From: Baaleninema simplex PCC 7105 | Lineage (GTDB): Bacteria > Cyanobacteriota > Cyanobacteriia > Cyanobacteriales > Geitlerinemataceae | Assembly: GCF_000332355.1 (NCBI RefSeq) | Contig: NZ_KB235958.1 | Span: forward strand, 3,459,922 to 3,523,921 | Direction of reading: 5' to 3' | DNA: 64,000 nt | Shown: positions 1 through 64,000 of the stretch, piece by piece | Layout of the letters: every line of letters starts with the position of its first letter | Position numbering within the stretch: position 1 is the first letter of the stretch | The notes under the pieces: generated by a model | The model's database searches: none | What the model was told of the DNA's origin: nothing | What the model saw: the letters and a program-made list of their open reading frames with translations, nothing else | Translations under genes and position numbers: made by a program

Positions 1-758
1 TCGACGTTGCAGCAATTTCAGCTTGCGGTGCAAATTGTTGAAAAAGCGAGGTCGCTCGACCTGTTCTCCATCAGACGTTGAAAGAAAGTACTCCACTCCA
101 GTCCAACGTCAATCCCTACCGGATGTCCGTGAGGGGCTACAGCAGGAATATCGACGTCAGCCTGAAGGCTAAGCACGACAAAGTACCCGGATGCCTTGCG
201 GACAATCTGGGCTTGCTTAACCTGGAATAAATCAGGAATTTTCCGCGACCACCGAACCCGAACCCATCCCAACTGAGGCAACTTAATCCCTTTGTCAGAC
301 ACACAGTTTTTGAGTCCTCGACTCCGCTCGGACTCAACGCTGAGCGGAGCCGAAGCGTTGAGCATCTGGGGGAAGACAAAGCTTCGCATCCGGTTGGGTT
401 TTTTGAACCGTGGAAGACCCGAACGCTTTAACCGCCACGACTCCCAGGAGGCTTCCAGTTTTCGGATGACTTGTTGAAGCACTTGGGCATTAACAGTCTT
501 TAATCGGGGGTATTCAGCTTTGGCCGCAGTTAGCGACTTGCACTGCCGCGCATAACTGGGAAATGGTGCATCCGCAGGCCAGATAAATTCCTGCCGAATC
601 GAACACGCATTCACGGGCGACTTTCGGGAATTTAGCCAATCCTTACGTTCCCGCAGAGCAAAATTCCAGACATTGCGGCACACATCCAAAATGTGTTCGA
701 TGTCTGAAACCTGCTCCGCCGTTGGCTCTAGCTTGAATTCCCACGTCATGTTTAGCAT
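1..758 (-). pseudogene. tnpB: Broken tnpB (copy 1)
   Basis: TnpB is the RNA-guided nuclease of IS200/IS605 elements. The reading frame starts MLNMTWEFKLEPT at 758 and has the N-terminal OrfB helix-turn-helix region and the first RuvC motif, GIDVGLE. Two lesions are visible against the other copies. A 48-bp insertion (44-bp palindromic core plus a 4-bp duplication) at about 311-362 adds 16 residues in frame. A 5-bp duplication (TGGAG twice) near 90-100, just after the RuvC-I aspartate, shifts the frame so the protein ends 26 residues later. The rest of the gene lies left of the window. Confidence 0.85.
315..358. repeat. 44-bp palindromic insert in tnpB copy 1
   Basis: The tnpB copies at 14.4 and 27.9 kb lack this segment. 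It is flanked by TGAG at 311-314 and 359-362, a likely 4-bp target duplication. With the flanks it forms two tandem 7-bp stems, TGAGTCC/GGACTCA and CAACGCT/AGCGTTG. Their 12-nt loops are complementary to each other at 11 of 12 positions. It resembles the very small dispersed palindromic repeats known in cyanobacteria. Confidence 0.75.
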
Positions 759-879
759 GAAACTATCTTAGCTTAGAAAATAAATATTTGTTTCCTAGGC
801 TTAAGTGAACTACTCCCTCCCGTCGCTTCACCACCCCCCAAGCCCTCGGCTATGGGCGGAGCACTGCGACGGATCTTGG

Positions 880-948
880 TAGGGTGTGTGACGCGGACAT
901 AAAATGTCTTGTTTTGAAAACCACATAGAATTTCCCGCGTCACGCACC
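880..948. repeat. Intergenic hairpin element, GTGTGACGCGG type
   Basis: The ends are inverted repeats: GGTGTGTGACGCGG on the left and CCGCGTCACGCACC on the right, with an AT-rich centre. It is the first of a dispersed family; relatives lie at 971, 6940, 43094 and 43214. It abuts the left end of the IS copy at 1-880. Confidence 0.7.
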
Positions 949-970
949 TTGGGAGCGTGAACAGAATCAG

Positions 971-1033
971 TAGGGTGCGTGACTTGAAACATGGAGTGTA
1001 AATCCTTAGACCCATAAATCGTCACGCACCGCC
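971..1033. repeat. Intergenic hairpin element, second member
   Basis: TAGGGTGCGTGAC on the left pairs with GTCACGCACC on the right. The interior differs from the neighbour at 880-948, so the ends are conserved and the core is not. A looser relative lies at 18270-18325. Confidence 0.65.
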
Positions 1034-1176
1034 AATGTACACCGCCAACCTACAAAGGTGCGTGTTTATCAGTGAAGAGGGCAGAGGGCAGAATGTAGAG
1101 TGGGAATTCCTCTTTAACGCTTCACTCTAGACTCTTAACTCTTCCCTGAAAGAAGCGCACCGCCAAAGTGTAAATT

Positions 1177-1236
1177 CTCCCCTTCTCCCCCTCTCCCTCT
1201 CTCCCTCTCTCCCTCTCTCCCTCTCTCCCCTTCTCC
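1177..1236. repeat. Short tandem repeat (CTCCCTCT type)
   Basis: A pyrimidine-rich array of 7-8 bp units runs up to the start codon at 1238. It is preceded by GCACCGCCAAAGTGTAAATTC, a segment that also precedes the array at 7027. Heptamer-type tandem repeats of this sort are common between cyanobacterial genes. Confidence 0.8.
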
Positions 1237-1237
1237 C

Positions 1238-1918
1238 ATGAAACTCGACGCCATTTTCGTTCCCCAAGGTGTGGAATATCAAACAGTACGCAGGGCGTTC
1301 GATCGCACCCACGCTCTAGCTTTGCCCTTAATCGTGGCGATTCCAGTGGGAATCGACCCCGTGCGACAGTTTTTAAAAACGTGGAAAACGCAGCATCCCC
1401 AGGTCTCGCGGGTGTTGATAATGGGACTGGCTGGCAGTTTGTCACCCCAGTTCGCGCCAGGAAGGGGGACACTTTGTCATGAGTGTGTCACTCCCGATGG
1501 AACTCAAGTGACAACAAAGTCGAACTGGGTCGAATCGCTGTCTCTGAACTTATCCGAGGTTCGCGCCTGTAGCGTCGAAACCCCAGTGGTTCGCGTCGAG
1601 GAAAAACGACAATTGTACCGAAACACCCAGGCACAAATCGTAGAGATGGAGGGACTGGCGGTGTTCGAGGCATTTTCCGAGGCGGCGATGGTGCGAGTAA
1701 TTAGCGACGGGAGCGATCGCAACCTCCCCGATTTATCCGACGCCATCGATCCGACCGGACACTTGAAATCCCTACCGTTAACCTTCACCTTCGTCCGTCA
1801 ACCTCGAGCTGCCTTTTATCTAATCCGGGGTGCGATCGAGGGGTTAAAAACCTTAAAAAAAATTGCAGAAACGATCGCGCGATCGATCGAGACAAATGGT
1901 GAGAAGATGAAGGCGTGA
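1238..1918 (+). CDS. Purine/uridine phosphorylase-superfamily protein
   Basis: This 226-residue protein belongs to the nucleoside phosphorylase / MTA-SAH nucleosidase fold. Visible support is an N-terminal strand ending in VPQGVEYQ, a glycine segment IMGLAGSLSP, the family signature VEMEGLAVFEAF near residue 136, and VISDGSD near 156, where the family places the base-binding acidic residue. Cyanobacterial relatives are usually called only phosphorylase family or nucleosidase, and the substrate cannot be told. It lies 92 bp before ftsQ on the same strand. The start follows the CT-rich array directly, with no clear ribosome-binding site. Confidence 0.75.
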   Translation: MKLDAIFVPQGVEYQTVRRAFDRTHALALPLIVAIPVGIDPVRQFLKTWKTQHPQVSRVLIMGLAGSLSPQFAPGRGTLCHECVTPDGTQVTTKSNWVESLSLNLSEVRACSVETPVVRVEEKRQLYRNTQAQIVEMEGLAVFEAFSEAAMVRVISDGSDRNLPDLSDAIDPTGHLKSLPLTFTFVRQPRAAFYLIRGAIEGLKTLKKIAETIARSIETNGEKMKA

Positions 1919-2009
1919 AAGGGTGCAATCGTTACCGACAAAGGGGTTTTACCCCTAGTGACTTCAACCAGTCACGACTGTTTTGCTCCCAATTTTGGCT
2001 TGCTGAAAT

Positions 2010-2882
2010 ATGACTGCCGATCCGTCGTTCTCTTCAATTTCGGCTCGCGATTTAAGCGATCGCCGCCAACACCTGCGCCGCCAGCGTGGGTGGAAACGAC
2101 TTCGAGGAAGTTTTCGGTTTTTGGTCGTGTCGGCCTTAGCGGGTGGCGTATTTTGGGGGGTGACGCGACCCGATTGGACGATTCGCACCCCCGATCGCGT
2201 GCGGATCGAAGGCAATCAGTGGTTGTCCGACGACGTCGTGCGAGCCGCACTACCGATCGCCTATCCCGAACCCTTACTTCATCTCGATCCCCAAGAGATC
2301 GCCGACGTTCTCGAAGCCAGTACCCCGATCGCCGAAGCGATCGTGCGGCGAGAACTGCTACCGCCGCGTTTGGTGGTACGAGTGCGCGAACGGCGTCCCG
2401 TGGCTGTGGCGTATCTCGTCGAACCCCACACGGGAACCGCGCGGCCGGGCGATCGCGTGGGATTGCTCGACGCCAGCGGCTTTTGGATGCCCATCGAAAA
2501 TTACGAGATTCTCAACCGTCTGACCTTACCTTCGTTGCGGGTATTGGGATCGAGCGATCGCTACCGTAACGACTGGGCGATCGCCTACCGCGCCCTCGAG
2601 ACAACCCCCGTCGATATTAGCGAACTCGACTGGCGCGACCCCACCAACCTGATTCTGACCACGCGCGAACTGGGAACCGTTCACCTGGGGCCCTTCGACG
2701 ATCGCTTTTCCGAACGGCTCGAGGCGCTCGATCGCTTGCGAAACTTACCCGAAACCGTCGATCTCAGCCAAATCGCCTACATCGACCTGCGCGATCCCGA
2801 CGCGCCCCGATTACAACTGATGCGATCGAACCTCCCTCCCGAAGCCCTCGAATTACCCTCAGAAGAGAACTCAGGCGACTAA
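2010..2882 (+). CDS. ftsQ: Cell division protein FtsQ
   Basis: FtsQ is a bitopic inner-membrane protein that links the Z-ring to the FtsB/FtsL and septal peptidoglycan machinery. This 290-residue protein has a basic cytoplasmic N-terminus, one membrane helix at about 35-53, then a POTRA segment beginning RVRIEGNQWLSDD and a beta domain containing LVVRVRERRPVA. Order and length fit the family. It lies upstream of ftsZ on the same strand, as is typical, but separated by about 400 bp, so ftsZ probably has its own promoter. Confidence 0.88.
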   Translation: MTADPSFSSISARDLSDRRQHLRRQRGWKRLRGSFRFLVVSALAGGVFWGVTRPDWTIRTPDRVRIEGNQWLSDDVVRAALPIAYPEPLLHLDPQEIADVLEASTPIAEAIVRRELLPPRLVVRVRERRPVAVAYLVEPHTGTARPGDRVGLLDASGFWMPIENYEILNRLTLPSLRVLGSSDRYRNDWAIAYRALETTPVDISELDWRDPTNLILTTRELGTVHLGPFDDRFSERLEALDRLRNLPETVDLSQIAYIDLRDPDAPRLQLMRSNLPPEALELPSEENSGD

Positions 2883-3279
2883 CCGAAGCGGCGTTTGAGC
2901 CGACTTGCCACTTGTTGCTATGATGAGGTATCTTCCGGTCGAGACGGTAGTTTCCCCGTCCGTTTTGTATAGAGCGACTGTTCGCTGTTCGGTCTAAGCA
3001 AGTTCCTTGCAAACTGCCGTCAAACTCTCGATCGGGCGAAACGAGCCGTTCGGAATGTTAAACTTCAAACGGACTATCTGAGATACGGAAGATCGCACTG
3101 AAAAACGGTTGTTTTGCCGTTTCTCGTCAGGGCGAACCGGATTGGTGATGTGTCGCGATCGCGTTCGTTATTCTAGAATTCGATCGCCATCTCATCAACA
3201 TCCGGAACGTTTTATTCGATCGCTGACGTTCAGTTGCCAACTCTCGACCCTTCTTGTTCACCGATTTCGCTCGATTCCA
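2883..3279 (+). other. ftsQ-ftsZ intergenic region, long ftsZ leader
   Basis: About 400 bp without a convincing gene. The ftsZ frame is open upstream to 3109, but that stretch resembles no FtsZ N-terminus. TATGAT near 2920 with TTGAGC 18 bp upstream is a possible sigma70 promoter. No terminator hairpin is obvious after ftsQ. Confidence 0.4.
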
Positions 3280-4557
3280 ATGACCCCTAACAGTCAACTC
3301 GCGCTGTCACACTCCAATCCCCCATCAGAAGGTTCGGCAAACTTTCCCGTCGCCGCAGACAATACAAATCCTTTTGGCAACGCGGGGTTGTACGGAGATC
3401 GAACGGACAAACGTCGCACCCCCGACGAAGAATCGACCTTCGGAAACATTCTACCGAGCAGTGTGGCGAAGATTAAAGTCATCGGCGTCGGTGGCGGTGG
3501 TGGTAACGCCGTCAACCGCATGATCGCCGCAGAAATGTCCAATATTGAATTTTGGGCAGTCAATACCGACGCTCAATCTCTCGTTAGTTCGGCTGCCCCC
3601 AGACGCCTGCAAATCGGACAGAAGCTCACGCGCGGTCTGGGAGCAGGCGGCAATCCAGCCATCGGTCAAAAAGCAGCCGAAGAATGTCGCGACGAGCTAA
3701 TGGCCGCCTTAGAAGGCTCGGATTTAGTCTTTATCACTGCCGGAATGGGTGGCGGAACGGGAACCGGGGCTGCGCCCATCGTCGCGGAAATGGCCAAAGA
3801 AGCCGGGGCGTTAACGGTGGGCATCGTCACGCGACCGTTTATGTTTGAGGGACGCCGACGCTCCGAACAGGCCAAACAGGGAATCGAAGCCCTACAAAGC
3901 CGCGTCGATACCCTCATCGTCATTCCCAACGACAAACTCCTAGCGGTCATTCCCGAACAGACCCCAGTTCAAGAAGCGTTCCGCTACGCCGATGAAATCC
4001 TCCGCCAAGGGGTTCAAGGGATCTCCGATATTATTACGATCCCCGGCTTGGTGAACGTGGACTTTGCCGACATTCGCGCCGTGATGGCCGATGCCGGTTC
4101 GGCCATGATGGGAATCGGTCAGGGATCGGGCAAGTCCCGCGCTCGAGAAGCTGCCTCGGCCGCCATTTCCTCGCCGTTGCTGGAAGCCTCGATCGAAGGC
4201 GCGAAAGGGGTGGTGTTCAATATCACTGGCGGAACGGACATGACCTTACACGAAGTCACCGCCGCCGCCGAGACGATTTACGAGGTGGTCGATCCCAACG
4301 CCAACATTATTTTTGGAGCGGTTCTCGACGATCGCATGCAGGGAGAGGTGAAAATGACGGTGATCGCCACCGGATTTGCGCCGGACGCCCACGAAACCGT
4401 CCCGACGCGCACCGTACAAGCTCCGCAGCGACGGGAGTTCGTGCAACCGCAAACCCCTGCTCCCGCCCCGGAACCTCAGACCCCACAACCCCGTTTTGGC
4501 ATTCCCGGCGGCTTGGATATTCCCGAATTCTTACAGCGCCGTCGGAATCGGGAATAG
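3280..4557 (+). CDS. ftsZ: Cell division GTPase FtsZ
   Basis: FtsZ polymerises into the cytokinetic ring. The 425-residue product has the cyanobacterial layout: a variable N-terminal extension to about residue 60, the start of the GTPase domain at [14 protein letters not shown], the tubulin signature [10 protein letters not shown], the synergy-loop region [11 protein letters not shown], and a C-terminal peptide [12 protein letters not shown] that binds partner proteins. The ATG at 3280 (MTPNSQLAL) is preferred over an earlier in-frame start at 3109, because it gives the usual cyanobacterial length of about 425-430 residues. The proline-rich stretch before the tail is the normal disordered linker. 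Confidence 0.97.
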
Positions 4558-4603
4558 GCCGCTTGTAGGTTGGCTTTCTCGGTGAAGTAGGATCGGTTCG
4601 TGG

Positions 4604-4873
4604 AGGGAGAGAAGGGGAGAGGGGGAGAGGGGGAGAAGGGGAGAGGGGGAGAGGGGGAGAAACTGTTGCCTGTCAACTGTCCTCACTGTTCGCTGCTCGC
4701 TGCTGACTGTTCACTGTAAAAGGGGAGAGGGGGAGAAACTGTTGCCTGTCAACTGTCCTTACTGTTCGCTGCTCGCTGCTGACTGTTCACTGTAAAAGGG
4801 GAGAGGGGGAGAAACTGTTGCCTGTCAACTGTCCTCACTGTTCGCTGCTCGCTGCTGACTGTTCACTGTAAAA
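4604..4873. repeat. G-rich tandem array plus three 76-bp tandem copies
   Basis: A GGGGAGAG-type array (about 4604-4660) leads into three head-to-tail copies of a 76-bp unit (about 4645-4873). Equivalent bases lie at 4663, 4739 and 4815, an exact period of 76. The copies differ at about one base (CCTC versus CCTT). Each unit starts with the G-rich motif and includes ACTGTTCGCTGCTCGCTG. The array fills nearly all the space between ftsZ and thiD. Confidence 0.9.
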
Positions 4874-4874
4874 C

Positions 4875-5687
4875 ATGGAATGCGATCGCGTTCCCGTTGC
4901 CCTCACGATCGCCGGATCGGATAGTGGAGGCGGTGCGGGAATTCAAGCTGATTTACGAACCTTTGCGTTTCACTGCGTTCACGGGACGAGCGCTCTGACC
5001 TGCGTGACCGCTCAGAATACTCTGGGCGTGAACCGAGTCGATGCATTACCCGCCGAAAGCGTATTAGCGCAAATTGACGCGATTGTCAAGGATATTGGCG
5101 TCGATGCGGCAAAGACGGGAATGTTATTAAACGCTGACATTATGTCGGCAGTTGCCGAGGCGATCGCTCGATCGGGCATAAATCGCCTCGTAGTCGATCC
5201 GGTGATGGTGTCGCGAACCGGGGCGCAACTGATCGACGATCGCGCGATCGCGACCCTGATCGATCTCGTGGTTCCCCAAGCCTCGATCCTCACCCCCAAC
5301 CGCTACGAAGCTCAGATTCTCGCCCAACAGGAGGTTAACAACCTCGACGACATGAAAACCGCCGCCGAACGCATTCACCGACTCGACTGTGCGGCAGTTC
5401 TCGTCAAAGGTGGGGGAATGGCCGGGGAATTGCGGGGAGTAGACGTGTGGTTTGACGGCGAACAGCTAGAAATCGTAAAAACCGAAACCGTCGATACGCC
5501 TCACACCCACGGTACTGGCTGCACCCTCTCCGCCGCGATCGCCGCCAATCTCGCCCTCGGAAAACCGCCGTTGACCGCCGTGCGCGACGCCAAAACTTAT
5601 CTAACCCACGCCTTGCATCACGCCTTAGCGATCGGTGGCGGCCAGGGGCCGGTCGGTCATTTTTTCCCGTTGCGAGAACGGGATTAA
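4875..5687 (+). CDS. thiD: Hydroxymethylpyrimidine / phosphomethylpyrimidine kinase
   Basis: ThiD phosphorylates HMP and HMP-phosphate to supply the pyrimidine half of thiamine. The 270-residue protein has the ribokinase-fold signatures of the family: TIAGSDSGGGAGIQADL near the N-terminus, VDPVMVSRTG in the middle, LTPNRYEA, and the anion-hole and catalytic motif HTHGTGCTLSAAIA near residue 213. Length is typical. No THI-box could be recognised upstream, where the 76-bp array sits directly against the start codon. Confidence 0.94.
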   Translation: MECDRVPVALTIAGSDSGGGAGIQADLRTFAFHCVHGTSALTCVTAQNTLGVNRVDALPAESVLAQIDAIVKDIGVDAAKTGMLLNADIMSAVAEAIARSGINRLVVDPVMVSRTGAQLIDDRAIATLIDLVVPQASILTPNRYEAQILAQQEVNNLDDMKTAAERIHRLDCAAVLVKGGGMAGELRGVDVWFDGEQLEIVKTETVDTPHTHGTGCTLSAAIAANLALGKPPLTAVRDAKTYLTHALHHALAIGGGQGPVGHFFPLRERD

Positions 5688-5997
5688 AGAACAAAGAAGA
5701 ACACTTCAGAGAAAAACCCCTTCTCTGATGATGGGGCGTTGGCTCGCAAACATCCGCCATGCACCTACGAGAGGGAACTCCAAGCTAAGCTACAATAGTA
5801 ATAAACGAGCAAAATGCAAAGGTTGAACGAAAGCCCGTGTTTGGTAACGTTTGATATCTCTATCATTTGATATCTCTATCATTTGATATCTCTGTAAAGC
5901 TCGAAATAAAACTTGAAGTAAAGCTCGAAATCGACCTCGTGAAGTGCTTCAAAGACGGTGGCGTTAACTGAACTGAAAAAGATGTCAAAATAGAAAT
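5688..5997 (+). other. Intergenic region with a 16-bp triple repeat
   Basis: The unit TTTGATATCTCTATCA occurs at 5850, 5866 and 5882 (period 16, third copy incomplete). Shorter repeats of the type AAGCTCGAAAT follow to about 5935. No gene or terminator is evident. The repeats lie upstream of the hydrolase gene at 5998, so a regulatory role is possible but unproven. Confidence 0.7.
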
Positions 5998-6864
5998 ATG
6001 GCACGCATCGACATCCTCGGGATCGACCACACCTACGACTTGAGCGATCCCGTTCCCAACAGTTCAGTATTAGTTTTCGTTCATGGTTGGCTGCTCAGCC
6101 GTCAGTACTGGCAACCGCTCGTCCAGCGGTTATCAAAAACCTATCAGTGTTTGTGTTACGACCTGCGCGGGTTTGGAGAATCTCAACCCAACGGCGATCG
6201 CCTGCTACAAGTCCGCGATCGCTATACCCCCGCCGCCTACGCCAAAGACTTAGAAATCTTGCTCGATCGCCTAAATTTATCTAACGTTTGGCTGGTGGGA
6301 CATTCCCTCGGTGGAACCGTTGCCCTGTGGATGGCGTACCAATTCCCCCAGCGAGTGCGGGGAGTCGTCTGTCTCAACTCCGGCGGCGGCATTTACTTAA
6401 AAGAAGAGTTCGAGCGATTTCGCACCGCTGGCGTACAAATCGTGCGCTGGCGTCCCGTTTGGTTGGCGCAGTTTCCCTTCATCGACTGGCTGTTTGCGCG
6501 AGCTGCGGTCGCCCAACCCCTCGATCGCACCTGGGGACGACAGCGAGTCCTCGATTTCGTATGCGCCCATCCCGAAGCCGCACGAGGAGCGTTATTGGAC
6601 TCGACGACAGAAGACGAAGTTCACCGTTTGCCGCAAATTGTCTCGCAACTGCAACAGCCCGTGTATTTCATCGCCGGAGCGAAAGACAGAATTATGGAAC
6701 CGAAATACGTGCGCCATCTAGCAAGTTTCCATCATTTATTCGACTGTTGCGGCGACAACACCATCGAAGTCGAAAACTGCGGCCATCTCTCGATGGTGGA
6801 ACAACCCGATTTAATCGCATCTCGTTTGAGCGCGATCGTGCGCCAGTATGAGATGAGGGAATGA
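5998..6864 (+). CDS. Alpha/beta hydrolase
   Basis: This 288-residue cytoplasmic protein has the alpha/beta hydrolase fold with a complete catalytic triad: the nucleophile elbow GHSLGG near residue 101, an acid in AGAKDRIMEP near 227, and a histidine in NCGHLSMVEQP near 262. The HGW motif near 30 supplies the oxyanion hole. It has no signal peptide. The family includes esterases, haloperoxidase-like enzymes and many unassigned members, so no substrate is proposed. It stands alone, with repeat-filled gaps on both sides. Confidence 0.85.
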   Translation: MARIDILGIDHTYDLSDPVPNSSVLVFVHGWLLSRQYWQPLVQRLSKTYQCLCYDLRGFGESQPNGDRLLQVRDRYTPAAYAKDLEILLDRLNLSNVWLVGHSLGGTVALWMAYQFPQRVRGVVCLNSGGGIYLKEEFERFRTAGVQIVRWRPVWLAQFPFIDWLFARAAVAQPLDRTWGRQRVLDFVCAHPEAARGALLDSTTEDEVHRLPQIVSQLQQPVYFIAGAKDRIMEPKYVRHLASFHHLFDCCGDNTIEVENCGHLSMVEQPDLIASRLSAIVRQYEMRE

Positions 6865-6877
6865 GGAGGCTTTTTAC

Positions 6878-6937
6878 AGTCGCCAGTCACCAGTCACCAG
6901 TCACCAGTCACCAGTCACCAGTCACCAGTCACCAGTC
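6878..6937. repeat. CAGTCAC heptamer array
   Basis: About eight tandem copies of the 7-mer CAGTCAC (first copy imperfect). The same heptamer forms the array at 23691-23744. The next hairpin element follows within 3 bp. Confidence 0.9.
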
Positions 6938-6939
6938 GG

Positions 6940-7003
6940 TAGGGTGCGTCAGACTTGAAAACTGAAGAAGCCAACGGGAAATCACCCTCATCTGACGCAC
7001 CGC
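6940..7003. repeat. Intergenic hairpin element, third member
   Basis: GGTGCGTCAGA on the left pairs with TCTGACGCACC on the right. It is wedged between two tandem arrays, and the junction to the right one carries the GTGTAAATTCTC segment also seen near 1170. Confidence 0.7.
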
Positions 7004-7026
7004 CGAGGTGTAAATTCTCTAAAGGT

Positions 7027-7078
7027 GTCCCCTTCTCCCCCTCTCCCCCTCTCCCCCTCTCCCCCTCTCCCCCTCTCC
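7027..7078. repeat. CT-rich heptamer array
   Basis: Tandem CCCCTCT-type units, the same motif as at 1177 and, on the other strand, at 4604. Confidence 0.85.
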
Positions 7079-7145
7079 ATATTTCCGGACGAGCTAGACG
7101 GTATCTGTAAAAAGGGAATAGCACCCTGAAAGACTGGTTACGCCT

Positions 7146-9053
7146 ATGGGTACGCCCACCGCATTTCTCGCTCTCGCTGCACTAGCATCGCCGGAAGCCT
7201 CGCTCGACGCGTTGATGATGCCGGATGTCGCGACGCCACAACCGATCGCCTCCCAACCCGATGCAGAGGTTGCGATGGTTGCCGCTTCTCCGTCGGTCAG
7301 TGCGCCCGAAACGCTGTCTGGCTCGTTGTCGGGGTCGTCTTTGGCGACGGTTTCGGCTCGTCCGTTCGATCGCTACATTACGGTCTATCAGGCGCTGTTG
7401 ATGAGTTTGGCCCTGTCTCCCATCGGCGCGATCGCTGTTTTTGGGGTATTGCGCCGTCGCGTGGTGCAGCGTCTGGTGACGGAAGTACGCCACAAACTCA
7501 AACAGTTGGGGGATTTGGAAGGAAAACTCGCCACCTCGAGCCAACGAGCCGAACGATTGCTCGACGCGTTAGAACGACAGGTGGAAGACGCCAGTGAAGA
7601 CGCTCGGGGTCAGGTGGAATCGCTACGGCGAGATTTAGAGGTACAAATCGACGAAATTTACCAGGTGGAGCGGGTTCGCGAGGAATGCTTGCATCAGTTG
7701 CAGGCGGCGGTGTTGGAAACGCATCAGATCAAAGACCGCACGATCGCCGAAATTGCTAAGATTACACCGCAGGCGATTTTAGAATCGATTAAGCCGGAAC
7801 TGCGTCAAAAGGTACGAGCGGTAACGCAGCGGTTGGAGGCACTTCAGAAAAACTCGCCACAACAAAAGACCTCGACACAACAAAAGACCTCGGCCGAGAT
7901 CTCACCGAACAGCATCGATCGCGCGTTGCGCCAAGCCGAAAAAACCAAACGTCAGAATCCCGAAACGGCGATCGCGCTATACGAGCGGTTGTTGGAGGTC
8001 AAACCCGATACAGTCGAGGCTTGGCTGGGGTACGCCGAGGCGTTGGGAAAAGTTCAGCGACATTCCGATGCGATCGTGGCTGTCGAACGGGCGATCGCGT
8101 TGAATTCCAGCAACGCCGATGCGTGGTATCGTCGCGGCAACTTACTCTATCGCCTGCGCCAGTATGCTGACGCCGTTACGAGTTTCGACAATGCTATCGA
8201 ACGCCAGAGCGATCGCGCTGATTCCTGGTTCGGACGGGGGAATGCGTTAGGGCGGTTACAGCGACATCCCGAGGCGATCGCCAGTTACGATCGCGCGTTG
8301 CAACTGGCACCGAAAAAATACGAAGCTTGGTACAACCGCGCTAATGCGTTGGGGAAAATCCAACGTTACGATGACGCCCTGAAGAGTTATCAAAAAGCGT
8401 TACAGCTCCAACCGAAAAGCCAAGAAATTTGGCATAATTTCGGTGCGATTCTCAGCAAAATTCAGCGATACGACGAAGCGATCGCCGCATATCAAAGAGC
8501 TGCAGAACTCGACCCGTCGAAATTTGAATCTTGGTACAATCTCGGCAACGTCCTTAGTAAAGTCGAACGCTACGAAGACGCACTTCACGCTTACGAACAG
8601 GCTACAAAAATCAATTCAAATCGCTATGAAGTATGGTATAATCGCGGTGCGATACTCGTGAAATTACAGTGGTATAAAGCTGCCGTTACATCTTACGAAC
8701 GAGTTACGCAGCTCCAACCTTCAAATGCTGAAGCTTGGTACAATCGAGGCGTTTTACTCGAGAAGTTACAGCATTACGACAGTGCGTTAGAATCTTACGA
8801 CACTGCGATCGAAATTCAGCCGAATTATTACGAAGCTTGGTACGGAAGCGGTAGTGTTTTAGAAAAACTACGGCGTTACGAAGAAGCACTGACGGCATAC
8901 GAACGTGCGATTAAACTCAAACCCGAGCAGTATGAAGCGTGGTACAGTCGAGGACAGCTTTTATCGATTTTAAACCAACATCAAGAAGCGATGGCAAGTC
9001 TTGGAAAAGCCTTCCAAATTCAACATAGCCTTCTCCATCCGAGTGCCATGTAA
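7146..9053 (+). CDS. Membrane-anchored coiled-coil TPR protein
   Basis: This 635-residue protein has a low-complexity Ala/Ser/Pro N-terminus, one strong membrane helix at about 80-103, a long charged coiled coil (about 105-240), and at least ten tandem 34-residue TPR units from about 255 to the end. The TPRs carry repeated W-Y/N-R/L-G-x-x-L patterns such as AWYNRANALGKIQRYDDAL. TPRs are scaffolds for protein binding and no catalytic domain is present, so the partner is unknown. No near neighbour suggests a pathway. Base composition drifts toward AT across the last TPRs. Confidence 0.8.
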   Translation: MGTPTAFLALAALASPEASLDALMMPDVATPQPIASQPDAEVAMVAASPSVSAPETLSGSLSGSSLATVSARPFDRYITVYQALLMSLALSPIGAIAVFGVLRRRVVQRLVTEVRHKLKQLGDLEGKLATSSQRAERLLDALERQVEDASEDARGQVESLRRDLEVQIDEIYQVERVREECLHQLQAAVLETHQIKDRTIAEIAKITPQAILESIKPELRQKVRAVTQRLEALQKNSPQQKTSTQQKTSAEISPNSIDRALRQAEKTKRQNPETAIALYERLLEVKPDTVEAWLGYAEALGKVQRHSDAIVAVERAIALNSSNADAWYRRGNLLYRLRQYADAVTSFDNAIERQSDRADSWFGRGNALGRLQRHPEAIASYDRALQLAPKKYEAWYNRANALGKIQRYDDALKSYQKALQLQPKSQEIWHNFGAILSKIQRYDEAIAAYQRAAELDPSKFESWYNLGNVLSKVERYEDALHAYEQATKINSNRYEVWYNRGAILVKLQWYKAAVTSYERVTQLQPSNAEAWYNRGVLLEKLQHYDSALESYDTAIEIQPNYYEAWYGSGSVLEKLRRYEEALTAYERAIKLKPEQYEAWYSRGQLLSILNQHQEAMASLGKAFQIQHSLLHPSAM

Positions 9054-9626
9054 CGACAATTTAAACTTTATAGAAAACCACTGAATTCTCACAATCCTTG
9101 TAGGGTGGGCATTGCTCACCCTACGATTCTTAGGATTGGCGTTAGATTAGCATATTATTTGTCAAAAAACCATCTTTTAAATATTTTATTTTATTACAAC
9201 AATCGAAACTCGTAATAATTTATAAATTAAGTAAAATTACGCAATTAGATCGATTCAAAATACCCTTGACTTCACCTCTTCTCCGTTACGTTCTCAACCA
9301 ACAGCACCTTGAAATCGTCTATCTCAAAAAATATTTCAAACTTTCCGGAACCCCGACCCGAGCCTCGAAAAGCAATGACAGGAAAGTGTGTCCGTATCGT
9401 GTCGAGATTGTTGGGAACATTCACGAGGTTTTAGAAGTCAAAAATATTGAAGCTGCCGATCGAACCAAACGCCCTCTTTCTAAGTTTCAACGAGCCTTTT
9501 ACTTTTCCTATATTTCTTGAGAACTATTGCATTTCCAAATGCGATCGAACCCAGGAGTTCAAAAATATAGGAAAAATTTCCACGGGTGTTTCTACCAGAA
9601 ACCATGCCTAAACCTGTGGAGGAATC
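9054..9626 (+). other. AT-rich intergenic region with hairpin
   Basis: About 570 bp. GTAGGGTG and CACCCTAC at 9100-9124 form a short stem-loop after the TPR gene. The rest is AT-rich. A frame from TTG at 9266 lacks any recognisable protein feature. GGAGG at 9618-9622, five bases before the ATG, is a strong ribosome-binding site for the next gene. Confidence 0.6.
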
Positions 9627-11570
9627 ATGGCGAACATTACAGGAACCCTAGTTCCGGATCTAATTATTCCGGGCGGCAACATTCAAGGAGAACTCTTACC
9701 CGACTTATCGGGCGACGACATTATCGACTCTCGCGACGGTGACGACGCCGTTGCAGCTGACGCGGGGAACGACAGCGTCGTCGGCGGTCTCGGAGACGAC
9801 CAACTCTTCGGGAACGCAGGAAACGACACCATGCGCGGCGACGCTGGACTCGACTCGCTGTACGGCGGACGAGACGACGACTTACTCTACGGAGACGACG
9901 GCAACGACCTCGTCTTCGCCGACCTCGGCAACGATACCGGCTACGGCGGTGCTGGGGACGATCTCATGACCGGAAACAAAGGCGAAGATGCCTTGTACGG
10001 CGGCGACGGTAACGACAGCATTTTCGGCGGACAAGACAACGACAGCATCTTTGGAGACGCTGGCGACGACTTGCTCCTCGGCGACCTCGGTGCCGACACC
10101 CTCGAAGGGGGTGCGGGGAACGATATCTTCGTGATGTCGCGACGAGACGCAACCCTGACGACGGGCGGCGCAACCGTTGACGATGCCGACCTCATTAAAG
10201 ACTTTGTCAAAGGCGAAGACAAGTTTATGTTGGACGGTCTGCAATTTACAGACCTCAACATTCAAGTGGACGCAGACGGCAACTCGACGATTCAAGACAG
10301 CCAGACGAGCCAGTTCCTCGCCAAAGTCGAAGGCGTCTCCGACCTCGACGTGACGGACTTCACGGGAGTCACCACTGACCCCGGACCACAAGGCGCGTTC
10401 CAATTCAGCCAAGCTGCCTATACGGGGGTCGAAGGTACCGATGCCGCAAACCCTGGCAAGACGCTGATTACCGTTACCCGCACCGACGGTTCTCAAGATC
10501 CCGTTTCCGTGGGGTACAAAGTCACGCCTGGCGTCACCAACCCAGCTCTGGCGGGGGGAATCGACTTCTTCGAGACGACCGACGGGTTGTTGACCTTCGC
10601 CGCTGGCGAAACGCAAAAAACCTTTGAAGTCCTACTTCCGGCCGATCCCGGTACGACCAACGTTGCTGACGATGGAAAAACCGTATCGCTGACGCTATTT
10701 AACCCCACGAACGGGGCAGTTCTGGGCAGCCAATCGGCGGCGGTTCTCACCATCGGCGATTCGGCCGGTAGTGGTGTAGCAGTCGTTGGTGCTGAGTACG
10801 AATTCGTTCTCGATTCCGTGGCTGGCGCTTCGACCAACGTTTACGGGGTTGCCGAATCTGACGGCGGAACCGCACTGGGAACCTTCACCACGCCGATTAC
10901 CATCAAGCGCAGTATCACGGTGGGTGAAGACACCATCAACTTCAATGCCTTCGACGCCACCGCCACGAGTCCAGACGACTTCACTCGCGTTACCGGACAA
11001 ACAGTGACGTTTGCTGACGGCCAACAGTTCGCCACGGTGGACGTTGTCATCAACAACGACGGCACGGCCGTTGCCGAACCCGATATTGAGAATGCCAGCT
11101 TGACGCTGCAAAACGGCTCGGGTCAGGTTCTCGATTCTGCCAACTTGCTCATCAACAACCAAGCTGGTGCTGCAACGGGGGCAGGATTCTCGTTCGGTAC
11201 GAGTACGTACAGCCTGGGAAGCGGCGGTGTAGCTGCGATTGGTGGAGGAACGGGTAACGGTCCGAACGGCGAATTCCTCGAGCTGACAGTCTTCCGCTCT
11301 AACGTCTCGACGGCTGAGACCGTAGACTATAGCGTGATTGCGTCCACGACGGGTTCTGCTGCAACAGCCGATCCTGACGGTGCTGCTCCGGTCGGTAGCA
11401 CGTCTGATTTCGTTCCGGTCAGCGGTCAGTTAAGCTTCGGTATTGGGGAACTGACGAAAACCATTCAAGTTCCAGCCTTCTTTGATGGTGGTTCCAACGA
11501 ATTTATTACGGCCGAGCTGACTGGTAATGGATTGGGTCTGTTCCCAACTGCTAGCGTGGACATTCTCTAA
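9627..11570 (+). CDS. RTX (hemolysin-type calcium-binding) protein with Calx-beta domains
   Basis: This 647-residue, very acidic protein starts with about a dozen GGxGxD-type nonapeptide repeats (residues about 28-165), which fold into calcium-binding beta-rolls in secreted RTX proteins. Three Calx-beta-like domains follow, with segments such as FQFSQAAYTGVEG, FTTPITIKRSITVGEDTINF and FSFGTSTYSLGSGG. It has no classical signal peptide, which fits type I export, although the RTX block is N-terminal rather than at the end. A surface or adhesive role is inference. A strong Shine-Dalgarno site precedes it and a terminator follows. Confidence 0.85.
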   Translation: MANITGTLVPDLIIPGGNIQGELLPDLSGDDIIDSRDGDDAVAADAGNDSVVGGLGDDQLFGNAGNDTMRGDAGLDSLYGGRDDDLLYGDDGNDLVFADLGNDTGYGGAGDDLMTGNKGEDALYGGDGNDSIFGGQDNDSIFGDAGDDLLLGDLGADTLEGGAGNDIFVMSRRDATLTTGGATVDDADLIKDFVKGEDKFMLDGLQFTDLNIQVDADGNSTIQDSQTSQFLAKVEGVSDLDVTDFTGVTTDPGPQGAFQFSQAAYTGVEGTDAANPGKTLITVTRTDGSQDPVSVGYKVTPGVTNPALAGGIDFFETTDGLLTFAAGETQKTFEVLLPADPGTTNVADDGKTVSLTLFNPTNGAVLGSQSAAVLTIGDSAGSGVAVVGAEYEFVLDSVAGASTNVYGVAESDGGTALGTFTTPITIKRSITVGEDTINFNAFDATATSPDDFTRVTGQTVTFADGQQFATVDVVINNDGTAVAEPDIENASLTLQNGSGQVLDSANLLINNQAGAATGAGFSFGTSTYSLGSGGVAAIGGGTGNGPNGEFLELTVFRSNVSTAETVDYSVIASTTGSAATADPDGAAPVGSTSDFVPVSGQLSFGIGELTKTIQVPAFFDGGSNEFITAELTGNGLGLFPTASVDIL

Positions 11571-11625
11571 CTGCGATCGCTCTGCGTAATGTTTGAGACT
11601 GGAGCGTTCCAGCGAACTTGCTAAA

Positions 11626-11651
11626 AAGCACCCCACAACGGGGTGTTTTTT
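11626..11651 (+). terminator. Rho-independent terminator
   Basis: GCACCCC and GGGGTGT pair around ACAAC and are followed by a run of T, 55 bp after the RTX stop codon. Confidence 0.85.
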
Positions 11652-11704
11652 GTTATTACCTTCAAGCTATCTTAAAATCAGACCCTCCACTCTCTCCAAC
11701 CCCC

Positions 11705-12355
11705 GTGACTCGAAGTCTGGCGATCGCCAACACCATCACCTCTGTTCGAGATGTCGAAACTCGCTTTAGCTTGCACGAGAACGACAACCTCGGCTTTTTC
11801 CCAGAGTGGCACGAAAATTTACCGGAATTGACCCAAAGCGATCGCCAAACCCTCGATCGCATCCGAACCAGCTATCTCTACAACAGCGCAGCAGGAAATT
11901 TAACCGAAGCGACGGTTAACCTGCTACTGGTTTCGCCGTTGCTGTATCTCGCGGGATTTTGCGATCCGCCGTTTCGCCTGCAAGCGGAGGCGGCGGTGGA
12001 CATCTCCGTCACGGAACGCGACGAAGTGTATCGGGGTCGGATCGATATTCTCGTGTTGCAAAATCGGTTTTGGTTGGCAATCGTGGAGTCCAAACAAACG
12101 CGGTTTTCAGTTTCGACGGCGATTCCGCAAGCTTTAGCGTATATGGCTGGAAATCCAGACGGCGATCGCTCGGTGTTCGGACTGGTGACAAACGGCGACC
12201 ACTTCGTTTTTCTCAAAGCAGTTCGACAACCGACACCGGAATACAGTCTTTCAACGGATTTTTCGATTTACGCGAAGCCGGAAAACCAACTGTACGATGT
12301 TTTACAAGTTCTCAAGCGTATTGCTGGGGTGGTTGCAGCAGAGGGCGATCGCTAA
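11705..12355 (+). CDS. Solitary HSDR_N-type nuclease-domain protein
   Basis: About 216 residues resembling the N-terminal nuclease domain of type I restriction HsdR subunits. The PD-(D/E)xK core is visible as GRIDILVLQNRF followed by AIVESKQTRF, with Asp and Glu-x-Lys correctly spaced. No helicase domain and no hsdM or hsdS are nearby, as is common for single-domain cyanobacterial members of unknown role. The frame is open to 11618, but that stretch overlaps the terminator of the RTX gene. GTG at 11705 (VTRSLAIANTITS) is therefore the more plausible start. Confidence 0.7.
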   Translation: MTRSLAIANTITSVRDVETRFSLHENDNLGFFPEWHENLPELTQSDRQTLDRIRTSYLYNSAAGNLTEATVNLLLVSPLLYLAGFCDPPFRLQAEAAVDISVTERDEVYRGRIDILVLQNRFWLAIVESKQTRFSVSTAIPQALAYMAGNPDGDRSVFGLVTNGDHFVFLKAVRQPTPEYSLSTDFSIYAKPENQLYDVLQVLKRIAGVVAAEGDR

Positions 12356-12489
12356 CACGGTAGTGCTGCACTCTAATGATGCTGTTCAGCCAAAATCCTT
12401 GCCACGGAAGGATTTAAGAATCCAAATCGCACTTACTCCTCATTACTACCCACGGTAGAATTAATGCAGACGTCCGAGGAGAACTCGCC

Positions 12490-13059
12490 ATGACAGTCGT
12501 AGTAGACACCCGACAATTGAGTTTTGAAGAATATTGCCAACTCGACGATTCGGATCGACGCTACGAATTAGTCAACGGGGAGTTGCGTTTGATGAATCCG
12601 CCTACGATGCGGCATTTTTTTATAGCGAAGTTTTTAGAACGAGCGTTCGACGCTGAAATTCAACGCCTACAGCAACCCTGGACGTGCTTACAGGGTGCGG
12701 GAGTTCGGACGGGACTGGCGAAATCGCGCCTGCCAGACTTGATGGTGGTGTCTATAGACGCCGCAATGGAACTCTTGGATCGCTCGGCCGTGTTTCAAAC
12801 TGCACCGTTCCTGGCCGTCGAGATCGTCAGTCCCAGTTCGTCTGTGGACGACTACCGCTACAAACGTTCCGAGTACGGCGCGATCGAAATTCCCGAATAT
12901 TGGATCGTAGACGGACGCGATCGCAAGGTGAGGGTGCTGCACTTGGACGAAGGGTTTTACGAAGAAACAATATACACCGACGACGAGGCGATCGCATCAA
13001 AACTGTTTCCCGAGTTGAACGTGACGGCAACTCAAATATTCGCGATCGGCGGAAAATAG
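12490..13059 (+). CDS. Uma2 family endonuclease (DUF820)
   Basis: This 189-residue protein matches the Uma2/DUF820 family, PD-(D/E)xK-fold proteins that are greatly expanded in cyanobacteria and have no settled function. Features are the opening SFEEYCQLDDSDRRYELVNG, PDLMVV in the middle (Asp of the core), FLAVEIVSPSS (Glu of the core) and the YWIVDGRDRKVRVL strand. GAGGAG lies 10-15 bases upstream of the ATG. It follows the HSDR_N-type gene by 134 bp on the same strand. A second member lies at 48032. Confidence 0.85.
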   Translation: MTVVVDTRQLSFEEYCQLDDSDRRYELVNGELRLMNPPTMRHFFIAKFLERAFDAEIQRLQQPWTCLQGAGVRTGLAKSRLPDLMVVSIDAAMELLDRSAVFQTAPFLAVEIVSPSSSVDDYRYKRSEYGAIEIPEYWIVDGRDRKVRVLHLDEGFYEETIYTDDEAIASKLFPELNVTATQIFAIGGK

Positions 13060-13124
13060 TTGAGACAATCTTGTGGCGAGTCAACGTGAGGTGCGATCGC
13101 CTGCGCGAATTTGTTAAAGCCTTT

Positions 13125-13157
13125 AAAACCCCGATATCGCAAAGATACCAGGGTTTT
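13125..13157. terminator. Stem-loop between convergent genes
   Basis: AAAACCC and GGGTTTT flank a partly paired GATATC/GATACC core. The site lies between the ends of the convergent Uma2 and methyltransferase genes and could end both transcripts. Confidence 0.65.
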
Positions 13158-13187
13158 CACGTACAGCATTTTTGAGTCAATTCTCAA

Positions 13188-14294
13188 CTAAACTCGTCGA
13201 AATTGCAGCCAGCGCAACTCAACCGGCGGATTTGTCAACGTAGGGAACAACTCCCGTCCGGTTGCCCAGTTGAGGAAGTTATCCGACGGCGGCCAGGCTT
13301 CGCTGGGGAGATGTTGGGATTCGTAACTCACCACCGATTCGTTGCCAATTAACTGAAGCGGTAACGAAGCGATCGCCTCCTTCAACTCCTGTCGCGTCAA
13401 CAGGTAACAGCCTAACGCCTCAGACAACTCGCGCACTTTAGCGTCGGGCTGGTAGTCTCCTTTGGCAAGGAACGCCGCCACCAACAACACCCCACCCGGT
13501 TGTAACACGGAGGAGGTTTGACGGAAAAACTGCTCGACGCGATCGCTCCCCCGTAAATGGGGTAACACTTCCGAGGCGATCGCCAACCGATACGTCATCG
13601 ATAACGCGGCGCGATCGAGAACGTCGTTCGCCAACACCTTCACCGCCAATCCCCGTGAGTGCGCTAACTCCGTCAGTTGTTTTCCGACTAGCGGGTTCGA
13701 GGCGATCGCTTCGACGGGATGACCGCGTTTGGCCAGCGGTAAGCTGTTACGACCGATTCCCGCGCCGATATCCAACACCGGAACCTGTAACGCGTCTCCT
13801 AATTCTGCGGCGATCGCCATTGCCATTGCGTCGGGATAGCGACCGAATCGCGAAGATTTTGCTTCGGAAAACGACGGTTGCGCTTCCGTGGGGTCTGTAT
13901 TGACGACGATGCTAAAGGCAATGCCTCCGGTTAACCCCAACGCCGGACGCGCCAGTTGGTAGGTCAGGGTCAAATACGCATGGGGCGAGCGATCGAACCC
14001 TTCGGCGAGTTTCTTTGACAGTTGCCGTTCTAAGGCTTGCATTTCCGTTTGAGTTGGTTTTTGTCCTAAAACCTTTAATAAACCCCGAACCAGTTTGACA
14101 TATTGTTCGAGCATCGTCGGCATACAGGGAAGCTGAAACTCTCCTCGAACGGCGATCGTCGATTGCAGTTTTTCTTTAATGGCTAGATTTGGCGTGTTTG
14201 GAGTTTCAGGCATTGGTTGAGGTGTCGCATCGAGAAATAACGAATTTTGAATCGCGTTCATCTGCTTGTCTTCTGTGGCTTTTTCGTCTACCAC
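13188..14294 (-). CDS. Class I SAM-dependent methyltransferase
   Basis: This 368-residue protein has a helical N-terminal part of about 170 residues not assigned to any family, then a Rossmann methyltransferase domain. Motif I is VLDIGAGIGRNSLPLAKRG near 173-191, followed by motif-like segments LAIASEVLPHL and LQPGGVLLVAAF. The arrangement recalls TehB-like or generic methyltransferase-domain proteins, and the substrate is unknown. The start near 14294 is not certain, since MNAIQNSLF 11 residues in is also plausible. IS copy 2 begins about 50 bp upstream. Confidence 0.75.
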   Translation of the reverse strand: MVDEKATEDKQMNAIQNSLFLDATPQPMPETPNTPNLAIKEKLQSTIAVRGEFQLPCMPTMLEQYVKLVRGLLKVLGQKPTQTEMQALERQLSKKLAEGFDRSPHAYLTLTYQLARPALGLTGGIAFSIVVNTDPTEAQPSFSEAKSSRFGRYPDAMAMAIAAELGDALQVPVLDIGAGIGRNSLPLAKRGHPVEAIASNPLVGKQLTELAHSRGLAVKVLANDVLDRAALSMTYRLAIASEVLPHLRGSDRVEQFFRQTSSVLQPGGVLLVAAFLAKGDYQPDAKVRELSEALGCYLLTRQELKEAIASLPLQLIGNESVVSYESQHLPSEAWPPSDNFLNWATGRELFPTLTNPPVELRWLQFRRV

Positions 14295-14340
14295 ACCATA
14301 CAGAGGACAACGGTTTTCAACCGGGACGAACGACGCCTAT

Positions 14341-15768
14341 CCAGATTCTTCGCAGTACTCCAGCCATAGCTGAAAGCTTGGCTGGTGGTGTAGCGAAGCG
14401 CGACCGAGGGGAGTAACCTACAAAAGATTTGCTACAGTTTAGATATGCTAAACATGACGTGGGAATTTAAGCTAGAGCCAACTGCGAAGCAGGTTTCAGA
14501 GATCGAACACATTCTTGATGTGTGCCGCAATGTCTGGAATTTTGCTCTGCGGGAACGTAAAGACTGGCTAAAATCCCGCAAGTCGCCCGTGAATGCGTGC
14601 TCGATTCGGCAGGAATTTATCTTGCCAGCAGATGCACCCTTCCCGAACTACCACATTCAGGCTAAGCGTTTGACCGCTGCCAAGACTGAATTTCCTCAGC
14701 TCAAGACGGTCAACGCTCAGGTTCTTCAGCAAGTCCTTAGAAAACTTGAGGCTTCTTGGGAGTCATGGCGGTTAAAACGTTCGGGTCTTCCACGGTTCAA
14801 AAAGCCGAATCGAATGCGGTCGTTGGTCTTCCCTCAGATGCTCAAAAACTGCGTGTCTGATGAGGGTATAAAGCTGTCGCAACTGGGCTGGGTTCGGGTT
14901 CGGTGGTCGCGGAAAATTCCTGATTTATTTCAGGTTAAGCAAGCTCGAATTGTGCGTAAGGCATCCGGGTACTTTGTCATGCTTAGCCTTCAGGCTGACG
15001 TCGATATTCCTGCTGTAGCCCCTCACGGACATCCGGTAGGGATTGATGTGGGTCTGGAGTACTTTCTTTCAACTTCTGATGGAGAACAGGTTAAGCGACC
15101 TCGCTTTTTCAACAATTTGCACCGCAAGCTGAAATTGACGAGCGACCCCGCGCCGTCGCACGGCGCTAGGGAACGCGCGAGTTGCTGCAACGTCGATTGA
15201 AGAAAAAGCAGAAGGGGTCAGCTAACTGGCTGAAACTCCAGAAGAAAATTGCCAGAGTCCATCAACGTATTGCCGATACGCGAAAAGACTGGCATTTCAA
15301 GCTGGCTCATCACCTCTGCGACGGTGCAGGGATGATTTTTGTCGAAGATCTCGACTTCCGCATTATGGCGAAAGGAATGCTAGGCAAGCATACCCTAGAT
15401 GCCGGATTGGGTCAGTTTACCAACCAGATTCTTCCCTGGGTGTGCTGGAAGCGTGATGTGTATTACGGCAAGGTGGATGCTCGTGGCACTTCTCAGGAAT
15501 GTCCCGATTGTGGGGCAGAGGTTCGTAAAGACCTCTCAACTCGAATCCATCACTGCCACAACTGCGGGTCAACAAAGCCCCGTGATGTGGCGAGTGGACA
15601 AGTCATCTGTAGCCGTGGGCAACGGCAAATCGAAAATGCCTGTGGAGTCGAGGCGACGGGGGATCGGGTCACTGATTCTAGTTGGCTGGCTGTGAAGCAG
15701 GAAATCTTTGGGGCGACCCAAGGAATCTCCCTGCATACCCGGAACGGGTTGCTGGGAGAGGATGTCAA
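14341..15768 (+). mobile_element. IS200/IS605-type element, tnpB only (copy 2)
   Basis: The left end resembles copies 1 and 3 in diverged form (CAGATTCTTCGCAG, then GGTGGTG). The right end, GGGAGAGGATGTCAA, is shared base for base with copy 3 and stops at 15768, which fixes the boundary. Total length is about 1.43 kb. No tnpA is present. Confidence 0.8.
15138..15181. repeat. 44-bp palindromic insert in tnpB copy 2
   Basis: Copies 1 and 3 read straight across this point. The insert is flanked by TTG at 15135-15137 and 15182-15184. Its centre is a perfect hairpin, GCGCCGT-CGC-ACGGCGC. Its sequence differs from the insert in copy 1, yet the core length is the same 44 bp, and both start with ACG in the tnpB sense. 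Confidence 0.75.
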
Positions 15769-15824
15769 CTCAAAAGAGCGATCGCCAAAAACCCTACCCA
15801 ATTCTGATATTTGCGAGATGCACC

Positions 15825-15857
15825 AGATCCCCAGAATTTACAAAATTCCGGGGATCT
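15825..15857. repeat. CCCCGG-type stem-loop
   Basis: AGATCCCCAGAATTT and AAATTCCGGGGATCT form a 15-bp stem with one mismatch and a 3-nt loop. It belongs to the family at 46410 and 53797. Confidence 0.8.
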
Positions 15858-15911
15858 CACCGCACCACGCGATCGAATGCAGTCTTGACAAAAATCGATT
15901 TATATGATATA

Positions 15912-15938
15912 AACCCGGCATCTCGAAGATACCGGGTT
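15912..15938 (-). terminator. Stem-loop after leuA
   Basis: AACCCGGCATCT and AGATACCGGGTT pair around CGA. It lies 20 bp beyond the leuA stop, and the leuA strand reads AACCCGG...CCGGGTTT. It could terminate leuA and belongs loosely to the same hairpin family. Confidence 0.6.
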
Positions 15939-15957
15939 GGTGAAGCGATGGTCGATC

Positions 15958-17571
15958 CTAGACCCGACTCGTTACCGACGGTTCCGCTTGTGCTGAAAAC
16001 GACGGACTTTGCATCGCACCATAAAGGCGATTCAGTGCGTTGACGTAAGCGTGCGCCGAAGCGACGATCACGTCCGTGTTGGCCGCATGGCCGGAGAATA
16101 CGCGACCTTCGTGGCGCAACCGTACCGTCACTTCGCCGAGAGCGTCGATTCCCGCCGTCACGGACTGCACCGTATACTCAATGAGTTCGCTGGGTAAGTC
16201 GATAATTTGATGGATGGCTTTGTACACCGCATCGACCGGCCCCGTTCCCAAGGCAACTTCAGTACGTTCTTCACCGTCGGGGGTGCGAAGCGTCACCGTC
16301 GCCGTCGGACGGAGGCGATCGCCGCAGGACACCTGTGCCAACTCCAACTTATAAAGTTCCGGCGGTTGTTGGATTTGGTCGTTGACGATGGACTCTAAAT
16401 CCCAATCGGTAATTTCTTTCTTGCGATCGGCAAACTTTTTAAAGTTGAGAAAAGCTTTGTTCAACTCGTTTTCCGACAGCTCGAAACCCAACTCTTTCAA
16501 GCGAGTTTTGAAGGCGTTGCGACCGGAATGTTTGCCCAAAACGATTTGGTTTTCGTTCACCCCGATGGACTGGGCGTCCATAATCTCGTAGGTGAGTTTA
16601 TTTTTGAGAACGCCGTCTTGATGAATTCCCGACTCGTGTGCGAAAGCATTCGCTCCGACGATCGCTTTATTCGGTTGAACGAACATCCCCGTGAGGTTCG
16701 ACACTAACCGAGAGGTTTTATAAATTTCGCGGGTGTTGATGTTCGTAAGCGGTTCTTCCGACTCCGCCGGACGCCCCAAGAAGGGGTTGAAGTACTGTCG
16801 CCGCACGTGCAACGCCATCACCAACTCTTCTAAGGCAGCGTTCCCCGCCCGTTCGCCGATACCGTTGATGGTACATTCGAGCTGGCGAGCGCCGTTTTTC
16901 ACCGCTTCGAGGAAGTTGGCTACAGCTAATCCCAGGTCGTTGTGACCGTGAACGGAGATAATTGCCTTGTCGATATTGCGAACGTTTTCTTCGATCCCGC
17001 CAATCAACGCCCCGAATTCAGTGGGGGTGGTGTAGCCGACAGTATCGGGGATGTTAACGGTGGTCGCCCCGGCGTCGATAACCGCTTCGAGGACGCGATA
17101 CAGGAATTCGGGATCGCTGCGTCCGGCGTCTTCGGGGGAAAACTCCACGTCGTCAGTAAAAGTTTTAGCATAAGCGACCATTTCCGGGGCGATCGCCAAT
17201 ACCTCGTCTCTACTTTTGCGGAGTTTGTATTCCAGATGAATGTCCGACGTGGCGATAAAGGTGTGAATGCGCTTGTGGGCGGCGGGTTCTAGGGCTTCTC
17301 CGGCGGCTTTGATGTCGGCACCGGTAGCGCGGGCTAAGCCGCAAATGGTGGGGCCGTCGGGAGTTCCGACTTGTTCGGCGATGGTTTGTACCGCCTCGAA
17401 GTCGCCGGGACTGGCGAAGGGAAATCCAGCTTCGATGACATCGACACCGAGACGCGCCAGTTGTCGGGCGATGGTGAGTTTTTCGTCTTTATTGAGGGTC
17501 GCGCCGGGGGATTGTTCGCCGTCGCGCAAGGTGGTATCGAAAATGATAATGCGATCGAGTGGGTCTCTCAT
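15958..17571 (-). CDS. leuA: 2-isopropylmalate synthase
   Basis: LeuA condenses acetyl-CoA with 2-oxoisovalerate, the first committed step of leucine synthesis. The 537-residue protein has the catalytic TIM barrel with [13 protein letters not shown] at the N-terminus (metal-binding Asp), the motif [14 protein letters not shown] with the metal-binding histidines near 205, and [10 protein letters not shown] near 240. The C-terminal regulatory LeuA-dimer domain spans about 400-520. Length and order are normal for the long bacterial form. ilvE, the last step of the same pathway, lies elsewhere in the window at 33753. Confidence 0.96.
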
Positions 17572-17701
17572 GGGTGTGCCTCCTGTACGGGAAATCAGCG
17601 GTCAAACTTTGGAAGGCTAACGTTCGAGGTCGGAGAAAACGGAACGCGGCGATCGCCTCTCGGTCGATCGGTTCTGTTCTCCTCTTGTTAGGGAATCGAG
17701 T

Positions 17702-18223
17702 TTAGTAATCGGTTTTCTCGATTTTCTCGCGAATGTCGTTGAGGTCGATGTAGCGATCGGTGGCGTTTCGCAGTTCCCGAGCGATCATGCCTTCAGTCGA
17801 AACGACGGTAATATGGGTGTTTTTCGATCGCAGCAGTTCGATCGCCCGCTCGAAATCCCCATCTCCACTAAATAACACCACGCGATTGTACTGCTCGACG
17901 GTGTTAAACATATCTATAACAATTTCAATGTCTAGATTGGCTTTTTGGGAGTAGCGACCGGAGTTGTCGTCGTAATATTCTTTAAGAATTTTAGTACGGA
18001 CGGTATAGCCGAGGCTGATGAGGGCATCGCGAAAGCCCCGTTGGTCTTGAGGATCTTTAAGTCCGGTATACCAAAACGCGTTGACGAGGGTGGTGCTGGC
18101 GTGTTCGTGTTTGAAATAGTCGAGAACCCGGCGCGGGTCGAAAAACCATCCATTTTTTTGTTGGGCGTAGAACATATTGTTCCCGTCAACAAAGATAGAG
18201 AGGCGATCGGTGTCATAAATCAT
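17702..18223 (-). CDS. LabA-like NYN-domain protein
   Basis: This 173-residue protein is a NYN (PIN-like, DUF88) domain on its own. Key acidic positions are visible in SIFVDGNNMFY, NLDIEIVIDMF and VVLFSGDGDFERAIELL. LabA in Synechococcus belongs to this family and acts in negative feedback of clock output, but several paralogues exist per genome and most are unassigned; some NYN proteins are RNases. It lies 130 bp past leuA on the same strand. Calling it LabA-like is family knowledge; a role in clock output is only inference. Confidence 0.82.
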   Translation of the reverse strand: MIYDTDRLSIFVDGNNMFYAQQKNGWFFDPRRVLDYFKHEHASTTLVNAFWYTGLKDPQDQRGFRDALISLGYTVRTKILKEYYDDNSGRYSQKANLDIEIVIDMFNTVEQYNRVVLFSGDGDFERAIELLRSKNTHITVVSTEGMIARELRNATDRYIDLNDIREKIEKTDY

Positions 18224-18545
18224 GAAAATGTATACCTGGTTTATGCGTAGTTTAGACGTAAAATTTACGGTAGGATGTGTAACTTAAAATCGTGCTGACC
18301 GATAAATCGTCACGATCCGATGCTACATACAAGAGTTGCTGTCCTCGTCGATCGTTGCAAACGAAGACGAACGCTTTCGGTCGCCCGCATTTGAAGCTCG
18401 CGACCCGCTCGATCGCATAGCTTAACATTTTGATAAATATAATACGACGGGAGGCTCGGCATCAACTGAAATACAACTGCCGCGAGATTCGCATCGATCT
18501 CGTATCTGCTGCGCTCTCGGGCTTGGGTCGGGGAGTGGCTCGGTT
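18224..18545. other. Intergenic region with a hairpin relative
   Basis: Some 320 bp. At about 18270-18325 GGTAGGATGTGTAAC and a later TCGTCACGATCC resemble the element at 971-1033 in degraded form. No gene, tRNA or clear terminator was found. Confidence 0.45.
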
Positions 18546-19184
18546 TTACACCATATTGGTTTCGATCGCCCAGCGAGCCAATTCGGTACGGTTGTGTAGT
18601 CCTGTTTTGCCGAGCATATTGGAAACGTGACTTTCGATAGTGCGCTGGCTGACGTTCATTTCTAACGCGATTTCGCGGTTGGCCATTCCTCGGGCCACCC
18701 ACTGCACCACTTTCAACTCTGTCGGAGTCAGTTCTACGCCAGCCCGGACTTTTAACGGCGGTGCGTTATCGCTTCCGGCCAGTTTGCGAGCCAGCAGTCG
18801 CGAAGCTTGGTTGAGAGCGGCTTCGACTTGGGCGACTAACTCGTCTGGCTCGAAGGGTTTGACCATGTAAACGTCGGCCCCCGTGTTCAATCCCTTGACG
18901 CGATCTTGACTTTGTCCTTTCGCCGACAAGAAAATCACGGGAATCCAGTTCGTGCGGGGGTCTTCGCGCACGTGTTCGACGAACGTGTAGCCGTCCATTT
19001 CCGGCATCATCACGTCGCAGATAATTAAATCGGGAAGCTTTTCTTCAAGAAGTTCGAGGGCTTCGCGTCCGTTTTCAGCGGCGATGACTTCATATCCCCG
19101 AAATTCGAGAAAATCCTTGACCAATAAAATTAAATTTGGGTCGTCATCAATCAGAAGTAATCGTTTGTTGCTGCTGGTCTTCAT
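18546..19184 (-). CDS. NarL/LuxR-type response regulator
   Basis: This 212-residue two-component regulator has a receiver domain at about 8-122, with acidic pocket IDDD, phospho-acceptor Asp in ICDVMMPEMDG, Thr/Ser site LSAKG and Lys in MVKPFEPDEL. A LuxR-type helix-turn-helix follows at about 148-210 (ELTPTELKVVQWVARGMANR, then SQRTIESHVSNMLGKTGLHN). Cyanobacteria carry several close paralogues related to Rre1 and plastid Ycf29, and this one cannot be named safely. No histidine kinase is adjacent. Confidence 0.88.
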   Translation of the reverse strand: MKTSSNKRLLLIDDDPNLILLVKDFLEFRGYEVIAAENGREALELLEEKLPDLIICDVMMPEMDGYTFVEHVREDPRTNWIPVIFLSAKGQSQDRVKGLNTGADVYMVKPFEPDELVAQVEAALNQASRLLARKLAGSDNAPPLKVRAGVELTPTELKVVQWVARGMANREIALEMNVSQRTIESHVSNMLGKTGLHNRTELARWAIETNMV

Positions 19185-19352
19185 AGTGAGCGATCGCTGT
19201 TCGGGAAAATTATAGAGATATCAGTATTTTTGACGGCATAGCTCGGCGAAGACCGGATTGAGAACTGTTCGGGCTAAAACCCCTGCCGTTCTTCACTTCG
19301 ACTCCGCTCGACCGATTTCCATGATAACCCAGCTTGGTGGCCGTGTCGCCCG

Positions 19353-19898
19353 TTAACGCGTGGTGGTTTGACTCGGATCGTCCGTATTTTTAACAAGAGG
19401 GGAGGCGTCGGCGGACATCGCTGCGATCGCCCCAGGTAACGGACGTTCTAAAAAGGCGTATTCTTCGACGATGCGATCGCCGATCAGATGTTCTTGAATA
19501 ATCCGTTCGATAACTGGTGGCGTCGCGCCGCGATACCAAACCCCATCGGGATAGACCACGAGAACCGGTCCTTGAGTACAAACACGCAAACAGTTCGCCT
19601 TCGTCCGGAAAATACAGGTCGGTCGATCGTCGGTGGCGCGATCGAGCTTCAGTTCTTTCAGGCGTCGTTTGAGGTAATCCCAGGCTTCGATCCCTTCTGC
19701 TTTCGAGCAGCATTTGGGTTTCGTTTGGTCGGCGCACAGCAAAACGTGGCGTTCGATCGCCCGCAAGCCGAGACTGTCAATACAGGCGGCCAGAGATGCC
19801 GTACAGCCTTCGTTCTCGTCGGGGTTGGCAGAAGGGTCGGCGGGTATCGTTTGATTTTCAACCGTCGGGTCGGACATTTGCAGTTCGATCGCTTTCAA
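19353..19898 (-). CDS. Thioredoxin-like [2Fe-2S] ferredoxin
   Basis: The 181-residue product contains a ([2Fe-2S]) thioredoxin-like ferredoxin domain at about 50-140. Candidate cluster ligands are cysteines in [14 protein letters not shown] and in [14 protein letters not shown], followed by the typical [11 protein letters not shown]. The protein has extra N- and C-terminal tails beyond the domain. Such proteins are thought to carry electrons or bind clusters, and the partner is unknown. The start could be MKAIELQ at 19898 or MSDPTVE seven residues later. It is divergent from groES, sharing a 310-bp gap. Confidence 0.78.
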
Positions 19899-19945
19899 AG
19901 GCAGTTTTTCTCATTTTAGTTCGGAAACCCGTACTACCCAACGAG

Positions 19946-19975
19946 TTGCCTCGGACAAATTCGCTCCGCTAAATT
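19946..19975 (+). promoter_or_regulatory. Candidate groESL promoter
   Basis: TTGCCT (19946-19951) and TAAATT (19970-19975) are separated by 18 bp, a fair sigma70 match. The -10 overlaps the first bases of the CIRCE element, so HrcA bound there would block transcription. Confidence 0.6.
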
Positions 19976-20000
19976 AGCACTCAGAAGTCGAGAGTGCTAA
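19974..20000 (+). promoter_or_regulatory. CIRCE operator (HrcA site)
   Basis: TTAGCACTC, nine bases, then GAGTGCTAA: a perfect match to the CIRCE inverted repeat bound by the heat-shock repressor HrcA. It lies 209 bp upstream of groES. Confidence 0.97.
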
Positions 20001-20208
20001 TCCACCCGATGCGAACTCCTCGACTTCCGGCACGACACCCGCGTTTCCGAAGTTTCGGAGAGGGGAATCGTCGCCGCCGCAGCTTAAAGTTTGTGCGATC
20101 GAACCGCGAGCCGCAATCCCCGCAGCACTTCAGTTCGATCGCCGACAAACCCAGCTCGATCGATTTCTCGAAAAGTGTAACGTATCTGTAAAATTTGGAG
20201 AATTCCCT

Positions 20209-20520
20209 ATGGCAGCCGTATCTCTGAGTGTTTCCACCGTCAAACCGCTAGCCGATCGCGTTTTTGTAAAGGTGAGTGCCTCGGAGGAGAAAACCGCCGG
20301 CGGCATCCTTCTGCCGGACACCGCTAAAGAAAAACCCCAAGTCGGTGAAGTCGTGCAGGTCGGTCCTGGCAAACGCAACGACGACGGATCTCGTCAAGCA
20401 ATGGACGTCAACGTCGGCGATAAAGTCCTCTACTCCAAATACGCTGGCACGGACATCAAACTCGGTAGCGACGAGTTCGTTTTGCTGTCTGAAAAAGACA
20501 TTCTGGCGATCGTTCAGTAA
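20209..20520 (+). CDS. groES: Co-chaperonin GroES
   Basis: GroES caps the GroEL chamber. The 103-residue protein has the family opening [29 protein letters not shown], including the mobile loop, and ends [15 protein letters not shown]. It is the first gene of the CIRCE-controlled operon, with groEL starting 70 bp later. Confidence 0.97.
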
Positions 20521-20584
20521 AACCGTCGCCCTCACTAATTACTCCCCTCAACTATCGACACACACAGCGAGATTAACGAAGTAG

Positions 20585-22228
<1,644 letters not shown>

Positions 22229-22237
22229 AATCGCCTC

Positions 22238-22306
22238 TGGGGTGGGGACTTCTCACCCCAAATTGAATTTCAAAAACCCCTCAGACAATGTTTGCCTGGG
22301 GGGTTT
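22238..22306 (+). terminator. Two stem-loops after groEL
   Basis: A first hairpin (TGGGGTG/CACCCCA, 22238-22260) is followed by a longer one at 22272-22306 (AAACCCCTCAG paired with CCTGGGGGGTTT). The latter has A and T runs on its sides and could work for both groEL and the convergent gene ending at 22340. Confidence 0.8.
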
Positions 22307-22339
22307 CGCTCGTAAATGTTGGCTGTACTGCGATCGCTA

Positions 22340-23584
22340 CTATTCTCGTGCCAACTGCGGCTGACGCCCCAACAAACCGGTCATCAACTGCAACGCCAAG
22401 GTTTTGGCAGGCTGTACGTTTCGCAACACCCACAATCCCAACTGACGTACCGTCACGATGGGAAGAAAATCGTTCGAGAACGTGCGATCGAGCAAATCCG
22501 TAAAGCCTAAAATCGTCCAATTTTCCCCACGACGCCAGCGTTCGTACCGTTCTAACACAGACAACGACCCAATATCGTTACCCTGGCTACAGGCGTCTCG
22601 TATCACTTGCGCTAACGCTGCCACATCGCGAATTCCCATATTCAATCCCTGGCCGCCGACGGGATGACAGCGATGCGCCGCATCTCCCACCAACGCCACG
22701 CGATGTTTGATATAGCGATCGCTTTGCATCAACTGTACGAGAAACACGCGACGGGGACTGATGACCCGCACGCGCCCCATCGCATCGCCGTAGTGACGCT
22801 GTAACTCCTCGGTAAAGGCATCTTCGTCCATTTCTGCCAATTCTCGAGCTTTCCCGTGGGGTGCCGACCACACCACGTTACAGCGATCGCCCGTCAGGGG
22901 CAAAATGGCAAACGGCCCGTTTTTGCGAAAGCGTTCGTAAGCGATGTTCTCGTGAGATTTCTCTGGCTTGACTTTGAAGGTGACGCAGGATTGCCAATAC
23001 TGCCAGCCTCGAGTTTGAATTCCGGCGGCGGTGCGAACGCGCGATCGCGCCCCGTCTGCCCCAACCACCAACCGCGCTCTAAGCTGGTGTGGCGTACCTT
23101 CGAGACTGTACGTCACCGTGGCGCAGTCGTCCCCGTACTCCACCGCGAGAACCTCTGCCGGACAAGTCACCCGCACGTTTTCGACGCCCCGTAAAAACGT
23201 TTGCAGCGTACTCAACAGTGGCGTGTGTTCGGCAACGTAACCGAGGCGGTCTAAACCCACATCTGAGGGAACAAACTGCACGTCACCGGAGCGATCGCCG
23301 TCCGAGAGGCGAATTTTCGTAAAGGTGGTAATTTTCGGCAAAATGTCTTGCCACACACCGATGCCGTTCAAAATGCGTCCAGTGAGGAGCGTTAAGGCAT
23401 AAACCTGCGATCGCGCGGCAGCGGCGTCTTGTGTTTGTGCGTCGAGGAGCCTCACCCGTAATCCCGAATCCTTCAACGCACAGGCGAGGGTGGTTCCGGC
23501 AACGCCACCGCCGACGATGGCCACGTCGCAGTCAACAGCAGGGTTAGCAGTATCCTGGGTTTGAGAAAGCGGCTCTTGGGACAT
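22340..23584 (-). CDS. FAD-dependent hydroxylase, UbiH/VisC/COQ6 family
   Basis: This family hydroxylates aromatic rings in quinone synthesis. The 414-residue protein has the GxGxxG dinucleotide motif in DVAIVGGGVAGTTLACAL, the DG motif in LVVGADGARSRVR and the second FAD signature ALVGDAAHRCHPVGGQGLN. Cyanobacteria make plastoquinone by a Ubi-like route and have one such enzyme, so a plastoquinone or related role is likely but not proven. MSQEPLSQ at 23584 is chosen as the start; an ATG ten codons earlier adds a stretch unlike the family. Confidence 0.85.
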   Translation of the reverse strand: MSQEPLSQTQDTANPAVDCDVAIVGGGVAGTTLACALKDSGLRVRLLDAQTQDAAAARSQVYALTLLTGRILNGIGVWQDILPKITTFTKIRLSDGDRSGDVQFVPSDVGLDRLGYVAEHTPLLSTLQTFLRGVENVRVTCPAEVLAVEYGDDCATVTYSLEGTPHQLRARLVVGADGARSRVRTAAGIQTRGWQYWQSCVTFKVKPEKSHENIAYERFRKNGPFAILPLTGDRCNVVWSAPHGKARELAEMDEDAFTEELQRHYGDAMGRVRVISPRRVFLVQLMQSDRYIKHRVALVGDAAHRCHPVGGQGLNMGIRDVAALAQVIRDACSQGNDIGSLSVLERYERWRRGENWTILGFTDLLDRTFSNDFLPIVTVRQLGLWVLRNVQPAKTLALQLMTGLLGRQPQLARE

Positions 23585-23690
23585 TAGCTGACTTGAAATG
23601 TAACGGTTTATCAAGTTTTTCTTGTTTAATTACTATATTGCCAACAATTCTCGATTCGTGCAGAATTTGTTTTTTCACGTTCTCCTTGTT

Positions 23691-23744
23691 ACAGTCACCA
23701 GTCACCAGTCACCAGTCACCAGTCACCAGTCACCAGTCACCAGT
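23691..23744. repeat. CAGTCAC heptamer array
   Basis: About seven tandem copies of CAGTCAC, identical in unit to 6878-6937. A single degenerate copy also occurs near 33601. Confidence 0.9.
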
Positions 23745-23764
23745 GAAGAGATGACGAGAAACTG

Positions 23765-25063
23765 TTACCCGTCCTCACTCTTCCCTCTTCCCTCTTCCCT
23801 GAAGAAGCTCCCTTGCTCCTCACCATAAACCCGGCCGCGCCACTGAGTCGGAATCTCTGAGGCCGATTTCCAGATTCGCAGAACGGCGAGGGGGTCGGCG
23901 AGGGGAGAGAGCCAGAACAGCCAAGATAGGCGAGCGTCTCGGAGATCGTAAGAGGGAGCGATCGCTATTCCGAGGGCAAAACGAATTGCGAGTAAGCCCG
24001 AGTTGAGGTAAAACAGCAGCGACGCCGGAGACAGCGAAACGGTCGGAAACGGCGAAGCGTCCGCAAACAGAGACGCCACAATACCTGCGACGACGACCAG
24101 CGGCGGCAGCGCCTGTACGCAAGAGAGAAACCAGACATCGCCCCATGTTTGACCCGACGAGGCGGCATCCTTGAGATCGAGAGAGCGCCCCCACTCGCGC
24201 CAAGTTTCCATCGCACCTTCGTACATCCGAACTTTCAGCAACGTCGAACCGTCCCAAAATCCGACTTTAAACCCGCGAGCTGCTGCCGTTCGCGCCAGGG
24301 TCACGTCATCGCAAAACGATCGCCTCGCGCAAGTGTACCCATCCAATTCTTCCAAGAGCGATCGCCGCACCAAAAAACACTGGCCGTTTGCCATGACCCG
24401 TTCCGAACTGTCGCTGCGGCTGCCCGTCGGACCGAAGCGATACACTAACGTCATCAACAACGCCGGTTGCAACATCAGCTCGCCGGGATGCTTCAAAATA
24501 AACTGCGGCGACAGGGACACGAGATCGTATCCTTCTGCTTCGGCTTCTGCCACCAAACTCGCCGCCAAACCGGGCGCTGGGCGCGTATCGGCATCGACCC
24601 CCAAAATCCACTCGACCGGTCGAGCATCGCGGGAACAGTTCGACCCAGAAGCCACTGGCGGTTCAGATAACGGCGTACCCGAGAGATAGGCATAACCGTT
24701 GTGAAGGGCCCAAGGACGCCCCACCCATCCCGAGGGAAGGGGATCGTCTTGTATTAGGCAAAGGCGGGGATCGAACTGCGCCCGTTCTTTGACGATATCG
24801 ACCGTTCCGTCCTGGGAGTTGCTATCGACGACGACGATTTGGCGGACTTCGTGGCCTTGTTGGCTGAGACCCTGCAAACAGGGACGAATGCGGTGAGCTT
24901 CGTCGAGCGTCGGCACGACGATCCCCACGGTTCCCACCGATTCGCTAGAGACAGTTTGCGGCTGTAGGGGCGGTTTGCGGGTCGGACCTTCGAGCAACCG
25001 CGACAGCAAAATCGCTACAGCGGGAAGTTGTATTAGCAGGAGAACGAAAATCAGAACGTCCAT
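23765..25063 (-). CDS. cruG: Carotenoid 2-prime-O-glycosyltransferase CruG
   Basis: CruG adds the sugar to myxol-type carotenoids (myxoxanthophyll). The 432-residue protein has an N-terminal membrane helix, a GT2-type glycosyltransferase domain (GIVVPTLDEAHRIRPCL, VVVDSNSQDGT, WILGVDADTRP), a QCFLVRRS segment and C-terminal membrane helices. It directly follows cruF, a pairing common in cyanobacteria and the main reason for the specific name. The last 15 or so residues come from low-complexity DNA next to the heptamer array and may not be ancestral. Confidence 0.88.
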   Translation of the reverse strand: MDVLIFVLLLIQLPAVAILLSRLLEGPTRKPPLQPQTVSSESVGTVGIVVPTLDEAHRIRPCLQGLSQQGHEVRQIVVVDSNSQDGTVDIVKERAQFDPRLCLIQDDPLPSGWVGRPWALHNGYAYLSGTPLSEPPVASGSNCSRDARPVEWILGVDADTRPAPGLAASLVAEAEAEGYDLVSLSPQFILKHPGELMLQPALLMTLVYRFGPTGSRSDSSERVMANGQCFLVRRSLLEELDGYTCARRSFCDDVTLARTAAARGFKVGFWDGSTLLKVRMYEGAMETWREWGRSLDLKDAASSGQTWGDVWFLSCVQALPPLVVVAGIVASLFADASPFPTVSLSPASLLFYLNSGLLAIRFALGIAIAPSYDLRDARLSWLFWLSPLADPLAVLRIWKSASEIPTQWRGRVYGEEQGSFFREEGRGKSEDG

Positions 25064-25120
25064 GCAGATCGAATCGGTGGAACGGCGTATTGAGGGTGGG
25101 AGCGAAACGAGGGGCAGATA

Positions 25121-26053
25121 CTACTTGGCAGCGGTTTCGAGAGGGGGAAGAGCGAGGTCGTCAGCCACGCGATCGGTATTTTGGGAATCTGAGGGATCGA
25201 TCGCCCGTTCGGGAGCCAGACGCCAGAAGGCGATCGCTGGAACTACACCGAACAGCACGCTGAGCAGCGTCGGAACGGTAAACTGCGCGTCCAGCAATAC
25301 CAGGGTAATGGTTGCGCCGAAGCAGAAGTTCACCAGATAGACGAAAACGGGAACGCCCAGATGTCGGCGCGACAATACGAACTGGTCTTTATTTTGCAGG
25401 GCGGTGGCGACCGTCATGTAGAGAACGCCCGTCCCGATCCATCCGGCAATGTTGCGATAGGGCATTCCGAAGAACTCGCCCACTTCTTCAAACGCCCAAA
25501 ACGGATAGGGCGTCTGGCTCATGGCGGGATCGAGAACTAAATCCCAAGCGGTTAGGAGTAACGCGCCGAGGGCGATCGCGCCGATTTGACGCATCCAACG
25601 GGGAGCTATGGCGACGGCTTCCATCGCGCTTCGGGCGAGCAGGTAGCAGACGAACCCCATGTAAAACCAGGATAGGGGAATGGTGAAGGGAACCAAACCC
25701 GCGATTTTGTAGCCTAAGCCGTCGAGGTAGTGATAAGACCCGAAGGGAAAGCCAGTACTGGTTCCGAGGAGTTCGCTACTGAGGGAGAGGAGAACGGAGG
25801 GAGTAAAGAACGCTAACAGCGGTTTCCATCCGAGGGTGCGATAGGTGAAGAGGGCGATCGCGACAGCCCCGAGCAGAATGTAACTGACGCCCCCTTGGGC
25901 CATACTCCACCCGAAGAGTTTGAGACCGAAGGGTGAAAGCTGTCCGATCCATTCAGGGTGGGGCAGAACGATTAACAATCCTGCCAGCCCGAACGCCATA
26001 GAAAAGGCGTGCAGTCCCAGGCTGGAGCGTTCGGCAATCTTGAGATGCTGCAT
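25121..26053 (-). CDS. cruF: Carotenoid 1-prime-hydratase CruF
   Basis: CruF hydrates the psi end of gamma-carotene derivatives on the way to myxol. The 310-residue protein has about seven membrane helices and family segments SELLGTSTGFPFGSYHY, LSWFYMGFVCYLLAR and LTAWDLVLDPAMSQ, with conserved acidic and histidine positions. It is 57 bp upstream of cruG on the same strand, so the two are probably co-transcribed. Its substrate and partner fit the known myxoxanthophyll pathway. Confidence 0.9.
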   Translation of the reverse strand: MQHLKIAERSSLGLHAFSMAFGLAGLLIVLPHPEWIGQLSPFGLKLFGWSMAQGGVSYILLGAVAIALFTYRTLGWKPLLAFFTPSVLLSLSSELLGTSTGFPFGSYHYLDGLGYKIAGLVPFTIPLSWFYMGFVCYLLARSAMEAVAIAPRWMRQIGAIALGALLLTAWDLVLDPAMSQTPYPFWAFEEVGEFFGMPYRNIAGWIGTGVLYMTVATALQNKDQFVLSRRHLGVPVFVYLVNFCFGATITLVLLDAQFTVPTLLSVLFGVVPAIAFWRLAPERAIDPSDSQNTDRVADDLALPPLETAAK

Positions 26054-26222
26054 TGTTAACTTTTTTTACGAAAACACTGCCTATCAGTTTACAAACCTTT
26101 AATCCATTTCGGGAGCCGATCGCGATCGCTTCCGTGGTTTTTCCCGTCCCACGCTAGGATAGAACCCAAAACGATCGCGCCTGTAAGGGTGTGGGTAGTG
26201 GGATTGGGAGCCTGAAGCGCGC

Positions 26223-27284
26223 ATGAAAGCACAAGTATTTCGAGGAGTCGATCGCCTGTGTTACGAAGACCTCCCCCAACCGACGATCGCCGCTGACGAA
26301 ATTTTGCTGAAGGTCGAGGTGGTGGGGGTCTCGCCCCACGACTTACGGGCGTTGACTTCGAGGGAAACCGAGTCGCCTTGCGTGTTGGGAAGCGAGATTG
26401 CGGGGACGATCGCCGCTGTGGGTGACGACGTTAGCCAATGGTGGGTCGGGCAGCGTGTGGCGACGGTGTCTCGCATTCCCTGTATGCGCTGCCGCGAGTG
26501 TCTGCGCGATCGCTTTTCTTTGTGTTCGGTCTATCGAGGCATCACGACGACGGCCGGATTCACCCCGAGCGGGGGAGGATTTGCTGAATACGTGCGCGTT
26601 CCGGCTCATCTGGTCTGTCACGGCGGTTTAGTGCCACTTCCGGGTCACGTCACCCTCGATCGCGCCTGTTTGCTACAACCGGTAAATCTCTCTCTGAGCG
26701 CGATCGAACGCTTGCAAGTTCGCGCCGGACAACTGGTGTGGGTTCTCGGAGCCGGTTCGATTGGGTCGATGTTCGTCTTACTCCTAAAACGTTTCGGGAT
26801 GCGGGCGATCGTCAGCGATCCCAACCCCGATCGCCTCGAAGTCGCCCTCGACTTGGGGGCCGAGGCCGTCTTTTGCGGAACTAGCGACGACTTACACACG
26901 AAAATTCGCGCCTTTACCGACGGTGAAGGCGTCGAAGCGGCTATTCTGACTGCCCCCTCCAACGAGAGCTTTCTCAACGCCCTCGATGGCTTGCGTCCTG
27001 GCGGTAAACTCCTGGGGTTGACCGACTACGCCGAAAACGGCACTCTGTTGTTCGATCCGCTCTCGTTAATGCGCCGTCAAATCGACCTGCTCGGCTGCGG
27101 GGGGATGTCGTTTCGCTGGCAACCTACGGCGATCGATCTGGTGTTCGACTACCGCCTTCCCCTCGAGTCGGTCGTCAGCGATCGCGTTTCTCTGTCGGAA
27201 TTGCCCGAAATCGTCGCACGGGCGACTGCTAGCAAACCCGCCACGCGAAAAATTTTGGTCTATCCCGATTCCCGTTCGGGTTAA
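26223..27284 (+). CDS. Zinc-type alcohol dehydrogenase-like protein (MDR family)
   Basis: The 353-residue protein has the medium-chain dehydrogenase layout: GroES-like domain, then an NAD(P) Rossmann fold with VLGAGSIGSMF near 177 and an acidic VSDPNPDRLE. The structural zinc lobe is intact (Cys87, Cys90, Cys93, Cys101). The catalytic zinc ligands are not: the usual GxCGxD is GVSPHD (Cys to Ser37) and the usual GHE is GSE (His to Ser57). Either the chemistry is zinc-free, as in quinone reductases, or the activity has changed. It converges on the STAS gene with a 4-bp overlap. Confidence 0.8.
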   Translation: MKAQVFRGVDRLCYEDLPQPTIAADEILLKVEVVGVSPHDLRALTSRETESPCVLGSEIAGTIAAVGDDVSQWWVGQRVATVSRIPCMRCRECLRDRFSLCSVYRGITTTAGFTPSGGGFAEYVRVPAHLVCHGGLVPLPGHVTLDRACLLQPVNLSLSAIERLQVRAGQLVWVLGAGSIGSMFVLLLKRFGMRAIVSDPNPDRLEVALDLGAEAVFCGTSDDLHTKIRAFTDGEGVEAAILTAPSNESFLNALDGLRPGGKLLGLTDYAENGTLLFDPLSLMRRQIDLLGCGGMSFRWQPTAIDLVFDYRLPLESVVSDRVSLSELPEIVARATASKPATRKILVYPDSRSG

Positions 27285-27694
27285 CGGGTCGAGGACGTCG
27301 TTGCTTGCGATCGCGATTTTTTTCGCGGCGAGATCCGACGGCGATCTCGTCGCAGCGCTTCGTCCGTCGCTTCCTCCGAGCGATCCGATCGGGCTTCTTC
27401 GTCCTCGTCCCCTTGAACTTCAAAATACTCCGTCACGAGGGCAGCCTCGAAAATCGCCCGAACTGCTGCCGTCGGATGTTGCAAGATCAGCCGACTGCGG
27501 CGTTTTTCTGCCAGACGTTGCAATCGCGTCAACAACAGCAGCCCCGCGTGAGAAATGGTTTTCACCTGGGAGAGATCCACAATCCACAGGGGAGAGGCGT
27601 GTTTGTTCGAGAGAATATAACGGTTGACATCGTGTTGGAGTCGCCCCGCGCCGATTAAATCGAGTTTGCCTTGGGGTCGCAGTACAATAGCCAT
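27281..27694 (-). CDS. STAS-domain protein
   Basis: A 137-residue protein with a STAS (anti-sigma factor antagonist) domain over about 1-95, then a charged, Arg-rich tail. The core IVDLSQVKTISHAGLLLLTRL aligns with the usual D-S-S-G-L phosphorylation loop, but that serine is replaced (ISHAGL), so control by an RsbW-type kinase at this site is unlikely. The tail (SDRSEEATDEALRRDRRR onward) looks disordered. No anti-sigma kinase is adjacent, and the role is unknown. Confidence 0.75.
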   Translation of the reverse strand: MAIVLRPQGKLDLIGAGRLQHDVNRYILSNKHASPLWIVDLSQVKTISHAGLLLLTRLQRLAEKRRSRLILQHPTAAVRAIFEAALVTEYFEVQGDEDEEARSDRSEEATDEALRRDRRRISPRKKSRSQATTSSTR

Positions 27695-27821
27695 GGGTCG
27701 CGATCGCCTCGTTTGAAACTTCCGTTCCAGAATCCCAGATTTCCGAACGGCGCTCCGTTACCTCGATCGAGCTGTCGCGTGACCCTACCCGAGAATTTTC
27801 AGCGATCGCGATCGCAGCTAC

Positions 27822-29217
27822 CAAGATCCGTCGCAGTGCTCCGCCCATAGCCGAGGGCTTGGGGGGTGGTGAAGCGACGGGAGGGAGTAGTTCACTTAAG
27901 CCTAGGAAACAAATATTTATTTCATAGGCTATAATAATTTCATGCTAAACATGACGTGGGAATTCAAGCTAGAGCCAACGGCGGAGCAGGTTTCAGACAT
28001 CGAACACATTTTGGATGTGTGCCGCAATGTCTGGAATTTTGCCCTGCGGGAACGTAAGGATTGGCTAAATTCCCGAAAGTCGCCCGTGAATGCGTGTTCC
28101 ATTCAGCAGGAATACATCTTGCCTGCGGATGCACCATTTCCCAGCTATGCGCGGCAGTGCAAGTCCCTAACTGCGGCCAAAGCTGAATACCCCCGATTGA
28201 AGACTGTCAACGCTCAGGTTCTTCAACAAGTCATCCGAAAACTGGAAGCCTCCTGGGAGTCGTGGCGGTTAAAGCGTTCGGGTCTTCCACGATTCAAAAA
28301 AACAACCGGATGCGAAGCTTTGTCTTCCCCCAGATGCTCAAAAACTGTGTGTCTGACAAAGGGATTAAGTTGCCTCAGTTGGGATGGGTTCGGGTTCGGT
28401 GGTCGCGGAAAATTCCTGATTTATTTCAGGTTAAGCAAGCCCAGATTGTCCGCAAGGCATCCGGGTACTTTGTCGTGCTTAGCCTTCAGGCTGACGTCGA
28501 TATTCCTGCTGTAGCCCCTCACGGGCATCCGGTAGGGATTGATGTTGGCCTAGAGTATTTTCTCTCAACTTCTGATGGAGAGCAGGTCAAGCGACCTCGC
28601 TTCTTCAACAATCTGCACCGCAAGCTGAAATCGCTGCAACGCCGATTGAAGAAAAAGCAGAAGGGGTCAGCTAACTGGCTGAAACTCCAGAAGAAGATTG
28701 CCAGAGTCCATCAACGGATTGCCGATACGCGAAAAGACTGGCATTTTAAGCTGGCTCATCACCTCTGCGACGGTGCAGGGATGATTTTTGTCGAAGATCT
28801 CGACTTCCGTATCATGGCTAAGGGAATGTTGGGCAAGCACACCCTAGATGCTGGATTGGGTCAATTTGTGAATCAGATCCTTCCCTGGGTGTGCTGGAAG
28901 CGCGATGTCTTTTACGGCAAAGTTGATGCCCGTGGCACTTCTCAGGAGTGTCCGGATTGTGGAGTGGAGGTTCGCAAAGACCTCTCAACTCGAATCCATC
29001 ACTGTCACAACTGCGGGTCAACAAAGCCCCGTGATGTGGCGAGTGGACAAGTTATCTGTACCCGTGGGCAACGGGGAATCGAAACTGCCTGTGGAGGGGA
29101 GGCGGCGGGGACTGAGGTTACTCAGTCTAGCTGGCACCTGTTGAAGCAGGAAATCTTTGGGGCGACCCAAGGAATCTCCCTGCATACCCGCAACGGGTTG
29201 CTGGGAGAGGATGTCAA
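27822..29217 (+). mobile_element. IS200/IS605-type element, tnpB only (copy 3)
   Basis: The left end starts after CTAC near 27822 and is nearly identical to copy 1 for about 120 bp. The right end, GGGAGAGGATGTCAA, ends at 29217 as in copy 2. The right boundary falls within the stop codon of sasA on the other strand. No tnpA is present. Confidence 0.85.
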
Positions 29218-29239
29218 TCCCGATAGACCGGCAGCGTGA
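27942..29239 (+). pseudogene. tnpB: tnpB with a single-base frameshift (copy 3)
   Basis: This copy has no insert. The codons equivalent to FKKPNRM show an A7 run plus C at 28295-28302, one base shorter than copy 1 (A6 plus CCC), which moves the frame from 27942-28514 to 28262-29239. The second frame carries RuvC-I GIDVGLE, RuvC-II FVEDLDF, CPDCG/CHNCG and PRDVASGQVI. Slippage on the A7 run might restore some full-length protein. The frame reads through the IS end into host DNA and stops at 29239. Confidence 0.85.
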
Positions 29240-30404
29240 AGTGAAACGTGCTGCCTTGTCCGGGGGAAGAATCGACCCAAATTTTACCGTAGTGCGATCG
29301 CACCACCCGCAGACATAACGCCAATCCCAAGCCGTAACCGTCCGTTTTTTCGTCCCGCTCGAGCCGCACGCGATCGTCGAAAATCTGTTGTTGCTTGTCG
29401 AAGGGAATTCCCGGCCCCGTATCGCTGATACTCACTTGAATTTTCTGAGCCGTCCGGTGTAACAAAGACACCGAGATCGTGCCGCCAGCGGGGGTGTACT
29501 TCATTGCGTTGTCGAGTAGGTTCGTCACCACCTGGCGGATGCGCTTCGGATCGGCGTAGGCGAAGGGAAGGTCTTGAGGCAGATCGGTTTTCAGATCGAG
29601 ATTTTGCGCGTTGCAGCGATCGCGCTGTCGTTCGAGCATATCCCGACACAACGTCGCCAAATCGACCTTTTGCGGGTGAATCGCCAGATGGCCGTCGAGA
29701 CTTTGGGAGGTCTCTAGCACGTCGAGAATCATCTGCTCGATCTGACGCGTTTGCGTGCGGGCGTGATGCAAGAGTTGGTCGAACAAGCCAGGATTGGCAT
29801 CTCGTTTGGAGTGGTTTTGGGGTCGGTTGAGAGCCTCTAGGGTTTCGATCGCGATCGAGGTCGATGTCAGCGGATTCCGCAAGTCGTGCGCCAACATCGA
29901 CATCAAGCGATCCTTAAAGCGCAGTTGTTCTTGCAGTTCTTCCTTTTCCTGCTTTAAGCGAAATACTTCGTCGGACAGTTGGATAATTTCAGCAGAGGTC
30001 GCCAACGACGGTAAACAAGTTGGGATCGACGACCCGTCGCGGCTATCGCTGTTGTCAGTCAGCGTTTGACAGCGTTGAAAGAATTCATCGACCGAGCGTT
30101 GCCACTGCGGCCAGAACCGTTCGAGTTGGGCGGCGATATTCGCCCCAGTCAACCGTTGTCTGGGTTCTGGGTGGAGTTTGATCAGCGTCGGGGTGGCGAT
30201 AAGCTTGAAATGTTCGGCTAAGTAGGGTTGCTCGCTGACGTCGATCGCTTCGAGGGCAAAGTTCCCTGCCTCTTTGACCGTGTCTAAATAGCGTCGAATA
30301 CTTTGGAGTTCTTCCCAGGAACTCGATCGCCGATCGACAAACAGCAACAACTGTAGTATCGCATCGGGGCGATCGTCGAAATTGGGAAATACGGATCGAG
30401 TCAT
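29214..30404 (-). CDS. sasA: Circadian clock output histidine kinase SasA
   Basis: SasA binds KaiC and signals clock phase to RpaA. The 396-residue protein has the diagnostic KaiB-like thioredoxin-fold N-terminal domain (about 15-100), a linker coiled coil, the phospho-acceptor box LAHDLRNPLT with His173, and an ATPase domain with N-box LLDNAMKYTP, ISDTGPGIP and GYGLGLALC. It ends LPVYRD, close to the usual SasA C-terminus. The stop codon TGA is formed by the terminal bases of IS copy 3, so the last residues may have been lost on insertion. Confidence 0.93.
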   Translation of the reverse strand: MTRSVFPNFDDRPDAILQLLLFVDRRSSSWEELQSIRRYLDTVKEAGNFALEAIDVSEQPYLAEHFKLIATPTLIKLHPEPRQRLTGANIAAQLERFWPQWQRSVDEFFQRCQTLTDNSDSRDGSSIPTCLPSLATSAEIIQLSDEVFRLKQEKEELQEQLRFKDRLMSMLAHDLRNPLTSTSIAIETLEALNRPQNHSKRDANPGLFDQLLHHARTQTRQIEQMILDVLETSQSLDGHLAIHPQKVDLATLCRDMLERQRDRCNAQNLDLKTDLPQDLPFAYADPKRIRQVVTNLLDNAMKYTPAGGTISVSLLHRTAQKIQVSISDTGPGIPFDKQQQIFDDRVRLERDEKTDGYGLGLALCLRVVRSHYGKIWVDSSPGQGSTFHFTLPVYRD

Positions 30405-30413
30405 CTCGGGTTT

Positions 30414-30665
30414 CTACTCAATATCCAAAGCCGAACCTCTGCGCCAAACCGTCAAACCGACCGGTAAACTCGCGATCGCTGACAGACCGTTTGCATCGAA
30501 CAGTTCGACCGTCTGTCGATCGCGATCGCAGTGCCGACCTCCCCAGATAGAAGCAGTCGTGCCAGTGAGTTCGAGACGCGATCGCCGCACACGACTGGCA
30601 AAATCGTACTGAGGGCGGCCGGTCGAGCGAGACAGGAGATTTCGAGGCATCTCGTTTGACACCAA
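30414..30665 (-). CDS. Small hypothetical protein upstream of sasA
   Basis: An 83-residue frame (78 if MPRNLLS at 30650 is the start) ending 9 bp before sasA on the same strand, so probably co-transcribed. The middle reads like a small beta-rich domain (RLELTGTTASIWGG, then TVELFDANGLSAIASLPVG), without signal peptide or membrane helix. I do not recognise the family. Overlapping frames on the same strand at 30418 and 30452 are less protein-like. Spacing and composition make it more likely real than not, though only narrowly. Confidence 0.45.
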   Translation of the reverse strand: MVSNEMPRNLLSRSTGRPQYDFASRVRRSRLELTGTTASIWGGRHCDRDRQTVELFDANGLSAIASLPVGLTVWRRGSALDIE

Positions 30666-30893
30666 AGCGTTTCACCAACGATCGTGACGAGGCCAGTTTG
30701 TCCAACTCGTGCAAAGGGCTTCTCTTCTACTTTAATATCTTCTTTAGATTTCGCGCTCGGGTCTAAACCCGACTTTATACGACTCTTGGCAAATGTTGAC
30801 TGATATTTTAACGTTTTCAAACGGCCGTCCGCTCGACAACCCTCGGCGACACGGACAGTTTCGCGGCTTAATGCAGGAGAATCTTTGTTAGCG

Positions 30894-32606
30894 ATGTGGC
30901 TGAAGCTCAAAAAAAATCCTTGGTTTCGTTTGGCGATCGGCGCGGCGATCGCTTTCTTTTGCGTGAGTGCGGTTTTAACATTACATCGCTACTACAGCTT
31001 TTATGCCTCTTACGATCAGGGAATTTTCAATCAAGTGTTCTGGAATGGCAGTCACGGACGCTTTTTTCAAAGTTCTCTCTCTTCGGCATTGTCTACAAAC
31101 GTCGTTCACCAAGGGGAACTCCCCACGGTGTACTACCACCGTCTCGGACAGCACTTTACTCCAGCGTTGCTGTTATGGCTACCCCTGTACGCCCTTTTTC
31201 CCTCCCCCGTCACGCTCACCGTTCTCCAAGTAACCTTGGTGACGGCGGCCGGATTGGTATTGTACGTCTTAGCTCGCCATTACGTTAACGAGGCGATCGC
31301 TGCCTTCATTACCGTAAGTTTCTACGGTGCCAACGCCGTCCTCGGTCCGACTTGGGGCAACTTTCACGATATCTGTCAGATTCCCTTATACACCTTTACA
31401 CTGCTGCTGGCCATGGAAAAACGCTGGTGGTGGCTGTTTTGGCTGATGGCTGTCGTCCTGTTGATGGTGCGGGAAGATGCCGGGATCGGACTGTTCGGCG
31501 TTGGCGTTTACATGGTGCTGAGTCGCCGCTTTCCCCGTCGCGGTCTGGCCGTGTGCGCCCTCAGTTTCGGCTACATCCTGATCTTGACCAACCTCATCAT
31601 GCCGCTGTTTTCTGAGGATATTTCCGAACGGTTCATGATCGAACGCTTCGGACAGTACGCCGAAGGAGACGAAGCCTCGACCCTCGAAATTATTTGGGGC
31701 ATTCTCAGCAATCCCCTGCGACTGATCGGCGAACTCTTTACCCCCCTCGGACGGACGATCGCCTATTTATTGGGCCAGTGGTTGCCCCTGGCGTTCGTTC
31801 CGGCGGCCTCGGGGGCCGCCTGGTCGATCGCGGGGTTTCCGTTACTCAAACTTCTCATCGCTCAGGGACAGTCCGTGTTGTCGATTAACATTCGCTACGC
31901 TTTGACGGTGGTGCCGGGGCTGTTTTATGGGGCGATTTTGTGGTGGTCGGTTCGTCCGCAATTGTTTGAAAAAACGGCAGTGCGGCAGTTTTGGACGTTT
32001 TGCATCGCCCTGTCGGTGTTGATTACGATTTCGGCCAATCCCAACCGCACCCTGTCGTTTTTGGTTCCCGATTCGATCGATCCGTGGGTGAAAGTCTCTC
32101 TGTCTCGCCAGTGGGAACACGCCCGCGCGATCTATCCCTTGCTCGATCGCGTTCCCGAGGACGCTAGCGTTTCGGCGACGACCTACATCGTCCCGCATCT
32201 GTCTAGTCGCCGCGAAATCCTGCGTTTTCCCAAGTTGGAACTCGTTACCGACGAGGGAACTGCCGAACGCATGGAGTATGTTTTGGTGGATTTGTGGCGC
32301 TTAAATACTTATCAGGTCGCGTTCAAACACGATCGCGCTCGTTTGGAGGTGATGGTTCCTAAAATTGAGAACCTCGTCGCCAGCGGTGAATACGGCCTCC
32401 TCGAACTCCGCGACGGTGTGGTGTTCCTCGAACGGGGCGCGTCCTCGAATCCCGAAGCGTTGCAGGCTTGGGAAACCTATCGTGGAGAGTTGAGAGTTGA
32501 GAGTTCGCAGCATCGCCCACTCATGTTGCACCAAAGAGACACAGAGAGGTTTGATGCAGCACGATCGCGGTATTCTGCTATTTCAGCATCAGGGGAAGAA
32601 GGATAA
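30894..32606 (+). CDS. DUF2079 polytopic membrane protein
   Basis: This 570-residue protein has about ten membrane helices and the family signature YASYDQGIFNQVFWN near the N-terminus, with QHFTPALLLWLPLYALFPSP after it. The general fold resembles glycosyltransferase-C-type membrane proteins, but DUF2079 has no assigned reaction. ATG at 30894 is chosen over a TTG at 30885. The last 35-40 residues are encoded by repetitive DNA (GAGAGTT direct repeats and a CACAGAGA-type repeat), so the original C-terminus has probably been replaced by read-through. Confidence 0.82.
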   Translation: MWLKLKKNPWFRLAIGAAIAFFCVSAVLTLHRYYSFYASYDQGIFNQVFWNGSHGRFFQSSLSSALSTNVVHQGELPTVYYHRLGQHFTPALLLWLPLYALFPSPVTLTVLQVTLVTAAGLVLYVLARHYVNEAIAAFITVSFYGANAVLGPTWGNFHDICQIPLYTFTLLLAMEKRWWWLFWLMAVVLLMVREDAGIGLFGVGVYMVLSRRFPRRGLAVCALSFGYILILTNLIMPLFSEDISERFMIERFGQYAEGDEASTLEIIWGILSNPLRLIGELFTPLGRTIAYLLGQWLPLAFVPAASGAAWSIAGFPLLKLLIAQGQSVLSINIRYALTVVPGLFYGAILWWSVRPQLFEKTAVRQFWTFCIALSVLITISANPNRTLSFLVPDSIDPWVKVSLSRQWEHARAIYPLLDRVPEDASVSATTYIVPHLSSRREILRFPKLELVTDEGTAERMEYVLVDLWRLNTYQVAFKHDRARLEVMVPKIENLVASGEYGLLELRDGVVFLERGASSNPEALQAWETYRGELRVESSQHRPLMLHQRDTERFDAARSRYSAISASGEEG

Positions 32607-32659
32607 TCTTTTGTTTTATCACATAATTAGCAAAATGTCAATATCAAAAATCGAATTTT

Positions 32660-32690
32660 TTCACCACAGAGACACAGAGGACACGGAGGC
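32660..32690. repeat. CACAGAGACACAGAGG dispersed repeat
   Basis: The segment TTCACCACAGAGACACAGAGG occurs here and, on the other strand, at 36097-36128. A shorter piece is at about 32530-32546. It lies past the DUF2079 stop codon and next to the DUF72 stop. Confidence 0.75.
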
Positions 32691-32699
32691 AAAATAGAC

Positions 32700-33563
32700 T
32701 CAAAACAAACTCAGTTGAACAGGCGGATCGTCGATCGCGTTCCAAGGAAGTGACGAAACGGGAATTTCGCGATTTTCTAACAAATTTTGGAGCGATCGCG
32801 CGGTTCCCGGTGAAAAATCTTCGACGGGACAATGAACGAAAAAATACACTTGAAGTCGGCGATCGTTCCAGTGTTCCAAACGGTTCGCCCAATCTTCTAA
32901 AAATGCGGTATTGGCGTCTCTGTCGGGGTGGGTGATGAAGCGCACGAAGGCGAAATCCGCCGTAATCGTCGGATGTAACGGAAGGTTGGGTTTTCGCCGC
33001 CGAGAATGGCGTTGAGGGTCGTTTTCACCGGTATTTCCGGGTTGGTAAATGGGGCGCGTATCCAACATCACTCGCGCGATTCCCAACTCTCGCAACAGGG
33101 CGTCGAGACGTTGTGCGTAGGGTTCGGCGAACCAATCTCGATGTCGAACCTCTAACGCCAAACGAACTCGGGGAAAGTCCGCCTTGAGAAATGCCGTCAA
33201 ATCCTCGAAAGACTCGGGGCTGTAGTTGGGGGGAAGCTGCACGAATACCGGGCCGAGTTTATCGCCCAATCGCTGCATTTGTTGCAAAAACTCTCGCGTG
33301 GCGTCGATTTGCGGTTCCAGCAGCCCAGAATGCGAGAGCGATCGCGGAAGTTTCAAACAGAACTCGAACCCCTCTGGAGTTTCCTGCGCCCAGCGATCGA
33401 GTGTCGCCGCATCGGGAACTGCGTAAAACGTCGTATTTCCCTCAACGGTGCGAAAACGGCGACTGTATAGCGCCAAAAAATCGCGATTTCGGCTTCCCGG
33501 TGGAAAAAATTCCCCCATCCAGCCTTTATATGCCCAAACCGCACATCCCAATCGCAAATCCAT
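32700..33563 (-). CDS. DUF72 family protein
   Basis: A 287-residue TIM-barrel protein of the DUF72/YecE family. Support comes from the opening LGCAVWAYKGWMGEFFPP, NTTFYAVP, FCLKLPRSLSH, LGPVFVQLPPNYSP, ALEVRHRDWF and FVRFITHPDRD, in the expected order. The biochemical role of the family is not established. The strands before and after are opposite, so it appears to be a single-gene unit. Confidence 0.88.
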   Translation of the reverse strand: MDLRLGCAVWAYKGWMGEFFPPGSRNRDFLALYSRRFRTVEGNTTFYAVPDAATLDRWAQETPEGFEFCLKLPRSLSHSGLLEPQIDATREFLQQMQRLGDKLGPVFVQLPPNYSPESFEDLTAFLKADFPRVRLALEVRHRDWFAEPYAQRLDALLRELGIARVMLDTRPIYQPGNTGENDPQRHSRRRKPNLPLHPTITADFAFVRFITHPDRDANTAFLEDWANRLEHWNDRRLQVYFFVHCPVEDFSPGTARSLQNLLENREIPVSSLPWNAIDDPPVQLSLF

Positions 33564-33752
33564 GTCGATCGTCGATCGTTAACAGCCTTTTACAGTGAAA
33601 ACAGTCACCAGTGGGAACAGTTGACCGTTTCTCCCGCTCTCCCTTTCTCCGCTGCTCCCCCTCCGGTCTCCTGATTTGATACCTTATATTAAGGATTCAG
33701 TAGTCCTCCAAACAACCCCCATCGGAGGCACAGAGAGGAAAGAAGACACACT

Positions 33753-34817
33753 ATGGCAGCGCAAACCTATTCGATCGAAATCGAGCAATCCTCGGAACCT
33801 CGACTGCGAGGACTCGACGTTAACAACGTCCCGTTTGGGAAACTGTTTAGCGACCATATGCTCGTCGCTACCGTCGAACGGGGAACCTGGAGTGCGAAAA
33901 TTGTACCCTACGGTAAATTGGAGATGTCGCCGTCGATTTCGGCGCTGCACTACGGACAATCAGTGTTCGAGGGGATGAAAGCGTATAAAAGTCCCCAGGG
34001 CGAGCCGTTGCTGTTCCGCCCCCATGCAAATTTCCATCGCATCAATCGTTCCGCCGAACGGTTGTGTATGCCCCCGATTCCCGAAGATATCTTCATGGAG
34101 GGGTTGCAACAACTGATTCGCCTCGACGCCGACTGGATTCCTACGCGCCCCGGTAGCGCCCTCTACATTCGCCCAGTTTACTTCGCCACAGACGAATCGA
34201 TCGGGTTGCGTCCGTCGGAACGCTACACTCTGGCCATCATGACTTGTCCGGTGGGGGCGTATTACGCCGAACCCGTCAAACTCACGATCGCCCCTCAGTA
34301 CGTGCGGGCGTTTCCGGGTGGAACGGGAGCGGCGAAAGCGGCGGGAAACTATGCGGGAAGTCTTCTAGCCGATCGCGAGGCCAAACACCGGGGTTACGAT
34401 AACGTATTGTGGCTCGATGGCATTCACCACAAATACATCGAAGAGTGCGGGACGATGAACGTCTTTTTCGCGATCGATGGCGTTGTGGTGACGCCAGCGT
34501 TGCAGGGGACGATTTTACCGGGAATTACCCGCGATAGCGTGTTGACGTTGTTGCGAGATTGGGGAATTCCGGTTGAGGAACGAGCGATCGCTCTCGACGA
34601 ACTGCTCGAAGCCGCCGACGCCGGAACGTTACAAGAAGCGTTCGGTGCGGGAACGGCTGCAACGATCGCTCATATCGATACGATTCATACGGGCGATCGC
34701 GAGTTGCAACTTCCCCCGATCGGCGATCGTAAATACGCCAACCTTTTGTTGAAGAAACTCGCAGATATTAAAACGGCTAAAACCGACGATCCCTATGGTT
34801 GGGTGGTTCGCGTTTAA
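33753..34817 (+). CDS. ilvE: Branched-chain amino acid aminotransferase
   Basis: IlvE is a fold-type IV PLP enzyme making valine, leucine and isoleucine from their keto acids. The 354-residue protein has LHYGQSVFEGMKAYKS near 70-85, the PLP-lysine segment GGTGAAKAAGNYAGSL near 195, and EECGTMNVFFAIDG near 230 followed by PGITRDSVLTLLRDWG. Length matches the longer type of bacterial BCAT. It is 12 bp upstream of the EI24 gene. leuA of the same pathway lies 16 kb away. Confidence 0.94.
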   Translation: MAAQTYSIEIEQSSEPRLRGLDVNNVPFGKLFSDHMLVATVERGTWSAKIVPYGKLEMSPSISALHYGQSVFEGMKAYKSPQGEPLLFRPHANFHRINRSAERLCMPPIPEDIFMEGLQQLIRLDADWIPTRPGSALYIRPVYFATDESIGLRPSERYTLAIMTCPVGAYYAEPVKLTIAPQYVRAFPGGTGAAKAAGNYAGSLLADREAKHRGYDNVLWLDGIHHKYIEECGTMNVFFAIDGVVVTPALQGTILPGITRDSVLTLLRDWGIPVEERAIALDELLEAADAGTLQEAFGAGTAATIAHIDTIHTGDRELQLPPIGDRKYANLLLKKLADIKTAKTDDPYGWVVRV

Positions 34818-34828
34818 CGGACGAACAT

Positions 34829-35722
34829 ATGACTGACGAACGCGGCGAAAATTGGTTCTCTCGCATTTTAAACGTTCCCGTGGGGGCGGTTGCTGGGGCG
34901 ACATATCCGCTTCGGGCGATCGCCCTGTTGCTGGCTAAGCCGAAACTCCTGGGGTACGTCGTCTTTCCCATTTTGACGAATATCGTCGTGGGAATCGCAC
35001 TTTACGTAGGATTGCTGTTACCAGGATTGCGAGACGTGCGCGATCTGACGGGGGCGATCGACTCTCGCATTGCAACTTGGGTTGCGAACCTTCCAGCTTG
35101 GCTGAGTTGGTTGGGGTTTACGGGAGACGTTCTCGGCGGCCTTTTGCAAATTTTGTTAGTCCTAGGATTGTTTGTTTTGACGGGGTTCCTACTCGTTCAA
35201 TTCGGTGTAATTTTAGGGTCGCCCTGGTACGGACAGCTTTCAGAGCAGTTAGAAAAACTCAAAACGGGTAAACTTCCCACCTATGAAGGGGGCGCTCTCG
35301 CCATTGTTAAAGATATTTGGCGAGCGTTAGCTTTTGAGGTCAAAAAACTCGTTTTAGCTGCTGGGTTGGGGGTATTTTTACTAATTTTAAATTTCGTTCC
35401 GGGGATTGGAACGGCGATCGCCAGTCTTGGCGGGATCGGGATTACGGCGACTTTAGTGTGCTTGGATTTCCTCGATTCTCCTCTCGAGCGCCGTCGCTTG
35501 CGATTTCGCGACAAACTCAAAATTGCCTTCAGTTTTTTTCCCGCGACGGGAACTTTCAGTCTCGTCTGTTTGGCGTTAGTCAGCGTTCCCCTTGTCAACC
35601 TTCTCGCCGTTCCGGTTTGCGTCACCGCCGGAACTTTATTTTTCTGCGATCGCATTTATCCGAAACAGTTCGCTGCGATCGAAGCCGATCGACAGGAAGA
35701 TTTCGAGCGATCGAACGTATAA
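34829..35722 (+). CDS. EI24 / CysZ-like membrane protein
   Basis: This 297-residue protein has four to six membrane helices and the EI24-family layout: PLRAIALLLAKPKLLGYVVFPILTNI at the start and FVPGIGTAIASLGGIG in the middle. The proteobacterial member CysZ takes up sulfate, but cyanobacterial relatives are uncharacterised. The start MTDERGEN at 34829 is 12 bp after ilvE; an earlier in-frame GTG would overlap ilvE. Co-transcription with ilvE is likely. Confidence 0.8.
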   Translation: MTDERGENWFSRILNVPVGAVAGATYPLRAIALLLAKPKLLGYVVFPILTNIVVGIALYVGLLLPGLRDVRDLTGAIDSRIATWVANLPAWLSWLGFTGDVLGGLLQILLVLGLFVLTGFLLVQFGVILGSPWYGQLSEQLEKLKTGKLPTYEGGALAIVKDIWRALAFEVKKLVLAAGLGVFLLILNFVPGIGTAIASLGGIGITATLVCLDFLDSPLERRRLRFRDKLKIAFSFFPATGTFSLVCLALVSVPLVNLLAVPVCVTAGTLFFCDRIYPKQFAAIEADRQEDFERSNV

Positions 35723-36287
35723 AATCCTAATTTTATCAAATCTAAATTGTAGCTCTTCTGACCTTGATGTGTAGGGTGAATGTCTGTCACCGACCTCTGG
35801 AAAGAGATTTCGCAATTTGAGTTTTTTATCCCGTTTTAAAAAACTCTTGTCCTGTAAAAGTTTCAGCAGTTTCTTGCATAGTAATTTCGGAAGAGTTTAA
35901 TTTTTTCTGAAGTCAAATTGCACGAAAAAAACAATATTTTTTATAAATTCCTAGCTCAAATATTTAAATAAAATTTATATCAAAAATACTAATTTTTTCA
36001 AACTTAATGTATACAAAACAACGAAAAATATAAATTTTTTAATATTAAAAATAAAATCCGAATTTCAAACACTGATTTTATTCAGACGAACAAATCTCTC
36101 TCTGTGTCCTCTGTGTCTCTGTGGTGAAGATTTCTTGAAACTTAGCTTATCCGAAACAGATTCCAGATTTCCAAAAATTGCCGAAACGCAACGAACTGTT
36201 TTCACTCTCCCCTCTTCCCTGAAAAAAGTTCCCCCGACACAACATCGAGGGAACCAGTGCGAGAACAATGAGGAGCGATAGCTTTAA
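35723..36287. other. AT-rich gene-free region
   Basis: About 560 bp between convergent genes. 35860-36060 is strongly AT-rich with long A and T runs. The CTGTGTCCTCTGTGTCTCTG repeat lies at 36097-36128. No gene or RNA was recognised. Confidence 0.6.
36097..36128. repeat. CACAGAGACACAGAGG dispersed repeat, second copy
   Basis: The reverse complement of the segment at 32660-32690, with the same CACCACAGAGACACAGAGGACAC order. Both lie past the 3-prime ends of genes. Confidence 0.75.
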
Positions 36288-38030
36288 TTAAAACGCATAG
36301 TCGCCGTCGGGGACTTCCACGAGGGAGTCTTCAACCGCCGCAACGTCTGTTGTACTGAGGACGAATCCGACAAAGAATCCGGCTTCGAGTTTAATACCAA
36401 CATCTTCGATCGAGTCGTCGTTGAAGTCACCCACCTCAAACGAAAGGTTCGAGATGCTTTCGAGAGCGATGCGATCGACGCCAGCCTCGAAGTCGGTAAT
36501 CAAGTCGGTACTTAACGCCGCTTCGATGTTGATGTCGGTTTCGATCCGCAACACGAAGGTATCGCTTCCGCCTTCACCGGTGAGGATGTCGAAGCCGAAG
36601 TCGCCAAAAATGGCATCGTCGCCGTCGCCACCCATAACGATGTCGTTTCCTTGACCGCCACGAACGATGTCGTCGCCGTCTTCACCCATAACTACGTCGT
36701 CCTCTTTGCTTCCGTTGAGAACGTCGATACCTTCGCCACCCATCACGCTATCGAAGCCGTCTCCGCCGACGAGAACGTCGTTTCCAGCTTCGCCAGAGAC
36801 TTCGTCGTTTCCGTCACCGCAATCGATGGCGTCGTTGTCGTCGGTTCCCGACACGCTGTCGTCACCCTCGGAACCGATAACGTCGTTTTCGCCAATGTCG
36901 TCGAGATCGACACTTCCTCCCGTCGTAAGTTGGAACGTGGATTCGCTCGAAAAGGCGATCGCCGCCGAGGTGGTGGTACTCCACACGACGTTCAGCGTCG
37001 AGGAACTGCTCAAAATGGCCGATCCGGCGATCGCTCCGTTTCCGGTTCCGTCGCCACCGATAAATACGCCGTTCGCTGCTTGAATCGACACGACGGTTTC
37101 GGTGGACAGTTCGATGAAAAAGCTACTGACGCCGCTTCCGCCGCCACCACCACCGGAATCGCCAGGATCGCTCACGAGGGTCAGTTGTCCGTACAGATCG
37201 GCGATGTCAAATCCTTCTTCGGGAGAGTCGAAGCCGCTCTCGAAGCTGGAACCGCCGTTTTGGGAGAATCCCAGCAATTCTAAGGTAAAGGTTTTTCCGT
37301 CTACCTCGAACGTTTCTGGGGTTAAACCGCTGGTGACGAACCGCAGGCGATCGGCGTCCATCACGGGATCGCCGGTGTCGTTGGGGGTGTTGAGAATATC
37401 GAAGAGAAAGTCGAAATCGACTTTGCTATCTGCACCCTCGACGTCGAGTTTGACGGCGAAACCGAATTCTCCGTCGAAGCCACTGTTTCCGACGATGGTT
37501 CCGTTGCGATAGAAAATCTGTCCGAGTTTGAACGGTTCGTCAATGTCGGCGGCGAAGCGATGGGTTCCGTCGAACTGGAGGACGCTGGTAAAACTTCCCG
37601 AAACGGCGACACCCCAGTCGAAGCGGTTGTCGCTTCCCCCGTTGCGATCGCTAATTTCGATGGTGGAACTGGCGGTTGTATCTACGGGTTCGGTAAAACT
37701 CCCGAAGGATTTACCGACCACTTCTGCGGGACAGTCGCAATCGCTGTCGTCGCCGCTATCGCCGCTGCTGTCGTCGCCGCTATCGTCGCCACTGTCGTCG
37801 CCGCTATCGTCGCCACTGTCGTCGCCGCTATCGCCGCCACTGTCGTCGCTATCGTCGTCATCATCATCATCGTCGTCATCATCATCATCGTCATCGTCAT
37901 CATCGTCATCATCGTCATCGTCATCGTCATCCATATCGTCCATCATGTCGTCGTTACGCAGACGCATACTCTCGAAGGTCGGGAATTCGGAAGTTTCGTC
38001 AAAGACAGAGGACGTGAAATCAGTTTTCAT
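36288..38030 (-). CDS. Poly-aspartate RTX protein with choice-of-anchor K-like domain
   Basis: A 580-residue, extremely acidic protein. After about 33 residues comes an uninterrupted run of 27 aspartates, then tandem SGDD units to about residue 100. Residues about 108-280 resemble the choice-of-anchor K domain of surface proteins (FDWGVAVSGS, GTHRFAADIDEPFKLGQIFYRNG). A Gly-rich linker, a second beta domain and about seven RTX calcium-binding nonapeptides (GGDGFDSVMGGEG and similar, about 395-490) follow. No signal peptide is seen, so type I export is likely. A calcium-binding cell-surface role is inference. Confidence 0.8.
   Translation of the reverse strand: MKTDFTSSVFDETSEFPTFESMRLRNDDMMDDMDDDDDDDDDDDDDDDDDDDDDDDDDDDSDDSGGDSGDDSGDDSGDDSGDDSGDDSSGDSGDDSDCDCPAEVVGKSFGSFTEPVDTTASSTIEISDRNGGSDNRFDWGVAVSGSFTSVLQFDGTHRFAADIDEPFKLGQIFYRNGTIVGNSGFDGEFGFAVKLDVEGADSKVDFDFLFDILNTPNDTGDPVMDADRLRFVTSGLTPETFEVDGKTFTLELLGFSQNGGSSFESGFDSPEEGFDIADLYGQLTLVSDPGDSGGGGGGSGVSSFFIELSTETVVSIQAANGVFIGGDGTGNGAIAGSAILSSSSTLNVVWSTTTSAAIAFSSESTFQLTTGGSVDLDDIGENDVIGSEGDDSVSGTDDNDAIDCGDGNDEVSGEAGNDVLVGGDGFDSVMGGEGIDVLNGSKEDDVVMGEDGDDIVRGGQGNDIVMGGDGDDAIFGDFGFDILTGEGGSDTFVLRIETDINIEAALSTDLITDFEAGVDRIALESISNLSFEVGDFNDDSIEDVGIKLEAGFFVGFVLSTTDVAAVEDSLVEVPDGDYAF
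37851..37931. repeat. Trinucleotide repeat encoding 27 Asp
   Basis: 27 consecutive GAT/GAC codons on the minus strand. The mixed codons give patches of pure (ATC)n, up to four units, that could slip in replication. Confidence 0.95.
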
Positions 38031-38602
38031 GGCTCTTTTACCTGCATCGATTTGCTAATTCGCAATTCTGAAACGATCGCGATCGCGGGTTGTTCGATTG
38101 CCTCTTTCAGTTACATCTCACGACGGTTTTTCCGATCGCGAGTTCCCTATTCAATTGATTTTTATAATGCTGATAATAACGCTGTTTTTAACCAAAACAC
38201 AACGACTAACAGCGTTAAATTAGATGAAGAAAATCTTTAACGCTGTTATTTATTTATTCTCTAACTCTATCGGCGCGAGGGGACACAAAACACTTACAGC
38301 GCCAGGTTTAGGTAGTCAAAGAAACTCGCAGAACGAGCCATCACTCTGGGATGGAAATGTCAAGATTTCTGAAAAATAGATGCTTGCTGTTCTTACACAA
38401 CACTGTAAGGGGTGGGTTTCGATCGCTTCTCGCAAGTTTCTGTATTTCTACTTACGCATACCGAAATTTGCGATCGCATCGCTAAACGCGTCGGACACTT
38501 TAGGAAGTGTCACAGATATCGAAGCTTTACAAAATCAATATAAACTCGCTGCAATTGTTAAATTTGTATTTAATTTCGATAGTTTTCTTGACAGAGAAAC
38601 CC
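38031..38602. other. Gap between the RTX and fibrillin-like genes
   Basis: About 570 bp holding the RTX promoter side and an AT-rich stretch. A plus-strand frame at 38380-38691 runs into the fibrillin-like gene antisense and shows no domain. I see no RNA gene or terminator. Confidence 0.5.
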
Positions 38603-39220
38603 TCAATCCTCTAAGACTTGACTCCAAATTGCCAAGCCGCCCCCACGTCCTCGTGCGCCGAGGCCGGTGTCGCCAACCCAAAAGTACTTAAAAAATGCCT
38701 GCTGTTTGACTGGCGTGTCGTAAAAACAGCGATCGCGCTCTTTACCGTTGCGGACGTAACCCTCGAACAGCGTCCGTCCGAACACCTGCACGGTCGCCCG
38801 CGTGAAATCGAACGCCAGTAACCGATTGCGCTCGACGAACTTCACCGGCCCCGTCAGCGTAAACCGCAACCCTCCCACTTTGACCGAATTTTCGACTCGT
38901 CCTGCGTCCCATTCTGGGGTAGGTTCTCCGTCGCGGCGATCGCCCTGCGAATAGGTTAGCCGAATCTCGAGCCATCGGGGAAGATAGCGACCCGCCCCTA
39001 ACACTACCCCCGCTCGCTGACGACTTTTCTGGGTTCCCGTGACGAATCCCAACCGCCAAGTTCCCAACAGGCGATCGAACTCTAACAGCTCGCGATCGCG
39101 TTTCGACTGCTTTTCCAAAGCTAACAAGGCTTCGACCACAGCATCCGCTTGAGGGCGTTCGGAGAGTTCCCCTCGAATCGATCGAACGGCCTCTCGAACC
39201 AATTCCACAGTTTCAGACAC
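38603..39220 (-). CDS. PAP/fibrillin-like protein
   Basis: This 205-residue protein resembles the plastid-lipid-associated protein/fibrillin family, lipocalin-like proteins tied to thylakoid lipids and carotenoids. Supporting segments are LLGTWRLGFVTGTQKSR, LRFTLTGPVKFVERNRLLAFDFTRATVQVFG and the Gly-rich C-terminal GARGRGGGLAIW. The first 45 residues form a charged helix. It follows the caspase-fold gene by 24 bp on the same strand. The assignment is by pattern and moderately sure. Confidence 0.6.
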   Translation of the reverse strand: MSETVELVREAVRSIRGELSERPQADAVVEALLALEKQSKRDRELLEFDRLLGTWRLGFVTGTQKSRQRAGVVLGAGRYLPRWLEIRLTYSQGDRRDGEPTPEWDAGRVENSVKVGGLRFTLTGPVKFVERNRLLAFDFTRATVQVFGRTLFEGYVRNGKERDRCFYDTPVKQQAFFKYFWVGDTGLGARGRGGGLAIWSQVLED

Positions 39221-39244
39221 GGGTATTTTCTCCTGGGGGGGCGA

Positions 39245-41488
39245 TCAAACGACGCGATAAGCAAATTCCAAGGTCGCCCAAACGCGGGTATCGAGGGCGT
39301 AGAAGTCCGTCGAAACGTCTTCGTCCTGGGTGTTACGGAGACTGGCCACGTGCAAGTCTTGCAAGATAGCTTTGGCGATGTCGAGGGGCGTGTCGAGGGT
39401 GCTGAGGTCGCGGGGGTTGCGAGCGGGATGGGTGCGGGCGGCCAGCAGTCCCAACGCCAGAGCAAAGGGGCGATCGCAGCACAGCAGTTGCATTTTCACC
39501 GGTCCGACCGGCCGTCCGACTTCCCAACTGACGTTTTGCGAACCGGGGGGCAAACTCACCGTCTCTCCCGGCATTAGGGGATCTTGCTGAAGTGTTGGCG
39601 GATTGGCGTTGCTGACGGTGTGGAACGGATAAAACGCGACGGTGCGTCCGCTGCTGTCGAGACCGAACAGGAGATAGTACAGGGGGCGATCGCCTAAATT
39701 TTGCAGTTGGTAGCGAATGCGGCTCCCCGCTCGCACTTCAAGAACGTCTTCCGTACTACTTTTCGGCATCGGTTGACTGCTACTGCGGCGTTTCCCTCGC
39801 AACGTTTGTTTAGACACGACGTACTGGGGAGTCGTGGCGTTATCCTCGCCGTCAAAGACGAGAAGACTGCCGCGAACGCCGATTTGCGAAGACCCCGCGT
39901 TGGCGGTCAAGCCCATGAGTTTGGCCGCGAGGAGGGTGCGAAGTTGGGGAACCAAGCGTTGAACGGATTTTTTGATGGCTTCCTCGTTTTCGCCGATGCT
40001 GTTGGGAATGAGTTCGCGGCCGATAGTGAACAAGCCGTAACTGCCGAGATCGCTGGGAAGATCGATGGCTTCGGTCGAGTAAGTTTGAGCGATCGTCGCC
40101 CGACGTATCCGTCCGAACAGACAATCTGCCGGTTGCTCCCCAGCTACGACCGAGGACACCGAGCGAATGCCGGAAAAGGCGCTGGTGGCATCGACGCGCT
40201 CGATGCGTTCGAGTTTGGGGTCGAGGGCGACGGTGAGTCCGAGGCTGCGAGGAACGACGCGCAGGTCTTCGCGTACGAGCTGACCGGGTACGAGGCGGGA
40301 TAGGTCGGACTCGGAGGTTTCGACGAGTTGCGCTTTGGCTATCAGACCGTCGCGCGATCGCACTTTGAGGGTGAGAGGGTCGCGGTTGGCGTCTCCCGGT
40401 GCGGGAATCACCGATAAGAGACTGTTGGGGCTGTAACGTTCGAGAACCTCGCTGGGCAACCCTCCGAGCCACACCGAGGCGCTGGCGTTGTTGCGATCGA
40501 CCGATAACACCGCACCGTCGGCGGTTACGGCAGTGAGTTGGGGAACCAACAGCGAGAGATTGCTGTCGCCGTTTTGGGACGGACAGTCCGCGAGGCGTCC
40601 GATGCAGAGTTGGGGCTGTTGGTCGCGACCGGCCAGGCGATCGACGGTTTGAGCGGCTCGGCGTACCGTCGCCCCGACGGGGAGTTCGGGGGTCGCCCAC
40701 CACAGTTGTTGAGTCAGAGCGTAGGTAAAGGTTCCGGCCGAGAATCCTTGCCAACGGTTTTCGGTGGCGATTTGCTGTTCTGCCGATGCTGTCAGAACTA
40801 GACCGGGAACGCGATCGCTCGTGGGTCGATCTGTGCCGAGGCGATCGCGCAGTTTCGCCAATCGTTCCTGCTGGGTTTGGCTGAAGGACGCGACGGTTGG
40901 AGACGGGCGCGATCGGATGCGTAACGATCCCTGTAACGGCGTTCCAGGGTAGGTATAGCTGGTATCGAGGACGGTGACGACTTTTTTCGTTGCCAGCGAT
41001 CGCAACAGTAACGCCAGGGTCGTCAGGGGCAAGTCTGCCTCGTTCTCGTCTGCTGCGACCAGGCTGTTCTGTACCTGTTCGGAGTCTCGGGATACCTGTA
41101 TCTGAGAGCCGTAGCCGCTGAAGTGAAACAGGACGACGTCCGAGGGTCGAGCGCGATCGATTAAATGCTGTTGAAACGCCTCTTCGATACCTTGAACTGT
41201 GGCGAGATCGTCGGTGAGGGTCGAGATGTCCTCGGGGTTGAAGCCGAAACGGTGAATCAAGACGTTGCGTTGGAGGCTGACGTCTGTTTTACAGCCAAAC
41301 AATCCCTCTTCCGACCCCGTCGCCGATTCTGGATAGCGATCGATACCGACCAAAAGGGCGAGTTTGCGCGGTGCGTTTTGAGCCAGCACTCGGGCCGCGT
41401 CGCGGCTTTGAAGGGACAGCCCCAATTCGATCGCGGCTGTCGCCACGAGCGAGCGAGTGGCGTATTGTAAGAAACCCCGTCGTTTCAT
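39245..41488 (-). CDS. Tat-exported caspase-fold protein (YS pseudo-orthocaspase)
   Basis: This 747-residue protein has a twin-arginine-type signal (KRRGFLQY, then a hydrophobic stretch) and a caspase p20 domain at about 40-290 with KLALLVGIDRYP at its first strand. The catalytic pair is replaced. The usual SGHG histidine is Tyr126 in HFSGYGSQ, and the usual catalytic cysteine of the LDSCHSG motif is Ser177 in VLDTSYTYPG. This is the Tyr/Ser class of cyanobacterial pseudo-orthocaspases. The remaining 450 residues include a DUF4384-like beta domain near the end (RYQLQNLGDRPLYYLLFGLD). It is probably a non-proteolytic binding or regulatory protein in the periplasm. Confidence 0.85.
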   Translation of the reverse strand: MKRRGFLQYATRSLVATAAIELGLSLQSRDAARVLAQNAPRKLALLVGIDRYPESATGSEEGLFGCKTDVSLQRNVLIHRFGFNPEDISTLTDDLATVQGIEEAFQQHLIDRARPSDVVLFHFSGYGSQIQVSRDSEQVQNSLVAADENEADLPLTTLALLLRSLATKKVVTVLDTSYTYPGTPLQGSLRIRSRPSPTVASFSQTQQERLAKLRDRLGTDRPTSDRVPGLVLTASAEQQIATENRWQGFSAGTFTYALTQQLWWATPELPVGATVRRAAQTVDRLAGRDQQPQLCIGRLADCPSQNGDSNLSLLVPQLTAVTADGAVLSVDRNNASASVWLGGLPSEVLERYSPNSLLSVIPAPGDANRDPLTLKVRSRDGLIAKAQLVETSESDLSRLVPGQLVREDLRVVPRSLGLTVALDPKLERIERVDATSAFSGIRSVSSVVAGEQPADCLFGRIRRATIAQTYSTEAIDLPSDLGSYGLFTIGRELIPNSIGENEEAIKKSVQRLVPQLRTLLAAKLMGLTANAGSSQIGVRGSLLVFDGEDNATTPQYVVSKQTLRGKRRSSSQPMPKSSTEDVLEVRAGSRIRYQLQNLGDRPLYYLLFGLDSSGRTVAFYPFHTVSNANPPTLQQDPLMPGETVSLPPGSQNVSWEVGRPVGPVKMQLLCCDRPFALALGLLAARTHPARNPRDLSTLDTPLDIAKAILQDLHVASLRNTQDEDVSTDFYALDTRVWATLEFAYRVV

Positions 41489-41789
41489 GTCGGTTTGCGG
41501 TGGTTAGGGTGGGTTAGGCGGTGTTAGAAGTTTACGGCGGTTCGGTTCCCGACGTTCGAGGCTCGCACGCCCTTTTTCCCTGAGTTCGGCGATCTTTCGA
41601 TTCCGGTCGGGTTTCCGAGGGCGATCGTGTCCCTGCGCCGATAGGCGTCAAAAGTGAGGCGATCGCAAGTCCATCATTAGCTTAATCAGCTTAAAACCAG
41701 TTTTCAACCCGTTTCAGACGAATTCAAAACGGCTCTAAAACGAGTCGTTGTCGAGAAATGCTCCCCGACAACGACAACCGCCCTACGGC
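41489..41789. other. Intergenic region
   Basis: About 300 bp upstream of the caspase-fold gene and past the sat stop codon. No gene, repeat array or clear terminator was found. Confidence 0.4.
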
Positions 41790-42974
41790 TTACTCTTTAC
41801 CTTTGTGCATGGCGTTGGCGAGTTCCGTCGCCACTTCCGGACGGGAGAATTCCGGCGGCGGTAACTGACCGCGTCGCAGCATTTCCCGCACTTTCGTACC
41901 GGACAAATGAATGCGCTCTTCCGGGGTACTCGGACTCGTCTTCGAGGTGGCCATCGACTGGGTGCGCGTGCAGTAGAAGGCGTGTTCGAACTTCATCGGA
42001 ACGATACCCAGTTCCCCAGGCTCGAACTCGTCGAAAATATGTTGGGCGTCGTAGGTTCCATAGTAGTCACCGACTCCCGCGTGATCGCGTCCCACAATAA
42101 AATGAGTACAGCCGTAGTTCTTGCGAACCAATGCGTGGAAAATGGCTTCGCGGGGGCCGGCGTAGCGCATCGCCGCCGGGTTGATGGCCATCATCACGCG
42201 ATCGCGCGGAAAGTAGCGATCGAGCATAATTTCATAACACCGCATCCGCACGTCAGCGGGGATGTCGTCGCTTTTCGTCGCTCCCACCAGCGGGTGGAGG
42301 AACAAACCATCAACGGTTTCGAGAGCGCACTTCTGAATGTACTCGTGGGCCCGGTGAATCGGGTTTCGGGTTTGGAACCCGACCACGGTTTTCCATCCTT
42401 TCTCAGCGAACAACTCCCGACTTTCAGCGGGGTCGATTTGATAGCGGGGGAACGAGGGATGGGGGTCGCGTTGCAGCAGCCACACCGGCCCGGCCAAGTT
42501 GACGTCCCCTTGTTGGTAAACCACCGCCACGCCGGGGTGTTTTTCCTCGTTCGTCCGATAGACGTGAAGGGCTTCTTTGAGTTTGTCGTATTGATATTTC
42601 TGGGTCAGTTCCAGAACGCCGACAAACCGTCCGGTCGAGTCGTCCAAGCGTACCAAACTCCCGATTTCCAGGGAATCGGCCACGTCTTCGGTGACGTTGA
42701 GGGTAATGGGAATCGACCACGGGAGTCCATCGGACAACCGCATATCCGTGACGACGCTTTTATAGTCGGCCTCTTCCATAAAGCCAGTCAGAGGGCTGAA
42801 GCCACCGATGGCGATAAGGACGAGGTCGGAAAACGTGCGATCGTCCATCTCGACGCGGGGAAGACTATCCGCCTTATCGAGAAAAGTTTGCTTTTGTTCC
42901 TCGGTGGCAATCCGGTTAATTAACGTGCCACCGTGAGCGGGGATGGTTTCTTGATACTGTTTTGCTGCACTCAC
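41790..42974 (-). CDS. sat: Sulfate adenylyltransferase
   Basis: ATP sulfurylase makes APS from sulfate and ATP, the entry step of assimilation. The 394-residue single-domain protein has an N-terminal PUA-like part and the catalytic motifs [16 protein letters not shown] (near 195) and [13 protein letters not shown], with [13 protein letters not shown] after. It lacks the APS-kinase-like extension of fungal enzymes, as expected. It has no sulfur genes beside it. Confidence 0.95.
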
Positions 42975-43093
42975 GTTTGAGACGGGGTGAATTTTTTACG
43001 AAACGTTGCAGTTGCCTTCAGTGTATCTCCTCTTGGCACAACCGTTAAGCGATTTTGGGTTGGCCATGAAGGGGAGAGGAGGGCAAGTCGTCG

Positions 43094-43159
43094 GGTGCAT
43101 GACGCGGCCGGAAAATGTGGCTGAAGTCAGGTCAATGTGATGTTACCGCGTCACGCACC
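43094..43159. repeat. Intergenic hairpin element, fourth member
   Basis: GGTGCATGACGCGG on the left pairs with CCGCGTCACGCACC on the right, closely matching the ends of the element at 880-948. The interior is different. Confidence 0.7.
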
Positions 43160-43213
43160 GCCCCCAACCGAGAGATGAAGAGATGAGGGGATGAGGAGGG
43201 AGATTCTCTGGCT

Positions 43214-43281
43214 GGTGCGTTTCGCGGATATCCTATCGACGAACACCGGCCAACCTTGTTTGGCCGCGAAATACACCCTAC
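43214..43281. repeat. Intergenic hairpin element, fifth member
   Basis: GGTGCGTTTCGCGG on the left pairs imperfectly with CCGCGAAATACACCC on the right. An inner hairpin (CCGGCCAACC/TTGGCCG) is also present. CCAATGTACACCGCC follows at 43290, as it does after the member at 971. Confidence 0.6.
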
Positions 43282-43318
43282 CGCTCATCTGCCAATGTAC
43301 ACCGCCTACGACTCCTCA

Positions 43319-44005
43319 TCATTCGTTCGAGGATTTCCTGTGTCCGCGGCCGGAGATGTTTTCGATCGCGGCGACGACAGCTTGAGAGGCGGCGATGATG
43401 TCCCGCTCCTCTCCACCGAGATAAAGACGACCGAAGCTTCCCACGGCTTGTACTTGTAAAATATTGATCTGGGCTGATTTTTCAGCTTCGTTCGCCGCTA
43501 AAGCAGCATAAGCGGCCGGGGCGACTTCCATCACGTACAAACTTTGTCCGGCCAGCAACATCTGTCCGCGACGGGTGCGGTTGATCAGTTGTGTTTGGTG
43601 GGGGTCGAGGTTGCGGATAATCTGACTCGACATGATGCGCGGTTTGAGGCGTTCGCTTTCCTTGACTCCCAAAGCGTCGAGAATGGCGATTCCGGCGGTT
43701 CGCGTGTCGCTTTGACGGCTAGAGTGAACTTCGAGCAACCCATAAAGCCGTTCCACCACCTGCACCCCAGGACGAACAGACGTGGACTTGAGGGCGACGT
43801 CGGTAATGCGGTTGATTTCAATTCCCGGCGAGATTTCTACCCAAAGCGACGTATCGCCAGGAAGGGGGAGAAATCCGAGGGCGACGGTTCCCATGTAAGC
43901 AGCGTGTTGAGGTTGCAGACTGTCAATATAGACAAAGCTGCGTAGTTCGACTCCCAAAGTTCGATTCTCCGCGAAAGACCGATTGGCAATTGTAGAGTAC
44001 GACAT
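43319..44005 (-). CDS. ccmP: Carboxysome shell protein CcmP (tandem BMC domains)
   Basis: CcmP is a minor pseudohexameric trimer of the beta-carboxysome shell with a large gated pore. The 228-residue protein begins its domain at [23 protein letters not shown] and has two BMC-type halves, the second ending [15 protein letters not shown] and [19 protein letters not shown]. The known protein is about 213 residues, so the true start may be the TTG of LGVELRS, 16 codons in; the ATG at 44005 is used here. It stands alone, as ccmP usually does, away from the main ccm operon. Confidence 0.85.
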
Positions 44006-44083
44006 CACCCGTGTCAGGCGAAGTCAGCCTGCGACATTCCACCGCACGACATTCGACTAATACCACGAAACGGAGAGGGAACA

Positions 44084-44228
44084 GGGAATAGGGAACGGGG
44101 AACAGGAAACGGGGAACAGGAAACGGGGAACAGGGAACAGTTTCTCCCCCTCTCCCTTGCTCCCCCTCTCTCTTGCTCCCCCTCTCTCTTGCTCCCCCTC
44201 TCTCTTGCTCCCCTTCTCCCTTACTCCC
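44084..44228. repeat. Two adjoining tandem arrays
   Basis: GGGAACAGGAAAC-type units (about 44084-44142) are followed by CTCCCCCTCTCTCTTG-type units to 44228, ending at the next start codon. Confidence 0.85.
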
Positions 44229-44229
44229 T

Positions 44230-45777
44230 ATGACGATCGATCGACTTGTAATTTGGATGGTACTGCTTTCGGGAGTGGTGTTTTTGGTGCGATCGCTCTC
44301 CGCCAAACCGCCACAATGGGGATGGTCGATCGTGTCGGGGGCGATTCTGGCGATTACGGGGACGCTCTTAGCGATCGCGTCTGTGGAATTGGCGGCGTGG
44401 ATTGGCGGGATGTTGTGGGGGATATTCCTGTTGTTTCCGGTGTTGGGGTTGCGCCGGGTCAACGATTTGTTTCGCGAGGAACGGTATCAGGCGGCGAGTC
44501 GGTTGGCGGTGGCGATCGCGATTTTACACCCCGCCGATGGCTGGCCCGATCGCGTGGGGGTATTGCAGGCGTTGGCGGTGGCGAAAGGGGGCGATATTGA
44601 AAAGGGGCGATCGCTCTTGCAAATTTATCAAACTCCGAAAACGGTTCTCGGACGCAGTGCGATCGTTTTAGAGTATTGGATGCGGGGGGCGTGGGACGAG
44701 TTACTGAATTGGTTGCGATCGCGCCCGGAACGAGAGCAGGATGCCAATTTAATGCTGTATTATCTGCGCTGTTTGGGGGAAACGGGGCAGGTCAACGAGA
44801 TGTTACGGATGTTTCCTTCGGTAGACGAGCATTTACGGCGAATTGGGGATCTCGATCGCCTCAGTCAAGCGAGATTGTTCGTTTTAGCCTTTTGCGGCGA
44901 AACCCAACAAGTCTATCGACTGTTCGAGGGGGAACTCTCCAAGTACTCCGTCTCGAACCAACAGTTTTGGCTCGCTACCTCACAGATGGCGATGGGGAGA
45001 ACGCGACAAGCGCAGCAGATGTTGGGGGCGTTACAGAAAGATTGCGATCCTGTGTTGCGGAGGGCGATCGCTTGGCGACTCAACCAAACCCAACTCGACT
45101 TTAAAACCCACTTTAGCGACTATTCAGCGCGAGTGCTATCGGCGTTGAAGCTGCAACTGTCCCAAGAAGCGCGATACAGTGGGCGCGTAGCGGGAAAACG
45201 GGCGATCGCCACCTGGGGACTCATCGGCTTAAACGCAACGGTGTTTCTGTTGGAATTGCGCCTCGGCGGAAGCGAAAACCTCTGGGTACTGTACCGACTG
45301 GGGGCGTTGGTTCCCGAGGAAGTGTGGGCGGGGGAATGGTGGCGCGTTGTCACCGCCACGTTTCTGCACTTCGGGATCTCTCACCTGGCGATGAATATGT
45401 TCGGGTTGTATATCTTGGGACAGTTCGTCGAATCGCGCATCGGAATGCAGCGGTTTCTGGTGACGTATTTCGCCAGCGGCGTCGGTTCGATGGCGTTTAT
45501 TTCCCTGTTGGCGTTGCGCGGCGGCGAGACTCAGTTTGTCGTGGGTGCGTCGGGGGCGGTGATGGGGTTAATTGGCGCAGTGGCGGCGATTTTTTGGCAA
45601 GGTTGGCGTCAGGAAAAAGCACAAATTGCAAAGGATCGGTTGCGATCGATCCTCTTCGTGATTGCGATTCAAGCGGCTTTCGATTTATCGATTCCGGAAA
45701 TCTGTTTTCTCTGTCATGCGTCCGGTGCAGTTTTAGGATTTATTACCGCCAATTTGTTGCTTTGGCGCAAATCTTAA
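44230..45777 (+). CDS. Rhomboid-family intramembrane serine protease with helical N-terminal domain
   Basis: This 515-residue protein begins with two membrane helices (about 5-65), then a soluble helical repeat region (about 70-310) with TPR-like spacing, then a six-helix rhomboid domain. The catalytic serine is in VVGASGAVMGLIG near 440 and the catalytic histidine in LCHASGAVLGF near 498; the WR and HxxxN motifs (EWWRVVTATFLHFG, HLAMNMFGL) are present. The substrate is unknown. ATG 44230 is preferred, since upstream in-frame starts fall in the tandem array. Confidence 0.88.
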   Translation: MTIDRLVIWMVLLSGVVFLVRSLSAKPPQWGWSIVSGAILAITGTLLAIASVELAAWIGGMLWGIFLLFPVLGLRRVNDLFREERYQAASRLAVAIAILHPADGWPDRVGVLQALAVAKGGDIEKGRSLLQIYQTPKTVLGRSAIVLEYWMRGAWDELLNWLRSRPEREQDANLMLYYLRCLGETGQVNEMLRMFPSVDEHLRRIGDLDRLSQARLFVLAFCGETQQVYRLFEGELSKYSVSNQQFWLATSQMAMGRTRQAQQMLGALQKDCDPVLRRAIAWRLNQTQLDFKTHFSDYSARVLSALKLQLSQEARYSGRVAGKRAIATWGLIGLNATVFLLELRLGGSENLWVLYRLGALVPEEVWAGEWWRVVTATFLHFGISHLAMNMFGLYILGQFVESRIGMQRFLVTYFASGVGSMAFISLLALRGGETQFVVGASGAVMGLIGAVAAIFWQGWRQEKAQIAKDRLRSILFVIAIQAAFDLSIPEICFLCHASGAVLGFITANLLLWRKS

Positions 45778-45904
45778 TAATTTTTAGGGTTATCGACGGT
45801 CTAAATGGGAATATTCCAGTTGTAAACCAAACAGAAATACTTAAGCGGGGGTAGTTATGTACAGTGATGATAACGAGGTTGGAAAGAAGCACTATAAAAG
45901 TCAT

Positions 45905-46036
45905 GGGTGCATCTCAGTTTTGTAAAAACATGAGTTTGAGGTAGGATGAGTGGAGCGATCGCGAAACCTAACAACAACTCAATTCAGTGCAGAAACTTCG
46001 ATTTGATAAATTTACATTTTTGTTTAAGATGCACCC
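45905..46036. mobile_element. MITE-like element, copy A
   Basis: Terminal inverted repeats GGGTGCATCT and AGATGCACCC bound a 132-bp non-coding element. Beyond the ends, it shares AAAAACATGAGTTTG near the left and AATTTACATTTTTG near the right with copy B. CAT flanks both sides, a possible target duplication. Confidence 0.7.
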
Positions 46037-46340
46037 CATTATAATAATGGACGAAGTCCCAAATCGCGCTCACGTGATTTTCTATGGCAACGCTAAATCA
46101 ATTTTATAACAAAATTGGAGCAAAAAGGGAACGGGGAATCAGATTTTTTCTGGTGTTTTATTTTTTGACGACTCATTTGGAACTACGATAGTTGTAAAAA
46201 AAAGATAAAGTTTTACATACGAGTCGAGACACACGCCAACGAAAAGTATTATTAAATCTTTCAATATAACTGTTTTTTTCTGAATTCTTTTCGATAGCTT
46301 TATGTCGTTTGCTTGGCAAAACACTTTAATCAGTGTAGCA

Positions 46341-46492
46341 GGGTGCATCTCACTTTTTCAAAAACATCAGTTTGGGGTGGCAAAATTCCCGATTAGCACT
46401 TCTGGTATAAGATCCCCGGCATCTCTAAGATGCCGGGGATCTGGAAATTGAGTGCGCCCAATTCGATGAATTTACATTTTTGAGATGCACCC
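46341..46492. mobile_element. MITE-like element, copy B, with nested hairpin
   Basis: The same terminal repeats as copy A (GGGTGCATCTCA, TGAGATGCACCC). It is 152 bp long and contains the CCCCGG-type hairpin at 46410-46442, which copy A lacks; this suggests a later insertion. Confidence 0.7.
46410..46442. repeat. Perfect 15-bp stem-loop, CCCCGG type
   Basis: AGATCCCCGGCATCT, loop CTA, AGATGCCGGGGATCT. The stem is perfect. Confidence 0.9.
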
Positions 46493-46985
46493 ATCCATTT
46501 GGACGATCGGTTTCTTGTTTTGTATCACTTCAATTTTTCAAGGAATTTGTGCTGACTTCTTGTTTACATAGCCTTAAAGATGTCACATATAAATTCTTGT
46601 AGCTCGAGAAATACCAGCCAAGGATATTTTTTTAGAAGAATTTAAGAAAACTCCCTTCCGCTTCGCGAACGACTAATTACCAGGGTTCTTGATAAATATG
46701 TTGATATTGAGAACTTTCAATATATTGACTTTCGCAGTATTTTTATTTAAATCGTTATTTTTTATAATAAGTATTGATTTTTTTTGTTTCATAATACATA
46801 ATATTCGTTGCCATATTGGAAGCAAATTACAATCTAAAATAACAAAATTACAGAATATTTTTTGAATCTTGAATAATTATACTTTATTTTTTGTTGATTA
46901 TGCGATCGCCAAAATGTCTTGATTATTTTAACGAAATACACTAAAATATAAGCCGTAAAATTACATACACAAAATCTCTAAAAAA

Positions 46986-47894
46986 ATGCAAATTAAAGAC
47001 ATTCTATCCGAACTCGAAGTCTTTGCCGGTCACTTTCCTCGTACAGCATTAAAACAGGCGATCTCACAACAAGAAGCGATTACACCCGAATTATTAGCAA
47101 TTCTCGAAAAATACAAAAACAACCTAGAAGCATTGCGAAGTGATTCCGCTTATTTGCTCAATGCTTACGCCTTATTTTTACTGTCACAATTTCGCGAAAA
47201 ACAAGCCTATCCGCTGGTTGTCGAGTTGTTTTCCGCTCCCGAGGAAATCATAGAGGACACGATCGGCTTTATCGCCACTGAATATTTACAAAGAATCCTT
47301 GCTTCCATCTGTCACGGAGACCTCGAACCGATCGAACAACTTATTGAAAATACAGAAATTAGTGGATGGACGCGAACTTCAGCGTTAGAATCGTTAACCG
47401 TGTTGGTCGTTCAAAATGTCATTCCGAAAGAACAAGTTATTCCATACTTTAAAGAACTGTTCGATCGCTTTCTCGAAGCGAAAGACGATTTTATGTTAAC
47501 TTATTTGGTCGTGGAGTCTATCGACATTTATGCGATCGAACTCAAGCCTTATATCGATCGCGCCTACGAACTGGGTTTGGTCGATACGATGATGATTACA
47601 AAAGATGAGATCGATCGAGATTTTGCACTGGGGGAAGAAGTGACTGTCGAACGACTTCAAGGCAGCCGACTGTATATGTTGATTGAAGATGCGATTACAG
47701 AATTGAAAGGTTGGGCGTTTTTTTCCGAACCCAACAAAACCTTGCCACCTCCCAAGCCGTTTTCTTCTAGTTCTAAAAAAACGCTAAATTCAGGTTTTTC
47801 ATCTCCGTTTATTGCAGAGAAATCCGAGAAAAAGTCCAAACAAAAGCAGCAAAAACAAGCACGTCGCAAGAATCGATCTAAAAAGAAAAAGTAA
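46986..47894 (+). CDS. DUF1186 family protein
   Basis: A 302-residue, mostly helical protein. The N-terminal segment FPRTALKQAISQQEAITPELLAILE and the middle (DLEPIEQLIENTEISGWTRTSALESL) match DUF1186, whose role is unknown. Many relatives end in a SEC-C zinc motif; this one instead ends in a Ser-rich linker and a Lys/Arg tail (about 272-302) that could bind nucleic acid. It sits alone in AT-rich DNA and has no evident ribosome-binding site. Confidence 0.75.
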   Translation: MQIKDILSELEVFAGHFPRTALKQAISQQEAITPELLAILEKYKNNLEALRSDSAYLLNAYALFLLSQFREKQAYPLVVELFSAPEEIIEDTIGFIATEYLQRILASICHGDLEPIEQLIENTEISGWTRTSALESLTVLVVQNVIPKEQVIPYFKELFDRFLEAKDDFMLTYLVVESIDIYAIELKPYIDRAYELGLVDTMMITKDEIDRDFALGEEVTVERLQGSRLYMLIEDAITELKGWAFFSEPNKTLPPPKPFSSSSKKTLNSGFSSPFIAEKSEKKSKQKQQKQARRKNRSKKKK

Positions 47895-47902
47895 CAGCTA
47901 GA

Positions 47903-47929
47903 ACCCCGGAATATCTGAAATTCTGGGGT
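47903..47929. repeat. Imperfect CCCCGG-type stem-loop
   Basis: ACCCCGGAAT and ATTCTGGGGT pair with one mismatch. The 30 bp after it (CGATCGTGTGGACTCCTGTTTCAG) recur at about 48752-48775 with one or two changes, so a longer unit is duplicated around the Uma2 gene. Confidence 0.7.
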
Positions 47930-48031
47930 ACTCGATCGTGTGGACTCCTGTTTCAGATGGCTTAACTCGATCCTTGGGGTAAAAAACCTCAACTGAGTTA
48001 CGATCGAAGCAAACCGAATCGGTAAGTTGCA

Positions 48032-48646
48032 ATGACTACTACGCTCAACCAACGAACCTATACCGTCGATGAATATTTAGCCCAAGAAACGCAATCTGAA
48101 GAACGCCACGAATATCGCAACGGAGAAATCGTTCTGATGACAGGTGGAACGCCAAACCACAATCAAATTACGCTCAATTTGGCAGGATCGTTAAATTTTG
48201 CATTGCGACGACAGCCTTATCGTGTCTTTGTCACAGACCAACGCCTTTGGATTCCAGCGCAGCAGGTTTATACTTACCCCGATGTGATGGTGGTGCGCCA
48301 GCCTTTAGCCTTACAAGCGGGGCGCAACGATACCCTGGAAAATCCGCTTGTCATTGCTGAGGTTTTATCCCAATCGACACGAAGTTACGATAAAGATCGC
48401 AAATTTGCCGCCTATCGAACTATTGCGAGTTTTAGCGAATATTTGCTGATCGACCAATACGCGCCCCACGTCGAACACTACACCCAAACAGAAAGTCAAG
48501 AGGCTTGGCTGTTTCGCGAGTACGATGGTTTGGACGCCACGGTATCGTTACAGGCATTTGAGTTTGCGATACAACTGGCGGATCTGTACGATAAGGTGGA
48601 TTTTTCTGTGGAAGAAACCGAGGCGATCGCTCCTGGTGAGTCGTGA
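48032..48646 (+). CDS. Uma2 family endonuclease (DUF820)
   Basis: A 204-residue member of the PD-(D/E)xK Uma2 family. It has TVDEYLAQETQSEERHEYRNGEIVLM at the start, YTYPDVMVV (core Asp), LVIAEVLSQSTRSYDKDRKF (core Glu and a Lys) and EYLLIDQYAPHVEHY. It is flanked by a duplicated repeat unit (47903-47960 and 48728-48779), which suggests the gene may have moved as a cassette. Confidence 0.85.
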   Translation: MTTTLNQRTYTVDEYLAQETQSEERHEYRNGEIVLMTGGTPNHNQITLNLAGSLNFALRRQPYRVFVTDQRLWIPAQQVYTYPDVMVVRQPLALQAGRNDTLENPLVIAEVLSQSTRSYDKDRKFAAYRTIASFSEYLLIDQYAPHVEHYTQTESQEAWLFREYDGLDATVSLQAFEFAIQLADLYDKVDFSVEETEAIAPGES

Positions 48647-48852
48647 ATTGAATCGATCGCCTGTACGCGGAAGTTTTAGCGGCTGCGGGTGAAACTCCCC
48701 ATCTCAACAATCTCTAATTTCAGCAAGAACTCCGGCATCTCCGAGATATCTCGATCGTGCAGACTCCTGTTTCAGAATGTGTAATGGAGGCGGCAAACCG
48801 GGGACGACGCGGTAATAATGAGAAAAGTAGACAACTCAGGGACGTTGCAGCG

Positions 48853-49617
48853 ATGAAACGGGGAGTGTGGCAGGTTGGCTTGGCAGCGTTGTGTGGCGTG
48901 GCGATGTGGAGTGAGGCGGCGCTGGCGGGTGTGGTGCGCTGGGAGAACGCGCCACAGGTGGAGATGGCGCAGAGTGCTGACTTGCAGGAGTCGTTACGGC
49001 TGTTTGAGGAAGGAAAACAGTTTTTTAACCAAGGAACGGCTGAAGGATATCGACAGGCGATTTCGCGATTTGAGCAGGCGTTAGAATTGGCTGAACAAGC
49101 TGAAGTAACAGAAGGTATTGCTTCTATATCGGCATTTCTTGGGTCATCTCATAACCGTTTAGGCGAACGACAAACTGCTCTGAGCTACTATCAAACTGCT
49201 CTGGAAGCGTTTCGAGAGGTGGGCGATCGCGCGGGGGAAGCCACGACTCTCAACAACATCGGCTTAGTCTACCATGCCTTGGGCGACCGCAGCCAAGCCC
49301 TCAACTACTACAACCAAGCGTTGCCGATTCGGCGCGAGGTGGGCGATCGAGCCGGGGAAGCCACTACCCTCAACAACCTCGGCGCAGTTTACAATGCTTT
49401 GGGCGATCGCAGTGAAGCCCTCAACTACTACAACCAAGCGTTGCCGATTCGGCGCGAGGTGGGCGATCGAGCGGGGGAAGCCACGACTCTCACCAACATC
49501 GGCTTAGTCTACGATGCTTTGGGCAACCGCAGCGAAGCCCTCAACTACTTCGATACTTTAATCGATCCAGCTTTCGGGCGATCGATCGGCAAACGTGCCG
49601 TGTCTCAATTAAATTGA
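48853..49617 (+). pseudogene. 5-prime part of a broken TPR-CHAT gene
   Basis: The open frame has a signal peptide (MKRGVWQVGLAALCGVAMWSEAALA), then about five TPR-type units of the Kinesin-light-chain/CHAT-partner kind (GDRSEALNYYNQALPI and GEATTLNNLGAVYNALG). After SEALNYF the sequence changes abruptly to an unrelated 22-residue end. TPR arrays of this type usually continue into a CHAT protease domain, and a CHAT C-terminus without an N-terminal part lies at 51972. An earlier start at 48757 would come from dispersed-repeat DNA and is rejected. Confidence 0.7.
49217..49556 (+). repeat. 120-bp tandem repeats inside the TPR region
   Basis: Three nearly identical 120-bp units encode REVGDRAGEATTLNN plus the rest of the TPR. 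Identity at DNA level makes slippage or recombination likely here. Confidence 0.85.
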
Positions 49618-49636
49618 ACAAAAAATCAATATTTCA

Positions 49637-49697
49637 ATAGATCTACACGCCGAAATGCTATATATAGTCTGTAGACATCCTTTTGTCATGTAGATAA
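49637..49697 (+). promoter_or_regulatory. Candidate C-boxes of the restriction module
   Basis: Upstream of the controller gene lie GTCTGTAGAC (49667) and GTCATGTAGAT (49685), two related half-palindromic sites 18 bp apart, and a reverse copy ATCTACA at 49640. Controller proteins of restriction systems bind paired sites of this kind just before their own gene. Confidence 0.45.
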
Positions 49698-49742
49698 AAA
49701 TTATGTTATTCAAAAGTTATCAGAAAGACTTATTTGTACTTT

Positions 49743-49961
49743 ATGGTTAAGCGATTTTTGGGGCTTAACCGAGTTGTTGCCTCAAATTTAAAGGCTCTAA
49801 GAAAAGAACAGGGAATATCTCAAGAAGAATTGGCAGAAAAATGCGGTTTGCATAGAACATATATCGGTGCTATTGAACGGAACGAGCGTAATATAACTCT
49901 GCAAACTTTAGAAAAATTGGCTGATAGCTTGGGAGTATCAGCCCACGATTTGTTGCTGTAA
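49743..49961 (+). CDS. XRE-type controller (C) protein of the restriction module
   Basis: A 72-residue single-domain helix-turn-helix protein: NLKALRKEQGISQEELAEKCGLHRTYIGAIERNERNITLQTLEKLADSLGV in outline, a clear Cro/C1-type domain. Proteins of this size placed 7 bp before an endonuclease gene act as controller proteins, delaying endonuclease expression until the methylase has protected the host DNA. ATG at 49743 is preferred over a TTG three codons earlier. Confidence 0.85.
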   Translation: MVKRFLGLNRVVASNLKALRKEQGISQEELAEKCGLHRTYIGAIERNERNITLQTLEKLADSLGVSAHDLLL

Positions 49962-49968
49962 AATTCAG

Positions 49969-50862
49969 ATGTTTAATACCTTTAGAGAGCTTCAATATTA
50001 TTCCTATAATCGTGCGAGAAATTATTTTAGAGACAACTATATACAATTAGTAAAATTGGAAAATTTTCTATCAAAACAGGTATTTCAATTAATTCAAAAC
50101 TATATCATTCAAATCAAAGAAGATTATAACGAAGCCAGCTATCTTTACCCATTCTGGCAAAATTATCCGCCAGAAGAAAGAGGAAGACAACCTATTGGCG
50201 ATCAGTATCCATGGATTGAGGTTGGAGAGCATAGTCTTGGTGGTAAATTGTATCGACTTCTAAGCTTAAGCTTCAATATCCGTGATATAGGATTGCCAGC
50301 AGGATCTGATATAAGAGTCGTACTTTCAAGTGATAAAATTTATCAAATAACTGAAGGTTTTACCAACTCGTGTTGGCTGTTTGTTGACATAAAATCAGTT
50401 GGGCCTAGAGATGATTGGAATCATGCTGTTATGTCCCACAATCAAATTTCTGGTAGTGGACGATGGGATTCATTGTTGTCTGGAATTACCAACGATGTAA
50501 TTATAGCTTGTGGAAAAAGATCGAGTCATCCTTTCTACTGTAGCATTCCTCCAATTTATGTATTAAGTGACGGCACGGTCGTACCTGTTGTAATTATTAT
50601 TCTAAAACCTGTGTATGATATGCTTTCATTGGAATTCGACGTTAGTGATGGAGGACAACCGTTAAGTAGAATAAGTTGTGCAACAGTTCCCAATGGTCTT
50701 TTACTATGCGAACGACCAAATTACTTGTCTGAGTTTCCTGAACTATTTTTTCCCGGAAAAGACGATAAAACCAAGAACCCGCGCAAAAAACGCTGTCGAG
50801 TCAGCTTTGAAATATTAAAGCAAATAGAGTACTGGAGGTTTCGGGAAATCTTAGTAAGTTGA
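49969..50862 (+). CDS. Type II restriction endonuclease, BglI type
   Basis: The 297-residue protein resembles R.BglI (about 299 residues), which cuts at GCCNNNNNGGC. Strong family segments are EDYNEASYLYPFWQNYPP, GDQYPWIEVGE, FVDIKSVGPRDDW, SIPPIYVLSDGTVVPVV and PGKDDKTK. The active-site set is present: Asp114, Asp140 and Lys142, the last two in VDIKS, at an offset of two from the BglI residues I recall (116, 142, 144). It follows the controller by 7 bp. Its DNA is much more AT-rich than the core genes, consistent with recent transfer. Specificity is inferred from similarity only. Confidence 0.9.
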   Translation: MFNTFRELQYYSYNRARNYFRDNYIQLVKLENFLSKQVFQLIQNYIIQIKEDYNEASYLYPFWQNYPPEERGRQPIGDQYPWIEVGEHSLGGKLYRLLSLSFNIRDIGLPAGSDIRVVLSSDKIYQITEGFTNSCWLFVDIKSVGPRDDWNHAVMSHNQISGSGRWDSLLSGITNDVIIACGKRSSHPFYCSIPPIYVLSDGTVVPVVIIILKPVYDMLSLEFDVSDGGQPLSRISCATVPNGLLLCERPNYLSEFPELFFPGKDDKTKNPRKKRCRVSFEILKQIEYWRFREILVS

Positions 50863-50866
50863 AAAT

Positions 50867-51823
50867 TTACATGAAACTTAGCTCCCTTTGCAAAGGAGGA
50901 TGCTCTTGGATACGATTCCGAGCTAATTCTACATACTTAGCTTCTTTTTCGATTCCAATGTAATCCCTGTTATTCTTAATAGCAGCTATGGCTGTTGTCC
51001 CACTTCCCATAAAAGGATCTAAAACAAGATCCTGTGGATTACTGAATAAACGTATTACTCTAGATGCTAGTTCTTCGGGGAATTTTGCGGGGTGATCGCG
51101 ATTAGATCTAACACTAGGGATATGCCATACTCCTCTCGCCCCCCATTGTTTCCAATCTTCTTTTGACAGCTTATTTCTATCTATTGCATATTCACCAGGC
51201 TTCCAAAAAATATATAAATCTTCATGTTCGTCAACTGCCTTTAAAGTATTACTAGTCCATTGACTATTAACCCAAGAAGGATCTTTAATCCACACACGCT
51301 TATCGTAAAGATAAATGCCTACGTTATACGCATATTTTTCAATATAATGTCCAACTAGCTTGACTCTCGTTTGTGTTTGATATTTTCCGCCGCGAATATT
51401 ATTTCCATTTAATCGACGATCAATAGTTTGCTCACTACATCCCAATAAATCAGCTAGTTGATAGCGATTGTATTCAGGATATTTCTGCATAGCATCCAAG
51501 ACCATTTCTCGTGTCACCTTAGATTTTCTATTAGAAATATTTAAGGCTTGTATTTTAGGTATATTAGAGTCCTTAAAACATAAAATATTAGCCATGTTAA
51601 TTACCATAAATCCACCAGATTTTAGGGCATATGCGTGATTTTCAATAACATTTTTTAATAAAGATTGCCAAGAGTCAAATGTCTCTTGTGTCTCATATTC
51701 CTTTCCAACAAAGTATGGAGGCGACCAAAAGCTAAGAGCTACACTGCTCGGTTCAAGCTCAAGCATTTTGTCTTCAGCCCTACCAAGATATATATTATTT
51801 CGATTTAAGTACTTCATGGTCAA
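50867..51823 (-). CDS. N4-cytosine-type DNA methyltransferase of the BglI-type module
   Basis: This 318-residue enzyme has the catalytic SPPY at 34-37, typical of N4-cytosine methylases, and the SAM motif DPFMGSGTT at about 269-277. SPPY comes before the SAM motif, the beta-class order. Between them, residues about 103-145 form an extra helix-turn-helix-like insert (REMVLDAMQKYPEYNRYQLADLLGCSEQTIDRRLN in outline). It converges on the endonuclease with a 4-bp gap and is AT-rich like it. It should protect the sites cut by the endonuclease. Confidence 0.88.
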   Translation of the reverse strand: MTMKYLNRNNIYLGRAEDKMLELEPSSVALSFWSPPYFVGKEYETQETFDSWQSLLKNVIENHAYALKSGGFMVINMANILCFKDSNIPKIQALNISNRKSKVTREMVLDAMQKYPEYNRYQLADLLGCSEQTIDRRLNGNNIRGGKYQTQTRVKLVGHYIEKYAYNVGIYLYDKRVWIKDPSWVNSQWTSNTLKAVDEHEDLYIFWKPGEYAIDRNKLSKEDWKQWGARGVWHIPSVRSNRDHPAKFPEELASRVIRLFSNPQDLVLDPFMGSGTTAIAAIKNNRDYIGIEKEAKYVELARNRIQEHPPLQRELSFM

Positions 51824-51971
51824 TTTTCTGTAAGTTTATTTTAAATAATTTACTATATATTGTTTTTTGTGTCAAGCTTACTAACGAATAATGATTCAGA
51901 TGCTTACCTAATTAGTTCTGTTGGAATTGGGGTAAAATTAGTATCAATTTGATGCTAATTTCCAAATTCCA
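51824..51971. other. Right edge of the restriction island
   Basis: AT-rich DNA upstream of the methylase, presumably with its promoter. Composition changes to host-like near 51960, where CHAT coding sequence begins. Confidence 0.5.
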
Positions 51972-52646
51972 GGGCGGGAAAACCCAACCCTTAGCGTAAT
52001 CGGAGTTTGAGTGACCCTCGCCGACCCGGACATCGAACTGCAACGCGCCCTGCGAGACTTCAAACTGCGGGGTATCTCCCGTCTACCCCACAGTCGCACG
52101 GAAGCCGATCGACTTCTCGCCCTGGCTGACGGTGGCGAAACCAGCGTCTTCGACTTCGACGCCAATTATTCCTGGGTGACGAGCGATCGATCCAGCCGCT
52201 ATCAGTTCGTCCACTTCGCCACCCACGGTTTCGCCAACGAGGAAAACCCGGAACTCTCGGGGTTGGTGCTGTCTCTGGTGGACGCCAACGGACAACCGCA
52301 AAACGGCTTTCTGCGTCTGGGGGATATTTTCAACCTGCAACTTCCGGCGGAAATGGTGGTGTTGAGCGCCTGTCAGACGGGACTCGGCGACAACGTGCGC
52401 GGTGAAGGCATGGCGGGCTTGACAAGGGGACTGATGTATGCTGGGACGGAACGGGCGGTGTTGTCCCTGTGGAACGTCAGCGACGAGAAAACGGCGACGT
52501 TGATGGTGCGGTTTTATTAGGGAATTTGGGAGGAAGGGTTAACGCCTGTGGCGGCGTTGCGTCAGGCGCAGTTGGAGATGTGGGAAGCGGGGGAACATCC
52601 GTATTTTTGGGCGGCGTTTGGCGTTCAGGGGGAGTGGCGAGAGTGA
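51972..52646 (+). pseudogene. 3-prime part of a broken TPR-CHAT gene
   Basis: This is the C-terminal half of a CHAT (caspase-HetF-associated) protease domain. It starts GRENPTLSVIGV, has the catalytic histidine in FVHFATHGFANEE and the catalytic cysteine in VVLSACQTGLG, then GLMYAGTERAVLSLWNVSD, and ends FWAAFGVQGEWRE. Two in-frame stops interrupt it: TGA at 52008 and TAG at 52518. The second lies where relatives read FYENL or similar. No start or TPR part precedes it directly; the natural partner is the TPR piece at 48853-49560. Confidence 0.85.
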
Positions 52647-52715
52647 GGGAAAATCGCGCGGGTTAGGCTCAAACGATCTAAACTGTAAAGTAGTTAGTGT
52701 TTTTGCAAGAATACA

Positions 52716-53057
52716 ATGTTAGATGAAACGACCTTAGAACAACGTTTAGAAAAACTCGAACAGGCGGTTTCCGAACTGCGCTTAACCCAACTCGAGCAGA
52801 CCGTTTCCGAACTACGCTTAACCCAACTCGAGCAGGCGGTTTCCGAACTGCAAAACAAAGTTGACCGTAAGCCCAATGCTAATAATTGGGTAGACAACCT
52901 GATTGGTTCGATTTCCGACGAAGAAGCTTTCCTTGAAGCGCTCGAATATGGACGTAATTTCCGAAAAACGGGAAAGTTCGAGATCGAAGAGGACAACTCT
53001 GTGAGCGAACAAGATATTCCCGGCGATATCCCTAATGAAATTGAACCCGTGATGTGA
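52716..53057 (+). CDS. Putative antitoxin with coiled-coil heptads
   Basis: A 113-residue protein with three near-identical TQLEQAVSELRL heptad units at about 8-48, a coiled coil, then an acidic tail. The gene ends 30 bp before the PIN toxin gene on the same strand, the standard place for a VapB-like antitoxin, though no DNA-binding fold is evident. The heptad units come from a 36-bp tandem duplication. Antitoxin function is inferred from position. Confidence 0.6.
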   Translation: MLDETTLEQRLEKLEQAVSELRLTQLEQTVSELRLTQLEQAVSELQNKVDRKPNANNWVDNLIGSISDEEAFLEALEYGRNFRKTGKFEIEEDNSVSEQDIPGDIPNEIEPVM

Positions 53058-53087
53058 AGCAATTGCCATTTTGGAAAACGACTCTGA

Positions 53088-53501
53088 ATGAAATATCTGC
53101 TTGACACAAACCACATCAGTGTTCTACAGCGAAAAACGGGTTTAAAATATACTTGTTTAAGGACTCGAATGAGTCAGCATTCTCCAGCAGATTTTGCTTT
53201 TTCGATCGTGAGCTTTCACGAACAGGTTCTTGGCGCTCATGCTTTGATTAATCGCAACAAGAAAAAGACTGACTTAACTCGTGGCTACGCTTTATTATGG
53301 GAAGTTCTTCAAAACTTTGCATCTGCATCGGCTATTGTTTTACCTTTGGATAATGAAGCAATTGTTATTTTTAAGGAGTTGAAACATAAACACCCTCGGG
53401 GATCTACAATGGATTTAAGAATTGCAGCGATCGCCCTATCCCGCAACTTGGTTTTGTTAACCCAAAATATCCGAGACTTTGACTATATCTCAAAATTATA
53501 A
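53088..53501 (+). CDS. PIN-domain toxin, VapC type
   Basis: A 137-residue PIN domain, the RNase fold of VapC toxins. The acidic active-site residues are visible: KYLLDTNHIS at the start, a glutamate in SFHEQVLGA, and aspartates in STMDLRIAAIALSRN and LLTQNIRDFDYI. It is preceded by the coiled-coil gene, so the pair is probably a VapBC-like module. It lies next to the restriction island. Confidence 0.88.
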   Translation: MKYLLDTNHISVLQRKTGLKYTCLRTRMSQHSPADFAFSIVSFHEQVLGAHALINRNKKKTDLTRGYALLWEVLQNFASASAIVLPLDNEAIVIFKELKHKHPRGSTMDLRIAAIALSRNLVLLTQNIRDFDYISKL

Positions 53502-53663
53502 ACTCAAGATTGGACGATATAAAATATCCAGAAAATACATCAAAAAAATGGCTTATTATGATGTACTTAAATAAAAAATAGGGCTAAAAAGAACAGGGAG
53601 AGCTGCAAACATTAGACAAAATAAAGAACACCGATCGCGCCTAGATTTGGCAACATAAAAACG

Positions 53664-53756
53664 ATGCAACGAAAATTGACAATTTGGCTAGACGAGTCGG
53701 TTTATGGAATGCAGGTCGATCGCTGGCAAAATACGGCTCGGGAAATGATGCGTTGA
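53664..53756 (+). pseudogene. Antitoxin-like remnant
   Basis: A 30-codon frame begins MQRKLTIWLDESVYGMQ, like the first strand of ribbon-helix-helix antitoxins (KLTITLDEEVYEG), and then breaks off at a stop. Any toxin partner has gone. Confidence 0.4.
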
Positions 53757-53796
53757 GCTACAGGAGAGGGTCGAACTCAACGAAAAAGTCATGCCA

Positions 53797-53831
53797 TAGA
53801 TCCCCGGAATCTCCAAGATTCCGGGGATCTA
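53797..53831. repeat. Perfect 16-bp stem-loop, CCCCGG type
   Basis: TAGATCCCCGGAATCT, loop CCA, AGATTCCGGGGATCTA. It is the longest perfect member of the family. Confidence 0.9.
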
Positions 53832-54002
53832 GAACCTAGAGAGCCGATATGAACGAGCGTTGACTAAAAAATCAATTAAAAAAATAAATTACCATTATTT
53901 TAGAATACTTTATCTTAAAACGAATTTCCCCCCAAGTCAAGGGGGGCTGTGGCGGCGGCGCCTCCGCTGCAAAAAAATCGCGAAAAACGCCGAGAAACGA
54001 CT

Positions 54003-55352
54003 TTAAACCGCCAAAACGTGCTGTTTCAAATCCGCAGCCGTCGCCACGCGCCCGAACAAGTCGTAAGCGTCCGCATCTGTCACCATCACGGGAACCATCG
54101 AACCCAACTGCGCCGACCCTTCGAGGTAAATCACGCCGTCCACGTCGGGGGCGAAACGAGCCGATCGCCCGACGAGTTGTCCGGTGCGGGGGTTGGCTTC
54201 TTCAATCAGCACATCGACGACTTTCCCGATTTGCGCCTGGTTGCGTTTGAGGGAAATCGGCTGTTGGACGGACATCAGAATATCGCGCCGTTCGTCCATC
54301 ACCTCTTGCGGCACTTGGTTTTCCATGGAAAACGCCGGGGTTTCCTCTTCCGGCGAGAAGGTGAAGACGCCGACGTGATCGAATTCGTGACGCTGTACGA
54401 ACTCGACCAAATGCTGGAAATGTTCCTCCGTTTCCCCAGGGAAGCCGACGATGAACGTGGTTCGCATGACGGCTTCGGGGAGTTCGGCTTTAATGCGATC
54501 GAGAATGGCATCGTTAACGCGCCCTTGCCAGGGACGGTTCATCGATTTGAGAATGTCAGGGTGGGAATGCTGTAGCGGTAAGTCTAAATAGGGGATGACG
54601 TTGGGGGTTTCGCGGATGGCGTCGATGACCTCGGCGGTAACGCCTGTGGGATAGGTGTAGTGCATCCGAATCCAGGGAACTTCTACTTTTGAGAGTTCCC
54701 GCAGCAATTCGGCGAGTTTGGGTTTTCCGTATAAATCGACGCCGTAGTTGGTGGTAATCTGCGAAATCAATACTAACTCTTTCACCCCTTGGGCGGCGAG
54801 TTGTTCGGCTTCGGCGACGATGGACTCGATGGTGCGCGATCGCTGGTTGCCCCGCAAATGGGGAATAATACAAAAGGCACAGCGGTAATCGCAGCCTTCG
54901 GCAATCCGCAAATAGGCGACGCCCTCGTTGGTGGTGCGGTAGCGAGGGGTAGACTCGTCGGCGATATACGTCGGTTCTGCCGAAATTTCTTTGACGCGCT
55001 CTCCGGCTTCGGCGCGTTTGACGACATCTACAATTTTGTTATAGTCCCCGGTTCCCACCACGGCAACCGCTTCGGGAATTTCGGCTAACAACTCCTCTTG
55101 GAAGTGTTGCGCCATGCAGCCGGTGATAATAATTTTTTTGTTCTCTTCGGCGAGTTCGACGAGGGTTCGCACCGACTCTTCTCGCGCCGCCTGGATGAAG
55201 CTACAGGTATTGACGATGACGTAATCGGCAAAATCCTCGCTGGCTTCGACGGGATACCCCGCTTCTAAGAGCAATCCCAGCATATGCTCGGTATCGATGC
55301 GATTTTTCTCGCATCCGAGGTGAGAAAAGGAAATTGCGGGCTTGCTGCTCAT
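54003..55352 (-). CDS. rimO: Ribosomal protein S12 methylthiotransferase
   Basis: RimO is a radical-SAM enzyme that methylthiolates an aspartate of ribosomal protein S12. The 449-residue protein has the UPF0004 domain with cluster cysteines ([26 protein letters not shown]), the radical-SAM motif [11 protein letters not shown] near 147, and a C-terminal TRAM domain. LGCEKNRID separates RimO from MiaB. The start MSSKPAISF at 55352 gives the family N-terminus; an upstream start at 55433 adds 27 atypical residues. Confidence 0.95.
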
Positions 55353-55417
55353 ACCGAAATCAAATATCCTAGGGGTAAAATCTGTCTGACATCGCCTCAG
55401 ATAGTGTACACTACAGG

Positions 55418-55455
55418 GAGCCGATCGTTCCACTGTAACGGAGTGGTTCGGCTCG
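55418..55455. repeat. Inverted repeat upstream of rimO
   Basis: GAGCCG and CGGCTC, with inner CCACT/AGTGG, form a bulged hairpin about 65 bp before the rimO start. Confidence 0.6.
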
Positions 55456-55481
55456 ATCGCCCTCCACTGAAATCACTCTAC

Positions 55482-55891
55482 CAAGATTCGTCGCAGCGCT
55501 CCAACCATAGCCAATAGGCTTGGTTGGTGGTGAAGCGGCGGTGAGTTTCGGTGCATCCCCTGAACAATGCGATAGCGAGAGAAGGGGATAGCGCCGAAAC
55601 GAACAAACTGGTAAAATTGCCTTACCGGAAACGGTCTTTAAGATCCTAAGGGTATGGTTCACAGCACCCGAAAAACCCGTGGTGGAGGTAAACCACAAAA
55701 TCGCCAGTTGGTGTGGCCAAGAGAATTTGATTCTCGCTTATGTCTGCGGTGGGGCGCATCGTGGACGTTAAACAAACAGCCTGTGAAGGCGTTCTGACCG
55801 GGGGTATTCGGGCTTGCTCGTTTATCTAGGCATGAGCCAGTGAAACAGGAATCTCCGACCATACCCGCTAGGGTTGGGGGGAGAGCGTCAA
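55482..55891 (+). mobile_element. Internally deleted IS200/IS605-type remnant
   Basis: The left end CAAGATTCGTCGCAG after CTAC matches copies 1 and 3. The right end, GGGGAGAGCGTCAA, matches the right end of copies 2 and 3 in diverged form. Only about 410 bp remain. An inverted repeat at 55545-55600 (GTTTCGG..CATCCCCT with AGGGGAT..CCGAAAC) lies inside. Confidence 0.7.
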
Positions 55892-55905
55892 ACAAGTCCT
55901 GTTAG
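55741..55905 (+). pseudogene. tnpB: tnpB 3-prime fragment
   Basis: In one frame the sequence ends KQESPTIPARVGGRASNKSC, a typical TnpB C-terminus. A stop codon interrupts it after QPVKAF. The N-terminal nuclease part is absent. Confidence 0.7.
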
Positions 55906-55919
55906 CAAACGACTGGATT

Positions 55920-56057
55920 ATGACTGACCTCAATCGCGGCATTATGAAATTCAAGGGCGCAGATACGCCCGTTGCGATCGCCCTCTCTTCGATTCTGGTT
56001 CTCGGCGGTATCGCGTTTCTGCTGTGGTGGGCATACCAAGCCGCGTATGCCGGATAA
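55920..56057 (+). CDS. Small single-helix membrane protein
   Basis: A 45-residue protein beginning MTDLNRGIMKFKGADTP, followed by one membrane helix (about 18-40) ending LLWWAYQAAYAG. Size and layout resemble small subunits of photosynthetic or NDH complexes, but I cannot match it to a named one such as PsbX, PsbJ, PetG or PetN. It starts 28 bp after the IS remnant, which may have altered its upstream region. It is too short for routine gene calling, yet codon use and helix pattern look real. Confidence 0.65.
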   Translation: MTDLNRGIMKFKGADTPVAIALSSILVLGGIAFLLWWAYQAAYAG

Positions 56058-57299
<1,242 letters not shown>

Positions 57300-57636
57300 G
57301 GTTAAAGGTTTTGTAAATCGAACCGAACGTCTCGGTAGAGTTTGGGGAACTCTCTGACGGAAGTTCGAGTCGTCAATCAAAGACAGGGTCGCGCCAATTT
57401 CCGTAAAAATACAGAGATATCGAACGGGATCGCTTGGAATCTTCAGAGATGGCGATCGCGGAACGAACGTTTAAAGATTGCTTAAAGTCGGGGTGAAATT
57501 TCCCCAGTTTCCCATTTCCTAGACCAGAATGGAATCAGTACGCTTGTAATCTCACGCCCGCTAAAGTTTTATCAAACGAGTTCTCGTTGGCTCGTTCGAC
57601 CGATCCGAACGCTAACGCTGCATGGAGAAAATAAGT
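57300..57636 (+). other. Intergenic region upstream of the cupin gene
   Basis: About 340 bp. No gene seen. GGAG at about 57624, nine bases before the ATG at 57637, is a likely ribosome-binding site. Confidence 0.5.
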
Positions 57637-58065
57637 ATGGCATCCGTTCAAGAAAAGTCTAAAACGAACACTGCTACTCTTCCCGAAGCACTGACGGCAA
57701 GCGTCGCCGCCACCGAACTTCGCCCTTGGGGATCGTTTACGGTTCTCGAAGAAGGTTCCCAATATAAAATCAAACGAATCGAAGTGAAACCCGGTCATCG
57801 CCTCAGCTTGCAAATGCACCACCACCGCAGCGAGCATTGGATCGTGGTTTCGGGAACTGCTCGCGTTATTTGCGACGATAAAGAGCAGATGGTTTACAGC
57901 AACCAATCGACTTACGTTCCCCAGGGAACGAAGCACCGTCTGGAGAACCCCGGCGTAATTCCCTTGGTGTTGATCGAAGTCCAGAACGGGGAATATCTCG
58001 GAGAAGACGATATTATCCGTTTCCAAGACGATTACGCGCGATCGAACAACGGAAATGGTAAGTAA
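57637..58065 (+). CDS. Cupin protein, mannose-6-phosphate isomerase type II
   Basis: A 142-residue cupin equal to the C-terminal isomerase domain of ManC/AlgA-type enzymes. It has RPWGSFTVLEEGSQYKIKRIEVKPG, metal-binding histidines in LSLQMHHHRSEHWIVVSGTA, and the second motif YVPQGTKHRLENPG. No guanylyltransferase domain is attached, which is usual for these small cyanobacterial proteins. They may isomerise phosphomannose or related sugars. A hairpin terminator follows. Confidence 0.85.
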   Translation: MASVQEKSKTNTATLPEALTASVAATELRPWGSFTVLEEGSQYKIKRIEVKPGHRLSLQMHHHRSEHWIVVSGTARVICDDKEQMVYSNQSTYVPQGTKHRLENPGVIPLVLIEVQNGEYLGEDDIIRFQDDYARSNNGNGK

Positions 58066-58119
58066 TGGTTTGAAACGCCTCTTTTTGCAACTTCTTTAAT
58101 TGAAACGTTGGAAACGAGT

Positions 58120-58150
58120 CCCCCAGAATCTTGAAGGTTCTGGGGGGCTT
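58120..58150 (+). terminator. Rho-independent terminator
   Basis: CCCCCAGAA and TTCTGGGGG pair around a partly paired 9-nt loop and are followed by GCTTT. It lies 54 bp after the cupin stop and resembles the CCCCGG-type family. Confidence 0.75.
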
Positions 58151-58184
58151 TCTGGAATTTACCCCAAGGCGACTCTTGACAAAA

Positions 58185-59054
58185 TCAACGTTTTTTGATA
58201 ATACCAGAGGGCGACATGGCTTGACTGGTATCGTGTTCGACGACGAAGACGTTGGCGTAGAGATTGGCGATAATCTGTTTGCCTTCTTGGGTGAGGGAGA
58301 GGTATTCGAGGGCGTTTTCGATCGCCGGATAAATCACGCCCCAATACTGTTTCGAGTGGCTGCGGCGCAAATCTCCTGCGTGCTGGTAGCCCAACTCTCG
58401 ATTGAGTCCCGTTTCTTCGTACTCGTAGTACAATGCTCCTAACTTGTTTAAATATCGGGGATCGCTCAGTTGTCCGATTAAATCGGCCGCCCGCAACAAG
58501 CCGGGATAACTGGACGTATCTTCGTATCCCTCGACGTTCGGGGATTGCTGGCGAGTATATTCGATGTTGCGTTTGATCGCTTCGGCGACGATGAGGCGGT
58601 GTCCGCTAAAGCGTTCGTCGACAAACAACTTGCTGCGATCGACGTGGTAGGGGGCGAGACTCGCATCCGTCGCCCCAGGATCGAGGGAGACTAACTTACT
58701 CGTTCCCGAATCGAACTGGTTATCTTCGATGCGATCTTGACGACAGACGCCTTTCACGAAACCGATATCGCTGCAAACGAGGGAAATAATAAAATGCAGC
58801 CAGTCTTCGCAGGTGATTCCCCCTTCGCGGATGTGTTTTCCCCGTAAAATTTCTTGTCCGACTAAGGTTACGCCGATGGTATGTTCGACATTGTGGTAGA
58901 GGGCGTCGCTGTTGGCGATGTTTTCGAGTGCCATTCCCCCCGCCCAGGCGATGATATCGGCGTAATCGGGCTTATAACCGCCGTAGGTGCGATGATATCC
59001 TTCCCGCAATCGTTCGACAAAATTTTGAATCAGGATTTCGGTGGCGTTAAACAT
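58185..59054 (-). CDS. HD-domain / phosphodiesterase-like protein
   Basis: A 289-residue helical protein with a metal-binding pattern like that of HD-type phosphohydrolases and cyclic nucleotide phosphodiesterases: DALYHNVEHTIGVTLVGQ near 50, HFIISLVCSDIGFVKG near 87, then RFSGHRLIVAEAIKRN and GLLRAADLIGQLSDP. The canonical HD pair reads SD in the second motif, so metal binding may differ. The substrate is unknown. Start MFNATEIL at 59054 is preferred to an upstream frame that adds 51 atypical residues. Confidence 0.72.
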   Translation of the reverse strand: MFNATEILIQNFVERLREGYHRTYGGYKPDYADIIAWAGGMALENIANSDALYHNVEHTIGVTLVGQEILRGKHIREGGITCEDWLHFIISLVCSDIGFVKGVCRQDRIEDNQFDSGTSKLVSLDPGATDASLAPYHVDRSKLFVDERFSGHRLIVAEAIKRNIEYTRQQSPNVEGYEDTSSYPGLLRAADLIGQLSDPRYLNKLGALYYEYEETGLNRELGYQHAGDLRRSHSKQYWGVIYPAIENALEYLSLTQEGKQIIANLYANVFVVEHDTSQAMSPSGIIKKR

Positions 59055-59261
59055 AGTCAGTTTAGACTTGCCCGAGAGTCGTAGGGTAAAACAGGTGGTC
59101 GTCTGTGGAAGGCTTGCCCTGACGGTCGCGAAGGATCGGCTCAATTGTAGCGGTTGCGATCGCCCTTGGCAATCCGTCTCGAACCCTCGATAACAATAAA
59201 GTTTCAATCGGGTTTCGATTTATAATCGATTTCCGAGTCGTACTGTTTCTTTTAGGTTGCG

Positions 59262-60875
59262 ATGGGATCGACCCGCCGCGCGTTTCACAAACAAGCTTTA
59301 GGTTTTGTATTCGGTGCGATCGTCCCGCCGAGACTGTTGCGACGGTTCCGGGGAGACGCCCCCCGACTGGTGACGCCCGTTTCCCTTTCCGATACCGTGA
59401 CCCAACAGGTGAACGGTTTGATTTCCGAGGTTCCCGTTGCCGTTCCGCCAGAAATCGAACTGCTGGTTCCGACCTATTTGGGCAATGCCCAACGCCGCTT
59501 TTACGGACGGGGAACCCCCCAGGGTTTGAACCTCCTCGATCGATTTTATCTCGGAAGCGGTACGAGTGTCGTGGGGGGCAGTACCAGTACTTGGAGCGGG
59601 GCGGGGTGGACGGGACAACCGACGCTCGTGCGCGATCGCGGTACGACGTTTCTAATTATCGGGGCTTACGACCACAGTTTGCGAAAGCTCGATATCGCGG
59701 GAAATCGCGTCGTTTGGCGATACGAATTCGACGATATTCTCAAAGGCTCGTCGAGTATTTATATCGACGAAACCGCCGAGGAAGACAATCGAGTTGTCGT
59801 GTTACAAGGCAGTCGGCGAGGGGTCAACAACTCTCTGTCTTCGAGCTTCGTTCCCAGTTTTCGCGCCGTGTCGTTTCGTACGGGACGAGAGCTGTGGCGG
59901 CTCGACATTCGTGCCACGGATAGCTACAGCCGCGATAACGACAGTTCGGCGATTTACTTAGGTAACGGCACGATTTTTAACGTCGGCGAGAATGCGATCG
60001 GCTACTTTATTAATAGTAGCACAAAAAAGACTCGAGAAAACGGCGATTTTGAAATGCCAGAAGTGTATCGAGAACTCCAGCTTTATGAATTTGAAGATGT
60101 GGGATATTACGGTGGAAACTTAGTCGCCGAATCCTCGCCGTCGATTTTTAAAAATCGAGTTTATATCGCATCGGGTGGCGGACGAATTTACGGAATCGAT
60201 ATCAAGACGCATCAAATCGTCTGGCGATTTCGTTCTGGGGGCGATTTAAACGGAACGATCGCCATTTCTAAAGACGGAAAATTATTTAGTACGCTCGATC
60301 GCGAAAAAATACCCGGTCGAGGGGGCGCGTTCAAACTCGACCCGAACAAAGCCGATCCCGATTGTGTCGAATGGTTTTTACCGACCTTAAACTTAGGATT
60401 TAGCGAATGGGAAGGCGGAATCACCGGTTCGGTGGCGTTGAACGACGAATATCGCGCCCCAGACGTTCCGCCGTTGTTTGCTACGAACGCGATCGATGGA
60501 AATTTATACATTGGCAGTCAAACTCAAGTCACGGGAGAAAAAGTCAAAGGTCCGTTTTTAGATCGAGACTACCAGACACCCGTTATCGTGTTCGAGAAAC
60601 AAATTGGTGCGTCTATTTCGACGCCGATTTTTACCGATGGAAACCGTTTAGTCGCTGCGGGATACAACGGCGTTCGTTTGTTTCAAATCGATTACGAAAT
60701 TGCTCGTGCTAGCGATGCGTTGGCGTTGCGGGGCGCTAGTGGCAATTACTATCGCGTTCTCGTCAAGGAAATCGCCCGGTTCCAACCGGGCGGTTCCTTT
60801 GAATCGACACCTGTGATTTGGGACGGTATCGTGCGAATTTGCAGCCGAGACGGATGGATGTATACCTTGGGGTAA
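59262..60875 (+). CDS. Exported PQQ-like beta-propeller protein
   Basis: A 537-residue protein with a twin-arginine-like N-terminus (STRRAFHKQALGFVFGAIV) and repeated beta-propeller blades of the PQQ/BamB kind (GAYDHSLRKLDIAGNRVVWRYEF, GGGRIYGIDIKTHQIVWRFRSG, DGIVRICSRDGWMYTLG). No PQQ enzyme active site is obvious, so a structural or binding role in the periplasm is more likely. It is divergent from the HD protein. Confidence 0.75.
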   Translation: MGSTRRAFHKQALGFVFGAIVPPRLLRRFRGDAPRLVTPVSLSDTVTQQVNGLISEVPVAVPPEIELLVPTYLGNAQRRFYGRGTPQGLNLLDRFYLGSGTSVVGGSTSTWSGAGWTGQPTLVRDRGTTFLIIGAYDHSLRKLDIAGNRVVWRYEFDDILKGSSSIYIDETAEEDNRVVVLQGSRRGVNNSLSSSFVPSFRAVSFRTGRELWRLDIRATDSYSRDNDSSAIYLGNGTIFNVGENAIGYFINSSTKKTRENGDFEMPEVYRELQLYEFEDVGYYGGNLVAESSPSIFKNRVYIASGGGRIYGIDIKTHQIVWRFRSGGDLNGTIAISKDGKLFSTLDREKIPGRGGAFKLDPNKADPDCVEWFLPTLNLGFSEWEGGITGSVALNDEYRAPDVPPLFATNAIDGNLYIGSQTQVTGEKVKGPFLDRDYQTPVIVFEKQIGASISTPIFTDGNRLVAAGYNGVRLFQIDYEIARASDALALRGASGNYYRVLVKEIARFQPGGSFESTPVIWDGIVRICSRDGWMYTLG

Positions 60876-60884
60876 ATTGAGGAC

Positions 60885-61277
60885 TTAATCCGAGTCAAAC
60901 GCCTCGACTTCGACTTCAATTAACATTTGCGGGTCGATGAGCGATTTAACTTCAACCATCGTCGCGACGGGAGGGGTTTCTCCGAAGTATTCCTGATGGG
61001 CTTTGGCGAACTCTTCCCAGCGATCGATTTCGGTCACGAACATCCGCGTTCGGACGACGTGGCGACAGTCTACACCCAAGGCTTGCAACGCCTTGCGAAC
61101 GCGATCGAAACAGCATTTGGCTTGGGCGTAGCCGTCACCGGGGGCGACAACCTCACCGTTATCGTCGACGGGGGCGGTTCCCGAAACGAAAATTTGCGAT
61201 CCGACGCGAAGGGCGCGACAGTAGCCTACAACGGGTTCCCAAGGCGAACCTGAAAAGACGCGGCGAACTTCACTCAT
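60885..61277 (-). CDS. RidA family protein
   Basis: A 130-residue YjgF/YER057c/UK114-type protein with RALRVGSQIFVSGTAPVD, the trimer-interface segment and LIEVEVEAF at the end. Archetypal RidA deaminates enamine products of PLP enzymes using an arginine in the PxR motif; here the equivalent reads PPVATM, so the arginine is missing and this is a non-RidA subgroup. It is divergent from a PLP-dependent MocR regulator, a suggestive pairing. Confidence 0.85.
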   Translation of the reverse strand: MSEVRRVFSGSPWEPVVGYCRALRVGSQIFVSGTAPVDDNGEVVAPGDGYAQAKCCFDRVRKALQALGVDCRHVVRTRMFVTEIDRWEEFAKAHQEYFGETPPVATMVEVKSLIDPQMLIEVEVEAFDSD

Positions 61278-61483
61278 GGTTTTTGACGGCGAGAACGAAC
61301 TTCGACAATTTGTCGGTTACCGCGACTGAATTCCATCGGGGCAGAGGTTTCGCGACAAACGACGTAGTGTCCGTAAAACTGGCTGAAGCGCCAAAACCGT
61401 TTGAGAATCGCTACGATCGCATGGGGACGGCGAAAAATGTCGGGGGGTTGGTTTGAGGATCTCAACACGATCGATCCCTCCAC
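61274..61483 (-). CDS. Small hypothetical protein before the RidA-family gene
   Basis: A 69-residue basic frame whose stop overlaps the RidA-family start by 4 bp (ATGA), which hints at translational coupling. No family or membrane segment is recognised, and there is no good ribosome-binding site. It may be non-coding leader. Confidence 0.3.
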   Translation of the reverse strand: MEGSIVLRSSNQPPDIFRRPHAIVAILKRFWRFSQFYGHYVVCRETSAPMEFSRGNRQIVEVRSRRQKP

Positions 61484-61518
61484 AATGTCGTTATGGTTAT
61501 TGTCGGTTGTTTGTCAAA

Positions 61519-61609
61519 AACAGTACAGACACAGTTAGGATGAGTTGTAACCCGTACAGTTTTGAACGTACGATCTGTACTGGTGGCAAAACGTTTTAAC
61601 TGTACTGCC
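61519..61609 (+). promoter_or_regulatory. GTACAG / CTGTAC operator cluster
   Basis: Four related sites occur in 90 bp just before the MocR start: CAGTACAGA (61521), GTACAGT (61554), CTGTACTG (61575) and ACTGTACTG (61599). Repeated short sites between divergent genes are typical targets of MocR-type regulators. Confidence 0.6.
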
Positions 61610-63058
61610 GTGAATGAAATTCGTCCGATCGAACTGCGCGAGGGAGAGGTGTTATACGAGCGAGTCGCCGATCGCTTACAAGGGTCGATCGAAGCGGGAA
61701 CCTTGCAACCGGGCGATCGCATTCCATCGGTACGAAAGCTCAAAGCGCAATTGTCGGTAAGTGCATCGACGGTACTCGAAGCCTATCGCCTCCTCGAAGA
61801 TCGCGGCCTCGTCGAAGCCAAACCGCGATCGGGATATTTCGTCAAAGCTGCCCTGCGCCGTTTGCCAGACGAACCGACCCCTTCGATCTCGAACTGTCGC
61901 GCCTGTGCGATCGATTTGTCTTTGGCGATGCAAGTGTACGCGGCCGCCGTCAACGCCCCAAACGCCGTACAATTGGGGGCAGCAGTACCGAGTTTGGAGC
62001 TATTGCCGACGCGATCGCTCGATCGCCTGATGTCTCGAGTGCTGCGCCAACAGTCTCAAGTCGTTCACGAATACGGTTCGGTGTTGGGGCGTATCGAATT
62101 GCGTCACGAAATCGCGCGGCGACTCCTCGATGCAGGCTGTTCGGTGTTTCCCGACGAGATCGTCGTCACCAACGGCACGACCGAAGCGTTATCTTTGTCG
62201 TTACAGGCGGTGACGAAACCAGGAGACGCGATCGCCGTAGAGTCTCCCACTTACTACGGCTTGCTGGAAGCCTTAGCGTCGCTGCACTTACAGGTATTGG
62301 AATTACCGACGCATCCTCGGGAGGGAATCTGTTTGGACGCGTTAGAAACCGCGTTGCGATCGCGGGCGATCGCGGCGTGCGTGTTAGTGTCGAACTTCAG
62401 TAATCCCTTGGGAAATGTCCTCAGCGACGAGAAAAAGCAGCGTTTGGCAGAGTTGGCGGCGCAGTACGAAACGCCGATCGTTGAAGACGATGTTTACGGC
62501 GATCTGTCCTTTGAGGGATTTCGGCCGAAAGCGATTAAAGCGTTCGATCGCGGCGGATGGGTGATGTATTGCGCCTCTTTTAGCAAAACTCTATCCCCCG
62601 GATGGCGTATAGGTTGGAGCATTCCCGGCCGGTTTCAATCTCGCGTCGAACAGCACAAGCTCGCGAAGAACTATGCAACAGCGAACGCTCCGCAACTAGC
62701 GATCGCGGCGTTTTTGAACAACGGCGGTTACGATCGCCACCTGCGCCGACTTCGGAGTGCCTATCGAACGCAGGTTATGCAAACGACGCAGGCAGTGTGT
62801 GAGTTCTTCCCCCCAGGAACGAAAGTGACTCGTCCGACGGGCGGACATATTTTGTGGGTGGAACTTCCCGAAGGCACTGATTCGTTAGTATTGTACGAGT
62901 TAGCCTTCGAGCGAGACATTCACATTGCCCCTGGGGTCATGTTTTCACCGTCGGGTCAGTTTCGCAACTGTTTGCGTCTCAACTGCGCGTTTCCCGTTTC
63001 TCAGGAAATTTACGATGCGGTGAAAACATTAGGCATTTTAGCAAGCTCGATTTTATAG
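61610..63058 (+). CDS. MocR-type regulator (GntR DNA-binding plus aminotransferase fold)
   Basis: This 482-residue chimeric regulator has a winged-helix GntR domain at about 10-75 (LYERVADRLQGSIEAGTLQPGDRIPSVRKL, then SASTVLEAYRLLEDRGLV) and a fold-type I aminotransferase-like domain with the PLP-lysine in SFSKTLSPGWRIGW and VSNFSNPLGNVLS. Members sense PLP or amino-acid derivatives. GTG at 61610 is taken as start because the upstream in-frame TTG (61562) lies inside the operator cluster. A TTG-initiated product would be 16 residues longer. The likely target is itself and the divergent RidA-family unit. Confidence 0.88.
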   Translation: MNEIRPIELREGEVLYERVADRLQGSIEAGTLQPGDRIPSVRKLKAQLSVSASTVLEAYRLLEDRGLVEAKPRSGYFVKAALRRLPDEPTPSISNCRACAIDLSLAMQVYAAAVNAPNAVQLGAAVPSLELLPTRSLDRLMSRVLRQQSQVVHEYGSVLGRIELRHEIARRLLDAGCSVFPDEIVVTNGTTEALSLSLQAVTKPGDAIAVESPTYYGLLEALASLHLQVLELPTHPREGICLDALETALRSRAIAACVLVSNFSNPLGNVLSDEKKQRLAELAAQYETPIVEDDVYGDLSFEGFRPKAIKAFDRGGWVMYCASFSKTLSPGWRIGWSIPGRFQSRVEQHKLAKNYATANAPQLAIAAFLNNGGYDRHLRRLRSAYRTQVMQTTQAVCEFFPPGTKVTRPTGGHILWVELPEGTDSLVLYELAFERDIHIAPGVMFSPSGQFRNCLRLNCAFPVSQEIYDAVKTLGILASSIL

Positions 63059-63113
63059 CACATATTTTTGATTGCCGCAATAAATGTTGTAAAACTTAAC
63101 AATATTTCGTAAC

Positions 63114-63215
63114 GTGACGAACAAACCAATAAAAATCTTACTCGTGACTTTGATAACCCTCGTTCTCGCGGGGTTGTGGGTAATGCTGATGGCTATGCCG
63201 ACGGCGATGGGATAG
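63114..63215 (+). CDS. Possible 33-residue membrane peptide
   Basis: From GTG at 63114 a frame encodes a basic start (TNKPIK), then one hydrophobic helix (ILLVTLITLVLAGLWVMLMA) and stops at 63215. It overlaps the 3-prime end of the nuclease gene by 23 bp on the other strand. I do not recognise it; it may be spurious. Confidence 0.3.
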   Translation: MTNKPIKILLVTLITLVLAGLWVMLMAMPTAMG

Positions 63216-64000
63216 CCGAAGGCGAGAGTGTCTGAAGATAAAACGGTTCGAGAAACTGTGCCAACCAGGTTTTGAGGTGGAACGTAGCGCGACAGTCATC
63301 TTCGTTATAACTGACGATCGCGTCGAGATAAGTGCGATCGCCCGTTTCGAGCCATTGATTGTACCAACAAATACACTGAGCGCCGTTGGCGTTAGCGTCG
63401 CGCCAGTCGAACCCCACCCACCGCGCGATAGGTTTGAGGGCGTAACTTTCCACCGGCAGCACCACCGTTTCCGTCACCCACCAATGCACGTCGATACAGC
63501 GATCGACGACCGGTTTCCAGCGTCGTGTCGGCGTGCGATACAGCTTCGCCAACCGTCGAATCGTTTTAACTTCGTAATCGCAAAAATGGAAAATCGGCGC
63601 GTCGGGATACGCCCAGAGTAAATCCAGAAAGTCGTGCCAAATGCCCTGTTCTTCCTCCGGGGTTTCTGCCAAAAAGCCAAAATAGCGTTGAGTTCCCGTC
63701 GCGCGATCGACCACCAGCGCCCCCAACAAAAAGTCTAAATCGATATCCGGTTTCGCCTCGATATCGAAATGAATTTCGACAGACGCCTCGGGAACGTCCA
63801 CCCACTGCTTCCGTGCGGTTGTCAGCAACCGGTGAATTTCCCGAAGTTTCGGCGTCGCCTGGTTCGAGAACGTCGTACGCGCTTGTTGGCTGAGTTGTTC
63901 CCCGACGACTTCCCCAAACGCGCCTTTCAACTGCGACAGTTTCGCCACTGCCAGAGCTTCTAAAGTATCGATTCCCATCGATCGCAACTGTTCGTAGCGG
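63193..64000 (-). CDS. TM0106-like RecB-type nuclease, C-terminal part
   Basis: The frame continues off the right edge (ahead of MRSMGIDTLEAL it reads RYEQL). The visible 268 residues resemble the C-terminal half of TM0106-family RecB-like nucleases: a short HhH-like helix segment, then an RNase H-like domain with EIHFDIEAKPDIDLDFLLGA, IFHFCDYEVKTIRRL, and YALKPIARWVGFDWRD ending IVSYNEDDCRAT. The acidic residues of the exonuclease site are present. The RecB-type part would be outside the window. Confidence 0.8.
   Translation of the reverse strand, partial: RYEQLRSMGIDTLEALAVAKLSQLKGAFGEVVGEQLSQQARTTFSNQATPKLREIHRLLTTARKQWVDVPEASVEIHFDIEAKPDIDLDFLLGALVVDRATGTQRYFGFLAETPEEEQGIWHDFLDLLWAYPDAPIFHFCDYEVKTIRRLAKLYRTPTRRWKPVVDRCIDVHWWVTETVVLPVESYALKPIARWVGFDWRDANANGAQCICWYNQWLETGDRTYLDAIVSYNEDDCRATFHLKTWLAQFLEPFYLQTLSPSAIPSPSA

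Follow-up and report, generated by a model that had tools for sequence, protein, structure and literature searches.

The gene on the minus strand at positions 39245-41488 of the window (the whole 64,000-nucleotide stretch of DNA analysed here) encodes a pseudo-orthocaspase of the Tyr/Ser (YS) kind, and its conserved genomic partner is sat, the ATP sulfurylase gene upstream of it, rather than the fibrillin-like gene that follows it. The best explanation of these observations, and the one we lean towards on the basis of sequence comparison, is that the protein would be exported and would bind without cutting, with a possible tie to sulfur assimilation. Most of the taxonomic class to which the window belongs keeps pseudo-orthocaspases, without an accepted function; a partner gene conserved in several families, a clade motif and a set of active sisters together replace a vague photosynthetic role with a directly testable question.

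The open reading frame is intact, starts with ATG and specifies 747 residues. The caspase (p20-like) domain at residues 41-296 (40601..41368, minus strand) is recognized by Pfam (PF00656, E 1.3e-17), by profile comparison and by structure: the AlphaFold model of the full protein has a mean pLDDT of 81, and its top Foldseek matches in the PDB are to Arabidopsis metacaspase 9 (E 2e-13). This plant type II metacaspase (AtMCA-IIf; PDB 9n3d and 8a53), which carries the motif FHYSGHG, is the nearest solved structure both by profile and by fold, but it is an active His-Cys protease and lacks the DUF4384 region. The first-pass annotation had proposed a kept caspase fold together with a C-terminal region of some 450 residues, and both proposals are borne out, the latter region spanning residues 297-747 (451 aa). 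It did not mention a DUF4384 domain at residues 585-672 (39473..39736, minus strand; PF14326, E 2.3e-7), which is also matched in 24 of 32 relatives. Searched alone with Foldseek, the C-terminal region matched small beta-barrels of F1-ATPases, only locally, and TolB, weakly; with TM-scores of about 0.15 these were set aside as a fold assignment.

The features of the protein are those described for the YS pseudo-orthocaspases (Klemencic et al., 2019; PMC6426788): Tyr and Ser in the catalytic positions, a leader with RR and A-x-A, an acidic pocket formed by two Asp, and a long C-terminal region, in which that study names no domain and we find DUF4384. The YS class is described as being without the metacaspase p10 domain; here the PF00656 match extends to residue 296. 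The gene is virtually certain to belong to this class, of which it is an ordinary, already known kind of member, so that the original placement in a described class of open function stands. The leader, also correctly read as a Tat signal, covers residues 1-36 (MKRRGFL...VLA; 41381..41488, minus strand). All family members whose sequence reaches the N-terminus have RR, and 121/123 members show at residues 34-36 a signal-peptidase-like A/V/T-x-A/S/G site, in the form V-L-A in this one. Judged by this conservation, export is quite probable: the folded protein would travel through the Tat pathway to the periplasm or the thylakoid lumen, and the leader would be removed after about Ala36.

When the protein is aligned with five His-Cys paralogues that the source genome encodes, Tyr126 (codon 41111..41113, minus strand) and Ser177 (40958..40960, minus strand) fall in the positions of the catalytic His and Cys, as had been proposed, and 16 His-Cys homologues from other genomes, which are closer to it, give the same placement. 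In the 106 orthologues with sequence at these sites, position 126 is occupied by Y in 79, C in 13, F in 10, L in three and K in one, while residue 177 is S in 103, G in two and C in one. His at position 126 was found neither in these orthologues nor in any member of the pseudo clade. Since residue 126 drifts in this way, the family conserves the absence of the catalytic His and not a strict Tyr-Ser pair. Five residues, Asp69, His122, Ser124, Gly127 and Asp175, never vary among the 106 orthologues, and the two Asp provide the acidic pocket typical of the class.

The near invariance of Ser177 and the full invariance of His122 (codon 41123..41125, minus strand) could be taken as signs of a new chemistry, with a Tyr-Ser hydrolase or a dyad of His122 with Cys66 in place of the old one. 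We consider this very unlikely. Residue 126 changes to C, F, L or K and Ser177 can be Gly; Cys66 is replaced by Ala in eight orthologues; and His122 has an equivalent in plant metacaspase 9 as well as in the active His-Cys sisters, which carry it in addition to the catalytic His at 126, so that it is an inherited residue and not a substitute. The search for another His/Cys pair in the active site, which would have undermined the first-pass annotation, thus returned none, His122 and Cys66 being rejected as a new dyad. That the protein is non-proteolytic is very probable from these alignments.

In a phylum sample of 146 genomes, homologues at E<=1e-40 occur in 53, which argues against the observation being a matter of chance. 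All 53 belong to the window's own class, and none to the other classes of the phylum. Beside the pseudo-orthocaspases, the same genomes hold a sister clade of 16 proteins (L211-L226) with the full His-Cys dyad (FHFSGHG and DSCHSGG), which share the Tat leader and a C-terminal region that can be aligned. The leader was presented in PMC6426788 as the most striking difference from the active forms; given that the His-Cys sister clade has it too, it is not exclusive to pseudo-orthocaspases. What does separate the two groups, when they are compared, is the motif RIERVDATSAF at residues 428-438 (40175..40207, minus strand), specific to the pseudo clade: exact VDATS is found in 116/123 of its members versus 0/16 His-Cys proteins. 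In the caspase-domain tree a single change suffices for the pseudo clade (82% of bootstrap trees; support 79/92), and the clade fits a single origin; the support for this is moderate, and some rows have long branches. The 16 sisters form a natural active comparison set for the YS clade.

The functional hint offered initially was the pairing with a fibrillin-like gene 24 bp downstream. The distance is correct: the neighbour (38603..39220, minus strand) begins with GTG 24 bp 3' of the pseudo-caspase, on the same strand and with an AGGAG resembling a ribosome-binding site within the gap, an arrangement that would suit two genes working as a unit. The label is weak, and the gene is a remote PAP_fibrillin relative at best. 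Its PAP_fibrillin score is 12.7 bits, below the Pfam cut-off of 22, which one relative (G019) just reaches with 22.1, and similarity over the whole domain was not found, hhalign giving a probability of 24% over 52 columns. The clear fibrillin of the source genome lies elsewhere (G000:C3:57839). Adjacency is confined to the source genome among the 53 sampled genomes, and the same holds among the 14 genomes of its family; G146, the closest relative, has no copy of the downstream gene at all, and no homologue of it stands beside the pseudo-caspase in the 80 named loci. The nearest approach is genome G143, where the homologue lies 1.7 kb from the pseudo-caspase with one gene between, and in other genomes homologues are on other contigs or far away. 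Nor do these homologues have conserved neighbours of their own, the best being shared by 6/38 loci. The fibrillin pairing is accordingly ruled out as a hint by its lack of conservation, an outcome that the first-pass annotation had itself named as refuting, and a functional unit of the two genes is extremely unlikely. The G143 locus (L084, 3893-9827) is a same-strand row of sat, the pseudo-caspase, a 546-aa gene and the downstream-gene homologue.

The conserved partner escaped the first-pass annotation. It is sat (41790..42974, minus strand; PF01747, E 2.7e-98), the gene for ATP sulfurylase, the first enzyme of sulfate use. It lies upstream and on the same strand as the pseudo-caspase in 36/53 sampled genomes, representing 11/19 families, and beside 0/17 secondary caspase paralogues. 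In the remaining 17 of the 53 genomes the two genes are either apart or interrupted by the end of a contig, the pseudo-caspase gene being near such an end in some of them. Among the named loci whose upstream flank extends over 1.5 kb or more, sat is adjacent in 62/70, with a median gap of 196 bp; this rate is biased to near relatives because the named set (80 loci, L131-L210) holds the closest matches only, and the phylum sample is the fairer measure. Against its surroundings the pair is conspicuous, as mnmA, further upstream, is found in 28/80 named loci and the best downstream gene in 14/80. Two sulfur-related genes recur near the pair in L131-L210, mnmA in 28 loci and MTA phosphorylase in 14; both names were given from the sequences.

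The two genes may not share a transcript in the window, given a terminator-like 14-bp hairpin after sat (41744..41775, minus strand). It is not conserved in relatives: stems of nine or more occur in 12/64 gaps between sat and the gene (2.2 expected), and no common hairpin was found in these gaps, so a conserved terminator or structured element was rejected.

The sat neighbour itself is already published for one species. In Nodularia spumigena, the metacaspase M32 (NSP_23610) has sulfate adenylyltransferase and MTA phosphorylase as neighbours, and a link between metacaspases and sulfur metabolism was proposed (PMC4933709). That was a single-genome observation, likened to ours by the neighbour alone, whereas our counts place the sat neighbour in several families. 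It goes unmentioned in the remaining orthocaspase papers that we searched, and its phylum-wide conservation looks unreported in the open-access literature that we searched, a body that leaves out most subscription journals.

Sat is cytosolic, and the pseudo-caspase is predicted to be exported; any link between them would thus run through expression or physiology, a regulatory tie and not contact. The supply of the pseudo-caspase may be coupled to sulfate assimilation or to sulfur or redox status, as the sat linkage suggests, and we put forward this functional tie to sulfur assimilation tentatively. In the published alternative, the protein serves photosynthesis or the upkeep of the thylakoid membrane in the lumen, and adjacency to sat is old synteny only. 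The Tat leader and the restriction of matches to the window's own class would agree with it, and PMC6426788 argues for it from distribution and light regulation. However, old synteny does not readily explain a pair that persists while the surrounding gene order has decayed, and the fibrillin-like neighbour that would have supported a thylakoid role is not conserved. We regard this alternative as possible, though rather doubtful.

A further candidate is the pro-death or oxidative-stress pathway proposed for SyOC of Synechocystis sp. PCC 6803, a pseudo-orthocaspase likewise without the His-Cys dyad, whose deletion raised peroxide tolerance (PMC7889975). Sulfur metabolism and redox defence overlap, which would accommodate sat. 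The site of SyOC is Tyr-Gly, though, and the sat-adjacent Nodularia gene has a steady, house-keeping-like expression (PMC4933709); we find such a role unlikely here. The oxidative-stress phenotype of SyOC (PMC7889975) and light regulation (PMC6426788) do count against a tie to sulfur, neither being sulfur-specific.

A non-cutting exported binding protein, by comparison, would be consistent with the loss of the dyad, the dyad-keeping sisters, the single-origin tree, VDATS, the conservation of the Tat leader and the linkage to sat, all read from sequence. In such a protein, a binding or scaffold descendant of an exported active orthocaspase, the predicted pocket may still hold Lys- or Arg-bearing peptides, or a partner, without cleaving them, and the C-terminal region, through the RIERVDATSAF surface and DUF4384, may dock a second partner. 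It is conceivable, if speculative, that the recruitment of an exported active orthocaspase happened once, early in the class, with the gain of RIERVDATSAF as a binding surface, and made of it a dedicated non-cutting part of sulfate assimilation or of the response to sulfur status.

Other genes of the window deserve mention. On the minus strand, 36288-38030 encodes a 580-aa protein in which some 30 Asp residues in a row and GDDS repeats precede RTX calcium-binding repeats, and the DNA at this place forms a tandem-repeat array. Just upstream of sat, 43319-44008 (minus strand) encodes a 229-aa protein with a sub-threshold match to BMC, the microcompartment shell domain (E 6e-4), and at 44173-45777 (plus strand) there is a 534-aa protein that carries a rhomboid protease domain (E 1.3e-27) in its C-terminal part.

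Follow-up and report, generated by a model that had tools for sequence, protein, structure and literature searches.

A complete, probably active restriction-modification cassette of predicted BglI specificity in a cyanobacterial genome, and a GGCC-dependent split in the avoidance of its site

The window, the whole stretch of 64,000 nucleotides that was analysed, was found to contain a cassette of three intact genes arranged as C > R > < M at positions 49743-51817. The gene for the controller (C) ends 7 bases upstream of that for the endonuclease (R), and the methyltransferase gene (M) lies tail to tail with R. The cassette and the features that surround it are listed below.

48757-49560, forward strand: 5' TPR-CHAT remnant (TPR repeats) to the left of the cassette, from TPR Pfam matches
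49657-49700, forward strand: C-protein operator region, with the exact core TATAGTCTGTAGAC at 49663-49676
49743-49961, forward strand: controller (C) gene, 72 aa from ATG
49969-50862, forward strand: BglI-type restriction endonuclease gene (R), 297 aa
50867-51817, reverse strand: beta-class amino-methyltransferase gene (M), 316 aa from ATG, with an SPPY motif
51847-51875, reverse strand: predicted M promoter TTGACA-N17-TAAATT (the hexamer search gave 15 promoter-like sites; shuffles average 9.0)
52020-52646, forward strand: 3' TPR-CHAT remnant (CHAT domain), E 3.2e-39, matched from profile position 99

All three genes are full-length, free of stop codons and retain their motifs. The first-pass annotation had described the module as complete, and this was found to be correct: the endonuclease (49969-50862) and the methylase (50867-51823) had been placed accurately, and the intact C gene was located outside the interval that had been assigned. 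The ORF list opens M at a TTG at 51823, and the ATG at 51817 is the likelier start. The G+C content of the cassette is 36%, versus 52% for the window, and this difference fits a foreign origin. That the host is a cyanobacterium, as had been supposed, agrees with the count of the HIP1 element (GCGATCGC), 1934 in a host sample of 1.264 Mb, and with the nearest relatives of R and M, which were found to be cyanobacterial.

The cassette interrupts what was once a single TPR-CHAT gene. Three relatives have one open frame of 1142-1166 codons that is matched by both TPR and CHAT, and the CHAT remnant in the window, which carries an in-frame TAG at 52518-52520, shows 81% identity across 168 codons to the last part of the 1142-codon frame in G387. 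A search for the empty site in 29 genomes returned matches inside single query genes only (DUF1186, Uma2, and TPR). The longest word common to both flanks, examined for a target duplication, is 8 bases and AT-rich, and was taken as chance. Just past the CHAT remnant, at 52716-53501 on the forward strand, a small ORF is followed by a PIN-domain ORF in a toxin-antitoxin-like layout; the small ORF has no Pfam match over the cut-off.

Short peptide patterns, run against GTDB contigs, picked out 12 loci, several of them in metagenome bins, which span the cyanobacteria, spirochaetes, Bacteroidota, Lentisphaerota, Fibrobacterota, Margulisiibacteriota, and Planctomycetota. The family is found in 2 of the 386 genomes drawn from the phylum, the host included. 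M is convergent behind R in 11 of the 12 loci (as a fragment in L013; in L010 the contig stops within R). C is found ahead of R in 10 of them, with none seen in L009 and L010. Two loci group with the window in the trees of R and M (support 97/96 and 96/95), those from Planktothricoides sp. SR001 (L002; R 66%, M 74%, C 77%) and the filamentous cyanobacterium ESFC-1 (L003; R 64%, M 72%, C 79%). Both share the layout and the operator variant of the window. Within 5 kb on either side, neither locus has a match to CHAT; a weak TPR match (28%, 3e-4) is found beside L002 and none beside L003. The locus in G357, from the same order as the host, also has this layout and lies outside the window group in both trees, at weak forks. 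No homologue of R was found in either the plasmid or the phage collection. The natural reading is that the cassette was transferred as a unit. In L012 (Gemmata), R is broken after about residue 178 by an insert of ~750 bases (5538-6291), part of which reads X; the ORF that it holds looks by eye like part of an ISAs1-like transposase. A comparison of this insert with Rfam gave nothing credible.

R matches the Pfam BglI model PF14562 with 452 bits over profile positions 2-286 of 286, and the E-value of 9.2e-136 leaves chance no option. The solved chain of R.BglI (1dmu) was matched with an E-value of 5.3e-79. Ten sequences went into an AlphaFold model of R (pLDDT 82), whose comparison with 1dmu gave a TM of 0.89, 47% identity and an E-value of 9.7e-32; the next fold match is SfiI (2ezv), with a TM of 0.57. 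The likeness to BglI in length and conserved blocks that had been proposed for R is borne out by the full-length Pfam match and by the identity to 1dmu. The catalytic set of BglI is E87, D116, D142, and K144, and its base contacts are D150, K266, D268, R277, and R279 (PMC548270). The residues of R that align with these are E87, D114, D140, and K142 for catalysis and D148, K264, D266, R275, and R277 for base contact. The D114/D140/K142 set named in the first-pass annotation is thus present, and every base-contact residue named in the excerpted text of PMC548270 is common to both enzymes. All of these residues are invariant in the ten-sequence alignment of R (A1), for which 9 of the 12 loci and the window were used. 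The loop of BglI at residues 63-80, with a reported minor-groove contact, corresponds to a low-confidence part of the R model, yet it is conserved in sequence.

The Pfam SfiI model also matches R (248 bits), and SfiI belongs to the same superfamily branch. SfiI is described in the excerpts of PMC548270 as a tetramer with an eight-base core. That R recognizes a narrower or different site, the SfiI-like GGCCNNNNNGGCC or another, has almost no probability in our estimate. The BglI model scores R higher, R is closer to BglI by both the Pfam and the fold scores, and R keeps D148, the counterpart of BglI D150, which SfiI is without in the same excerpts. The SfiI site is not clearly avoided in the host (6 seen versus 8.8 expected), whereas sites without any GGCC are.

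M matches PF01555 (E 1.4e-44) and the PADLOC model MTase_II PDLC03260, the latter with 452 bits over 4-306 and with the next model at 141 bits. Numbered from the ATG, the SPPY motif occupies residues 32-35 and DPFMGSGTT residues 267-275. In beta-class N4-cytosine enzymes, an SPPY-type motif IV precedes the TRD and motif I is found near the C-terminus. By this rule, the SPPY motif suggests that M is an N4-cytosine methyltransferase. The fold neighbours of the M model (pLDDT 72) are N4-cytosine and N6-adenine enzymes alike, so that the fold leaves the target base unsettled, and the best NCBIfam matches bear adenine-specific names at scores far below their cut-offs. Family models and neighbours served as the comparison for M, whose alignment (A2) covers 10 of the 12 loci. 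A conserved helix-turn-helix-like stretch at residues ~103-137, within the presumed target-recognition region (Pfam HTH only E 0.04), may serve to read the site or to regulate a promoter. M.BglI makes Gm4CCNNNNNGGC, and modification was called at 98.8% of its sites (PMC4882945). The class of M is consistent with an N4-cytosine enzyme.

C is a small helix-turn-helix protein adjoining R, and it fits the models of R-M controllers. It matches PADLOC Control_protein (5.8e-22) and Pfam HTH_3 and, in the PDB, an unnamed transcriptional regulator (3vk0, 1.4e-15), C.BclI (5e-13), the R-M controller protein 3clc (5e-11), and C.AhdI (6.6e-10). The core TATAGTCTGTAGAC upstream of C spans the left operator, the GT centre and the start of the right operator. 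It has a single match in the window even when 3 mismatches are allowed, and that match has 0 mismatches (shuffles average 1.6). A matrix from which the site at 49663 was withheld still ranks that site first in the window, though only narrowly (17.4 versus 15.2 bits). The C-box core is present with 0-2 mismatches in 10 of the 12 C upstream regions, the window included; that of L012 has a weak C-box only (7.5 bits), and the matrix search found none in that of L013. The two-operator form of the C-box is GACTtatAGTC with a central GT (PMC3115060, PMC3758141). Most of the relatives in the C-box alignment (A3, which omits L012 and L013, where C is present, and L009 and L010, where it was not seen) have ACTTATAGTC-TGTA-GACTTATAGTC or a sequence near it. 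The window and its two closest relatives have diverged from this pattern in the left outer half and in the right operator. Of the possible C-boxes that had been pointed out, the left operator core and the centre are clear, and the right operator is divergent.

An alignment of nine M upstream regions was found to contain, in most relatives, a promoter of the TTGACA-N17-TATCAT type with GATGACTTTAAGTATCAT overlapping the spacer. The predicted M promoter is kept in the window, and the C-operator-like site within it is a weak remnant. Bound to the C-box upstream of its own gene, C would activate C and R only late, and methylation would thus precede cutting. In most of the relatives aligned, C may also act on M through the site inside the M promoter. 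This arrangement resembles that of Esp1396I and AhdI in the C-family match and in the two-operator C-box form of most relatives aligned, and the site inside the M promoter of the relatives resembles the Esp1396I OM; the window differs from this type in its degenerate right operator and M-promoter operator.

The published archetype is the BglI system of Bacillus globigii ATCC 49760, whose endonuclease is 47% identical to R over the full length and has the catalytic and contact residues in common with it. The published announcement of that system lists genes for M.BglI and BglI and has a C gene for BglII only (PMC4882945), whereas the cassette in the window has its own C and C-box. The cassette is of a known kind, and its regulation sets it apart from this archetype. 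A search of the open-licence literature showed, among the matches listed, no publication that deals with a cyanobacterial BglI-type system or with a C.BglI.

A dimer of R would cut unmodified GCCNNNN^NGGC and leave 3-base 3' overhangs, and M would N4-methylate the first C of the half-site (Gm4CCNNNNNGGC) and so protect the host. Sites that escape M would be cut, and over time the host would have lost the sites protected by M alone. Excerpts of PMC4687349 report avoidance of this kind where orthodox Type II systems have resided for long, and also as a vestige of systems since lost.

The specificity GCCNNNNNGGC (GCCN5GGC) had been predicted, with a count of the motif against expectation proposed as a check, and this count was carried out. 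In the whole host genome, GCCNNNNNGGC occurs 642 times, versus 1947 and 1842 for the N8 and N11 controls, whose spacers have the same codon phase as N5 (ratio 0.339). In a sample of 1.264 Mb, 124 sites were seen versus 381 expected (z -13.2). A ranking of 640 interrupted palindromes (spacers of 3-12) places GCCNNNNNGGC second by z and fifth by ratio; many palindromes with spacers of 0-2, which lie outside this ranking, are more depleted. The nine variants with one half-site base changed are at 0.90-1.37 in the same sample. In ESFC-1, which carries the cassette, the ratio is 0.30 (rank 4 of 639) with variants at 0.79-1.44, and in the non-carrier G298 it is 0.90 (rank 123 of 626). The host is thus depleted in exactly GCCNNNNNGGC, with the one-base variants spared, and this depletion, together with the contact residues shared with BglI, supports the predicted specificity. 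A specificity proposed from homology can be confirmed, down to the single base, by the avoidance of the site in the genome itself; for a cyanobacterial R-M system, so precise a specificity is of use when DNA is moved into such strains.

The comparison was extended to 12 carriers, namely the genomes of 10 of the 12 loci (L010 and L013 omitted), the host and G357; two of these have a broken R (L011 and L012). The median ratio of the carriers is 0.337, and nine of them are below 0.37; the three without clear depletion are G407 (0.621), G403 (0.847), and G405 (1.009). The 28 relatives without the gene have a median of 0.728, and all 13 non-carriers of the same family are at a ratio of at least 0.546. 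Rank tests of carriers versus non-carriers, in which kinship is ignored, gave p values of 0.001 for all carriers and 0.0005 for the four cyanobacterial ones. A depletion that has nothing to do with the locus, and stems from codon or compositional bias or from another enzyme, might be read from the non-carriers, which are mostly below 1 as well, with three at 0.32-0.38. We consider this very improbable. The controls are matched in codon phase, with spacers of the same phase from N8 to N29 at 359-404 versus 124; GCxN5yGC other than C/G is at 0.85-1.37; and all four cyanobacterial carriers are at 0.126-0.367. Methylation would also predict the dependence on GGCC described below, of which the non-carrier G298 shows no sign (p 0.19).

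The three low non-carriers, which have no BglI homologue, are G172 (0.318, the only one lower than the host), G397 (0.339), and G008 (0.377). Their avoidance of GCCNNNNNGGC is similar in strength to that of the host and is possibly a trace of lost systems.

With a probability of roughly 0.88, the cassette is a Type IIP R-M system with BglI specificity that is complete, was acquired horizontally and is probably active; we infer the activities of its enzymes. It is improbable that the cassette is dead or limited to methylation and that the avoidance is a past trace. Avoidance can outlive a system, according to excerpts of PMC4687349, the two genomes with a broken R still avoid the site (L011 and L012; G408 0.263 and G409 0.186, the latter that of the Gemmata locus), and the cassette sits in a decayed gene; the full-length, stop-free C, R, and M with their motifs kept argue against it.

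The avoidance is not uniform. Host sites without GGCC, those in which no adjoining G or C completes this tetranucleotide, are strongly depleted (26 seen versus 287 expected), whereas those with one GGCC (92 versus 85.5) or two (6 versus 8.8) are not. The same split was found in ESFC-1 (2 versus 71.2 without GGCC and 27 versus 29.4 with one) and, with few sites, in G357 (1 versus 13.0 and 4 versus 6.4). Both classes are avoided in Planktothricoides (8 versus 56.9 without GGCC and 1 versus 17.0 with one) and in Termititenax, which is not a cyanobacterium (2 versus 54.2 and 1 versus 49.6); in G298 the counts are 65 versus 81.1 and 85 versus 85.2. These counts were made on samples of the six genomes. 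The hypothesis that both classes are equally depleted can be rejected for the host (p 2e-36), for ESFC-1 (p 8e-13) and marginally for G357 (p 0.04), and it is not rejected for Planktothricoides, Termititenax or G298.

GGm4CC methylation is common in cyanobacteria and is made in Synechocystis by M.Ssp6803II. The mark is placed on the first C of GGCC, which is the C marked by M.BglI when G precedes GCC. Since the two marks fall on the same cytosine, sites that contain GGCC would be shielded whatever M does. The likeliest explanation of the split is a putative GGCC methylase that pre-protects these sites; sites with GGCC would have survived, most likely through this separate host enzyme. The split would also arise with no second methylase if R of the host and ESFC-1 spares sites with an outer G (GGCCNNNNNGGC) and reads HGCCNNNNNGGCD, as the counts in these two genomes would fit. 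We regard this as unlikely, if less so than the other alternatives. R of Planktothricoides is identical to that of ESFC-1 at 257 of 297 residues, but its genome avoids GGCC sites too (1 versus 17.0), and the different splits of two genomes whose endonucleases share this many residues argue against enzyme specificity as the cause. R.BglI itself has no outer-G restriction as published (PMC4882945).

Returning to the putative GGCC methylase, we think it somewhat probable, as a single joint judgement, that sites under the BglI-type methylase alone have been purged, about eleven-fold, that doubly marked sites were kept, that self-cutting at incomplete methylation drives the avoidance, and that a second, independent GGCC methylase switches this pressure off. 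In ESFC-1, the purge of sites without GGCC is some thirty-fold, from few sites. If the split does reflect a second methylase, it would be direct genomic evidence for self-restriction as the driver of avoidance, phage pressure and methylase binding would not be the drivers, and strains with and without the GGCC methylase would provide a test. No description of avoidance relieved by a second methylase was found in the open-licence literature, among the matches listed, which include a part of PMC4687349.

About a fifth of the host genome was scanned by motif for the GGCC methylase, with no convincing candidate. The scan covered stretches of G000 (the host), G401, G400, and G357 and yielded two ORFs, in L042 and L088, both of G000. 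The ORF in L042 has no match in PADLOC, Pfam or the PDB and was set aside. An SPPY methylase in L178 was also rejected: its neighbour is a ScaI-type endonuclease, with which it more probably forms a pair; this methylase was missed by the scan, which is therefore not exhaustive. The pair in L178 (3805-5620, contig C3 of G000), a ScaI-family endonuclease (Pfam RE_ScaI, 245 bits) tail to tail with the SPPY methylase, is a second Type II system in the host genome.

Several other palindromes are scarce in these genomes. In the G000 sample, GACNNNNGTC is almost absent (22 seen versus 323 expected), and CAC(N3)GTG, CAC(N4)GTG, and CAC(N5)GTG were seen 31, 27, and 35 times versus 149, 175, and 124 expected (L030-L049, L059-L098, and the window). 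GACNNNNGTC and CACN5GTG are also low in G298 (36 versus 85 and 19 versus 46, respectively), so that the depletion in the host is partly not peculiar to it. The ESFC-1 sample (L119-L138) is depleted in GACN3GTC (2 versus 59), CCAN9TGG (28 versus 114), and GAAN4TTC (31 versus 155), the latter two of which are given as the XcmI and XmnI sites, respectively, in the excerpted text of PMC4081073.
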